A stretch of DNA of 34,737 nucleotides, taken from a virus. Positions 1 through 34,737 of the stretch are shown here, piece by piece; positions within the stretch are counted from its first letter, which is position 1; every line of letters starts with the position of its first letter. The notes beneath the pieces were generated by a model. The model saw nothing but the letters and a program-made list of their open reading frames with translations, did not search any database and was not told the origin of the DNA. The stretch lies in the IMG/VR virus record IMGVR_UViG_3300046170_000080, positions 1-34,737 of that record; one strand, given 5' to 3'. Both the position numbers and the translations under genes were made by a program.

Positions 1-24
1 TATGTCTATAAGTGTAGGGTTCAT
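1..24 (-). CDS. 5' end of small membrane protein spanning the contig ends
   Basis: The ATG is at 24-22 and the first eight codons read leftward to base 1. The frame continues at 34737 if the molecule is circular (see the entry at 34576). The start is preceded on the minus strand by AAGAGGAG about 8 bases away and overlaps the previous gene's TAA by one base (TAATG), the coupling used elsewhere in this block. The function is unknown. Confidence 0.75.
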
Positions 25-179
25 TAGAAACACTCCTCTTCTTCGATTACAAAGGTAACAAAAGCCCTGTATCCGTAGTTGTCAGTATCTAGGACAAACT
101 CCGCGTTCGGTACGGGGCAGCTCTTCAGCCACTCTTCAAAGCTGTCATCGTTGAATGTGATGGGATCTTCGTTGTTCAT
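24..179 (-). CDS. small acidic hypothetical protein (51 aa)
   Basis: A 51-codon leftward gene. Its start ATG lies behind a strong GGAGG at a spacing of 7. The protein is acidic, with EEE/EEEE-type patches near the C-terminus, and has no membrane segment. Its TAA overlaps the next gene's ATG by one base, so translation is probably coupled. I do not recognise the family. It belongs to the string of small accessory genes at the start of the leftward block, a position where T7-like phages usually keep host-takeover functions; that role is inference only. Confidence 0.6.
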   Translation of the reverse strand: MNNEDPITFNDDSFEEWLKSCPVPNAEFVLDTDNYGYRAFVTFVIEEEECF

Positions 180-191
180 GCTGCTGCCTCC

Positions 192-452
192 TTAGCTGTA
201 CTGTAGCTGTTCTTGGTAATGTTCATCTACCAGATCCAGAATCGTGTCAGCTTCCCATGTTGCGCCGTCTGGTGTCTTCTCTGGCAGCTCTCTCAATATC
301 TCGTAAACAGCTTGAGACTTTGTGCAAACCATGTAGACGGCTAGTTCAACTTTGTTCTTTAACAGGTTGTAAAAGTCTTCATCGTTGTTTAGCCATAGTG
401 CTGTTTGCCAATGGTCGTATGTTTCGTATCCGTTGAAGGTTTCGTTGTTCAT
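192..452 (-). CDS. small conserved phage protein with NGYETYDHW N-terminus
   Basis: Two in-frame ATGs are possible, at 458 and 452. The GAGGAG that overlaps the preceding gene's stop is only 2 bases from the first but 8 from the second, so I choose 452 (86 aa). The N-terminal pattern NGYETYDHW...ALWLNNDED resembles a widespread group of small phage proteins that begin NGWENYETW...LWIDNDE (I recall it as DUF7249; the number should be checked). No catalytic motif is visible and the function is unknown. It is preceded and followed closely by other small leftward genes. Confidence 0.65.
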   Translation of the reverse strand: MNNETFNGYETYDHWQTALWLNNDEDFYNLLKNKVELAVYMVCTKSQAVYEILRELPEKTPDGATWEADTILDLVDEHYQEQLQYS

Positions 453-464
453 CGTCATTTCTCC

Positions 465-623
465 TCAGTATCCTAACCATTCAAGAATTTCGTTTGAGTA
501 GTAAACCTTTTTAGATCCTACTTCTTCAACAAAGTCAGCCCAGTCTATGCCATGCGCTAACACCTCCGCCTTGGCTTCTCTCAGTGAGACTGGATGGCCT
601 TCCATTGCTTCGTCATGTGTCAT
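465..623 (-). CDS. small hypothetical protein (52 aa)
   Basis: A 52-residue leftward frame opening with ATG at 623, which overlaps the TAA of the upstream gene by one base. It ends with TGA at 467-465, just before the next gene's ribosome binding site. The product is acidic and probably helical. Packing without gaps on both sides is the main argument that it is real. No family is recognised. Confidence 0.6.
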   Translation of the reverse strand: MTHDEAMEGHPVSLREAKAEVLAHGIDWADFVEEVGSKKVYYSNEILEWLGY

Positions 624-892
624 TATCGAATCTCCCTTATCATGTCAACGGCTGCTTGTCTTAGCGGTGAAACAACCCCTTTAACTAACCCGCCGTTAGG
701 ATCAATAACATTTATCTCGTCAGCTAGTAAAAACACAGCGTGATCAAGCATCCTTTCGTGCCTGTTAGCGATGCGTTGAAACTCGATAGGGTCGTCCTTA
801 ACTACCGCCATCAGCGCGTTTGTCCGCGCAACGCTACGAGCCTTTAACGTAGCTTCAAGTCTATCTAAAATGTTCTTTTGTTCTTCGTTCAT
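623..892 (-). CDS. hypothetical helical protein (89 aa)
   Basis: An 89-residue leftward gene whose ATG at 892 overlaps the previous gene's TGA (ATGA). The composition (many E, R, L and A residues in heptad-like spacing through the first half) suggests an alpha-helical, possibly coiled-coil protein. There is no membrane segment or signal peptide. The family is not recognised. It is co-transcribed with its neighbours in the first part of the leftward block. Confidence 0.6.
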   Translation of the reverse strand: MNEEQKNILDRLEATLKARSVARTNALMAVVKDDPIEFQRIANRHERMLDHAVFLLADEINVIDPNGGLVKGVVSPLRQAAVDMIREIR

Positions 893-1047
893 TTTACTGT
901 CTCCTGCTTAATGAGTGCTTTCGTTAATGTTCGCACGTCTTCGGTTAACATATCAACACGTCGAAACAGCTCTTGGTTTAACTGCTCTTGCGCGTCTAGT
1001 CTGTTTTTTAACTTCCCAATCTCTGCTTTGATCTGTCCTTCTGTCAT
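889..1047 (-). CDS. small coiled-coil hypothetical protein (52 aa)
   Basis: This 52-residue frame runs from ATG at 1047 to TGA at 891-889, overlapping the next gene by ATGA. It is almost entirely predicted helix with leucines at heptad-like positions (KLKNRLDAQEQL, LFRRVDMLTEDVRTL), so it probably forms a short coiled coil. It starts three bases after the previous stop. Function unknown; a small structural or antagonist peptide is possible but not shown. Confidence 0.6.
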   Translation of the reverse strand: MTEGQIKAEIGKLKNRLDAQEQLNQELFRRVDMLTEDVRTLTKALIKQETVK

Positions 1048-1050
1048 TGT

Positions 1051-1458
1051 TTAACCCTCTACCTTGTAAACTGTACGAATGCGACGACGTGCCGCTGTGT
1101 CTGCTGTCCAGTCATGCAACAAGCCGTCACGAATGCACAACGCGTGGCCTCTGACTGTCACATAGTACGTACCTTGCGCCATTACTTTTGCAAACCGTCC
1201 GATAGTCATTCCGTAAAAAGCCCTGTCGGATAACTCACGAATGCTTTTGCCTTCTGCGTGAACAGCGTCCGTTATAGCGGGAAACCAATCAGCATGGCGC
1301 ATACCACAGCGTTGTTTTCTGCCGTATCTTTTCATGTGTCTGTGAGCTTTACCGTATGACCAATCAAGCGACAACGCAAGCGCCGCAACTGTACAAAAGT
1401 TTTTATCTTTGTAACGTTCGATTGCAACCTTTGCCAGATCTTCAAAATTCTGTCTCAT
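1051..1458 (-). CDS. putative papain-like-fold cysteine hydrolase, first gene of the leftward block
   Basis: The chosen start is ATG at 1458, with an AGGG about 7 bases upstream; a TTG at 1464 would add two residues. The 135-residue protein has a layout I associate with small phage proteins of the papain-like or NlpC-like fold: an N-terminal Cys in KNFCTVAALAL (Cys22), and a C-terminal beta hairpin GTYYVTVRGHALCIRDG with His105, followed by HDW (Asp116). These would form a Cys-His-Asp triad. The match is by pattern only, and the C-terminal 15 residues are strongly basic. It is the most promoter-proximal recognisable leftward gene, so it would be made first after infection. It could instead be a non-catalytic member or an unrelated DNA-binding protein. 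Confidence 0.5.
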   Translation of the reverse strand: MRQNFEDLAKVAIERYKDKNFCTVAALALSLDWSYGKAHRHMKRYGRKQRCGMRHADWFPAITDAVHAEGKSIRELSDRAFYGMTIGRFAKVMAQGTYYVTVRGHALCIRDGLLHDWTADTAARRRIRTVYKVEG

Positions 1459-1474
1459 TGTCAAACCCTCGTTA

Positions 1475-1519
1475 GTGAATCAGTGAAGGATACTCAGCGA
1501 ATACCCTTCAGTGATTCAC
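1475..1519. promoter_or_regulatory. imperfect inverted repeat upstream of the leftward block
   Basis: Arms 1475-1489 and 1505-1519 pair at 14 of 15 positions around a 15-base loop; the arms begin GTGAATC and end GATTCAC. It lies 17-61 bases upstream of the first leftward start codon. In RNA it would form a stable leader hairpin; as DNA it could be an operator. No U-tract follows in either direction that would make it a normal terminator. Confidence 0.5.
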
Positions 1520-2086
1520 CCTCTGCCGTAGCTTTAACGTTGCGCGTTGTTGTTGCTCCGGATTGTCTGCCCATTGCTGACACGCTGTGACTCGCTACGG
1601 TTTGGGTGAGTCGGTCTGCTTCCGTGTGTTTGGGTGTTTGTCGTAGTTCGTTTACGAGCCTTCGGATACCCTCCAGCTACATACGCCCACGCTACAACTA
1701 CTTACCCTCTGCGAGGCCCATCGTTAAAAACCCACTGATGGCGTGGTCGGTCTCTTACTTTCATAAGTCTCCACCAGCTCTCACGAGGTATCCCGCGAGG
1801 TGGCTTTGATGCCAGTTAGTTCTGATAGGGTTGCGCCTAGCGGGATTGTGGCTCCCCGTCGCCATGTCAATAACTTTAGGTGAAGGCTTTGGGAATGTCT
1901 AATATTAGTTTTGAATATTGTTTTCAAAAACCATTCACGAGATGAATAACGCTATCGGTCAAGTATGTATAAAGGAACGCGCACGCGTCTAACATGGTAA
2001 CGATATAGATGCAATACTGTTAATGCGTACAGTGTCTAGGTTGTCCTGTAGTGGTCCTACCTAGACTCTCACACTCCCCCTTGTCA
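1520..2086. other. long non-coding stretch, no convincing gene
   Basis: About 570 bases between the leader hairpin and the iterons. The half nearest the leftward genes (about 1520-1870) is visibly richer in G+C than the rest of the control region, so several frames stay open by chance on both strands. None has a good start with a ribosome binding site and a protein-like composition. Tiny leftward frames exist (1865-1761, then 1764-1702 with GGTGGAG upstream, then 1604-1494) but I cannot support them. On present evidence it is a long untranslated leader or part of the origin. Confidence 0.4.
1899..1927 (-). promoter_or_regulatory. weak candidate leftward sigma70 promoter
   Basis: Read leftward, TTGAAA (1927-1922) and TATTAG (1904-1899) are 17 bases apart. 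The -10 lies in a perfect 10-bp palindrome CTAATATTAG (1899-1908), and the adjoining TTTTGAA/TTCAAAA arms form another dyad. It points toward the leftward block but is over 400 bases from its first gene. No stronger leftward promoter was found by eye. Confidence 0.3.
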
Positions 2087-2145
2087 GTTCTATTATGGAA
2101 CTGAGTAGGTTCTATTTTGGTACTTAGTAGGTTCTATTATGGAAC
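2087..2145. repeat. three iterons with exact 22-bp spacing
   Basis: Fifteen-base cores begin at 2087, 2109 and 2131. The first and third are identical (GTTCTATTATGGAAC) and the middle one differs at two bases. Each core is an imperfect palindrome (GTTC...GAAC), and the first two are followed by a shared TTAG/TGAG-TAG spacer. A period of 22 bp is two helical turns, placing all copies on one face of the DNA, as for binding sites of a replication initiator or a dimeric repressor. They sit directly beside three DnaA boxes. Confidence 0.8.
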
Positions 2146-2148
2146 TGC

Positions 2149-2192
2149 TGTGGATAAGTCTGTGGATAACTCTGTTGAAAAGCTGTGGATAA
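2149..2192. promoter_or_regulatory. cluster of three perfect DnaA boxes
   Basis: TGTGGATAA occurs at 2149-2157, 2161-2169 and 2184-2192, all in the same orientation. Its complement TTATCCACA matches the bacterial DnaA box consensus TTATNCACA exactly. The cluster begins 4 bases after the last iteron and is followed by a G-rich tract (2194-2211) and an AT-rich region. This is the arrangement of bacterial and plasmid origins, and implies host DnaA may be recruited. Confidence 0.8.
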
Positions 2193-2411
2193 CTGGGGCG
2201 GGGAGGGGGAGATGCTGACAACTTTTCTGTATGTTGCTACCCAGACACAAAAAAGAGTCAAATTAGACCCTAAAATAACCCCTAGTTATCTAACAAGAAA
2301 CAATATATAAATCAATAACATAAGCAGCTCAGAATCTGGACCGTGCTGGTACAGTTTAAAGGACGTTGTCAAGTCTTTTATAAATATATTATTTTTTTTT
2401 CAACAAAGGTA
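2193..2411. other. G-rich tract then AT-rich region, candidate origin unwinding element
   Basis: Bases 2194-2211 hold three G runs separated by single bases. From about 2260 onward the sequence turns strongly A+T-rich, with runs such as AATATATAAATC and a long T run ending at 2400. Next to DnaA boxes this is what a DNA unwinding element looks like. No gene is visible. The assignment depends on the neighbouring boxes. Confidence 0.45.
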
Positions 2412-2449
2412 TTGCTTTTTGTTCGTTTTTATGATATACTATTAGTATA
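2412..2449 (+). promoter_or_regulatory. rightward sigma70 promoter with palindromic operator on the -10
   Basis: The -35 TTGCTT (2412-2417) and -10 TATACT (2435-2440) are separated by 17 bases. The -10 is the left arm of the near-perfect palindrome TATACTATTAGTATA (2435-2449). The 19-base block ATGATATACTATTAGTATA recurs exactly at a second promoter (7905-7923), so the palindrome is probably a shared regulatory site. It should drive the rightward block beginning at 2577. Confidence 0.75.
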
Positions 2450-2576
2450 GACTTAGAAATTACTCTTTAAAGATTCTTTACCGCGCCGTATAAGATAAAT
2501 TATTATAAGATAATTATTAAATGTATAACTTATAAGGCTTACAAGAATCTTATAAGAGTCTTTAAAGAGGGCTTTT
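2450..2576 (+). promoter_or_regulatory. structured leader of the rightward block
   Basis: About 125 bases separate the promoter from the first gene. The palindrome TCTTTAAAGA occurs twice (2464-2473 and 2559-2568), next to complementary AAGAATCTT/AAGATTCTT and repeated TTATAAG elements. The leader can fold so that the second copy, which contains the AAAGAGG ribosome binding site (2564-2570), pairs with the first. Sequestration of the ribosome binding site is a plausible control of late translation, not demonstrated. Confidence 0.45.
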
Positions 2577-2972
2577 ATGACTGATAACGCAGTTCCTCCT
2601 AAAAGGAAACGTGGAAGACCACGTAAAACTGAAGTTTCGTCTGTTAAAAAAGGTAGTCGCAACGCTGTTGGTCGCCCGAAGGGTGACGCTGCTGTCATAA
2701 ACGAATACAAAGCACGTATGTTAGCATCACCTAAGTCCAGAAAGGTGCTAGATACTATCTTTGATGCGGCGTTAGACCATGATCATAAGAATCAAGCGGC
2801 AGCGTGGAAGCTTGTTATGGACAGAATCCTGCCCGTTGCAGCGTTTGAGAAAGATGTTGTTAAGGACGGTGGTAGAAGTGCCATTCAGATTAACATTAGT
2901 GGTGTTGGTGCGGTAGATGTTGAACAACCTACAGTCATAGAAGGCGAGGTAGTTAATACAGATGAGTCTTAA
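2577..2972 (+). CDS. putative terminase small subunit with AT-hook-like N-terminus
   Basis: The 131-residue product begins with two AT-hook-like basic motifs (KRGRPRK near residues 11-17 and GRPKG near 32-36) suited to minor-groove DNA binding. A helical segment and a C-terminal beta-rich tail (IQINISGVG) follow. Position at the head of the structural block, two genes before the large terminase, and the basic N-terminus suggest the DNA-recognising small terminase; the family match is from memory of similar marine podovirus proteins. The ATG is 6 bases after AAGAGG. The 3' end overlaps the M15 peptidase gene by 11 bases. Confidence 0.6.
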   Translation: MTDNAVPPKRKRGRPRKTEVSSVKKGSRNAVGRPKGDAAVINEYKARMLASPKSRKVLDTIFDAALDHDHKNQAAAWKLVMDRILPVAAFEKDVVKDGGRSAIQINISGVGAVDVEQPTVIEGEVVNTDES

Positions 2973-3312
2973 ACACTTTACACGTGAAGAATTTGACTGT
3001 CAAGTCTCCGGTACTAATAACATGGAGCAAGACTTTCTAGAAAAGTTAGACGAGTTGCGGGCGTACTGCGGTTTTCCCTTCGTTATAACAAGTGGGTATC
3101 GCCATCCTACGATGCACCCCATAGAAAAAAAGAAGGATGTACCCGGCACACATGCCCAAGGGATCGCGGCAGACATAAAAATAACAAATGCCGCTGATCG
3201 CTACACTATTGTGTTTAACGCAGTAAAACTAGGCTTTACAGGTATAGGTATAGAGGACGGTTTTGTACATGTGGACACTAGGGGTACGACTCCAGTGATT
3301 TGGTTGTACTAA
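2962..3312 (+). CDS. M15-family D-Ala-D-Ala peptidase, probable endolysin
   Basis: This 116-residue protein has the zinc peptidase M15A signature: TSGYRHP near residue 44, THAQGIAADI (His and Asp zinc ligands) near 63-71, and GFVHVDTR (catalytic region and third ligand His) near 99-106. Such enzymes cleave peptide cross-links in peptidoglycan and serve as endolysins in many podoviruses. There is no signal peptide, so it would need the holin-type membrane proteins encoded at 13133-13845 for release. It may alternatively ride in the virion to help entry. It overlaps its upstream and downstream neighbours by a few bases, so it is made with the packaging genes. Confidence 0.85.
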   Translation: MSLKHFTREEFDCQVSGTNNMEQDFLEKLDELRAYCGFPFVITSGYRHPTMHPIEKKKDVPGTHAQGIAADIKITNAADRYTIVFNAVKLGFTGIGIEDGFVHVDTRGTTPVIWLY

Positions 3313-3665
3313 TGCTATATACTAAAAACAAAAACTTAGCGGACACCAGTACGCAAACAATTGTAACTATTCCTAATGGGTACGTTGCACACTGGAACAT
3401 GGCATTTGTAGCTAACCTAGATAACTCTACTAACAGTGTTACGTTGTTTGTAGACAAGCCTAGTCCAATAGAAGATATATATATTTATAACGGCACTAAT
3501 ATATCGTCAAAAGAAAACCTATTGATTGACGGTAATGCAGTGTTTGTTTTACAGCCGGGGGACATTATTAAAGCATCTAGTGGTAGTGCAGGGAACGTAG
3601 AAGTAGTAGTTACGTTTGATTTGTTAGAAGCACCAGCAGTGTTTAATAATTTTAATGGATCTTAA
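3312..3665 (+). CDS. hypothetical virion protein (117 aa)
   Basis: The start ATG at 3312 overlaps the preceding TAA by one base (TAATG). The protein is rich in beta-prone residues with a regular VTIP...VTLFVD...VVVTFDLL pattern, typical of small head decoration or tail accessory domains, but no family is recognised. It overlaps the large terminase start by 11 bases. A structural role is inferred only from position and beta-rich composition. Confidence 0.6.
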   Translation: MLYTKNKNLADTSTQTIVTIPNGYVAHWNMAFVANLDNSTNSVTLFVDKPSPIEDIYIYNGTNISSKENLLIDGNAVFVLQPGDIIKASSGSAGNVEVVVTFDLLEAPAVFNNFNGS

Positions 3666-4905
3666 TATAGAACTACTGCCTTGGCAGCAAGATGTTTGGG
3701 CAGACGAAACACGGTTTAAAATAGTAGCTGCTGGGCGACGTACAGGTAAGTCTAGGTTAGCAGCATGGATGTTAATTGTTAACGCACTACAGGCGGACAG
3801 AGGCCATGTATTTTACGTCGCACCTACTCAAGGACAAGCCAGAGACATTATGTGGCAAACCCTCCTCGAACTGGGGAATCCTGTTATTGCTGGTAGTCAC
3901 ATTAATAATTTGCAAATCAAGCTGGTCAACGGAGCTACCATCAGCCTCAAAGGTGCTGACAGACCAGAGACAATGCGAGGTGTCTCACTCAAGTTTTTAG
4001 TGCTGGATGAGTACGCAGACATGAAGCCTGATGTATTCGAGCAGATCCTGAGACCTGCATTGGCTGACCAAAAGGGCTGTGCGATGTTCATTGGTACACC
4101 GATGGGCCGCAACCATTTCTATGAACTATACAAATATGCAGAGTTAGATGATGATCCGACTTACAAGGCTTGGCACTTTACTTCTTACGATAATCCTATT
4201 CTTGACCCGGCTGAAATTGATATTGCAAAGCGCTCTATGTCTTCTTATGCGTTTCGTCAGGAATTTATGGCGTCGTTTGAAGCCCGTGGTTCAGAGATGT
4301 TTAAGGAAGACTGGGTACGCTTTAGTCAGGATGAGCCGGAAATAGGTGATTACTACATTGCAGTTGACTTGGCGGGATTTGAAGAAGTTAACAAGAAGAG
4401 AACTAAGAACACCAAACTTGACGACACAGCGATTGCCGTGGTTAAGGTCAGCGAGCATGGTTGGTTTGTTGACAATATCATACATGGCAGATGGTCACTT
4501 GACGAAACAGCAGCTAAGATATTTCAGGCCGTTAGAGATTATCGTCCCGTGTCGGTGGGAATCGAAAGAGGTATTGCAAAGCAAGCCGTTATGTCGCCTC
4601 TGATGGACCTACAGAAACGTTACGGAAACTTCTTTAGAGTTGAAGAGTTAACACACGGTAACAAGAAGAAGACCGACAGGGTAATGTGGGCGTTGCAGGG
4701 ACGCTTTGAAAATGGGTACATTACTCTGAACAAGGGAGAGTGGAATAGTCGTTTTCTAGACCAGCTCTTTCAGTTTCCTGACCCTTTGACCCATGATGAC
4801 TTGGTGGACGCACTAGCGTACATTGACCAATTGGCTAACGTAGCGTATGACTATGACTACGAAATAGAAGACCATGATATTTTAGACGTGGTAGCAGGAT
4901 ACTAA
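3655..4905 (+). CDS. terL: terminase large subunit
   Basis: The 416-residue packaging motor pumps DNA into proheads and cuts it. The N-terminal ATPase shows Walker A GRRTGKSR near residues 28-35 and Walker B LVLDEYAD near 115-122. The C-terminal nuclease shows the acidic residues of an RNase H-like fold: Asp in YYIAVDLAGF (about 228), Glu in VGIERG (about 301) and the DD in THDDLVDALAY (about 381). Length is close to other compact podovirus terminases. It overlaps the preceding gene and is followed after one base by the portal gene, its docking partner. Confidence 0.93.
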   Translation: MDLNIELLPWQQDVWADETRFKIVAAGRRTGKSRLAAWMLIVNALQADRGHVFYVAPTQGQARDIMWQTLLELGNPVIAGSHINNLQIKLVNGATISLKGADRPETMRGVSLKFLVLDEYADMKPDVFEQILRPALADQKGCAMFIGTPMGRNHFYELYKYAELDDDPTYKAWHFTSYDNPILDPAEIDIAKRSMSSYAFRQEFMASFEARGSEMFKEDWVRFSQDEPEIGDYYIAVDLAGFEEVNKKRTKNTKLDDTAIAVVKVSEHGWFVDNIIHGRWSLDETAAKIFQAVRDYRPVSVGIERGIAKQAVMSPLMDLQKRYGNFFRVEELTHGNKKKTDRVMWALQGRFENGYITLNKGEWNSRFLDQLFQFPDPLTHDDLVDALAYIDQLANVAYDYDYEIEDHDILDVVAGY

Positions 4906-4906
4906 T

Positions 4907-6941
4907 ATGGCAGAATTTTACGAACAAGATCCACTTTTAGTTGAAGAAACGATTGAAGACTGGGTCATAACCAAATGTGAGGACTGGCGTGACTATTACG
5001 AGTCAAATTATGAAGGAAGGTTTGAAGAGTATTATAGACTCTGGCGTGGTATATGGGATCCTGCAGACAGTGACCGTAAGTCTGAGCGTTCCCGTATTAT
5101 TTCTCCTGCACTTCAGCAAGCTGTCGAGTCTAATGTTGCTGAGTTAGAAGAAGCTACGTTTGGTCGTGGTAAGTGGTTTGATGTTAGTGACAACTTAGGT
5201 GATACGCAAAAGGAAGATGTACTATTCCTGCGTAACAAACTAACTGAAGACTTTGAAAACTGCATGGTACGTAAGTCTGTTGCAGAGTGTCTTATCAATG
5301 CTGCTGTATTTGGTACAGGTGTTGGTGAGATTGTTATTGAAGAAATGAAAGAGATGACGCCCGGTACGCAACCTGTTATGGGTGGTGATTTGCAAGCAGT
5401 AGGTGTAAATGTTACTGACCGTGTTGTTGTTAAGCTTAAGCCTGTACTACCTCAGAACTTCCTGATTGATCCTGTAGCTACGTCTGTAGATGACGCTATG
5501 GGTGTGGCTGTAGATGAGTTTGTAAGCAAGCACCATGTAGAACTGTTACAAGAACAAGGTGTTTATCGTGACGTGTATGTTGGTTCTGCTGCTCCTGACA
5601 CTGACCTTGAGCCTGACCAAGACATAACAATTTACAACGATGACAAGGTTCGTCTTACTAAGTACTATGGTCTAGTGCCACGAGAGCTTCTAGAATCCGC
5701 TCTGAGCGACGATGACGAAGAAGAGGTAGAAGGAGAAGGGGAAGAAGGTTCACGTTACGTAGAGGCCGTTGTAATCATTGCTAACGGTGGTATTTTACTT
5801 AAGGCAGAAGCTAATCCTTACATGATGGAAGACCGTCCTATTGTTGCGTTTCCTTGGGACGTAGTACCCGGACGCTTCTGGGGTCGTGGTGTATGTGAAA
5901 AAGGTTACAATTCACAAAAAGCACTTGACACTGAACTACGCGCTAGAATCGACGCTCTAAGCCTGACTATTCACCCCATGATGGCTATTGATGCTACTCG
6001 TCTACCACGTGGTGCAAAGCCAGAAGTACGGCCCGGTAAGATGATCCTAACCAACGGAGACCCACGTGAAGTACTTCAACCGTTCAACTTTGGTCAAGTT
6101 AGTCAAATCACTTTTGCTCAGGCAGGAGCCTTGCAGCAGATGGTACAACAAGCAACAGGAGCCGTTGACTCAGCAGGAATCGCAGGCTCTGTTAATGGCG
6201 AGAGTACTGCCGCTGGGATTAGTATGTCTCTTGGCGCTATTATTAAACGTCATAAACGCACTCTGATTAACTTCCAACAGTCTTTCTTGATTCCGTTTGT
6301 TAAGAAAGCAGCGTATCGTTACATGCAGTTTGACCCTGAGAACTATCCAGTGGCTGACTACAAGTTTAACGCAAGCAGCACTTTAGGGTATTATTGCAAG
6401 AGAGTACGAAGTAACTCAGCTCGTACAGTTGCTACAGACTATGGGTAAAGACTCACCGTTGTACAACACATTGATTCAGTCTGTTGTTGACAACATGAAC
6501 TTGTCTAACCGTGAAGAACTAGTTGCTGCTTTGTCTCAGGCTTCACAACCTAACCCTCAAGCTCAACAGATGCAACAACAAATACAACAATTGCAGATGC
6601 AGTTCCAGCAGTCTCAGACGCAAGCGTTGTCTGCTCAGGCGCAAGAGTCACAAGCACGAGCTGCTAAGTTGGCTGCTGAAGCTCAGGCTGTACCTATGGA
6701 ACTTGAGATTGACCGTATTAACGCCGTTACTAGAAACCTTAAAGAAGGTGACGCAGAAGATAAAGAGTTTGAGCGACGTATGAAAGTTGCTGATACTCTC
6801 CTTAAAGAAAGACAAATAGAAGGTAAAACCAATGTTAACAGACCACGAACTGAGACTCCTCCTGCAGAGAGTCAACAACGAATTTCAGGGAACTTTCCAA
6901 CGAATAACGGAACTGGAACGCAAGGTGGAGGAGCTGTCTAA
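4907..6941 (+). CDS. portal protein (frame broken at 6386-6388)
   Basis: The first 1.5 kb encodes a typical podovirus portal or head-tail connector, including the region GRGVCEKG...ALDTELRARIDAL. The frame then shifts at the GGG at 6386-6388 and stops at 6448. Dropping one G restores a continuous frame (GIIAREYEVTQLVQLLQTMGK) into the Gln-rich helical C-terminus, giving about 677 residues with an integral codon count and a stop at 6939-6941. The portal forms the dodecameric ring through which DNA enters and leaves. The break is more likely a sequence error than biology because seven similar indels cluster downstream. The final 40 residues of the repaired frame look low-complexity and overlap another open frame (6832-7014), so the true C-terminus is uncertain. 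Confidence 0.85.
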
Positions 6942-7014
6942 TGCCCAAGAGCAAAGACCCAAAACTAGCACGAGCAGGGGTAAGCGGGTACAACAAACCG
7001 AAGCGGACGCCTAG
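6832..7014 (+). CDS. possible overlapping coiled-coil protein (60 aa)
   Basis: An ATG at 6832 lies 8 bases after GAAGG and opens a 60-residue frame with clear heptads (LLLQRVNNEF, ITELERKVEELSNA) and a basic tail. It overlaps the portal 3' end by 110 bases and the next gene by 74. Its sequence looks more protein-like than the portal frame over the same stretch, which ends in a Gly/Thr-rich run. Either a genuine overlapping gene or another indel that ends the portal early would explain this. Confidence 0.4.
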   Translation: MLTDHELRLLLQRVNNEFQGTFQRITELERKVEELSNAQEQRPKTSTSRGKRVQQTEADA

Positions 7015-7208
7015 TCACCCTACTAAAAAGTTTGTAGTAGTTGCCAAGGACGGTGACAAGACTAAGACTATACGGTTTGGCGATGCAAAGATGACCATTA
7101 AGAAAGGATCAACCTGCACGTCGTAAGTCGTTTAGAGCGCGTCACAAGTGTGATACAAACCCACCTAGTAAACTAACGGCACGCTACTGGTCGTGTAAGA
7201 AGTGGTGA
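6941..7208 (+). CDS. small basic conserved phage protein (frame broken at 7106-7107)
   Basis: The start ATG overlaps the portal TAA by one base and follows GGAGGAG at 7 bases. As given, the frame ends after 61 residues. Removing one G at 7106-7107 extends it to 88 residues ending RYWSCKKW, with the motif RRKSFRARHKCD and Cys residues that could bind a metal. I recall the ending RKSFRARHxCD...ARYWSCKxW from small proteins of marine phages, which supports the repair. It is strongly basic and so likely binds nucleic acid or sits in the head. Function unknown. Confidence 0.65.
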
Positions 7209-7212
7209 GTAG

Positions 7213-7480
7213 ATGGCTAAAGGTGTAAAACATTACAAAGCGTGATGGCACTGAATATACAGGTGGCACACATAAGATGCCTGATGGGTCGCTTCATTCA
7301 GGTAAAACTCATGGAAAAACATCAGTACCACTTTTCCATTTTGATGATTTGTCTAAGACAGCAAAGGAGAAAGCTATGCCCGGTTATGGAATGAAAACAA
7401 TGAAGCCAAAGAAAAAGAAGCCTGCTATGCCTGTACGCGGTCAACGCACAATGACTAACAAGAAAAACAAAAAGAAGTAG
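7213..7480 (+). CDS. small basic conserved phage protein (frame broken at 7237-7239)
   Basis: ATG at 7213 is followed by ten codons and a TGA. Removing one A from AAA at 7237-7239 restores an 88-residue frame: KHYKRDGTEYTGGTHKMPDGSLHSG and on to a Lys-rich C-terminus ending at 7480. I recall THKMPDGSLHTG-like segments from other marine phage proteins encoded near the portal. The basic tail suggests DNA or capsid binding. No enzyme motif is visible. The gene lies between two other small basic genes that carry similar single-base breaks. Confidence 0.6.
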
Positions 7481-7482
7481 TC

Positions 7483-7648
7483 ATGGCTAAAGCAAAACCT
7501 AAAAAGTCTGGACCCTACTCCTAAAAATAAGGCGTTGTATTCTAGAGTTAAATCAGAAGCTAAACGTAAGTTTGACGTATGGCCTTCTGCGTATGCTTCG
7601 GCATGGTTGACTCGTGAGTACAAGAAACGTGGTGGTACTTATGGCTAA
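7483..7648 (+). CDS. DUF5872-like N-terminal half, small basic protein (frame broken at 7513-7515)
   Basis: Removing one C from CCC at 7513-7515 gives a 54-residue frame ending GGTYG. The segment RKFDVWPSAYASAWLTREYKKRGG is highly characteristic and I associate it with the first half of DUF5872, a domain seen in cyanophages and giant viruses (from memory). The last 8 bases overlap the next gene, which encodes what looks like the second half of the same domain. Function unknown. Confidence 0.6.
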
Positions 7649-7889
7649 AGGCGGTCTTAAGAAATGGTTTGACGAAGAATGGGTTGACGTTAAAACTGGC
7701 AAGAAATGTGGTCGTAAGTCTGCTAAAAATAGTAAACGTCCGTACCCTTCCTGTAGACCTAAAGCTGTTGCAGCTAAGATGACTGCAGCAGAAAAAAAGT
7801 CATCAGCTAAACGCAAAACAGGACCAGCTAAAATTAAACACGCAGTCACAGCTTCAGGACGTAGAAGAAAGACTACAAAAAAAGCTTGA
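7641..7889 (+). CDS. DUF5872-like C-terminal half, small basic protein (82 aa)
   Basis: The start ATG at 7641 lies inside the last codons of the previous gene. The product begins GGLKKWFDEEWVDV, then has CGRKSAKNSKRPYPSCRP, with two Cys residues, and ends in a long Lys/Arg tail. The first part resembles the second half of DUF5872. Strong positive charge suggests binding to DNA, possibly inside the head. The 3' end runs into a perfect promoter at 7886. Confidence 0.6.
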   Translation: MAKGGLKKWFDEEWVDVKTGKKCGRKSAKNSKRPYPSCRPKAVAAKMTAAEKKSSAKRKTGPAKIKHAVTASGRRRKTTKKA

Positions 7890-7923
7890 CACCAAACAAA
7901 AAACATGATATACTATTAGTATA
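7886..7923 (+). promoter_or_regulatory. consensus sigma70 promoter with the same palindromic operator
   Basis: TTGACA (7886-7891) and TATACT (7909-7914) are 17 bases apart, a perfect -35 and a 5/6 -10 match. The -10 begins TATACTATTAGTATA (7909-7923), the palindrome also present at the 2435-2449 promoter. The -35 overlaps the 3' end of the preceding gene. It should boost expression of the scaffold and capsid genes. Confidence 0.85.
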
Positions 7924-7945
7924 TACAGAAACTTTAGAGGAAACT

Positions 7946-8200
7946 ATGACACCCGAGCTTGAAACATACTTTAACAATTACAATGAATTGTTTAATCACG
8001 AAGGTTTCAAACAACTCGTTACTGAACTTTCCAATAACGCAACACAGTTAGCAGATATACAAACAGTTAAAGATCAGGAAGACTTATACTTTCGTAAAGG
8101 TCAAGTAGCTGCTTTTGCTACTGTTATTAATCTACAAGGTACTATTGAAGCTGCTCGTGATCAAGCTGAAGCAGAAGACGAAGAGCCTATAGATGTTTAA
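7946..8200 (+). CDS. hypothetical protein (84 aa) behind internal promoter
   Basis: ATG at 7946 is 5 bases after AGAGG and about 25 bases after the expected transcription start, so this is the first gene of an internal transcript. The acidic, mostly helical 84-residue product (FKQLVTELSNNATQLADIQ; C-terminal EAEDEEP) is not recognised. Similar short acidic proteins often precede scaffold genes in marine podoviruses. It overlaps the zinc-ribbon gene by 8 bases. Confidence 0.65.
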   Translation: MTPELETYFNNYNELFNHEGFKQLVTELSNNATQLADIQTVKDQEDLYFRKGQVAAFATVINLQGTIEAARDQAEAEDEEPIDV

Positions 8201-8411
8201 GATATATGACTTTCGTTGTACTAACGGACATGTCTTTGAAGATTTTGTAAAGAGTGGTACTACAACCAGTAGGTGCGGTTGCGGTGCTAACGCTACAAAA
8301 ATGGTATCTGCCCCGTCTTTCCACCTTGAAGGTGCTTCCGGAGATTTTCCCGGTAGTCACATGAAGTGGGTTAGGGAACACGAAAAAGCAGGTAAAAAAT
8401 CCTCTCCATAA
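8193..8411 (+). CDS. FmdB-like zinc-ribbon protein (72 aa)
   Basis: The protein has a short zinc-ribbon: YDFRCTNGHVFED (Cys and His knuckle) near residues 5-17 and RCGCGANATKM (CxC knuckle) near 27-37. This matches the FmdB-type putative regulatory zinc-ribbon. A C-terminal LEGASGDFPGSHMKW segment recalls phage relatives of this family. The likely role is metal-dependent binding in the head or regulation; this is not established. It sits between the internal promoter and the scaffold gene. Confidence 0.7.
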   Translation: MFKIYDFRCTNGHVFEDFVKSGTTTSRCGCGANATKMVSAPSFHLEGASGDFPGSHMKWVREHEKAGKKSSP

Positions 8412-8423
8412 TGATTATAATCA
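8412..8423. promoter_or_regulatory. 12-bp perfect palindrome before the scaffold gene
   Basis: TGATTATAATCA is a perfect palindrome located between the zinc-ribbon stop and the scaffold ribosome binding site (GGAG at 8425-8428). It could be an operator or simply AT-rich spacer. Confidence 0.25.
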
Positions 8424-8435
8424 CGGAGTTTAATT

Positions 8436-9236
8436 ATGTCAAGAGCTATGATGCTTGATCCACAACCTGAAGAGGACAATGTGGACGCCATTGAAAACGA
8501 AGTAGATGAGATTCAACAAGAAGAAGAAGTTGAGCAACCTCAAGCCGAAGAACAAAGTTTACCCGATAAGTACCAAGGTAAGTCTTTAGAAGAAGTAGTA
8601 CAGATGCACCAAGAAGCTGAGAAGCTTTTAGGTCGTCAGTCTTCTGAAGTAGGCGAACTTCGTAGGGTAGTTGATGATTATATTTCTAGTCAACAACAAC
8701 CAACAGCACCTCAACAACAACACGTTGAGCCTGAAGACGATATAGACTATTTTACAGATCCTCAAGGTGCAGTCAATCGTGCTATTGAGAATCACCCTAA
8801 GATTAGAGAAGCGCAGCAGTACACTGAGCAGTACAAGAAGCAGTCGTCACTTGCCACCCTTCAAGCTAAACATCCAGATATGCAAGACATTCTTAGTGAC
8901 CCTAAGTTTGCAGAATGGATTAAGGCATCTAAGATTAGGACTCAGTTGTTTGTAGCGGCTGACCAACAGTATGATGCTGACTCTGCTGATGAACTGTTTT
9001 CACTCTGGAAAGAACGTAAGACAGTTGCTCAGCAAACCGCCAATGTTGAAAAACAGGCACGTAAGCAATCACTAAAGGCAGCTAATACAGGCAATGCACG
9101 AGGCAGTGCTGAGGGATCACGTAAGAAGGTATATCGCAGGGCCGACATTATTAAACTAATGAAGAATGACCCTGACCGTTATCAAGCTTTATCAGAAGAA
9201 ATTATGACAGCTTATGCGGAGGGTCGAGTCAAATAA
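8436..9236 (+). CDS. scaffolding protein
   Basis: The 266-residue protein is highly charged and helical: an acidic N-terminus (NEVDEIQQEEEVEQP), a Gln/Pro-rich linker, and a basic C-terminal region (ARKQSLKAANTGNARG...RRADIIKLMKNDPDRY). It sits immediately upstream of the major capsid gene. This is the usual form and place of a podovirus scaffold, which guides coat assembly and then leaves the head. No enzyme motif is visible. GGAG lies 7 bases before the ATG. Confidence 0.8.
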   Translation: MSRAMMLDPQPEEDNVDAIENEVDEIQQEEEVEQPQAEEQSLPDKYQGKSLEEVVQMHQEAEKLLGRQSSEVGELRRVVDDYISSQQQPTAPQQQHVEPEDDIDYFTDPQGAVNRAIENHPKIREAQQYTEQYKKQSSLATLQAKHPDMQDILSDPKFAEWIKASKIRTQLFVAADQQYDADSADELFSLWKERKTVAQQTANVEKQARKQSLKAANTGNARGSAEGSRKKVYRRADIIKLMKNDPDRYQALSEEIMTAYAEGRVK

Positions 9237-9250
9237 TCTAGGAGATTGAC

Positions 9251-10226
9251 ATGGCTACTGCAACTTTTCCGGGCGCAGCCGGTTTTACTGCGAAGACAGA
9301 AGCAGATAAGTTTATTCCAGAAATTTGGAGTGACGAGATTATTGCTGCTTACCAAAAGAACCTGAAGATGGCTCCACTTGTCAAGAAGCTTGCTATGACT
9401 GGCAAGAAAGGCGACAAGCTACATGTGCCTAAGCCCGTCCGTGGTGATGCAAATGCTAAGGTTGCTGATACAGCAGTCACTATCATTGCAAACACTGAAG
9501 GCGAGTTGACTGTTGACATTGACCGTCACTTCGAGTACTCACGCTTGATTGAGGACATTGTAGAAGTACAAGCTCTTTCTAGCCTGCGTCAGTTCTACAC
9601 TGAAGACGCTGGTTATGCTCTTGCTGTACAAATCGACAATGACCTTCACGCTGCAGGTACTGGCTTTGGTGACGGTGGTGCTGTTGTATTCAGCCCAGCA
9701 GAAACTGACTACCAGCACACTGGTTGTTTCTTCAATGACAACGGTACTACTACTCAGTACGTTGACGACACAATGGACGCAAACGACGTATTCACTGATG
9801 CGTTCTTCCGTGACATGATTCAGAAGCTTGATGACAACAACGTACCTATGGACGGACGTGCGCTTATCATCCCACCTTCTGTTCGTAACACTATCATGGG
9901 TATTGACCGTTACGTGTCTTCTGACTTTGTATCTGGTCAGGCTGTCAACAGTGGTCTTATTGGTAACCTCTACGGTGTAGACGTTTACGTTTCAGCTAAC
10001 TGCCGAACTATTGAAGCAGCTGGCTGACAACACTGCGTCTTCAATCGACACTCGTGCTGCACTCTTGTTCCACCGTGATGCAATCATCATGGCAGAGCAG
10101 CAGTCTGTACGTTCGCAAACTCAGTACAAGCAGGAATACCTCTCAACTCTGTACACGGCTGATTGCCTGTATGGTGTTCAGGTATATCGTCCTGAAGCTG
10201 GTTTCGTACTCGCAGTCGCAGAGTAA
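9251..10226 (+). CDS. major capsid protein (frame broken at 10022-10023)
   Basis: The gene follows the scaffold with AGGAG 6 bases before ATG. The first 258 residues (GFTAKTEADKFIPEIWSDEI at the N-terminus) are typical of the HK97-fold coat proteins of marine podoviruses. The frame then stops, while the rest (DNTASSIDTRAALLFHRDAI...YGVQVYRPEAG) continues in another frame. Removing one G at 10022-10023 joins them into 324 residues with an integral codon count. A phage cannot be viable without this region, so a sequence error is the best explanation. An intrinsic terminator follows at once. Confidence 0.88.
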
Positions 10227-10235
10227 CGACCTTAT

Positions 10236-10267
10236 GGGGGTCAGCAATGGCCCCTTTTCCTTTTCTT
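10236..10267 (+). terminator. intrinsic terminator after the capsid gene
   Basis: A 7-bp stem GGGGTCA/TGGCCCC (10237-10243 and 10248-10254) closes on a GCAA tetraloop and is followed by TTTTCCTTTTCTTT. A GNRA loop on a GC-rich stem plus a U-rich tail is a classic Rho-independent terminator. Placement behind the capsid fits limiting the level of fibre genes relative to coat protein. Confidence 0.85.
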
Positions 10268-10282
10268 TAGTAGGAGTAGTAG

Positions 10283-11540
10283 ATGCCTTTATTCCGTGGA
10301 ACAGGTGGTTCTGGTGATGCTAGTACTGATGCGTATGCTTCACAGGTAGCTACCAGCGCCCAGACTGCCACTACTAAAGCAAATGAAGCTAGTGCTTCTG
10401 CAGCAGCAGCGGCAACCTCAGCAACAAATGCAGCAGGCTCTGAAGCGTCTGTAGCAGCAGATGCAACTACTGCGTCCAATGCAGCATCCGCAGCACAAAC
10501 CTCACAGACCGCAGCAGAAACAGCTAAGACAGCAGCGCAAGCAGCGCAGACTGCATCAGAGACTGCTCAGACAGCGGCAGAACTAGCGGAGACCAATGCT
10601 GAGACTGCTGAGACTAACGCAGAGACAGCGGAAACAAACGCTTCTGCTTCTGCTACTGCAGCGGCCTTCTAGTGCTACATCTGCAGCGTCTTCAGCTACA
10701 ACGGCCTACAACTCAAGCCACTACAGCCACGACTCAGGCTACAGCGGCATCAACGTCTGCCAGTAACGCATCCACCAGCGAAAGCAACGCATCTACCTCA
10801 GCGTCAAATGCAGCTACTTCAGCCGCCAATGCGTCTACGTCAGAAACTAATGTAGCACTAAGTGCTACCAACGCAGCAACCAGTGAGACTAATGCGGCTA
10901 CCTCTGCTACGTCTGCGTCTACTTCCGCAACGACAGCAACGACTCAGGCAACTGCAGCGTCAACAAGTGCGACTAACGCAGCCACTTCTGCAACGAATGC
11001 TTCGACCAGTGAAACCAACGCTGCCTCTAGCGCCTCCTCAGCGTCCACCTCAGCCACGAACGCTGCTACCAGTGCTACTGCAGCACAAACAGCACAAACT
11101 GCGGCAGAGGCCGCTCAGACGGCTGCTGAGGCTGCTCAGGAATCCATTGACGGGTTTTTCTTGGGAGCGCAGGCAAGTAACCCTACAGTAGACCTGAACG
11201 GTAATGCTGTTACTGCAGGGGACTGGTACTTCAACACAGGTGACAACACAACACGCATCTATGATGGCAGTGCTTGGAACACAGTAAACCCAGACCTTAT
11301 TGGTGACACTAGTCCACAACTGGGTGGTACGTTAGACGCTAATGGCAACACTATCGACATGGGTACTAATGTTATTACTGACACTAAGGTTGGACAGTGG
11401 GACACAGCTTATGGCTGGGGTGACCATAGCACTCAGGGCTACTAGGTAACGAAACAATCACGCTAACTGGTGCTGTCACCGGCTCTGGTACAACTTCTAT
11501 TGCAACTACACTGTCAACTATTGACGGGGGAACTTATTAA
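10283..11540 (+). CDS. Ala/Ser/Thr-repeat tail fibre protein (frame broken three times)
   Basis: AGGAG lies 6 bases before the ATG. The protein is dominated by short repeats of the type AATSATNAA/ASTSETNAA across about 250 residues, like the phage tail fibre repeat family that forms long trimeric shafts. A C-terminal part follows (DLNGNAVTAGDWYFNT, GDHSTQGYLGNETIT) ending TIDGGTY. As given it is cut by extra C residues at 10665-10666 and 10705-10706 and a missing C after 11442. Repair gives 418 residues with an integral codon count. It overlaps the next fibre gene by TAATG. It probably extends host-receptor proteins from the tail. Confidence 0.75.
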
Positions 11541-12814
11541 TGACAACGATTAAATTAAAGAATGGCTCAGGTGCGCCTTTAGCTGGTGATCTTGTTCAAG
11601 GTGAACCTGCATTAGACCTGACTAACAAGCGTCTCTACACAGAGGACTCAGGCGGTACTGTTATTGAGGTAGGTACTAATCCTACTAGTTTGACTACGGG
11701 TACATTTACCTCTACAGGTATTGACGATAACGCCGCCTCTACAGCTATCACTATTGATGGAAGCGGCAACGTCGGAATAGGCGTAGCTGACGGTGACGTT
11801 ACAAATGATGGCAGTGCCGCAAGAACCTACGTAGGTATCATTGGCACAGCGAATAGAGGCAGATTAAATATAGGCACTACTGCATCTAACGGTGCAGACG
11901 CGGCAACTTTAGCATTTACAAACGGTGCTAATACACTTGCAGACATTATTGTTGATACTACCTCTGGGGTACAAAACAGTGGAAATCTAAGTATTAGCTC
12001 TACTGATTACCTTAGAGTTTTGACAAGTGGCTCAGAACGCATGCGCATCGATGCAAGCGGCAACTTGCTTGTGGGGACTACTACTACTGACGGCGGCTAT
12101 GATGAATCAGACGGAGGTGCATCTACGGTATTTATAGGTGCTTCTATTGGTGGTGCCGCAAACGGTTCTGCTTTTGTGTCCCGTAGAGCCGCACCACTTC
12201 AGTTAAATCGTCAGGCTAATGATGGTGACATTGCAGTCTTCCGCAAAGACGGCTCAACAGTCGGTAGTATTGCTAACAGAGGTACTAATTTATCTGTCGG
12301 CTCTGGAGATGTTGCATTAGAGTTTAACGCATCTAACGACGCCGTATTACCTGCAAGCACTTCTACAAACAACACAAGAGATGCGGCGGTAGATTTAGGC
12401 ATGTCTGCTGTACGCTTCAAAGACCTTTACCTGTCAGGCGGTGTCTACCTAGGCGGCACAGGATCAGCCAACAAGCTGGATGACTATGAAGAAGGGACGT
12501 TTAGCGGAACTGTGCAAGGGTCAGTTTATAGTGGCACGTATACAAAAGTAGGACGCATTTGCCATATTAGTTTGGATGTAGACAACACTAACAGTACAAG
12601 CACTCAAATAGCTTCCCTACCTTTTTCATCAAAAAATGGTGGAACTTCAATTAACGGTTCTCAGCCTACTTTTAATACAAGCAACGCTAATGCTGATGTT
12701 TTTGTAGCGCCTTATAACGGAGGATCAGCAGTGTTTCTTTACACTCGCACAGGAACCACTCAAAACGTAAGTACAGGAACAATAATAGTTAATTTTGTTT
12801 ACGAAACAGATTGA
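11540..12814 (+). CDS. tail fibre / receptor-binding protein
   Basis: The 424-residue protein starts with a domain common in marine phage fibres (IKLKNGSGAPL...GEPALDLTNKRLYTED), repeats the motif SERMRIDASGNLLVGTT near residues 165-181, which typically precedes fibre tips, and ends in a beta-rich module after YEEGTF that could form the receptor-binding head. Length and Ser/Thr/Gly-rich composition fit a trimeric fibre. It follows the shaft-like gene and overlaps it by one base. Confidence 0.75.
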   Translation: MTTIKLKNGSGAPLAGDLVQGEPALDLTNKRLYTEDSGGTVIEVGTNPTSLTTGTFTSTGIDDNAASTAITIDGSGNVGIGVADGDVTNDGSAARTYVGIIGTANRGRLNIGTTASNGADAATLAFTNGANTLADIIVDTTSGVQNSGNLSISSTDYLRVLTSGSERMRIDASGNLLVGTTTTDGGYDESDGGASTVFIGASIGGAANGSAFVSRRAAPLQLNRQANDGDIAVFRKDGSTVGSIANRGTNLSVGSGDVALEFNASNDAVLPASTSTNNTRDAAVDLGMSAVRFKDLYLSGGVYLGGTGSANKLDDYEEGTFSGTVQGSVYSGTYTKVGRICHISLDVDNTNSTSTQIASLPFSSKNGGTSINGSQPTFNTSNANADVFVAPYNGGSAVFLYTRTGTTQNVSTGTIIVNFVYETD

Positions 12815-12817
12815 TTA

Positions 12818-12837
12818 TCTCAAGTGGACTCTTGAGA
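12818..12837. other. perfect hairpin between fibre and following gene
   Basis: TCTCAAG (12818-12824) and CTTGAGA (12831-12837) pair perfectly around a 6-base loop. There is no U-tract, so it is not a typical intrinsic terminator. It may stabilise or process the messenger RNA 3' of the fibre gene. Confidence 0.45.
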
Positions 12838-12857
12838 CGGACTAAAGGAGAAAGACA

Positions 12858-13136
12858 ATGGCATTAACAGAAGCAAACATCGAAGACAAAATCGAAGTAG
12901 TAGGCGACTTTAAACACGTACAGGTTCGTACTGCACGAGTCATCTATGACGACGGCACAGAAATTAGTCGTAGCTTTTCACGACACGTGTTGGAGTGTTC
13001 TACCAAGTCAGGTGACACATGGTCAAACACGGACATTTCAGGAGAAAGTACTGAGGTACAAGGCATCTGCAATGCAGTATGGACTGACGCTGTACGCACT
13101 GCTTTTCAAACCGCTATGGACGCACAAGAGCTATGA
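12858..13136 (+). CDS. hypothetical virion-associated protein (92 aa)
   Basis: AAGGAG lies 7 bases before the ATG. The 92-residue product has a beta-rich first half (FKHVQVRTARVIYDDGTEIS) and a helical end. From memory, similar proteins lie between fibres and lysis genes in marine podoviruses, but I know no function. It has no signal peptide or membrane segment. It ends overlapping the next gene (ATGATG context). Confidence 0.6.
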   Translation: MALTEANIEDKIEVVGDFKHVQVRTARVIYDDGTEISRSFSRHVLECSTKSGDTWSNTDISGESTEVQGICNAVWTDAVRTAFQTAMDAQEL

Positions 13137-13297
13137 TGGAAACTATTTCTGACATTGCCAACATAGCAACAGCCGTTATCTCAGTAGCGTCTATCATTGC
13201 GGCTGTAACACCTACGCCTAAAGACGACGTATGGATAGCCAAGCTGTACCGTTTCATTGACATAATGGCTATTAACATAGGCAAGGCAAAGCAGTAA
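13133..13297 (+). CDS. small membrane protein, holin-like (54 aa)
   Basis: Start is ATG at 13133 (overlapping the previous TGA) or the adjacent ATG at 13136. Residues 6-26 are hydrophobic (IANIATAVISVASIIAAV), forming one membrane segment. VTPTPKDDVWIAKLYRFID and a basic end follow. The TPTPKDD motif recurs in small phage proteins placed with holins. Likely a lysis accessory or holin-like protein. Confidence 0.6.
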   Translation: MMETISDIANIATAVISVASIIAAVTPTPKDDVWIAKLYRFIDIMAINIGKAKQ

Positions 13298-13306
13298 GGA
13301 TTAACT

Positions 13307-13504
13307 ATGACTCCTGTAGACGAAGCATTAGCACGTTTAGACAAGCATGAAGCTGAGTGTGCCTTACGGTACGAGATGATTCAGTTGCAGCTTGATGAGC
13401 ATAACAGACGCTTTGATAAGCTAGAGAAGATGATGCAGGGTGGCTTTGCTTCTATTGCTGTCATCATAACTGTAGCTATTGCTATCTTGGAGTTTGCTAG
13501 GTGA
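13307..13504 (+). CDS. XhlA-like membrane protein (65 aa)
   Basis: Residues 1-45 are charged and helical with heptads (LARLDKHEAE, DEHNRRFDKLEKMM). Residues 46-63 form one C-terminal membrane segment. A cytoplasmic coiled coil followed by a C-terminal anchor is the architecture of the hemolysin XhlA family, which assists holins. It sits between two other membrane-protein genes and overlaps the following holin gene by four bases (GTGA). Inferred role: lysis. Confidence 0.65.
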   Translation: MTPVDEALARLDKHEAECALRYEMIQLQLDEHNRRFDKLEKMMQGGFASIAVIITVAIAILEFAR

Positions 13505-13845
13505 TACAGACGCTGCTTGGCCCTATTGTTGATCTTGTGGGTGGTCATCTGCAACGCAAGGCAGAAGAGAAGAAGGCTGTACACGAGCGTAAGATGGTAG
13601 CGATACAGCAGGACGCTAACTGGGAAAACATCCACGCCAACAACGCAAGCAGTTCATGGAAGGACGAATGGTTTACGATTTTGTTTTCTGTCCCATGTGT
13701 ACTTGCGTTCTTCCCTAGCATGGTGCCTGTAGTGATGAATGGGTTTGCTGCTTTGGACGCTATGCCTGAGTGGTACAAAGGTTTTCTGGGTGCTGCTGTG
13801 GCAGCGTCGTTTGGTCTACGTGGCCTAGCTAACTGGAAGAAATAA
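13501..13845 (+). CDS. holin, GTA-type 3TM family
   Basis: A GTG start at 13501 overlaps the upstream TGA. After a basic helical N-terminus come WKDEWFTILFSVPCVLAFFP, a second hydrophobic stretch (VPVVMNGFAALDAMPEWYKG), and GAAVAASFGLRG. This matches the 3TM holin of gene transfer agents and many proteobacterial phages. It should permeabilise the inner membrane so that the M15 endolysin (2962-3312) reaches the wall. Confidence 0.75.
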   Translation: MIQTLLGPIVDLVGGHLQRKAEEKKAVHERKMVAIQQDANWENIHANNASSSWKDEWFTILFSVPCVLAFFPSMVPVVMNGFAALDAMPEWYKGFLGAAVAASFGLRGLANWKK

Positions 13846-13847
13846 TT

Positions 13848-15824
13848 ATGGCACGACGACCTATAACAGGAATGCTTACTCAAAACTCCACAAAACCCGT
13901 GGGGCTGCCTAGTGCGGCGTTACCTCCAACTATAGCAGAAGAAGAAGAAGTTTTTTCTGACACTGATTCTTTTGTAACTCCACAAAATAAACCAGCGCCA
14001 GAAACTAAAAATACTCCTGCTGCTCCTGCTGCTGCTCCTTCTACTCCTACTACTGCTGCTTCAGAAAGTGCCCGTTTGTTTCCTTATGTCACGGACGGAA
14101 CAGACTTAAGAGGTGGACAGTCTAGAGCGCCTTGGTCTGAACAAGATATTCAAATGCTTACTGAAGCAGAGTTGCGTGATGTTTTTAAAGAAGATAAGCG
14201 ACTACAAGGCCAGTACAATAGCGTAGATAACTACATAAGTTACATGAATGATTTTATGGACATTGTAGACGCTAACCCCGAACAGTTTAATTGGTGGGAC
14301 AGCGCAGTACCTTACAGCATTGATACTATGCAGTTTGCGGAGAGGTATGACTTAAACGACGAAGACGCTCGTATGGGTTCTGGTGAACGAATTGATGCGT
14401 CAAAAGAAGCATACCGAACATCAGAAGAACGCTTTAACAATTTAATTTCTTCTCCTGAAATGTCAGCTTTACGTGACCAATACAATTTAACGTCTCAGTT
14501 TCAAAATTCAGATGGTGATACTTTTTCTTTTAACGGCATTAACTTTACTGAAACTTATGAGGTAGATGACTCAGAAGGCCGTTTTATTGAACCAATAATG
14601 AATCTTGCAAATACAGTAGCGTTGGGTTTAGCTACAGGAGAAGTAGGATCTGTTTTAGGCCCTTCTCTTACAGGTGGAACAGCAGCTTCTGCAACTGCAT
14701 CAGGCACTTTTGCACAAGGAGCAGTAAATAACATTATAGGCGGAGCTATCAATCAAGGACTTACTACAGGTTCTATAGATGCTTCTGAACTAGCAACAGC
14801 AGGTATTGTAGCAGGTATTGGAGGCGTTGCTGAAGGTATAAAAACAGGAGAACTAGCAGGGACTGCTGCTTCTGACGCAATTAATAATCTTTCTGAATTA
14901 ACAGGGTTACCAATAAACGAAACAACAGATATTGTTAAAAACCTTGCAACTGGGGCTATTACCGGAGATGATCTTGAAGGTATTGCCATAGGAGCAGTTC
15001 AAGGATTTACTTCCGGACAGATTAAAAATGTACTTAACGAAACATTTGGTGATGAAATAGATATTGAGAATGTATTTGATGAAGGCACAACGACTATTCC
15101 AACTTCAGCTTTAGATTCTCTTGTTGACACAGCCGTAAATGCAGCTTTTGAAGGAGAAGTAGAAGTACAGGATGTTTTAAAGTCTGTTGCCGAATACGCA
15201 CAAGAAGGTGGCTCTTTTGGTTTCCTAGACCCCGGTTTAGACTTACCTGACATTGACGGAGATTTATTTGGTGATCTTGGTTTTATAGAAGACGCTTTAA
15301 GAACAGTAGGAAGAGAAACCGAAGATGTAGTGAGGAGCATAGGAAGTGAAATAGACGATGAAATTATTCAGCCCTATGTTAGGCCCACTGCTAGAGCAAT
15401 AGATAAATACGTAATACAGCCTGTTTATGAAAATGTTGTACGTCCTTTAGATGAAGCTGTTGTTCAACCTACCCGTGAAGTAGTCAAAGACGTTGAAGAC
15501 GTAATTAAAGAGGCAGTACCACAAGGGACAACACCGGAGTTTGTTAAAACAGACTTCCCTAGCGTTGACTTACCTAGCGTTGACTTACCTAGCGTTGACT
15601 TACCAAGTATTGACTTACCTAGTATTGACTTTGGAATGCCTCAGCTTGCTGGAGGAGGAGGAGGAGGAGGTATGTTTGACCCGTACAGTACTAACATAGG
15701 TTACGGCCCAGTTCAACTACAACAGTTAATAACGTCTCCATACGGCGTACAACAGCCAGCACTAAAGGATTATGAGTTAGCAATGAATGGTATTTTAGCT
15801 AGAAACTCAGGAATGATGTCATGA
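13848..15824 (+). CDS. large hypothetical virion protein with C-terminal tandem repeats (658 aa)
   Basis: The N-terminus is proline- and alanine-rich and disordered-looking. The middle (about residues 240-400) is Gly/Ala/Thr-rich with glycine-zipper-like hydrophobic stretches such as GEVGSVLGPSL and AGIVAGIGGVAEGI, as in proteins that enter membranes during DNA ejection. Near residues 570-595 are five copies of LPSVD/LPSID, then a run of eight glycines. Position just before the tail tube genes suggests a virion or ejection protein. No enzyme motif and no recognised family. It overlaps the next gene by four bases (ATGA). Confidence 0.6.
   Translation: MARRPITGMLTQNSTKPVGLPSAALPPTIAEEEEVFSDTDSFVTPQNKPAPETKNTPAAPAAAPSTPTTAASESARLFPYVTDGTDLRGGQSRAPWSEQDIQMLTEAELRDVFKEDKRLQGQYNSVDNYISYMNDFMDIVDANPEQFNWWDSAVPYSIDTMQFAERYDLNDEDARMGSGERIDASKEAYRTSEERFNNLISSPEMSALRDQYNLTSQFQNSDGDTFSFNGINFTETYEVDDSEGRFIEPIMNLANTVALGLATGEVGSVLGPSLTGGTAASATASGTFAQGAVNNIIGGAINQGLTTGSIDASELATAGIVAGIGGVAEGIKTGELAGTAASDAINNLSELTGLPINETTDIVKNLATGAITGDDLEGIAIGAVQGFTSGQIKNVLNETFGDEIDIENVFDEGTTTIPTSALDSLVDTAVNAAFEGEVEVQDVLKSVAEYAQEGGSFGFLDPGLDLPDIDGDLFGDLGFIEDALRTVGRETEDVVRSIGSEIDDEIIQPYVRPTARAIDKYVIQPVYENVVRPLDEAVVQPTREVVKDVEDVIKEAVPQGTTPEFVKTDFPSVDLPSVDLPSVDLPSIDLPSIDFGMPQLAGGGGGGGMFDPYSTNIGYGPVQLQQLITSPYGVQQPALKDYELAMNGILARNSGMMS
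15558..15632 (+). repeat. five 15-bp tandem repeats
   Basis: Units start at 15558, 15573, 15588, 15603 and 15618. The first three are identical (CCTAGCGTTGACTTA) and the last two diverge. They encode PSVDL/PSIDL. A GGA-type trinucleotide run follows at 15651-15670 and encodes polyglycine. Both are sites where copy number can change by slippage. Confidence 0.85.
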
Positions 15825-16468
15825 CATATTTAAACCTAGTAAATAATGTTTTAAGAAGAATGCGAGAAGAAGAAGTTGCTTCCGTTTCTTCTAACACTTA
15901 CAGCAAGATGGTAGGTGACTTTGTTAACGATGCAAAACGAACAGTAGAAGATTCTTGGGACTGGTCTGCACTTAGAACTACCTTAACAATTTCTACTACT
16001 AACGACATTTTTAACTACGTACTTACAGGTAGCCAGAACAGAATCAAAGCTCTTAACGTAATCAACGATACAGCTAATGTGTTTATGGAATACAAGACAG
16101 CTACGTACTTTGACGAAGTTTACCTTGTGTCTGATCCTGTCAAGGGTGCGCCTAAGTACTACTCGTACAACGGTGTTGACAGTAACGGTGATACGCAGAT
16201 TGATATTTACCCAGTACCAGAAAAAGAGTACACCATTCGTTTCAACTGCGTTAAGCGTACTGCTGACTTGTCCGCTGATGCTGACGACTTGTTAGTACCG
16301 TCTATGCCTGTAATGCACTTGGCTATTGCTTTGCTGGCTCGTGAACGTGGTGAGACAGGTGGTACGTCTGCTCCTGAGTACTTTGCTATTGCTGACCGTT
16401 ATCTATCTGATGCTATTGCATTGGACGCTCAGAAGCACCCAGAAGAAGTAATCTTCTATACCCCGTGA
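15821..16468 (+). CDS. head-tail adaptor / tail tubular protein A-like
   Basis: The 215-residue protein begins LNLVNNVLRRMREEEV and contains DAKRTVEDSWDWSALRTTLT, typical of T7 gp11-type tail tubular A or adaptor proteins that join the portal to the tail nozzle. Its ATG overlaps the previous gene's TGA. It is followed after 7 bases by the nozzle-like gene, the expected partner order. Confidence 0.75.
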   Translation: MTYLNLVNNVLRRMREEEVASVSSNTYSKMVGDFVNDAKRTVEDSWDWSALRTTLTISTTNDIFNYVLTGSQNRIKALNVINDTANVFMEYKTATYFDEVYLVSDPVKGAPKYYSYNGVDSNGDTQIDIYPVPEKEYTIRFNCVKRTADLSADADDLLVPSMPVMHLAIALLARERGETGGTSAPEYFAIADRYLSDAIALDAQKHPEEVIFYTP

Positions 16469-16475
16469 GGTAACT

Positions 16476-18002
16476 ATGGCTCAACAATTACAAAGCATTA
16501 ATCTTGTTGCACCAGCCTTCAAGGGAATCAATACAGAAGATTCTCCGCTGGCACAAGATCCTTCGTTTGCCGACATTGCTGACAACGCAGTGATTGACAA
16601 GCGTGGACGTATTGCGTCACGTAAAGGTAACCTTGTTATCACAACGGACAAGACTGAGTTAGGCTCTGCGAAGATTAGAGCGATTAAAGAGTTTGAAGAT
16701 AACGCAGGCAACACCAAGGTGTTTTCTGTAGGTAACAACAAGATACTTAGCGGTACTACAACATTGGTTGATGAGACTCCCGGTAGTTATACGATTACTT
16801 CTGACAACTGGAAGATGGTTAATTTTAACGACAAGGTTTATTTCTTTCAGCGTGGTTTTCAGCCTTTAGTGTATGACAACGCAGGAGGCGCTGTAGTCAC
16901 TCTTAGCAGCGTTTCTGGCGCGGCTGGTGTTACTAGTGCTATGTACGGTAACGAGGTTCTAGCGGCTTATGGGAGGCTCTGGACGGCAGACGTTAATAAC
17001 GACAAGTCTACTGTTTACTGGTCTGACCTGCTAATAGGCCATGACTGGTCAGGTGGCACTAGCGGCTCTATTAACTTATCTAAGGTCTGGCCTGACGGTT
17101 ACGACGAGATTGTTGCATTAGCTGCACATAACAGCCTGTTAATTATATTTGGCAAGCACAGCATTGTTGTTTACCAAGGTGCAGAAGCACCAGCAACGAT
17201 GGCATTAGCAGATACGGTAGCAGGAGTAGGTTGCGTAGACAGAGACACAGTTCAATACACGGGTACTGATGTGTTGTTCTTGTCGCATACAGGGCTAAAG
17301 AGCTTTGGCAGGACAATACAAGAAAAGTCCATGCCTATAACCAGCCTGTCTAGCACTGTATCAAAAGACATTATTGGCTTGTTGCAAAATGAAACTGGAT
17401 TTTACCGCTCTGTCTACAGCCCTGAAGAAGGTTTTTATCTAATTACTTTTACTGCTCAAGATACAACTTACTGCTTTGACGTTCGAGGCACACTAGAGAA
17501 CGGTGCATATCGTGTTACTCGTTGGCCCGGCACTGGCTTTACTAGTTACGGCAGACAAGATGATGGCACTCTGTTGATTGGTAACGGCAGTGGCATTAGT
17601 GAATACAGTGGTTACAGAGACAATGGAGAAACGTACCGCTTTAAGTACTACAGCCCCGGATTAACCTTTGGAGACCCTTCTAGGTTAAAGACACTAAAGA
17701 AGCTACGTCCTACAATTGTTGGTGCTAACAGTGCAATTATGTTTCTTAAGTGGGCGTATGACTTTGGTACGTTCTTTCAGACTGCAGAGTTTACCGTTGG
17801 TAATCAGGTAACAGGTTACTACAACGAAAGTGAGTTTAACAGTACAGCAGAATTTACAGGTGGTGATCTAACGTCACGACGTGGAATAAACACTACCGGA
17901 GGCGGTGGAGTTATAACAATAGGGTTGGAAGCGGACATAGACGGTTCAGGCTTGTCTCTCCAAGAGATTAACGTGTTAGCACTAATGGGTAAAGTACTAT
18001 GA
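16476..18002 (+). CDS. tail nozzle / tail tubular protein B-like
   Basis: The 508-residue, beta-rich protein starts with NLVAPAFKGINTEDSPL and has repeated beta-propeller-like elements (KVYFFQRGFQPLVYDNAG, LLIIFGKHSIVVYQG). This suits a gp12-type tail nozzle protein in which a propeller forms the tube and carries fibres. It directly follows the adaptor gene. The function is assigned from order and these motifs. It ends overlapping the next gene by four bases (ATGA). Confidence 0.7.
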   Translation: MAQQLQSINLVAPAFKGINTEDSPLAQDPSFADIADNAVIDKRGRIASRKGNLVITTDKTELGSAKIRAIKEFEDNAGNTKVFSVGNNKILSGTTTLVDETPGSYTITSDNWKMVNFNDKVYFFQRGFQPLVYDNAGGAVVTLSSVSGAAGVTSAMYGNEVLAAYGRLWTADVNNDKSTVYWSDLLIGHDWSGGTSGSINLSKVWPDGYDEIVALAAHNSLLIIFGKHSIVVYQGAEAPATMALADTVAGVGCVDRDTVQYTGTDVLFLSHTGLKSFGRTIQEKSMPITSLSSTVSKDIIGLLQNETGFYRSVYSPEEGFYLITFTAQDTTYCFDVRGTLENGAYRVTRWPGTGFTSYGRQDDGTLLIGNGSGISEYSGYRDNGETYRFKYYSPGLTFGDPSRLKTLKKLRPTIVGANSAIMFLKWAYDFGTFFQTAEFTVGNQVTGYYNESEFNSTAEFTGGDLTSRRGINTTGGGGVITIGLEADIDGSGLSLQEINVLALMGKVL

Positions 18003-18232
18003 GTAATTATACAAAGACTACTGACTTTGCCGCTAAGGACAGTCTACCTTCTGGGGACAGCGGTAAAATCATTAAGGGCGCTGAGTTTGAAACAGAGTTT
18101 GACGCCATATCAACAGCTATCGCTACTAAGGCAGACCTTGCTTCACCGACCTTTACAGGCACAGTGACAATTCCTGCATTGACTTTTACAGGTACGCTGT
18201 CAACAGGAACGATTGATGGAGGTACTTACTGA
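17999..18232 (+). CDS. small fibre-like protein ending TIDGGTY (77 aa)
   Basis: The product starts YTKTTDFAAKDSLPSGDSGKI and contains ADLASPTFTGTVTIP, both recurrent in short tail-fibre or tail-needle proteins of marine phages. Its C-terminal seven residues, TIDGGTY, are identical to those of the repeat-rich fibre (end at 11540), although the codons differ. It may be an attachment or trimerisation protein for the tail. It overlaps both neighbours by one to four bases. Confidence 0.6.
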   Translation: MSNYTKTTDFAAKDSLPSGDSGKIIKGAEFETEFDAISTAIATKADLASPTFTGTVTIPALTFTGTLSTGTIDGGTY

Positions 18233-19890
18233 TGGGCGGCTTCGGACAAGGTAATTCAGGGCAAGGAGCTTTGGGATCAGGCCAATCTACTCCTACCGCA
18301 GCAGCTAGTAACAGCAATTTGTTTGATAGTATTGGTGATTTTTTAGGCGGTCTTGGTGGTTTTTTACAAGGAACTGGAGGAACTGCTTTAGCTGGAGCAG
18401 GAGGAGCAGGTCTTCTTTATGATGCTTATAAAGACCTTGGTGACATTGGTACACGGGGTTTAGAACTAGGTCAAGACTTAGCTACAACCCAGATGGGACA
18501 AGCGGCCTTTAGACCTTACACCGTAACTACTGCTACTGGTGGTCAGTTTGCAGCAGGTCCTGAGGGTTCTAGACTAGGACTGTCACCACAGGAACAAGCG
18601 ATTCAACAACAGTTAGCAGGCCAAGCTGGTCAGTTGTTTGGTCAACCTGTAACAGGACAAGCTCAGTTAGCTCAGGCAGGTCTTGGTGCGTTAGGCGCAG
18701 GACAACAGCTAATGGGTCAACCTACGTTTGGCATGGCTCCTACTCAAGCTGCATCACAGCAAGCCTTTGGCCTAGGTGGTCAGTTCATGGGTGCTGCTGG
18801 AATGCAACCTGCTGATATAAATCTACTACGTGGTCAATTTGCAGGACAAGTAGGTGGACTATTAGGTCAACAGCCCAGCGCTGACATAGGACAGTTCGGT
18901 CAACAGGCATTAGGTCTTGGTATGCAAGGACTAGGTACTACTGCTCCTGAAGACGTAGAGGCTTTGCGTAGACAGTACGGTGGTTTAGCAGGACAAGCAG
19001 CACAACAAGTACTACAACCTACTGCAGGACGAGAAGCAGATGTATTTGAGCGTATACGTGCTACACAACGTCCCGGAGAAGAGCGTCAGCGTCTTGCATT
19101 AGAGGAGCGGTTAGCAGCCCAAGGAAGACTAGGTACGTCCTCAGCAGCCTACGGTGGTGCTACACCAGAGCAGTTGGCTATGGCTACTGCACAGGAAGAA
19201 GCACGTAACAGAGCGTCGTTGTCTGCTATACAACAGGCCCAAGCAGAACGTCAGCAAGCATTGGGTGAGGCGCAAGCCTTTGGTGGTTTGTTTGGTCAGC
19301 AAGCTGGTTTGTCAAGTCAGTTGCAGTCTCAGGCACAACAAAGAGCGGCACAGCTATCACAGCTTGGCTTGTCTGCAGAGCAAGTACAGTCACAGTTACA
19401 GTCAGAAGGTCTTGGAAGAGCTACTACTGCTGCTGGACAAGCTGCTCAATTGGCACAACTTGCTGGTGGTCTTCAGGCTCAGCAGGCAGGACTAGGCGCA
19501 CAGTACGCTGGCTTAGGTGCAAACCTAGCAGGACAACAGCAGGCTCTGGATGCTGCAAGACAACAACAAGCACTACAAGCATTGACTGCTGGTCAAGGTC
19601 TACTAGGTGGTGGTCTTGGACTGCAACAGGCGCAGCAACAGTTGGGCATGGGTGCTCTTGCAGGTTCTTACCTACCACAACAGCAACTTCTGGCAGCATT
19701 GGCTCCCGGACAAACCGCTGCAGCACAACAGCAGCAAGCTCAGTTGTACGGCACAGGACTCTTTGGTGAGGCTACTGCTTCCGGTATTGATGCTCTGTTG
19801 GGTGCTAACTTGGGTAGAGCTAACTTAGTAGGTTCAGCAGGTACAGGACTCTTAAGTGGTATCTTTGATAGACGGAATTACGGAGAGTAA
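18232..19890 (+). CDS. Gln/Ala/Gly-rich internal virion protein (552 aa)
   Basis: The protein is extraordinarily rich in Gln, Ala, Gly and Leu (for example GQAGQLFGQPVTGQAQLAQAG), with a hydrophobic Gly-rich N-terminal zone near residues 33-65 and long helical Gln/Ala repeats. Such composition and its place behind the tail genes suit an internal or ejected protein, like those of T7 or P22 that line a channel across the envelope. A central charged block (ERIRATQRPGEERQRLALEERLAAQGRLGT) resembles conserved parts of other marine podovirus internal proteins. No enzyme motif is seen. Confidence 0.6.
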   Translation: MGGFGQGNSGQGALGSGQSTPTAAASNSNLFDSIGDFLGGLGGFLQGTGGTALAGAGGAGLLYDAYKDLGDIGTRGLELGQDLATTQMGQAAFRPYTVTTATGGQFAAGPEGSRLGLSPQEQAIQQQLAGQAGQLFGQPVTGQAQLAQAGLGALGAGQQLMGQPTFGMAPTQAASQQAFGLGGQFMGAAGMQPADINLLRGQFAGQVGGLLGQQPSADIGQFGQQALGLGMQGLGTTAPEDVEALRRQYGGLAGQAAQQVLQPTAGREADVFERIRATQRPGEERQRLALEERLAAQGRLGTSSAAYGGATPEQLAMATAQEEARNRASLSAIQQAQAERQQALGEAQAFGGLFGQQAGLSSQLQSQAQQRAAQLSQLGLSAEQVQSQLQSEGLGRATTAAGQAAQLAQLAGGLQAQQAGLGAQYAGLGANLAGQQQALDAARQQQALQALTAGQGLLGGGLGLQQAQQQLGMGALAGSYLPQQQLLAALAPGQTAAAQQQQAQLYGTGLFGEATASGIDALLGANLGRANLVGSAGTGLLSGIFDRRNYGE

Positions 19891-19895
19891 TAATC

Positions 19896-21554
19896 ATGGC
19901 TAGATTTGGTAGAGAATTTGTAAGAGCAGCTACACAACCTGCGTTTACACAGGGTTTGTTTACTGCTGCTCAAGCTGCTGGTGGTGCTCCTGCTCGTGCA
20001 GCTGCGGCACAACAACAAGCAAATCTTCAAAAAGGTTTGTTTGGCCTTGAGCAAATGGCTTTGTCTGGTGATCTTACTCCAGAAATGTATAAAGAAGCGG
20101 TAGGTTCTTATACGCAACTTATGAAACAAAACCCCGCTCAAGCAGATGAAATTAGAAAGTCTCTTGCTAGTGTTGGTGCGTCTGTTAGAGAGCAAGATAA
20201 AACACGTTCTAAAATACAAGCAAATAACTCATTATCAGATATACAAACAAGAATGACTGCTTTATATTCTGATCCTACAATTGACAGTGCAAAACAAGAA
20301 GAAGAAGCTGCTAAGTTGCGGTTAGAGTTTGAAACAGTAAAAGAAGAAAACCCTGATATTGATTTTTCTTCCTTTACAAACTGGGATGTACGTTCTCAAA
20401 ACGCAGGAATAACTATAGCTTCTCGTATTAAAGAACAAGAAGACGATGTTGAAAGAGAAAGAATAAGAAGTAATCTTTCAACGAGAAGTATAGATGAGCG
20501 GACAAGATACATTCAAGAAGAATATAATGGTCCTTTGAGTGATTACGCTGTTACTATGGCAAATTCTTTGAATGCTTTTGATGAGCGTGCAAAAGCAAGA
20601 GAAGAAGAAGCAACAAACAGAAAACAAAACTTTAATTCATCAATTGAAAATTTAGAAAAAAGTCTAGAAAATTTGCCTGTAGGATTAAAACAAGACTTAA
20701 CTAAGCAATTAGATGACGTTCGGCAGCTTCAAACAACAGGAATCAGAAACGGTGTTTGGATTACTACAAGGTTGCAACAAGTAGCCCTTGAAAAACTTAA
20801 CGGCATAGATTCCAGAATTGAAAGCTTTAAAGAGCGTCGTTACGTAGCTGATGAGCGTTCTGTAAGGGATGCTGAAATAAAGATAAGCGCTTTATCATCA
20901 CAAATAAATAATCCTCCAGAAAACTCAGCAGAATTAGGAAGACTTGCGCGACTTGCTGCTATAGAAGGAGGTGAAAACAGGGCTTTTAAGGATTTAAGCG
21001 GAGCAAAACAACAAGAGTATCTTCAGAGAGCTAGACAAAGACAGTTAGAAAACCACAACAACGCAATTAACCGGGACATATCAGTTAATAGAGCAATAAT
21101 TAACGCTATTAAAGGCGATGAAGAAAGCTCCGAAGATTCTTATTCGGCTTATGACGTTGAAATAACAGAGGCTATGGCAGAATATCCCGGAAAAACACGT
21201 ACAGAAATTATAGCAGCATTGCAAAGAGCAAAAATAATTCCTACAGACTCTTCCGGCACTGTTTCTGAAGAAGTTATAGAGGCTCCTCAACTGTCTGAAG
21301 AAGAAGCACTTTCTATTTGGTTTGGAAAAGAAGGTGAGGGTTTTGATTTAATAGAAAGCGTAAAAGAAAGCGTACAAGGTTCTTTATCAAAAGCTGCTGT
21401 CAATACTAGAGTGTACAAAAAGTTTACAGACGGCAGTGGAGGCGATCTTAGAGGCGTTTCTACTAGCGATTTAGAAATGGTCGTTAACGATAACAATAAG
21501 TTTACTCCAAGAATTAAAGCAGAGTTAGCTAGGAGACGTGCGCAAAATGGGTAA
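19896..21554 (+). CDS. helical internal virion protein (552 aa)
   Basis: The start is ATG at 19896, five bases after the preceding stop; the purine-rich GGAGAGTAATA acts as ribosome binding site. After an Ala-rich N-terminus the protein is almost entirely charged helix, with long coiled-coil-like tracts (IENLEKSLENLPVGLKQDL, RIKEQEDDVERERIRS). Its place between two other large proteins is that of T7-like core proteins. No catalytic domain, such as a lytic transglycosylase, was seen. Confidence 0.6.
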   Translation: MARFGREFVRAATQPAFTQGLFTAAQAAGGAPARAAAAQQQANLQKGLFGLEQMALSGDLTPEMYKEAVGSYTQLMKQNPAQADEIRKSLASVGASVREQDKTRSKIQANNSLSDIQTRMTALYSDPTIDSAKQEEEAAKLRLEFETVKEENPDIDFSSFTNWDVRSQNAGITIASRIKEQEDDVERERIRSNLSTRSIDERTRYIQEEYNGPLSDYAVTMANSLNAFDERAKAREEEATNRKQNFNSSIENLEKSLENLPVGLKQDLTKQLDDVRQLQTTGIRNGVWITTRLQQVALEKLNGIDSRIESFKERRYVADERSVRDAEIKISALSSQINNPPENSAELGRLARLAAIEGGENRAFKDLSGAKQQEYLQRARQRQLENHNNAINRDISVNRAIINAIKGDEESSEDSYSAYDVEITEAMAEYPGKTRTEIIAALQRAKIIPTDSSGTVSEEVIEAPQLSEEEALSIWFGKEGEGFDLIESVKESVQGSLSKAAVNTRVYKKFTDGSGGDLRGVSTSDLEMVVNDNNKFTPRIKAELARRRAQNG

Positions 21555-24165
21555 GTATTCTGATTTGTTTAAAGACACTGGAAAATATTCTAATCTTTTT
21601 GATTACGAAAAAGAAGACGAACAAGAAGAAACGGAGTACAGTGGTTTTAGAGCAGGAGCAATAGACGTTCTTGAGTCTGGTCTTGGTATCGGTGACGAAT
21701 TAGACGCGACTGTTCGTTTGCTAGTAGGTGAGTCAGATAACTGGACAGATGCTATAACGCAGTCTAGAAAACAACTAAGGTCTTTTGAAGAAGATAATCC
21801 TTACATGTCTGGTGCTTTAAGCGCTGTTGGTGTAGTAGGAAGTTTATTTATTCCCGGAGCGGCTCTTGCTAAAGTAAGTCAAGGGGCCAGCAGAGCGCAA
21901 CGTGTAACTCAAGCAGCTGGTTTAGGAGCCGTTGAAGGGGCTGCTTACGGTTTTTTGGCTGGAGAAGGTGAAGAAAGACTTTCCAGTGCTGCTTTAGGTG
22001 CAGGAGTAGGCGGTGCTTTAGGCGGCGTAGCTGGTCGTTTTTTAACCAAAGGGGCTGATGAAGTTTCTGATGCGTTTGTACGCGAAGTTTCTGAAGACAT
22101 AAATAAACCTATAGATATAGGCGGCGCTGATGGTTTTGTGAATAGAGGACGTGCTTCTTCCGGTACAGGTGATTTAGATCCTAGTACACACACTCGAAAG
22201 TCTACGTCGGTTCTTGATGATGACGTAGCACCTAACAGTATTCACGAAGACCCAAAAAAAGGAAGTAGGATAAGAGGCTCTTTACTTTTAGGTACTCGTG
22301 AATGGTTAGAAAAAAATGTAGGTATTAGGGCTGCTCGTCTTGTTGAAGATACCGAAACAATGGCTAGGGTAGAGTATTCAAAAGTCGATGAGATATTTAA
22401 TAACGATAACTTTACTAACTTTTCAAAGCTTTTAGAAGACGATAAAACACTTAAGAGTTTTTTCTTAAGAATGAATAAAAACATAGATCCAGATAATAGA
22501 ACTACTTTTGGTTTAGCTAGACGTTATGCTAAAACACCAGAACAAAAACAAGCCGTTGATTTGTTGGAGTTAGAGTCTAGGGTTCTTCGAGAATATGACT
22601 TTGTTCCTTATAGCAAGACAGATGATTATTTTCCCACAATAAATGTAGCGCGTACTTCTGGAGCTACAAAAGTATCTGACTACGACAATCCTGTAGAATC
22701 TCTTAGAAATATGGCAAAAGACATTTCTGTTGCTAATGTAGTGGCCCGTCGTTTTAATTTAGATATGTCTAAGTATGAAGACGAAGCGCGTAAGCTAATT
22801 GTGGATACTAATAAGCCTATGTCGCGTTTAGAGTTTGTTATTAAAAAAGTTAGGGACGAGGCTTTTGATCAGGCAAAAAAACAAGGCAACGTTTCTGATC
22901 CTTCGGCTGTTGCTGATAATTTAAAAGATGGTTTACGTAGTGTTCTTATAGCATCTAAAACTGGGGGCGATGCTGTTGGTGCGGTAGCTAGACGTAGTAT
23001 TTCTGCTGCTCTTTTAGCAAACCCTATAAACGCTGTTCTTAACTTTATCGAAGGATTTACTGCTCCTGTTTATCAGAACGGTGTTAATGCTTGGGCGCAG
23101 ACTGTACCCAAAGCAATTTTAGCTACTTTTAATAAGAACTTTGGTGCTGAGGAAGGTCGTAAGTGGGTATCTAATAAGCAATTAGGCTTAGATAATTTCA
23201 TGGGTGAGGTACAGAACAGCGCTAAAAAAACTATGGACGATTCGTTAGAGACTGCTCGTTACGCAAAACTTAACGAAGCGTTTGCTGGCTCTCTTGACAA
23301 AATAAGTGAAGGCGCTTACAACTTATCTGGTGTACGTACAGTAAACCGAATGGGACAAGAAATTTTAACTAACTCTTCTATAAAAAGAGGCATTACTTTA
23401 GCTAAAAAAGGAGATAAAAAGTCTTTAGCAACCTTAAAAAAACATCCGGGTATGCGTGGTTTATCAGAGTCTGAGTTTAACAAAACTGTTGATGCTCTTA
23501 AGAAAGAAGACTTAACTAGTGGTTGGGTTACTAATTTTGCAGGAGCGTCGTTAAACAAGTGGCAACCTGTTAGTGCAGTAACAATGCCAAGAGCTTACAA
23601 CGATAACCCTAACTTCCGTATTATGTACAGTATGCTGTCGTACATGAATAGACAAGCAAATAATCTTAGAACCGAAGTAGGTCTTAACTTAATGAAGGCT
23701 CAAGAAAAAGGTTTAAACAGTAAAGAAGGCTCTGAAGCAGCAAAAGCTGCCATGATTAACAGCGCTAAGTATACGGCCTTGTTTGGTGTTATTGCTGGTA
23801 TATGGGACGATGCTCGTAAGACTCTGGACTTTACTAATGATAAATATCTTGAAGATGTTCTTACGCCGGAAGGGGTGGCTAGTGCGACAATAAACCAACT
23901 TGCTTCTAACATGACAAGCGGTGTTCTTAACATACGCGCTCAAGAATATGGTGGTGATCCTATTAGCATTACTCCTGCTCCTTTATCAGCTGCCTCTAAG
24001 GTATCTGCTGGAGTAGGGAAGTTGTTTACTGATCAAGATGTTGATCCTTTACTAAGATCCTTACAAACATACACCCCCGGCGTAGCTACTGTTGATCGCA
24101 TTATCCGAATGACTCCGGTGCTTCAAGAGCAGCTAGGCAGGGAGCGTTTACTTACTGACGATTAA
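21547..24165 (+). CDS. large ejection-type internal virion protein (872 aa)
   Basis: The ATG at 21547 is preferred over an in-frame GTG at 21538 because AGGAG (about 11 bases before the ATG) is only 2 bases from the GTG. The N-terminus duplicates GKYSDLF/GKYSNLF. Residues about 80-180 hold Gly/Ala-rich hydrophobic segments (SALSAVGVVGSLFIPGAALA, GAGVGGALGGVAGRFL) that could insert into a membrane, and the rest is helical. Length and final position in the late block are like T7 gp16 or other ejected proteins that translocate the genome. I see no transglycosylase motif. The gene ends against the convergent NrdJ gene. Confidence 0.6.
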   Translation: MGKYSDLFKDTGKYSNLFDYEKEDEQEETEYSGFRAGAIDVLESGLGIGDELDATVRLLVGESDNWTDAITQSRKQLRSFEEDNPYMSGALSAVGVVGSLFIPGAALAKVSQGASRAQRVTQAAGLGAVEGAAYGFLAGEGEERLSSAALGAGVGGALGGVAGRFLTKGADEVSDAFVREVSEDINKPIDIGGADGFVNRGRASSGTGDLDPSTHTRKSTSVLDDDVAPNSIHEDPKKGSRIRGSLLLGTREWLEKNVGIRAARLVEDTETMARVEYSKVDEIFNNDNFTNFSKLLEDDKTLKSFFLRMNKNIDPDNRTTFGLARRYAKTPEQKQAVDLLELESRVLREYDFVPYSKTDDYFPTINVARTSGATKVSDYDNPVESLRNMAKDISVANVVARRFNLDMSKYEDEARKLIVDTNKPMSRLEFVIKKVRDEAFDQAKKQGNVSDPSAVADNLKDGLRSVLIASKTGGDAVGAVARRSISAALLANPINAVLNFIEGFTAPVYQNGVNAWAQTVPKAILATFNKNFGAEEGRKWVSNKQLGLDNFMGEVQNSAKKTMDDSLETARYAKLNEAFAGSLDKISEGAYNLSGVRTVNRMGQEILTNSSIKRGITLAKKGDKKSLATLKKHPGMRGLSESEFNKTVDALKKEDLTSGWVTNFAGASLNKWQPVSAVTMPRAYNDNPNFRIMYSMLSYMNRQANNLRTEVGLNLMKAQEKGLNSKEGSEAAKAAMINSAKYTALFGVIAGIWDDARKTLDFTNDKYLEDVLTPEGVASATINQLASNMTSGVLNIRAQEYGGDPISITPAPLSAASKVSAGVGKLFTDQDVDPLLRSLQTYTPGVATVDRIIRMTPVLQEQLGRERLLTDD

Positions 24166-26033
24166 ATCTCGCAGTTGTTACCAGTACAGGCTAACGTCTG
24201 TGATCCCTCAGTCATATCAGAGTTTTCAGAGATGTTCCAATCAATAGTCTCTGGAAACTCTGCCTTCAACTTCTCATAAGTCTCTAAGTCAATAGGCTCA
24301 TAAGGTGCTTGTTGATAGGTATGCTCTGAGTAGGGTAGGAAACTAATACCACTGATCTTATCGAACTTGTTATACAACCATTGACCTACTTCCAGAAACT
24401 CATCGTCCCTGTAGTAACACGTCATTGATGGTTTATGTTCACACCAGTAGTCCTGATATATCTCCCATAGTTCTAACTGCTCCATTGCACCCATCTCAGA
24501 GGCTGTGACAGCCCCGTCAGGAGACTTTATAGGGAAGGAGAATACCTTAGTAGTGGGTGACATTACATCGTCCTCTACAGGCACTCCTGCAGCTTCTAAG
24601 ACTTGACAGAGCGGGTCTCTTGCGTCTGCTCGTACTCGTCGGATGTACTGGTCAGAGTAGCGTGGATGTATCCCGGAAGCGCTATCAACAAGCTGACTAA
24701 CAGTACCAGAGGGCTTAACAGCAGTAATAGCAGTGCTACAATTGATGCCAAGGCGATCAGCCCAAATAGCATTAGTAGAAATACACTCTCCCTTAAGCGC
24801 TCCCAACCACTCTCGTAGCTCATCCTTGTCCCCTCGTCCTGACATTACTGGGTGATCCATAATACCTGTTAACGATACACCAAGTAGTGATTCCTCTTCA
24901 GTGTTCTTCTGCCACACCTTACGTAGGTAACGAAAGTCTGTCAAGGTAGCCTGTAAAGTTCCAAGGATAGACGCAACACGTACTTTTCGTTTGAGACTTG
25001 AGAGCGTATCGGTTGACCTGACAACAACTTCTGATAGATTGCAGAACTGGTTTGGCCGTAGGATAATCTCGCTACATGGATTAGTTCCAAAATCATAGGT
25101 AGCATCTCGTCGCTCGTTCTTTGCAGCTTGCTTTTGACTTGCGACTCTAGAGAACATACCTCGCTCTCCTGATCGGGACTCGTATAAACTTTTCCACTCA
25201 TTTAAAAATGCCTCAAAGTCTGGCTTCTCTGTATAACATGCACTGTTGTTAGCTAAGCCCCTCTGAGGGTTGTCAACCCACCACTGTCCTGACTTGCATC
25301 GTCGGAGTCTATCGTCAGTGAGGTTAGAGAGACTGATGAGAGCGGACCTTCTGACACCCCCGACAACGACGATCTGTGCAATCTTACAGCACAAATCGTG
25401 GCATTCAATTGAGGACAGTTTACGTCCATGAGCTTCCCTAAAGACCGCGACGGTGAAGTTAAACAAATCGACAAGAGGTTCTGGACCAGATGCTCTACCG
25501 CCGAAGGTTTTAAGTGCTGCCCCCGCAGGTCGTACTCTAGATATGTCCCACTTTGGAACTTGACCTGAATAGAGCAGGCTGATAAGTTCTCTGTAGGCTT
25601 TAGCCCATCCAATTTTAGAATCGGTGATGTGTATAACTGAATCGGTGTCATGAAAATCCTCCGCTACTTCAGGTAGTTTAGATACGTATTGTCGTTCAAC
25701 AGAATAGCCTACGCCTGTACCGCACATAAGGACGTACATCATCTCGTCAAACGCTTTAGGGTGGTCAATAGGTAGGTAGCTACAGTTAAAGCCAGCTACG
25801 TTGTCACGGTCAAGAGCCTCACCTGCTGTCATCAAAGCTCTCATGCTAGGCATAACGTCCATGTCATGAATGTCTTTGAACATGTCGTTAGCTTCTTCCA
25901 ATGTTATCTTTTGCTTCTCTATCCAGAAGTTTAGATAACGGTCTATTGTTTCTTCCCAAGTCTCACGACGCTGCTCCTCTGGTAGGTAACGTGCGTACCT
26001 GCTTTTGTGTATGTACTGTTGATATGCGTCCAA
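24162..26033 (-). CDS. nrdJ: class II (cobalamin-dependent) ribonucleotide reductase
   Basis: The 623-residue enzyme reduces ribonucleoside triphosphates to deoxynucleotides using adenosylcobalamin, feeding phage DNA synthesis. It resembles the monomeric Lactobacillus-type RTPR: Cys84 in GFNCSYLP, MCGTGVGYSVE near 103-113, FGTNPCSEI with Cys320 and Glu322, Cys331 in FCNLSEV, and a C-terminal CTGNNCE pair (Cys616, Cys621) that re-reduces the active site. The 11- and 5-residue spacings match the known enzyme (408/419 and 731/736). The start is TTG at 26033, 8 bases after AAGGAG. It is the last gene of the leftward block and shares TTAA with the stop of the rightward block. Confidence 0.92.
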   Translation of the reverse strand: MDAYQQYIHKSRYARYLPEEQRRETWEETIDRYLNFWIEKQKITLEEANDMFKDIHDMDVMPSMRALMTAGEALDRDNVAGFNCSYLPIDHPKAFDEMMYVLMCGTGVGYSVERQYVSKLPEVAEDFHDTDSVIHITDSKIGWAKAYRELISLLYSGQVPKWDISRVRPAGAALKTFGGRASGPEPLVDLFNFTVAVFREAHGRKLSSIECHDLCCKIAQIVVVGGVRRSALISLSNLTDDRLRRCKSGQWWVDNPQRGLANNSACYTEKPDFEAFLNEWKSLYESRSGERGMFSRVASQKQAAKNERRDATYDFGTNPCSEIILRPNQFCNLSEVVVRSTDTLSSLKRKVRVASILGTLQATLTDFRYLRKVWQKNTEEESLLGVSLTGIMDHPVMSGRGDKDELREWLGALKGECISTNAIWADRLGINCSTAITAVKPSGTVSQLVDSASGIHPRYSDQYIRRVRADARDPLCQVLEAAGVPVEDDVMSPTTKVFSFPIKSPDGAVTASEMGAMEQLELWEIYQDYWCEHKPSMTCYYRDDEFLEVGQWLYNKFDKISGISFLPYSEHTYQQAPYEPIDLETYEKLKAEFPETIDWNISENSDMTEGSQTLACTGNNCEI

Positions 26034-26154
26034 TTATATTACTCCTTTGCTCATCTGTATATGTTGTCCAGTTGGTAATTTCATCTTTGGTTCTACCGCA
26101 GCCTGTACATTGATCATCAACTAACTTGCATTGTTTAACACAAGGGCTAATCAT
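25963..26154 (-). CDS. DUF1289 Cys-rich small protein (63 aa)
   Basis: The sequence SPCVKQCKLVDDQCTGCGRT followed by DEITNW and TDEQR is the DUF1289 signature, with four conserved cysteines that probably bind a metal. Bacterial members are small proteins of unknown role. The ATG overlaps the end of the DUF3310 gene by 8 bases. The last 23 residues overlap the NrdJ start by 71 bases and look unlike the family, so an indel or a genuine overlap has lengthened the protein. Confidence 0.75.
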   Translation of the reverse strand: MISPCVKQCKLVDDQCTGCGRTKDEITNWTTYTDEQRSNIIGRISTVHTQKQVRTLPTRGAAS

Positions 26155-26437
26155 TTAGTTCTTTGATGAGTCTGTCAATGTACCAGCGACACTTGCGTAG
26201 ATCCTCAACTGGCTTACCTTTGTAATCGTACCGCCAAAGATACTTCAGTGCGTTGCCTTTAAGATACCCACGAAACTCATGCTCAGGCATGGATGCCTTG
26301 ATAGCTTCGATAGCTTCTACTGCACCTTTGTTGTAGTGGTCAGGCTTCTCTACAGGATCAGCTTTTTTCCTGATAGATAAGCTGTTAAGTGCTGCTATTG
26401 TATCCCACTCTTCAGGACTTGCGTTGTCAATACTCAT
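26147..26437 (-). CDS. DUF3310 protein (96 aa)
   Basis: The core KPDHYNKGAVEAIEAI followed by FRGYLKGNALKYLWRY and KGKPVEDLRKCRWYI is the DUF3310 pattern, very common in phages and sometimes labelled nucleotide kinase without evidence. It usually lies among replication genes, as here. A helical adaptor or nucleotide-metabolism role is possible but not established. Its ATG overlaps the previous stop (ATGA). Confidence 0.85.
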   Translation of the reverse strand: MSIDNASPEEWDTIAALNSLSIRKKADPVEKPDHYNKGAVEAIEAIKASMPEHEFRGYLKGNALKYLWRYDYKGKPVEDLRKCRWYIDRLIKELND

Positions 26438-27198
26438 CCGTACTTCCTCTTGAGGTAGTGCAGACTAACAGGTAACTCGTCAAAGGAACCGTTGTTTACT
26501 TCGTTGAGCATCCAAACACCTGACCAGCTACCGTTAGTTTGAGGGTTTAAGTAGTCTTCACTGTGGTTGTAGAAGATACCAGCAAACAATCCAGTGATGT
26601 TACTACCGTCTGCTTTACGTGCGTAAGCTATGTCACGGTCTTGCACGTGTCCCATAATGCACGACATGAACTTCTTTTGCAACATAAGTTTTGCACACGT
26701 GACGGGTCTACCCATGACACCACTGGTGAAGTAGTGACAGTAGGCGATGCCGTCGATGACGGTTGGTTGCAAGAAAGGTACAACTTCCCATCCAAGCTTT
26801 TCCAACTTAAAGTCGTCATAGCTCATCAGTCCTTCTAGTTTAGCGTCAGCTTCAACAGCTCTTTCAATACGCTGCTCATGGTTGCCTAACAAGAATACCA
26901 TACGAGGGTTCCATGTCTTCTTCTTGTTACTACGAAGACGCTTCTTCTCTGCCTTGATAGGTGCTAGGAATAGATCCATAGCGTCCAGACCTGCTTTAAT
27001 ATCCTGCGTGTAGCGTCGTCCTTCAAAGGACTTTTTACCAACGTCATAGCTACTGAGACTTGGCATGTCCCAGTGATCCCCCAGATGAATGATAACGTCA
27101 GGCTTTGTTGCTGCAGCATATCGACCAGCCCAGTACAGATGGTCAGCACTGTTACCGGGTTTGACTTGCGTGTCAGGTATTACTAAGTGTCTAGTCAT
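26434..27198 (-). CDS. calcineurin-like metallophosphoesterase
   Basis: The 254-residue protein has the metallophosphoesterase metal-site motifs in order: PDTQ (Asp9), LGDHWD (Asp41, His42), LGNHE (Asn106, His107), CHYF (His155) and MGHVQ (His184). Such phage enzymes act on phosphoesters or nucleic acids; the substrate here is unknown. Roseophage SIO1-type phages carry similar genes (from memory). ATGA overlap with the endonuclease gene on one side and with DUF3310 on the other shows co-translation. Confidence 0.85.
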   Translation of the reverse strand: MTRHLVIPDTQVKPGNSADHLYWAGRYAAATKPDVIIHLGDHWDMPSLSSYDVGKKSFEGRRYTQDIKAGLDAMDLFLAPIKAEKKRLRSNKKKTWNPRMVFLLGNHEQRIERAVEADAKLEGLMSYDDFKLEKLGWEVVPFLQPTVIDGIAYCHYFTSGVMGRPVTCAKLMLQKKFMSCIMGHVQDRDIAYARKADGSNITGLFAGIFYNHSEDYLNPQTNGSWSGVWMLNEVNNGSFDELPVSLHYLKRKYG

Positions 27199-27602
27199 TG
27201 CTTTTTACTCCATCCGACAGGGCAGGTTTCAGGCGTGTACCATGTGAATCCTTGCTTGTCTGCCCACTCTTGCATGGTGTATCTTGTCCCGTCACTTCTA
27301 CGTCTTGCTCCGGGCATGGCTGTTCTTGGGTTTTGGAAGACAAAGACAAGTTCCTCCTTCTCGCCAAGGCATCTGCTAATATCAACATATTTCTTCGCTT
27401 CCGCTCTATCACGAAACCTCCCTTTAGCTTCAATATATATAGTAGAATGTATACTGTAATATACAAAGTCAGGTTCGTAAGTCTTGACTTGAGTATACGT
27501 TAGCTTGTTGACATGGTACTCACACCGTTTAAACTTCTGGTGAAGATCATACTCGAACCAACTATCGTAGCCCTTGGGTATGTTACGTCTCGTTCTCTTC
27601 AC
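27195..27602 (-). CDS. endonuclease I, Holliday-junction resolvase (T7 gp3-like)
   Basis: The longest frame opens at 27668 but overlaps the exonuclease by 86 bases. A GTG at 27602, just after GAAAGG, gives a 135-residue protein starting KRTRRNIPKGYDSW. Catalytic residues of the T7 endonuclease I fold are visible: Glu in SWFEYDL, Asp in YEPDF, and Glu/Lys in YIEAKGR. It cuts branched DNA and in T7 helps resolve replication structures and degrade host DNA. It is followed by the metallophosphoesterase with an ATGA overlap. Confidence 0.85.
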   Translation of the reverse strand: MKRTRRNIPKGYDSWFEYDLHQKFKRCEYHVNKLTYTQVKTYEPDFVYYSIHSTIYIEAKGRFRDRAEAKKYVDISRCLGEKEELVFVFQNPRTAMPGARRRSDGTRYTMQEWADKQGFTWYTPETCPVGWSKKQ

Positions 27603-28275
27603 TTGGCCTTTCCCATATCTGATTAGGTTCACGACGTAGCCAGAGCAGCCTAGCGTTCTCAATGACACGCTCTTCAGACTCTAGTAACTCAACACACTTG
27701 TTGAACATCTCTATCTCTGACAGCCCTTCAAGAAGCTTCTGAGACTTTTTATCGCCTATACCATACACACCGACAATGTTATCAGCTTTGTCACCCATGA
27801 TGATTTGACGATAGAAGAACAACAGACCTTCCTCTGGGTTAACAGAAGTTAGTTCACGTTTGTTGAAGTTGTATTGCCTGCACGGTACTTGTTGAAAGTC
27901 CTTGTCTAGACTGACAATGATGCTGTCAGGGATGGCGGTAGCGTCGATAGCAATCAAGTCATCAGCTTCCTCATCTTCTGATACGATAGCATTCCAGTCT
28001 TCGATCAAGTATTCACGTATAGCTTGCAAGTGTACAGGCTTTTCCTTGTCCTTACGGTTTCCCTTGTAAGGCGCAGTAATGGCTACATCATTACGGAAGT
28101 TACCCTTACCTGTCAGGTAGACACGGTAGTCTGGCTCACCCTCTATCATGGTGTATAGATCGCTTACCAGATCAGACAAGAAACTGCCCGTCGTATAACA
28201 GGCAGTCTTGACCGACTCATCATTGCACTTGAAAGCACAACGATAAGCCACTATGTCACCGTCGATTAGGATCAC
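27583..28275 (-). CDS. 5'-3' exonuclease, FEN-like (T7 gp6-like)
   Basis: The 230-residue protein shows the flap-nuclease acidic motifs: LIDGDIVAYR at the N-terminus, EDEEADDLIA near 100-109, SLDKDFQQV near 122-130, and GDKADNIVGVYGIGDKK near 160-176, which includes the helix-3-turn-helix DNA-binding loop. It removes RNA primers and 5' flaps and can degrade host DNA. The start is GTG at 28275, overlapping the SSB stop (GTGA). Overlap with the endonuclease frame at its 3' end is short (20 bases with my choice of start). Confidence 0.9.
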   Translation of the reverse strand: MILIDGDIVAYRCAFKCNDESVKTACYTTGSFLSDLVSDLYTMIEGEPDYRVYLTGKGNFRNDVAITAPYKGNRKDKEKPVHLQAIREYLIEDWNAIVSEDEEADDLIAIDATAIPDSIIVSLDKDFQQVPCRQYNFNKRELTSVNPEEGLLFFYRQIIMGDKADNIVGVYGIGDKKSQKLLEGLSEIEMFNKCVELLESEERVIENARLLWLRREPNQIWERPSEENET

Positions 28276-28676
28276 AACGCTTCCGCTTCAGAGACGGCGT
28301 TGTCACTGTATTCAATCAGATTAGTGATCTTCATCTTGATCATGGAAGGTGAGCGTCCAGTACCAACAGACCAATCGTAGTAGCCTACAACCGCCACTGC
28401 TTCTGAACCGTTAGCAATCAGCACGTCTTCAGGTATCTCAGTACCGTCAGCATCGGTCAGACGCATAGGGTTGTTGCTCTTCATGGTGATAAAGAAACCA
28501 CGGTCATCACCTTTGTTGCTTGGTGCAATGCCCATCTCTTCAATGGCTTCGATAGCTTTATCGCTAAGGTTGCCAAGTTGTACCTGATACTTGTTGCTGT
28601 ACTTGTTGAGCTTGTTACGCTCGCACCAGTAAACAGTTCCGCGTACAGTGATGGGTGGTAGTTTGTTAGCTGTCAT
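28272..28676 (-). CDS. single-stranded DNA-binding protein (T7 gp2.5-like)
   Basis: The 134-residue protein has beta-strand-rich segments compatible with one OB fold: ITVRGTVYWCER and KYQVQLGNLSDKA at the N-terminus, and AVAVVGYYDWSVGTGRSPSM near the C-terminus that aligns in pattern with the KVKYSLVPYKWNTAVG region of T7 gp2.5. The C-terminus is acidic (SDNAVSEAEA), as in SSBs that contact polymerase and primase. It lies between polymerase and exonuclease, behind an AGGAG. It coats single-stranded DNA at the fork. Confidence 0.7.
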   Translation of the reverse strand: MTANKLPPITVRGTVYWCERNKLNKYSNKYQVQLGNLSDKAIEAIEEMGIAPSNKGDDRGFFITMKSNNPMRLTDADGTEIPEDVLIANGSEAVAVVGYYDWSVGTGRSPSMIKMKITNLIEYSDNAVSEAEAL

Positions 28677-28686
28677 AAGTTTTCTC

Positions 28687-30339
28687 CTAGTGAGTTTCAG
28701 CCCAGTTGTTGCCTACTCTATATTCGCCGTCTAAGGGACACCGTAGGCTGAGTGTCTCACCGGCGATTCTGATTGCACGTACACCTATACGACCAACTGT
28801 GTCAGCGTAGTGGGCAGTCGTTTCTATCTGCCATTCATCGTGTACGTTCGCTACAAATCTATGTGGTATGTTCTTCAATCTATCTGACAAGTGTACCAGA
28901 GCTTGCTTCATAACGATAGCCCCTGCACCCTGCAGTAACGTATTCAAAGCGGCGTGTTCTGATCTGACTCTGAGCTTTCGTCCGTCGAGTCCAGTAAGTA
29001 TGCCTGATGCAGCCTGCCTGAGAGTGTCTCCTCTAACTCTTTCAAGAGACGGCGTGTTAGATAGAAATGTTTCTTTAAGTCCTCGTCCAGTATTGCTATT
29101 TCCTCCAACGATAGCTCCGATCTTAGCATCTCCGGCTCCATACAGAAACGCATAAATGAATGTCTTTGCAAGAGGCCGACTCTCAAGTCCTGCTGCTCGC
29201 TGATTAGCCGTATGAATATCGCCATTGAGTAATTCATTAGTGTAATTCTCATCGTCCATGTAGTGAGCTAACATACGAAGCTCTAGTCCGCTGGCGTCAA
29301 TACCAACAAGAACATTACCCTCATCCACTGTCCAACATGAACGGCACTCAGTCCCGAACGGAGCAGATACGGCGGGTACTTGCGCCATGTTAGGTGACTG
29401 GTGTGTCATACGTCCTGTCACAGCTCCGTTGGTAATGACTCTACCATGTACCCTACCATCATCCTTAACTGCTTTCAACCATGAATCTATCTGTGCCACT
29501 CGTTTCTGTAACATCATGTAACGTGCGACTGCTTTAGCTTCTGGAAGATCTATACCCTCAAGCACCTTCTCATCAACGATGATGTTTCCCTTCTCTGTCT
29601 TCTTGTTAAACTTAACGCCAAGACCTTGCAGACGCTCTGCTATCTGCTTACGTGAGCCGGGATTGAACACTGTTACCTTATCCTTCAGACGCTTAAATGT
29701 CTTCTCAGAGATACGCTCTTCAACGATAGGTGGAAAAATATCTTGTAGGCTCGCTTCAATGTTGTTCATCTCAAACATCAAATCCATCATCAGCTTCTCA
29801 GCAAACGGTATGTCTAACTTAAAACCGTTACGTTCCTGCTCAGTCACGATCCAACCTACGTTATGCTCAAGCTCAACAGACTGCTGCGAGAATCCTTCTT
29901 TGCGTATCTGCAACGCAAGCCATTGATGTACACGCTCAGTCAGCTCAACGTCAGCGATACAGTACTCGACCATCTCGTCAGTCAGTCCTCCGTCGTAGTC
30001 CTCGAATGCAATCTTTCCAGCTCCTCCAAGAATCTCTCCCCAGTTTCGCAGGGAATGACCGCCCTCTTGACTGGGGTTGTAGAGTCTTGAGAGGTAGAGT
30101 GTGTCCACAACGCTATGCCTAGGGATGCGTACACCCCAAACACTATCAAGAACGTGACAGTCAAATCCGATGAGATTATGCCCCACAATCTGTTGCGCAT
30201 CATGTAACACCTTCTTCAGTGTGTCGGGTGTGGTGTGTACTTGTATATCGTTCTTCACCTTCGTAACTGCACACCAGATCGTTGAGTGATCCAAAGTAGT
30301 TTCTATATCCAAGTAGCAGGTATTCATGATACGTCTCAT
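28687..30339 (-). CDS. DNA polymerase, family A (T7 gp5-like)
   Basis: The protein carries a 3'-5' exonuclease (CYLDIETT near residues 8-15, GHNLIGFDCH near 53-62, YCIADVELT near 126-134) and a family A polymerase domain: motif A DASGLELRML, motif B with KTFIYAFLYGAG, and motif C VHDEW. At 550 residues it is shorter than T7 polymerase (about 700). No clear thioredoxin-binding insertion was seen, but I could not align it. Either ATG at 30339 or at 30327 could start it; neither has a strong ribosome binding site. It replicates the genome with the helicase-primase. Confidence 0.93.
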   Translation of the reverse strand: MRRIMNTCYLDIETTLDHSTIWCAVTKVKNDIQVHTTPDTLKKVLHDAQQIVGHNLIGFDCHVLDSVWGVRIPRHSVVDTLYLSRLYNPSQEGGHSLRNWGEILGGAGKIAFEDYDGGLTDEMVEYCIADVELTERVHQWLALQIRKEGFSQQSVELEHNVGWIVTEQERNGFKLDIPFAEKLMMDLMFEMNNIEASLQDIFPPIVEERISEKTFKRLKDKVTVFNPGSRKQIAERLQGLGVKFNKKTEKGNIIVDEKVLEGIDLPEAKAVARYMMLQKRVAQIDSWLKAVKDDGRVHGRVITNGAVTGRMTHQSPNMAQVPAVSAPFGTECRSCWTVDEGNVLVGIDASGLELRMLAHYMDDENYTNELLNGDIHTANQRAAGLESRPLAKTFIYAFLYGAGDAKIGAIVGGNSNTGRGLKETFLSNTPSLERVRGDTLRQAASGILTGLDGRKLRVRSEHAALNTLLQGAGAIVMKQALVHLSDRLKNIPHRFVANVHDEWQIETTAHYADTVGRIGVRAIRIAGETLSLRCPLDGEYRVGNNWAETH

Positions 30340-30430
30340 TTAATTCGTCACGTTCAGGATCGTAGTTAAACTTCTGATAAATCTCCGTCAACTGTTCCTG
30401 CTCTAATATCCAACTCCCAATCTTGCTCAT
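30200..30430 (-). CDS. possible small overlapping protein (76 aa)
   Basis: ATG at 30430 opens a 76-residue frame that overlaps the upstream zinc-finger gene by 65 bases and the polymerase start by over 100. Its first 40 residues (WILEQEQLTEIYQKFNYD) look protein-like and occupy the only bases not covered by other genes. The rest is antiphase to polymerase and doubtful. It may be an overlapping gene, or a sign of an indel joining it to the upstream frame. Confidence 0.3.
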   Translation of the reverse strand: MSKIGSWILEQEQLTEIYQKFNYDPERDELNETYHEYLLLGYRNYFGSLNDLVCSYEGEERYTSTHHTRHTEEGVT

Positions 30431-30608
30431 AATATATCATCTCCTCTATGTCTGCGAGTGTCCGTAGATCATCACGGTCAATTACATCACCGTCATCTAG
30501 ACTAACAGCAAAGCATCTGTTGCACAAATCTACAAACTCTTTGCTGATAGCGTACCGTCTTGTAGCTTCGTAGTCTGTTAGCTCTACGTCACACGCCATA
30601 CATCTCAC
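30366..30608 (-). CDS. small zinc-finger-like protein (80 aa)
   Basis: The start is GTG at 30608, overlapping the previous TGA (GTGA). Two CxxC pairs, CMAC at the N-terminus and LCNRC near residue 30, could bind zinc. Small phage proteins starting RCxxCD...L...E.TR and followed by a DLCNxC segment are common next to replication genes. The acidic C-terminus (DDGDVIDRDDL) suggests protein contact. Function unknown. Confidence 0.65.
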   Translation of the reverse strand: MRCMACDVELTDYEATRRYAISKEFVDLCNRCFAVSLDDGDVIDRDDLRTLADIEEMIYYEQDWELDIRAGTVDGDLSEV

Positions 30609-31078
30609 AACATCAAATCCTCTAACTGGTTTATTCTAAGATTGTAACAGTTAGCTCGAACAATGAATCCATTATCACCGTCCTGTTCTCCCTTCTTCAA
30701 GAACCTAGCATCCTCAAAATACTTGTCTTTGTCAAGCCATCCAAGAACGTACAGATCACCTTGTCGTATATAACGAGTAAACAGATACTTATCACACTGC
30801 TGATGCAACGATGTTTCTGCAATGCTGCAATCGTAATAGTCCTTCGGCGGAACCGTTGTCTCTTTTGTCTTAACATCAATGGTGATACCGTTCCATGTCA
30901 GGTCATAGTCCTTACAAGGTGTTCGTTCACAGTCTAAGTAATCAGCCAACATAATCTCTGCCAAGAAACCAACGGCATTCCCTGCTCCTTTACGAATGCT
31001 GTTACGTATCGCTCCCATCTCAGCAGACTCAGCCAATGCTTTCTCTTTTTGTTCATTGGTAGGTGTTAAAGTAATCAT
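30605..31078 (-). CDS. PD-(D/E)XK nuclease-like protein (157 aa)
   Basis: The pattern GFLAEIMLADYL, KDYDLTWNGITIDVKTKE, then KYLFTRY and LGWLDKDKYF fits a restriction-endonuclease-like fold: Glu near residue 41, Asp in YDL, and DVK as the catalytic core. The usual Pro of the PD motif is absent. Relatives lie in replication blocks of marine podoviruses and may process DNA or degrade host DNA. It overlaps its neighbours by ATGA/GTGA. Confidence 0.7.
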   Translation of the reverse strand: MITLTPTNEQKEKALAESAEMGAIRNSIRKGAGNAVGFLAEIMLADYLDCERTPCKDYDLTWNGITIDVKTKETTVPPKDYYDCSIAETSLHQQCDKYLFTRYIRQGDLYVLGWLDKDKYFEDARFLKKGEQDGDNGFIVRANCYNLRINQLEDLML

Positions 31079-31248
31079 TCATCCTCCGGTTCTGCTAAAA
31101 CTATACGAACATCTTTATACATATAAGGATCAATACCTATAGTAGCGGCTTCACACCGGCGGTAACTCCCTTTAAGAATAACTTGAGGTATAAAAACACC
31201 ATCACACGCATACATATCACCAATTAAAGTGTATTCAAGATCACTCAT
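31075..31248 (-). CDS. small hypothetical protein (57 aa)
   Basis: A 57-codon frame fits exactly between the helicase-primase and the nuclease-like gene, with ATGA overlaps at both ends (31248-31245 and 31078-31075). The product has alternating hydrophobic residues (YTLIGDMYACDGVFIPQVIL), suggesting beta strands. No family is recognised. Perfect coupling at both ends is the main evidence. Confidence 0.7.
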   Translation of the reverse strand: MSDLEYTLIGDMYACDGVFIPQVILKGSYRRCEAATIGIDPYMYKDVRIVLAEPEDE

Positions 31249-32864
31249 AGCGGTTTCTCCTCACGTTCATCACGTTGTGTTAGTCGTCCTGTTGCTTCAT
31301 TGTAGAATACTTCACACGCCTTGCCGGTCTTTCCGGTGTACCTGTTCTTCAACACCCGCAGCACGGTCGTGTTTCTAACAATGGGATCATCACTCTGGCT
31401 GTTACGTTCAGCACCGATGACCGCATCAGAGAGCTGTGCAATCGACGCAGAGCCACGTAACATACCAAGGCTAGTGACAGCACCGTCCTCCAATTGCTTC
31501 CCTTCAGGGCGTCTCAGGTGGCTCACAAGGAACATACAGATCCCCATCTCCTGCACGAACGTCCTCAGCTTAGTCATGATCATATCCAAAGCACGTCGCT
31601 CATCACCGTTGCTCTGGTCAGACACGAGTATTGAGACGTGATCGAGTACGATATAACGTACGCCTAGTACCTTAACGAAGTATCTCATGCGGCCCAGTAC
31701 GTTTTCTATCTCGTTACTGCCGAAGTGTTCCCAGAGATAGACACGGTTCTCATAGTCCATCGTATCGTACACTAGATCAATGTCGGTGTCGTCATACTCA
31801 CAGTCAGGTAGGTGGATAGGTTTGTTCAGCTCAAGACCTACCAGTCCTCGCATGGTACGCTCAGGTGTCTCCTCAAGAAACATCAAGCCAAGGTTATCTT
31901 CTGACTGCGCCATGATAGAACTGACTATCTCACGCAGAAGCGTAGACTTACCCAGTCCAGAGCCTGCACAAATAGTAACCAGCTCAGCAGTGCGTATGCC
32001 GTACAGGTGTTTGTTCAGCCCCTCGAACGGGTACTGTACCTTCGCCTTGGTCAGTGGCTTCTTGATCAGATCACGTAGCTCACCAGCACCAACGATCCCT
32101 TCAGGTGTGTAGGGTTGAGCAGACCAGAATGCTTTGGTGTACGCATCAGCTTGATTGTTAACAAGGTAATCACACGCATCTTTGTAGCCGTTGACGTGCT
32201 TAACAATCCTCGCTTTGTTACCGAACAGATCAGCACATTCCTTTGACGCTCTCTGTCCCGGCTCGTCAGCGTCGAAACAAATAACAATGTTCTCGAAGCT
32301 GTTCAGCCAATCATAAAAAAGGCGACAGTCCTTTGCCGCCGACGTTGCACCGTTACGGACACTGACAACGGGATACATACTACCTGTCATTTGATGAGCT
32401 GCTAACGCATCGTACTCACCTTCAACGATAGTCACATACTTACCACCTTCAGGGAACAAGTGCTGTCCATACAAGCCTGCTTGCTTCCAGTCACCAATGA
32501 TACTGAACCGCTTGTCAGGGTTGCGTACCTTGGCAGCTATGGGTTTTGTTGGATCATCAGGGTTGTAATAACCAAAGGTTGTAACGTCACCCTGCTTGAG
32601 TGCTGCGTACTTCTTCGCCGTCGATCCTGTAATTAAACGGTCAGTTATTGAACGGTACTCCGCTGTGATTAACCGATGTTCTGTCTGGCTAAACGATGGC
32701 TTCGGTGCATCGCTGATAGAACCTAGCTCTCGCACGTTGTCAACCTTCGCCGCTGGTGTGTACGTATCACAGACAAAACACTTACTTGAACCGTCATCGT
32801 TGTACGCTAACCCGTCACTGCTGTCACAGTCAGGACATGGTTTATGTGTCTCAGTGAATGCCAT
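31245..32864 (-). CDS. helicase-primase (T7 gp4-like)
   Basis: The ATG at 32864 is preferred over an upstream TTG at 32900 because GGAG precedes it. The 539-residue protein starts with a zinc-binding primase domain (HKPCPDCDSSDG...KCFVC), then a TOPRIM fold (IVEGEYDALAAHQ and CFDADEPGQRA), then a RecA-like hexameric helicase with Walker A GSGLGKST and Walker B YIVLDHVSIL. It unwinds DNA and makes primers. The length is close to T7 gp4 (566 residues). Confidence 0.94.
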   Translation of the reverse strand: MAFTETHKPCPDCDSSDGLAYNDDGSSKCFVCDTYTPAAKVDNVRELGSISDAPKPSFSQTEHRLITAEYRSITDRLITGSTAKKYAALKQGDVTTFGYYNPDDPTKPIAAKVRNPDKRFSIIGDWKQAGLYGQHLFPEGGKYVTIVEGEYDALAAHQMTGSMYPVVSVRNGATSAAKDCRLFYDWLNSFENIVICFDADEPGQRASKECADLFGNKARIVKHVNGYKDACDYLVNNQADAYTKAFWSAQPYTPEGIVGAGELRDLIKKPLTKAKVQYPFEGLNKHLYGIRTAELVTICAGSGLGKSTLLREIVSSIMAQSEDNLGLMFLEETPERTMRGLVGLELNKPIHLPDCEYDDTDIDLVYDTMDYENRVYLWEHFGSNEIENVLGRMRYFVKVLGVRYIVLDHVSILVSDQSNGDERRALDMIMTKLRTFVQEMGICMFLVSHLRRPEGKQLEDGAVTSLGMLRGSASIAQLSDAVIGAERNSQSDDPIVRNTTVLRVLKNRYTGKTGKACEVFYNEATGRLTQRDEREEKPL

Positions 32865-33033
32865 TACGTCCTGCTCCCATGTCAGTGTACAGCTCGTCAA
32901 TCTTTTCGTCGTCCATTGAATCTAACAGGTCAGAGAAAAAGTTACCAGCAATATTCATTGCTTCAATGAGCGTTAACGTCTCCAACTGTCGTTCAACAAG
33001 CTCACTCACTTTCTGTTCTTTAGAGATACTCAT
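32851..33033 (-). CDS. small acidic helical protein (60 aa)
   Basis: An acidic, helical 60-residue product (VSELVERQLETLTLIEAM, DLLDSMDDEKIDEL) encoded just before the helicase-primase, overlapping its start by 14 bases. The ATG has AAGG about 10 bases upstream. About 60 bases of non-coding DNA separate it from the previous gene, the largest gap within the leftward block. Function unknown. Confidence 0.65.
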   Translation of the reverse strand: MSISKEQKVSELVERQLETLTLIEAMNIAGNFFSDLLDSMDDEKIDELYTDMGAGRNGIH

Positions 33034-33094
33034 AGGTTAAATACCTTATAAGATAATAATTTAATGATGGACTTTTCTGCTTACTGCAGAGAGT
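33034..33094 (-). promoter_or_regulatory. AT-rich gap, possible internal promoter or processing site
   Basis: This gap contains TTATTATCTTATAAGG on the minus strand, resembling the TTATAAG-type repeats of the rightward leader, and a small hairpin (TCTGC/GCAGA). I do not see a convincing -35/-10 pair. It is the only sizeable break in the leftward block and could let the replication genes be controlled separately. Confidence 0.3.
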
Positions 33095-33286
33095 CTAACA
33101 CGCTTCTTCAATTCTCCACAAGTCCTCATCGGAAATATGTTCGAGAATCTTGTCATAAACTGTGTCGCTGATCATGTCCAGTATTTCTACGTCACCCCAC
33201 TTGACAGATGTTAATTCAATAATCTTGTCGTATGGGTCGTAGTGATAGTCAATTGAAATGTCAACCGTCATGTCTAGGTCAAACAT
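33095..33286 (-). CDS. small acidic hypothetical protein (63 aa)
   Basis: The chosen start is ATG at 33286, one base after the previous stop and with GAGG about 9 bases upstream; longer in-frame starts would overlap the upstream gene. The 63-residue acidic product alternates strands and helices (MTVDISIDYHYDPYDKI, ISDTVYDKILEHISDEDL). The family is not recognised. Confidence 0.65.
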   Translation of the reverse strand: MFDLDMTVDISIDYHYDPYDKIIELTSVKWGDVEILDMISDTVYDKILEHISDEDLWRIEEAC

Positions 33287-33287
33287 A

Positions 33288-33674
33288 TTACACGTCCTCA
33301 TAAGGCATCTCCTTGTATACATCGCTGTTCTTGACTTTTTCAATTGCTCTGTAAAGTGTCTGTTCTAATATCTCAACATGTCCGTTGTCAACAAAATAAT
33401 CCAGCACGGTCTGAGCTAAATTTAAAGACATGACTCCACGTGAAAAGTTATTAGTGCCTGTATGTAGGGCGTTAACCATAGATGTATCAGCGTAAGGATG
33501 TTCGTAATAATGCTCCGCACACGCCTTAAAGAAAGGATCTAACGCTTCAATAAGATCTTCCCATTGCGGTCTGTCGTGTTTAATACGATACCTGTAGCGA
33601 TACCAACGAGCTGGTTTAGCCCTTGGACTTTCACCCCAGTAGTGTAGTTCTAACCCCATCAGATTATCTTTCAT
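33288..33674 (-). CDS. hypothetical protein (128 aa)
   Basis: A 128-residue leftward gene whose ATG overlaps the previous TGA (ATGA). The N-terminal quarter is rich in Arg and Tyr (RWYRYRYRIK); the rest is helical (FFKACAEHYYEH, SLNLAQTVLDYFV). No known motif, membrane segment or signal peptide was seen. It lies in the small-gene cluster upstream of the replication genes. Confidence 0.7.
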   Translation of the reverse strand: MKDNLMGLELHYWGESPRAKPARWYRYRYRIKHDRPQWEDLIEALDPFFKACAEHYYEHPYADTSMVNALHTGTNNFSRGVMSLNLAQTVLDYFVDNGHVEILEQTLYRAIEKVKNSDVYKEMPYEDV

Positions 33675-33832
33675 AAAACCTCCGTTGTGTGCTTGACAAT
33701 TCTGTAACGCTTACCATTGTCACGTTTAGTTTCTACGTAATACTGCGCTTCGCCTACGTCGTCCGTTGTGAACACTTGCGACCAAACATCGTCGTATAAT
33801 TCAATTACATATAACGTATTCATTCCGATCAT
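33671..33832 (-). CDS. small hypothetical protein (53 aa)
   Basis: The frame starts at ATG 33832, overlapping the upstream TGA (ATGA), or at ATG 33823 (50 residues). It ends overlapping the next gene's ATG (ATGA). The short product is beta-prone (NTLYVIELYDD, AQYYVETKR, KRYRIVKHTT), resembling small single-domain phage proteins of three strands. Function unknown. Confidence 0.65.
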   Translation of the reverse strand: MIGMNTLYVIELYDDVWSQVFTTDDVGEAQYYVETKRDNGKRYRIVKHTTEVL

Positions 33833-34068
33833 AGTTCCTTATCCTCTCTTTCTAGTCTTTCATCCAATACCTTTGTCCATAACCTGTAGTAATCCCAAGC
33901 CTTCGATGATGCGTCTTTAATGCGCCATTCTTTTTCACTGGTGTACGAAATTTCTCGTTGATGTTTTTCAGCGTATTGTGCCATCTGTTGTAGCTCGAAA
34001 AGCTCTTCATCGGTCATCTGCTTAAGGTTAAAAGTGTTTGATATACGCGCCATTTCTGGTTGTTTCAT
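33829..34068 (-). CDS. helical hypothetical protein (79 aa)
   Basis: I choose ATG at 34068, 8 bases after GGGAG, over the ATG at 34098, because a 28-codon membrane-protein gene occupies the upstream bases in another frame. The product is charged and helical (TDEELFELQQMAQYAEKHQR, WDYYRLWTKVLDERLERED). No family is recognised. Confidence 0.6.
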   Translation of the reverse strand: MKQPEMARISNTFNLKQMTDEELFELQQMAQYAEKHQREISYTSEKEWRIKDASSKAWDYYRLWTKVLDERLEREDKEL

Positions 34069-34070
34069 GT

Positions 34071-34157
34071 CTACCGCTCCCTGTCTATTGTCAGCCATGT
34101 CACTATGATGATGCCAGCAAACAGCATCCCGATAAAGTACAGCAAATTAAATTCCAT
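34071..34157 (-). CDS. tiny single-pass membrane protein (28 aa)
   Basis: ATG at 34157 follows AGGAG by about 6 bases. Residues 3-23 are hydrophobic (FNLLYFIGMLFAGIIIVTWL), then TIDRER and a TAG two bases before the next gene. It overlaps the sigma-like gene by 11 bases. One membrane helix with a short charged tail is typical of phage microproteins that act on host membranes; the role is unknown. Confidence 0.55.
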   Translation of the reverse strand: MEFNLLYFIGMLFAGIIIVTWLTIDRER

Positions 34158-34320
34158 CCTTCGCTCCTATGTATTTGTCTAGTTTACCTGTTCGCCTAAG
34201 TTTCGCAATAGCCCTACTCTCGATGCGTTTAACATCTGTTTCGGTTATGCCTAGCACCTGCGCTATCTCTCGTTGCGACATAAGGTAGTCTACTTTCCTG
34301 CCTTCCCTTGTCTTGCTCAT
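34147..34320 (-). CDS. sigma-70 region 4-like small DNA-binding protein (57 aa)
   Basis: A 57-residue frame from ATG at 34320 to TAA at 34149-34147. Residues 14-44 read SQREIAQVLGI, TETDVKRIES, RAIAKLRR: the helix-turn-helix of sigma70 region 4, where the second helix reads the -35 element and the RIES...AIAKLRR part parallels QIEAKALRKLR of RpoD. No regions 2 or 3 are present, so it cannot be a full sigma factor. As the phage lacks an RNA polymerase but has sigma70-type promoters, the protein could redirect host RNA polymerase or act as an activator or anti-sigma mimic. The fold is by pattern only. Confidence 0.65.
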   Translation of the reverse strand: MSKTREGRKVDYLMSQREIAQVLGITETDVKRIESRAIAKLRRTGKLDKYIGAKDGI

Positions 34321-34328
34321 AGATTCCC

Positions 34329-34556
34329 TTAACGTAATTTGATAAAGCAGAACGAATCGTCATCCACCCTATACAAACTGTAACGTCCTTTGAGATATGT
34401 ATTCGCTGCCGCATTTGTTTTGACCTTATCTTCTTCAGGTATAGAGAACCAGTCATTTTGTTTCATAGACTCGAACAAATCTCTCCACTTGCTCCCTCGA
34501 TTGCGGAAGTTTACAGGCGCTGGTGCTTTCTTTGATTGAACTTTGTAGTGCTTCAT
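34329..34556 (-). CDS. small conserved phage protein (75 aa)
   Basis: AAGGAAG lies 7 bases before the ATG. The central pattern SKWRDLFESMKQNDWFSIPEE...GRYSLYRVDDD resembles a group of short phage proteins with WRDLFxSMxxxDWF and GRYSLYR segments that I have seen in many phages (possibly DUF7303; from memory). The basic N-terminus and Trp/Phe-rich core suggest nucleic-acid or RNA-polymerase contact, but nothing is established. It precedes the sigma-like gene by 8 bases. Confidence 0.65.
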   Translation of the reverse strand: MKHYKVQSKKAPAPVNFRNRGSKWRDLFESMKQNDWFSIPEEDKVKTNAAANTYLKGRYSLYRVDDDSFCFIKLR

Positions 34557-34575
34557 GATTGTCTTCCTTTTAAAG

Positions 34576-34737
34576 TTAAAGTTGATTGCGGAGTAACCGC
34601 CGTTGTCGTGCTAGTTCTTTGGTGCGTCTGTTATAGCGTGCTTTGCGCTGTCGTCGCCGTCTCGCTCGTGGATCTGTCCAGCGCTGGTGTAGGTAACAAA
34701 GGCCAGCCCAAACTGGCACAAAGCTAAACAATACAAG
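34576..34737 (-). CDS. 3' part of 61-aa membrane protein joined across the contig ends
   Basis: Joined to bases 24-1, this gives a 61-residue protein. Residues 5-24 are hydrophobic (LIDILVLFSFVPVWAGLCYL), followed by an extremely Arg-rich tail (DPRARRRRQRKARYNRR) and the stop TAA at 34578-34576. One inner-membrane helix with a cationic cytoplasmic tail could bind nucleic acid or acidic lipid. The function is unknown. It is followed by the gene at 34556 after about 20 bases. Confidence 0.75.
   Translation of the reverse strand, partial: LVLFSFVPVWAGLCYLHQRWTDPRARRRRQRKARYNRRTKELARQRRLLRNQL

Follow-up and report, generated by a model that had tools for sequence, protein, structure and literature searches.

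A probable landing array for host proteins, exchangeable between relatives, in the inferred terminal repeat of a phage with a T7-type replisome

Introduction

At each end of their genome, phages of the T7 group carry a short repeat of about 160-290 bp, and in four cultured phages this repeat holds 4-6 exact DnaA boxes, often 21-22 bp apart. These are Enterobacter phage phiEap-1 (exact terminal repeat of 195 bp, 5 exact boxes), Shigella phage A7 (177 bp, 4 boxes), Klebsiella phage ZK1 (292 bp, 6 boxes) and Klebsiella phage Kp7 (238 bp, 5 boxes). The terminal repeat of T7 itself has no DnaA box, and no mention of DnaA boxes in T7-type terminal repeats was found in the open-access literature. A second described case is the left terminal repeat of T5, where sites for host factors lie in the DNA that enters first. 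The injection stop signal of T5 contains DnaA boxes and has been proposed to interact with host components (proposals summarised in a 2026 paper, PMC13250531). The terminal repeat of the T5-type phage Spc35 contains DnaA boxes and one LexA box, and the terminal DNA of VCPH also contains DnaA boxes and a LexA box. Finally, the LUZ24-like P. putida phage tf has 186-bp terminal repeats, two convergent transcription units and host sigma-70 promoters, and the excerpted description mentions no host-regulator array in the repeat (PMC3517423).

The window analysed here, a stretch of 34,737 nucleotides of viral DNA taken at its full length, belongs to a phage group that shares features with each of these systems. 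As in the excerpted description of phage tf, short terminal repeats, two transcription units and host sigma-70 promoters are found. As in the T7 group, a short repeat with DnaA boxes is present, but in this phage group sites for several host regulators replace one another in the cassette, which borders an invariant G-tract, and no phage RNA polymerase was found among the larger ORFs scanned. With T5 the analogy concerns the layout only; the T5 repeats are of ~10 kb and contain genes, modular swapping is not shown for T5, and T5 belongs to another phage family.

Gene context and composition of the block

The block under study (2087-2192) sits in the intergenic region 1465-2576, between two divergent operons. 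The leftward operon comprises T7-type replication genes (DNA polymerase, 28687-30339; primase-helicase, 31245-32900; exonuclease; endonuclease I), and its first gene (1051-1464, minus strand) matches PHROG 3754, to which no function is assigned, and is not recognised as a Rep. The rightward operon comprises packaging and structural genes and has a sigma-70-type promoter, TTGCTT-N17-TATACT (2412-2440, plus strand). A small DNA-binding-like protein (2577-2972, plus strand; Pfam AT_hook, E 6e-4) is encoded 5' of the terminase large subunit (3655-4905, plus strand), a position that makes it a candidate small terminase.

Three direct repeats, GTTCTATTATGGAACTGAGTAG, GTTCTATTTTGGTACTTAGTAG and GTTCTATTATGGAACTGCTGTG, start at 2087, 2109 and 2131, with a spacing of exactly 22 bp (2087-2152, plus strand). 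They contain a near-palindromic core, AGTTC-N7-GAACT, and the second and third match the first at 82-86% identity. The last four bases of the third repeat are also the beginning of the first of three exact DnaA boxes (TGTGGATAA; TTATCCACA on the minus strand), located at 2149-2157, 2161-2169 and 2184-2192 in a single orientation. For the whole window ~0.27 exact boxes are expected versus 3 found, all inside 44 bp, and a scan of the whole window shows no exact box outside this cluster. The boxes are followed by a G-rich tract, GGGGCGGGGAGGGGG (2195-2209, plus strand), and, 3' of it, by AT-rich DNA. Thus, the arrangement described in the initial annotation, with three repeats at exact 22-bp intervals, three same-strand exact DnaA boxes and then G-rich and AT-rich DNA, is confirmed. 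Also its two negative observations hold within the sequences scanned: no match to a phage RNA polymerase appears among the larger ORFs, and no Rep-like protein among the ORFs scanned, which included three leftward small genes near the block but not several very small ORFs. Because the larger ORFs gave no match to a single-subunit RNA polymerase, the phage is not filed under Autographiviridae (the T7 family).

The same annotation had read this arrangement as a plasmid-like origin. As in iteron plasmid origins, tandem 22-bp repeats lie beside DnaA boxes and AT-rich DNA; the differences are that a cognate Rep gene is not recognised in the ORFs scanned, that the repeats are missing in most relatives and that the block lies in a terminal repeat (see below). 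An iteron origin served by a Rep protein was rejected as the main reading, given that no Rep is recognised and that relatives swap the block, and no support was found for persistence as a plasmid. Overall, the plasmid-origin reading is mostly not supported. Cumulative GC skew, proposed as a check, has its minimum near 1.5-2 kb, close to the block, and its maximum near 24 kb; however, since both extremes coincide with switches in gene direction, the skew provides no independent evidence of an origin.

Conserved frame in related phages

Related regions were collected by terminase-based and pattern scans of viral contigs, and 76 distinct ones were retained after dereplication and removal of chance matches. 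They share a common frame, composed of motif A (CCTACCTAGACTCTCACACTCC, 2056-2077 in the window, plus strand), a variable cassette, a G-tract of the family form CCGGGGGAGGGG, ~35 nt, motif B' (TGCTACCCAGACACAAAAAAGAGTCAAA, 2235-2262, plus strand), an AT-rich stretch and a rightward sigma-70 promoter. The G-tract is nearly invariant and is found in the same place in many relatives whichever cassette they carry, being the 3' border of the exchangeable part. For the G-tract and motif B' (family core ..CTACYCAGACACAAAA..), conservation is judged solely from the terminase scan, because the pattern scan itself required the G-tract and part of B'. The core of motif B' resembles motif A, and a first automated comparison, poorly anchored, was weakly better than for shuffled cores (4.8 vs 5.5 mismatches).

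In one kind of cassette, 2-10 DnaA boxes form an array. Other cassettes are built of sequences close to the LexA, Fur or sigma-54 consensus, or of unassigned repeats, e.g., TTGCATTTTGC, and the window's own box, GTTCTATTWTGG, also recurs as a cassette repeat in relatives. These regulator classes are assigned from consensus matches, and 27 of 118 labelled regions (about a quarter) match none of the site classes tested. Of the block itself, the DnaA arrays recur in relatives (14 of 76 regions), and the 22-bp repeats are absent from most relatives and single in others. No close cultured phage was found among the annotated relatives, and no cultured phage matched a sigma-54 array by BLAST. A genome scan for hosts gave only few matches, in metagenome-assembled contigs that may be misbinned virus, and a combined LexA and G-tract scan gave 119 matches, mostly in unrelated phages, with motif B' in one.

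Immediately right of motif B', outside the terminal repeat, an alignment of relatives reveals a conserved AT-rich non-coding stretch (2263-2410). It holds the motif CAGAATCTGGACCGTG..GTACAGTTTAAAGGAC, and in other clades a repeated ATCTGCACTGTAAA is found there. A structured RNA across the G-tract region was also considered and rejected, because the fold of 2195-2400 (plus strand) is no better than shuffles and there is no Rfam match. On the other side, the first leftward gene is preceded by a long non-coding leader (1465-1890) that has no Rfam match, is ~80-83% conserved in some relatives and, as leftward RNA, folds better than shuffles (z = -2.8).

The distribution of promoters bears on the possibility that the block is an operator region, through which host regulators would act on early or late phage promoters. 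Such a role would fit LexA, Fur and DnaA, which regulate transcription, as well as the promoter-like sigma-54 sites and the divergent operons on either side of the region. Nonetheless, sigma-70-type promoters are common at +150 to +300 from the G-tract among 61 related regions, weak ones also lie 250-350 bp to its left, and few are located inside the cassettes, which argues against a plain operator. Moreover, the sigma-54 sites in the cassettes point in both orientations. Control of phage promoters is thus a very improbable explanation of the block.

Contig ends at the frame borders

The frame borders coincide with the ends of several relatives' contigs. For example, G045 (35,799 bp) begins precisely at motif A and stops directly in front of motif B', its two termini bearing near-identical repeats, and G002 (35,752 bp) has an exact terminal repeat of 146 bp whose edges are again at motifs A and B'. 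A third contig, 3300047157_000113 (37,421 bp, LexA type), has its right end at the same point, so that in three independent full-length contigs the right edge is the start of the G-tract plus 35 nt. On the left, contigs start at motif A, exactly or within 1-2 nt, in L123/L196, L195, L218, L182, G002, G044 and G045. The contig ends would then correspond to fixed, sequence-specific ends, seven or more of them at motif A on the left and three on the right at 35 nt from the start of the G-tract. Other full-length contigs end elsewhere, several of them with end overlaps (e.g., 99 or 127 bp), as circularised assemblies do.

Since these contig ends coincide with the edges of the frame, the block reported here would lie inside a direct terminal repeat. 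The same sequence at both contig ends is observed in G045 and G002 and is projected to the window by homology; in the window, a repeat of ~179 bp (2056-2234) has most likely been collapsed into one copy, motif A being the putative left packaging end and terminase cut site and motif B' the putative right packaging end.

This location brings in a role in packaging or concatemer processing, in which bound host proteins and the G-tract would pause forks or position the terminase, so that the repeat is duplicated and cut at both edges. Several features are consistent with it: the cassette and the G-tract lie exactly between the two cut sites, the right edge lies a constant 35 nt from the G-tract in three genomes, a common core is found in motifs A and B', and putative terminase genes adjoin the region. 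However, only the G-tract and the motifs are conserved as terminase signals would be, and the cassette is not. As an explanation of the cassette, packaging is rather unlikely, and it may be complementary to the binding of host proteins proposed below.

Distribution of host-regulator sites

The enrichment of sites in the related regions was calculated against the rest of the same contigs (564 kb). Exact DnaA boxes number 68 in 14 of the 76 regions vs 3 in this background (764-fold). Over the same background, sigma-54 sites (57 in 15 regions) are enriched 1922-fold, E. coli-type LexA sites (23 in 15 regions) 155-fold and Fur sites (26 in 9 regions) 28-fold. The window box GTTCTRTTWTGGNAC occurs nine times in 6 of 76 related cassettes and is absent from the background. 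Reversed-consensus controls gave 0-0.9-fold, and little or no enrichment was observed in the related regions for CtrA, IHF, Fnr, PhoB and alphaproteobacterial LexA sites.

The sites are also confined in position. DnaA, LexA, sigma-54 and window-box sites cluster between -300 and 0 from the G-tract, with two in total at +36 to +400 and none at -700 to -400. Their spacings are in helical phase for DnaA, sigma-54 and TTGCAT boxes, and Fur sites show no clear phasing. These comparisons support that the DnaA boxes are a real and selected feature, and the enrichment together with the helical phasing makes binding by host DnaA likely. As a separate observation, L199 has a DnaA box TTATCCACA and a near-box in its left flank (~4240-4500), outside the terminal repeat.

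An array of this kind could act as a decoy, the amplified phage DNA titrating a host regulator, with a stop of host replication in the case of DnaA or SOS derepression in the case of LexA. The cassettes do hold multiple near-consensus sites, and the regulators that are interchanged are global ones. However, a sponge could sit anywhere, yet few of the sites are found in the rest of the genomes or in the adjacent non-coding DNA; this confinement to the repeat argues against titration, and helical phasing would be unnecessary for it. A decoy function is therefore improbable.

Exchange of cassettes and its bearing on replication

Cassettes differ even between very close relatives. L248 is 94% identical to the window over 2191-2975, yet it carries another cassette, and L089/L187, L199 and L123 have flanks 74-80% identical and different cassettes. 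Moreover, terminase pairs that are 96-99% identical fall into unlike classes, for example LexA in L205 and sigma-54 in L135, or DnaA in L254 and sigma-54 in L294. On the tree of the terminase large subunit (TerL), the cassette classes need at least 22 changes.

These exchanges weigh on the proposal that host DnaA opens an origin here, in which the boxes would be bound by DnaA, the neighbouring AT-rich DNA opened and the phage replisome loaded, other cassettes recruiting other host proteins as origin enhancers. The helical phasing of the DnaA boxes, the conserved AT-rich DNA directly to their right, between divergent operons, and the change of skew sign at the block would agree with this. On the other hand, in many close relatives LexA, Fur or sigma-54 sites take the place of DnaA boxes, the sites are confined to the terminal repeat though adjacent non-repeat intergenic DNA is available, no Rep gene is recognised in the ORFs scanned, and the skew is confounded by gene direction. 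Since relatives with flanks 74-94% identical carry LexA, Fur, sigma-54 or other arrays, DnaA would not be an obligatory initiator; what stands of the earlier proposal is that the boxes are selected and probably bound. Furthermore, terminal repeats of cultured T7-group phages, phiEap-1 with its annotated RNA polymerase gene among them, hold arrays of the same type. Taken together, a replication origin is quite an unlikely account of the block.

Proposed role at the genome ends

The reading that we favour, with a probability of roughly 0.6, is that the linear genome of this phage, which has a T7-type replisome, carries in its direct terminal repeat an exchangeable landing array for host proteins, and that the block is this array. 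In this scheme, host proteins that recognise the sites of the cassette would sit on the two ends of the genome as it enters and, in concatemers, on the one repeat that separates successive genome units. Close to the DNA end, the array would be an anchor or roadblock by which genome entry is held or staged, the ends are shielded or processed, or both, similar to what has been suggested for the injection-stop region of T5, which contains DnaA boxes. In the window, this part would fall to DnaA and to a putative protein binding the 22-bp repeats. What the comparison establishes at the level of sequence is the location, the consensus sites, the swapping, the phasing and the confinement to the repeat.

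As regulators of unrelated function serve interchangeably, a generic, structural role is likely, and this argues for such a role at the genome ends over DnaA-specific initiation. For the landing array, occupancy by host proteins and function are what we infer from this pattern. Points that speak against it include the Fur sites, without clear phasing and only 28-fold enriched, the unclassified regions, 27 of 118, the full-length contigs that end elsewhere, and the lack of such an array in T7 itself.

The apparent plasmid-like origin thus becomes evidence for modular host-regulator sites on phage genome ends, found both in uncultured phages of a widespread group and in cultured phages of the T7 group. 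It also makes a concrete role of host proteins at phage DNA ends testable, be it in entry, end protection or packaging, and the cassettes may read out the regulators of the host and so help host prediction. More tentatively, the terminal repeats of several tailed-phage families could carry swappable host-specific arrays of operator sites for global regulators of the bacterium (DnaA, LexA, Fur, sigma-54 and others), docking cassettes that capture or stage genome ends on entry and are exchanged on adaptation to new hosts, a generalisation that is possible but has the odds against it.

Sites of similar type in more distant phages

Sites of these types were also seen outside the group. In a more distant phage group, of which two members were read (G048 and G049, loci L451 and L452; also G050 and G052, L342 and L344), DnaA boxes are accompanied by a GGGGGGAGGGG tract and a B'-like motif, GGGTGCCTCCCCCCCTCTGAAAAAGC. 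The unrelated large phages J2-1 (L586, 575-612), CBB (L589, 488-560 and 846) and Pylas (L585, 681-715) have LexA-like sites in or close to their terminal repeats or genome starts, and their BLAST matches are not significant. DnaA-box arrays are present as well in the small circular genomes of Microviridae records PQ006258, PQ006781, MG945667 and similar, and in one such record the array overlaps the replication initiator gene.

Follow-up and report, generated by a model that had tools for sequence, protein, structure and literature searches.

A near-palindrome at two phage promoters probably reflects, for the most part, extended −10 promoter anatomy kept in one narrow lineage

Extended −10 promoters of the σ70 type are recognized by a hexamer close to TATAAT with a TGn motif upstream; TTGACA as the −35 box, 16–18 nt away, is a further criterion. 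RNA polymerase prefers to start transcription 7 nt below the −10 box, at a purine that follows a pyrimidine (Y−1 R+1) (PMC5730371). Symmetry at or over the −10 box is known from phage operators that overlap this box, and from symmetric −10 elements at which divergent transcripts start in many bacteria (PMC10268837, PMC12825309). Literature on the phage group described here, on phage repressors, and on scaffold regulation yielded nothing directly on point.

The window, i.e. the whole stretch of DNA analyzed here, is the 34,737-base sequence of a virus record and represents a small tailed phage. Viral contigs from metagenomes are its close relatives; an annotated phage collection held no near-identical phage, with the best capsid matches below 40% identity. 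The rightward genes from position 2577 on encode packaging and head proteins. The first of them, coding for an AT-hook protein (2577–2972, + strand), is followed further on by the terminase (3655–4905, +) and portal (4907–6448, +) genes. A second group starts with a gene at 7946–8200 (+), followed by a zinc-ribbon-like gene (8193–8411, +), a scaffold-like gene (8436–9236, +), and the major capsid gene (from 9251, +). Leftward genes extend from 24162 to the end of the window and also occupy 24–1464; they include a ribonucleotide reductase and, as judged from the sequences, DNA polymerase and helicase. A 57-amino acid protein resembling σ70 region 4 is encoded at 34147–34320 (−). An origin-like stretch (2087–2192) lies between the leftward genes and the first of the two promoters discussed below (site 1). 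It comprises three 22-bp direct repeats at 2087–2152 (GTTCTATTATGGAACTGAGTAG and variants) and, on the minus strand, three DnaA boxes that match TTATCCACA exactly (2149, 2161, and 2184; 0.31 expected).

A sequence of 19 letters, ATGATATACTATTAGTATA, is found exactly at 2431–2449 and 7905–7923 (both +), with a chance expectation of 0.02 from dinucleotide shuffles and no third match in the window at up to three mismatches. It contains the near-palindrome TATACTATTAGTATA, located at 2435–2449 in site 1, with a second exact copy at 7909–7923 in site 2. This element is a 7-1-7 inverted repeat in which 7/7 pairs are complementary around a central T, and its left arm is the −10 box. The two promoters precede the packaging genes (site 1) and the scaffold/capsid genes (site 2), and their flanks differ. 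The sequence-only reading, which had described an exactly shared, near-palindromic element with the −10 box as its left arm on two otherwise dissimilar promoters of these gene groups, was thus correct in its description.

From their sequences, both sites look like extended −10 σ70 promoters, each with a hexamer close to TATAAT and TGn upstream, and site 2 appears strong. Site 2 (7886–7923, +) is the top-scoring promoter in the window and combines TTGACA (7886–7891), a 17-nt spacer, and TATACT with TG before the −10 box (11/12). Its extended −10 element, TGATATACT, spans 7906–7914, and the right arm of the palindrome, TAGTATA (7917–7923), covers the predicted start at about A7921. At site 1 (2413–2449, +) the same extended −10 element occupies 2432–2440 and the same right arm 2443–2449, with a start predicted at about A2447 by the 7-nt rule. 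The −35 box of site 1 is weak (TTGCTT, 2413–2418, 3/6 match, 16 nt from TATACT), and this site was not listed by the promoter scan. In the leader (2463–2569) that connects site 1 with the first packaging gene, there is a long inverted repeat, CTCTTTAAAGATTCTT/AAGAGTCTTTAAAGAG, which is retained in several relatives and shows no paired changes among six sequences.

Because the extended −10 element accounts for 9 of the 19 shared bases and the A directly after the −10 box is nearly invariant in the clade, part of the identity between the two sites is forced. The remaining identity exceeds the clade background: a 16/16 match was found in only 4 of 870 between-phage comparisons of site 1 with site 2, and these four fit crosses between the window and its sister lineage G001.

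The right arm was slid against the −10 box and the pairing fraction was recorded for each centre. Control promoters of the form TTGACA-17-TGnTATAATA were taken from other viral contigs (135, near-duplicates removed), and bacterial genomes supplied a further 129. The pairing fraction at centre 8, the one on which the palindrome in the window is centred, is 0.54 in the clade, 0.43 in unrelated phages, and 0.37 in bacteria. Centre 8 is the peak of each series, with other centres at ∼0.27–0.44. This dyad centre is generic to extended −10 promoters, with weaker peaks outside the clade. TATA at positions 12–15 is the commonest offset both in the clade (19/44) and in unrelated phages (15/135), and in the bacterial promoters it is level with offset 8 (7/129). 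Since the 7-nt rule places T−1 and A+1 at positions 12–13, the TATA of the right arm falls on the start, and promoter anatomy accounts for part of the dyad. A complete 6/6 dyad at this centre is rare in the controls (1/135). The dyad is stronger in the clade than in the controls; since common descent links the clade promoters in part, this excess is not completely accounted for.

Among relatives, orthologues of site 2 were collected upstream of homologues of the 7946–8200 gene in about 60 contigs. Most lineages keep TTGAC(A/T), the 17-nt spacer, and TGnTATA(A/C)T, and the downstream arm varies (CTATAG, CTATAC, CATAA, TATATA, and others). The region upstream of the first packaging gene gives a similar picture or more variation. 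Within a set of 30 distinct phages obtained at a looser cut-off, identity of both promoters over bases 0–15 (16/16) is confined to the window and G001, whose terminase and capsid are 89% and 64% identical to those of the window. G001 keeps the stretch at both sites although other parts of its two promoters differ. A short contig, G003, holds two exact copies, and G002 and G011 carry the palindrome at site 1; site 2 of G002 (L104) reads TATAATATTAATATA and differs at 3/16 positions. G013 has the same replication module as the window (polymerase 90%, helicase 93%, and the gene after site 2 96% identical) and has no copy at either site. A link between the palindrome and the replication module of the window, G001, G002, and G011 was dropped because G013 has the module without the palindrome. 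For 27 distinct phages in which both promoters are present, the similarity between the two downstream arms of one phage does not exceed that between phages (p = 0.19). The proposed conserved module stood only in part: it is kept at both sites in G001 and twice in G003, and absent from G013. What relatives retain is the −35 box and the extended −10 element, not this right arm, G013 included; this is largely the outcome that the sequence-only reading had named as its refutation. Among the 30 distinct phages, the same element does not recur at both promoters of related phages beyond the window and G001, and a shared operator is not supported outside one narrow lineage.

Two further patterns were seen among these relatives. 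The mosaic phage L212 (G012) is 100% identical to the window in its capsid and 98.6% in its terminase, with a DNA polymerase only 55% identical, and it has different promoter sequences at both sites. In the lineage of L052, L062, L066, L055, and L186, an inverted repeat GTGTAC-N4-GTACAC, or a near form of it, follows the −10 box of the site 2 orthologue and sits at the predicted transcript start.

Together, these comparisons suggest that the palindrome owes most of its symmetry to ordinary promoter anatomy, retained in a single narrow lineage. We favor, with a probability of roughly 0.7, two σ70-type extended −10 promoters used by host RNA polymerase, with a palindrome that is mostly the −10 box plus the start-site region. 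This reading builds on the sharing, its narrow range, and the generic dyad centre, all of which are direct results of computation. Site 1 would drive the packaging unit and site 2 the scaffold/capsid unit, both presumably by means of the host polymerase. The left arm would serve as the −10 box and the right arm as the putative start region (T−1, A+1, then TA); lying one helical turn apart, the two would produce a dyad whose centre is fixed. This symmetry would be a weak general trait of extended −10 promoters that is stronger in the clade of the window. The two promoters would have become identical over 19 bp in the ancestor of the window and G001, either because a short promoter module was copied or through convergence. 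Counting against the favored reading, the sharing between the window and G001 over 16 positions (0–15) exceeds the clade background, and G001 keeps it at both sites despite differences elsewhere in its two promoters. The rarity of 6/6 dyads at this centre among the control promoters and the similar promoter pair of a second lineage, L069, described below, also count against it.

This excess sharing could also be read as a lineage-specific operator, at which a dimeric repressor of phage or host would bind the 7-1-7 repeat over both −10 boxes and keep the late genes off early in infection. The symmetric form of the repeat, its placement over the −10 box, its presence as exact copies at both promoters of the window and of G001, and the two copies in G003 argue for such an operator. 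We nevertheless regard it as unlikely, because the element is absent from G013 despite the same early module, occurs in G002 at site 1 only, and has no third copy near a regulator gene in the window. No compensatory change accompanies it either: pairing-preserving changes at positions 5–11 were not found. Compensatory evolution between bases 0 and 16 (A-T, C-G, G-C, T-A) was rejected, as promoters that are otherwise nearly identical (L003/L026 and L058/L060) differ at base 0 while base 16 stays the same. A permutation test on a mixed set gave a weak excess at position 16 (p = 0.007, 21 positions tested), but this signal is not specific, since position 19 reached p = 0.0025 in the same scan. 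Paired changes thus do not appear to keep the symmetry. The σ70 region-4-like protein, which had been put forward as a possible regulator, was rejected in this role because its presence does not track the palindrome: it has no match in the carriers G002 and G011, and it has matches in G007 and G012, both without an exact copy. Other small proteins may be candidates. Control of both promoters by one regulator, as initially proposed, is not supported, given the unshared arms across the 27 phages and the generic dyad centre. In lineage L069, the two promoters have much-alike, nearly palindromic −10 regions of their own (14/16). With such palindromes in other lineages, operator and repressor would have to change together; that a putative phage repressor of the window and G001 reads the palindrome over both late −10 boxes, while L069-type lineages use their own, seems quite improbable to us.

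Slightly less likely than the lineage-specific operator is a bidirectional promoter, in which the symmetric −10 box would also start a leftward RNA, as in the bacterial elements cited above. Divergent starts 7–25 bp apart would be expected of such a promoter. At site 1, this RNA would run toward the leftward early genes and the origin-like region, a TTTAAA-16-TATACT can be read leftward at 2471–2444, and no extended −10 promoter for the leftward operon was found between 1450 and 2460; however, the leftward −35 box is weak, a leftward RNA from site 2 would only be antisense to late genes, and the usual 18-bp spacing of starts requires the −10 box alone, not the palindrome.

Downstream of site 2, the scaffold-like gene (ATG at 8436) has its ribosome-binding site within an RNA hairpin (8404–8428, +), which is conserved and covarying. 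In 50 distinct clade sequences, the upstream [C/T]TCC arm and the Shine–Dalgarno-like GG[A/G][A/G] were picked by pattern. The four outer-arm pairs are kept in 50/50 (CTCC/GGAG in 29, CTCC/GGGG in 17, TTCC/GGAA in 4) around loops of 4–23 nt, and non-pairing arm combinations, which the pattern allowed, did not occur. As the sequences were chosen for their outer arms, the inner helix provides independent evidence for the hairpin. Both strands of this helix change (one group has UGA/UCA, another CCU/AGG), although much of this change may be one event between the two groups. For 33 of the 50 sequences, 96% of cells pair, whereas sliding the partner gives 41–61%. By plain folding energy, the region does not stand out (mean z −0.35), and Rfam gave no match in the window at gathering thresholds. 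Among the 38 genes of the window with a Shine–Dalgarno-like site, one other has an exact complement upstream of it. The stop codon of the upstream gene falls inside the hairpin in many clade members, which makes translational coupling or autoregulation of the scaffold-like gene candidate roles. A perfect TTGACA-17-TATAAT on the minus strand (8442–8414) was rejected as a promoter; with its −10 box inside the conserved hairpin and its −35 box across the start of the scaffold-like gene, the match probably arose by chance.

In a phage group that is widespread but has been little described, the promoter pair marks the transcription units for packaging and for scaffold/capsid. It also illustrates that a dyad across the −10 box and the start site can derive largely from promoter anatomy, and palindromes seen by eye in AT-rich phage promoters therefore need a control set before they are labeled operators.

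Compared with known systems, the two sites are closest to extended −10 σ70 promoters, with which they share TGn before the −10 box, the 17-nt spacer (site 2), and a pyrimidine–purine step at the expected start 7 nt below the −10 box. They differ from the usual members of this class in the unusually strong TATA around the start, which creates the dyad, and in the poor −35 box of site 1. Like phage operators that overlap the −10 box, the window has an inverted repeat over this box at two promoters, whereas its element comes with no cognate regulator found, narrow conservation, and no covariation. With the bidirectional promoters of Warman et al. 2021, as far as these are described in PMC10268837, it shares symmetry at or near the −10 box, but its dyad centre lies 2 nt downstream of the −10 box.

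Follow-up and report, generated by a model that had tools for sequence, protein, structure and literature searches.

We identify a 57-residue protein of a marine phage, encoded on the minus strand of the window (the whole 34,737-nucleotide stretch of viral DNA analysed here). It resembles the C-terminal helices H3, H4 and H5 of a primary sigma factor, with H1/H2 missing. The gene is real, well conserved and under purifying selection, and across sister phages it looks optional or accessory, a gene that they can dispense with. Reading from sequence, and with somewhat better than even confidence, we propose that it encodes an accessory DNA-binding regulator of the early operon, derived from a sigma C-terminus and having a specificity other than the -35 element. 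The original prediction saw in this gene an isolated sigma region 4 domain in a phage with no RNA polymerase, and from the gene, together with host-type promoters, it suggested that the phage takes over transcription by altering promoter recognition. Our data uphold the kinship to region 4 and the lack of a phage RNA polymerase, and they do not support the takeover.

Sigma kinship of the 57-residue protein

The gene lies in the leftward early/replication operon, upstream of the primase-helicase, an order that is kept in the relatives that carry it. The features of this operon that bear on the analysis are:

34147..34320, minus strand: gene of a stand-alone sigma region 4.2-like protein, 57 aa, ATG start; translation MSKTREGRKVDYLMSQREIAQVLGITETDVKRIESRAIAKLRRTGKLDKYIGAKDGI
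34326..34330, minus strand: ribosome-binding site AAGGG of the 57-aa gene, read from the sequence; overlaps the end of the upstream gene
34329..34556, minus strand: 75-aa gene of no known family, directly upstream of the 57-aa gene in the same operon
34576..34731, minus strand: 51-aa gene that in most sister phages bounds the variable slot on its upstream side
33671..33832, minus strand: 53-aa gene, the downstream border of the variable slot
31245..32900, minus strand: primase-helicase (Toprim + DnaB_C), further down this leftward operon; the presence/absence survey was anchored on it
28687..30339, minus strand: DNA polymerase of family A; at 50.6%, HTVC104P and HTVC103P are its nearest isolates

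The AAGGG stands 5 nt upstream of the ATG. The reading frame is open on the minus strand, and stops interrupt it on the plus strand across 34147-34320. Relatives of the protein in IMG/VR number 29, with identities of 59-98%, and the dN/dS of the gene core is ~0.07-0.25 in most comparisons, which indicates that the protein is under selection.

The predicted open reading frame is exact, and its product matches Pfam Sigma70_r4 (PF04545) with an E of 1.7e-8 and 34.3 bits, against a curated gathering cut-off of 24.1 bits. Because the match spans only positions 21-49 of the 50 in the profile, the region 4.2 helix-turn-helix (HTH) is present and region 4.1 is absent; 13 residues precede the HTH. The same family is matched at E 0.1 or better by all members of the protein family examined (15/15), including its three versions, and above the cut-off in four sigma4-bearing records and five further records; within the window genome it is found once. 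No other sigma family was matched among the early and replication genes scanned in the window, and region 2 is absent. We considered whether a misplaced start codon hides an N-terminal sigma region 2, 3 or 4.1, and this is ruled out by stops close upstream: in the window and 29 relatives the in-frame extension runs for a few to ~18 codons. With 57 residues and one domain, the protein is neither a core-binding factor of the sigma70 family, for which region 2 would be needed, nor a complete sigma region 4, which comprises H1/H2 of 4.1 as well as 4.2. The claim that no other sigma regions accompany the HTH is borne out.

Profile comparison, proposed at the outset as a check, gives primary sigma factors as the best relatives of the family among solved structures. 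A profile of all three versions, searched against the PDB, has sigmaA (4g6d_A, E 1e-5) as its best match, followed mostly by other primary sigma factors (SigA/RpoD), and the alignment continues into H5, where RSGKLdrF stands against RSKRLKDF and RSEKLRDFL. The H5-like motif, L-x-[RK]-[FY]-[LIV]-x-A-K, is retained in all three versions. Direct BLASTP of the window protein against region 4 of E. coli sigma70 gave no match, so the kinship rests on profiles. Sigma region 4 structures also head the Foldseek and VIA-align results, weakly (Foldseek E 0.4; Z < 4), and these fold matches count only as agreement with the profiles. AlphaFold models the window protein with moderate confidence, at a pLDDT of ~77 and a pTM of 0.54, the tail being near 50; the predicted helices are 16-23 and 27-44 for the HTH and 47-51 (47-55 in a second model) for the H5-like tail.

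The likeness to region 4 of SigA/RpoD thus comprises the 4.2 HTH, the E..A..KLR helix pattern and the H5-like tail; unlike a primary sigma factor, the protein has only 57 residues, no region 4.1 and no regions 1-3, and its -35-reading residues are replaced. Small phage proteins such as A0A6J5N2N3 (54 aa), A0A6J5KJE7 (67 aa) and A0A6J5LCA9 (62 aa) share its size class, fold and stand-alone state, a likeness by predicted fold only (E 0.1-1.2); a viral structure library annotates them as 'RNA polymerase sigma-70 region 4' or 'Sigma70_r4 domain containing protein'. Our literature search on stand-alone region 4 proteins of phages found no functional study, and such proteins are already known by annotation and uncharacterised. 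Isolated phages gave no close match to the window family, only weak and partial ones, and the family was not found in the ten reference phages searched. The sole match in the genome collections, in a Planctomycetota MAG, was set aside: it is a full-length primary sigma factor found through a common IESRAIAK stretch, which makes the comparison a biased one.

RNA polymerase, sister phages and promoters

The window record is classed as linear, yet its end and start form one uninterrupted stretch in the relative L001. Positions 1 and 34737 are therefore adjacent, and the window is essentially a complete circular map. No T7-type RNA polymerase (PF00940) was found in it or in 12 sister records, the T7 control being positive at E 1e-109; adjacency of the ends in L001 rules out, for the window, that a polymerase was missed because the contig is a fragment. 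The window lacks the single-subunit RNA polymerase gene that marks T7-type phage transcription (Autographiviridae), as predicted. Its replication set is T7-like (primase-helicase, family A polymerase, 5'-3' exonuclease and endonuclease I), and its portal bears a remote likeness to that of HMO-2011-type phages. Together with the marine podoviruses HTVC103P, HTVC104P and HTVC115P, the HMO-2011-type phages have a related DNA polymerase, a remotely related portal and no T7-type RNA polymerase; three records of this group were searched, and they hold neither a Sigma70_r4 match nor a homologue of the window protein.

A survey of sister phages, anchored on the primase-helicase and not on the sigma-like gene, fetched 80 loci, of which we counted the 26 that take in both the structural leader gene and the helicase and so hold the whole early region. 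The sigma-like gene is absent from 15/26 and present in 11/26. Four carriers have version A (the window type), two have version B (LTRSEVQQAETRGLQKLKR) and five have version C (LHRITVQKIERDALKKLKE); the versions differ in the recognition helix and occupy one genomic slot, which in the sisters without the gene is filled by unrelated small genes. In one sister record, of 37,662 bases, a Sigma70_r4 protein and an RNA polymerase are both missing.

The survey was set against the promoters of the rightward genes:

1465..2576, no strand: non-coding region from which the leftward early operon and the rightward structural operon diverge
2412..2440, plus strand: structural-operon promoter TTGCTT-17-TATACT with extended -10 (TGA)
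7886..7914, plus strand: TTGACA-17-TATACT with TGA, the other rightward promoter; three relatives conserve it

In most sisters the structural-operon promoter reads TTGACA-17-TACAAT with an extended -10, whether the phage has version A, B, C or none. TTGCTT is seen at this place in the window and in a single further lineage with version A, and a divergent -35 region is common to locus L076 (version C) and locus L113 (none). Neither the structural promoter nor the leader palindromes and iterons track the presence or version of the gene. The TCTTTAAAGA palindromes, the iterons and the promoter palindrome were rejected as operators of the protein on the ground of this independence. No carrier-specific k-mer of the early region follows the gene either; the sole version A-specific 10-mer, GTAGTGCTTC, lies where the upstream gene begins and is coding.

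Because the promoter does not vary with the presence of the gene, the gene is not required for the structural promoter and is not the general takeover device of the group. The proposed takeover by altered promoter recognition also finds no support in the 15 loci of 26 without the gene, in the 37,662-base sister, in the loss of the -35-reading residues or in the absence of H1/H2 of region 4.1. The lack of a phage RNA polymerase and the possession of a sigma-like gene do not together imply sigma-based takeover, since there are sisters that manage with neither.

Reading surface and proposed role

In sigma70 the -35 element is read by R584, E585 and Q589 (PMC8407463), and a longer list of contacts is available (PMC4943231). 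The window protein has E27, T28 and R32 as equivalents of these three residues and D29 and K31 as those of R586 and R588; version B alone keeps the R584- and Q589-equivalent residues. R554 and R562 of region 4.1, which also contact the -35 region, are missing from the window protein. Among family members, the positions at which sigma70 contacts -35 DNA have a mean entropy of 1.31, and the remaining positions one of 0.70 (p 0.002 in a one-sided rank test uncorrected for phylogeny). The residues Y12, M14, Q16, G24, V30, E34, K40, L41, G45, K46, L47, A53 and K54 never vary. Regulators that have diverged in DNA specificity would be expected to keep their scaffold and change their reading surface, as seen here, and the invariant tail suggests a fixed partner, possibly a second copy of the protein or RNA polymerase. 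When isolated from the rest of E. coli sigma70, region 4 has no ordered structure in water (PMC4236625). The phage 4.2 unit is smaller, and by this analogy it probably becomes folded when it meets a partner or DNA.

We propose that the leftward early/replication operon makes a small regulator with H3 and H4 of the primary-sigma type, an H5-like tail and no core-binding region. Its HTH would bind a DNA site distinct from the TTGACA element. A 4.2 unit alone has little hydrophobic core, so the protein would probably bind as a dimer or together with a partner. Once bound, the regulator would repress or tune a promoter, whether of the phage, the host or a competing phage.

Several other accounts were weighed. 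The protein could be a decoy or remodeller of sigma region 4, its H5-like tail, with the H3 face, docking on the beta-flap and displacing host region 4, so that host RNA polymerase shifts to the extended -10 promoters of the phage; we consider this account unlikely, while docking as such may occur through the retained tail. Sigma contacts the flap in and near H1, H2 and H5, and H5 touches the flap tip (PMC2988021); the H5-like motif, which every version has kept, aligns with primary sigma H5; the rightward promoters at 2412 and 7886 both have an extended -10; and the T4 late co-activator gp33 is a small phage protein able to hold the flap (PMC7892883). However, H1/H2 of region 4.1, a main part of the beta-flap contact (PMC2988021), are missing, and four of the six core-binding positions listed in PMC4943231 fall in region 4.1. 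The invariant tail could equally serve folding or dimerisation. Moreover, phages without the gene have the extended -10 promoter just as well, so a sigma-like gene is unnecessary for it. Like the window protein, gp33 is a small phage protein that could take the place of sigma region 4; it co-activates together with the sliding clamp. It is structurally unrelated to region 4, and by itself it attaches to the flap but not to DNA (PMC7892883), whereas the window protein keeps the DNA-reading half and lacks most of the flap-binding half. AsiA and MotA, by which T4 appropriates sigma, are likewise small phage factors, and they act on how host RNA polymerase recognises the -35 element; sigma region 4 is what AsiA binds and remodels (PMC2988021), whereas the window protein itself resembles part of region 4. 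We hold it to be very unlikely that the H3-H4-H5 fragment grips the beta-flap through H5 and uses its re-specified helix to redirect the polymerase to another upstream element, with three interchangeable specificities among the sisters.

That the HTH competes for TTGACA-like sites and so blocks host promoters is highly improbable: an HTH of the sigma 4.2 type and the R584- and Q589-equivalents of version B would fit, but the window has E27, T28, D29, K31 and R32 in place of R584, E585, R586, R588 and Q589, R554 and R562 are gone with region 4.1, and the phage's own promoter at 7886, with its perfect TTGACA, would be blocked too. A DNA-binding role outside transcription, for instance in superinfection or as an aid to packaging or to the replication origin, by a protein that only uses a sigma-4.2-like HTH, strikes us as quite unlikely. 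The gene does sit in the replication operon, iterons and DnaA boxes occur in the divergent region, and small terminase and DNA-binding proteins are among the weak PHROG matches; yet the iterons and DnaA boxes do not track the presence or version of the gene, and the best named families are transcriptional. For the accessory regulator that we favour, the sister phages offer a natural comparison set, with the same slot, the same scaffold, three recognition helices and relatives without the gene, in which the target of such fragments, be it DNA, RNA polymerase or the two together, can be studied.

Other elements of the early and structural regions

Perfect copies of TCTTTAAAGA occur at 2464-2473 and 2559-2568 only in the whole genome, both in the structural-operon leader; the two can pair in RNA (z -2.6), and the sequence is found at least once in 27/27 loci compared. 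The two rightward promoters share an identical block, ATGATATACTATTAGTATA, over the extended -10 (2431-2449 and 7905-7923), and the palindrome ATACTATTAGTAT within this block is found nowhere else in the genome. At 2086-2192, three iterons of the AGTTCTATTATGGAACT type with an exact 22-bp spacing are followed by three DnaA boxes (TTATCCACA, minus strand), and iterons and/or DnaA boxes recur at the matching place in many relatives. By its sequence this segment resembles a replication origin of the iteron/DnaA kind, here in a phage that is T7-like.

The first leftward gene (1051-1464, 137 aa) belongs to PHROG 3754, of unknown function (E 1.8e-17), and is fast-evolving, being ~30% identical between sister phages. 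Just before it, at 1475-1519, lies an inverted repeat with 21-nt arms that are 86% complementary, a sequence present in several relatives. The gene at 8436, which occupies the place of a scaffold gene just before the putative capsid gene, has its ribosome-binding site covered by a CTCC...GGAG hairpin (8404-8442); the hairpin coincides with a perfect leftward TTGACA-17-TATAAT, and three relatives have a promoter-like match there.
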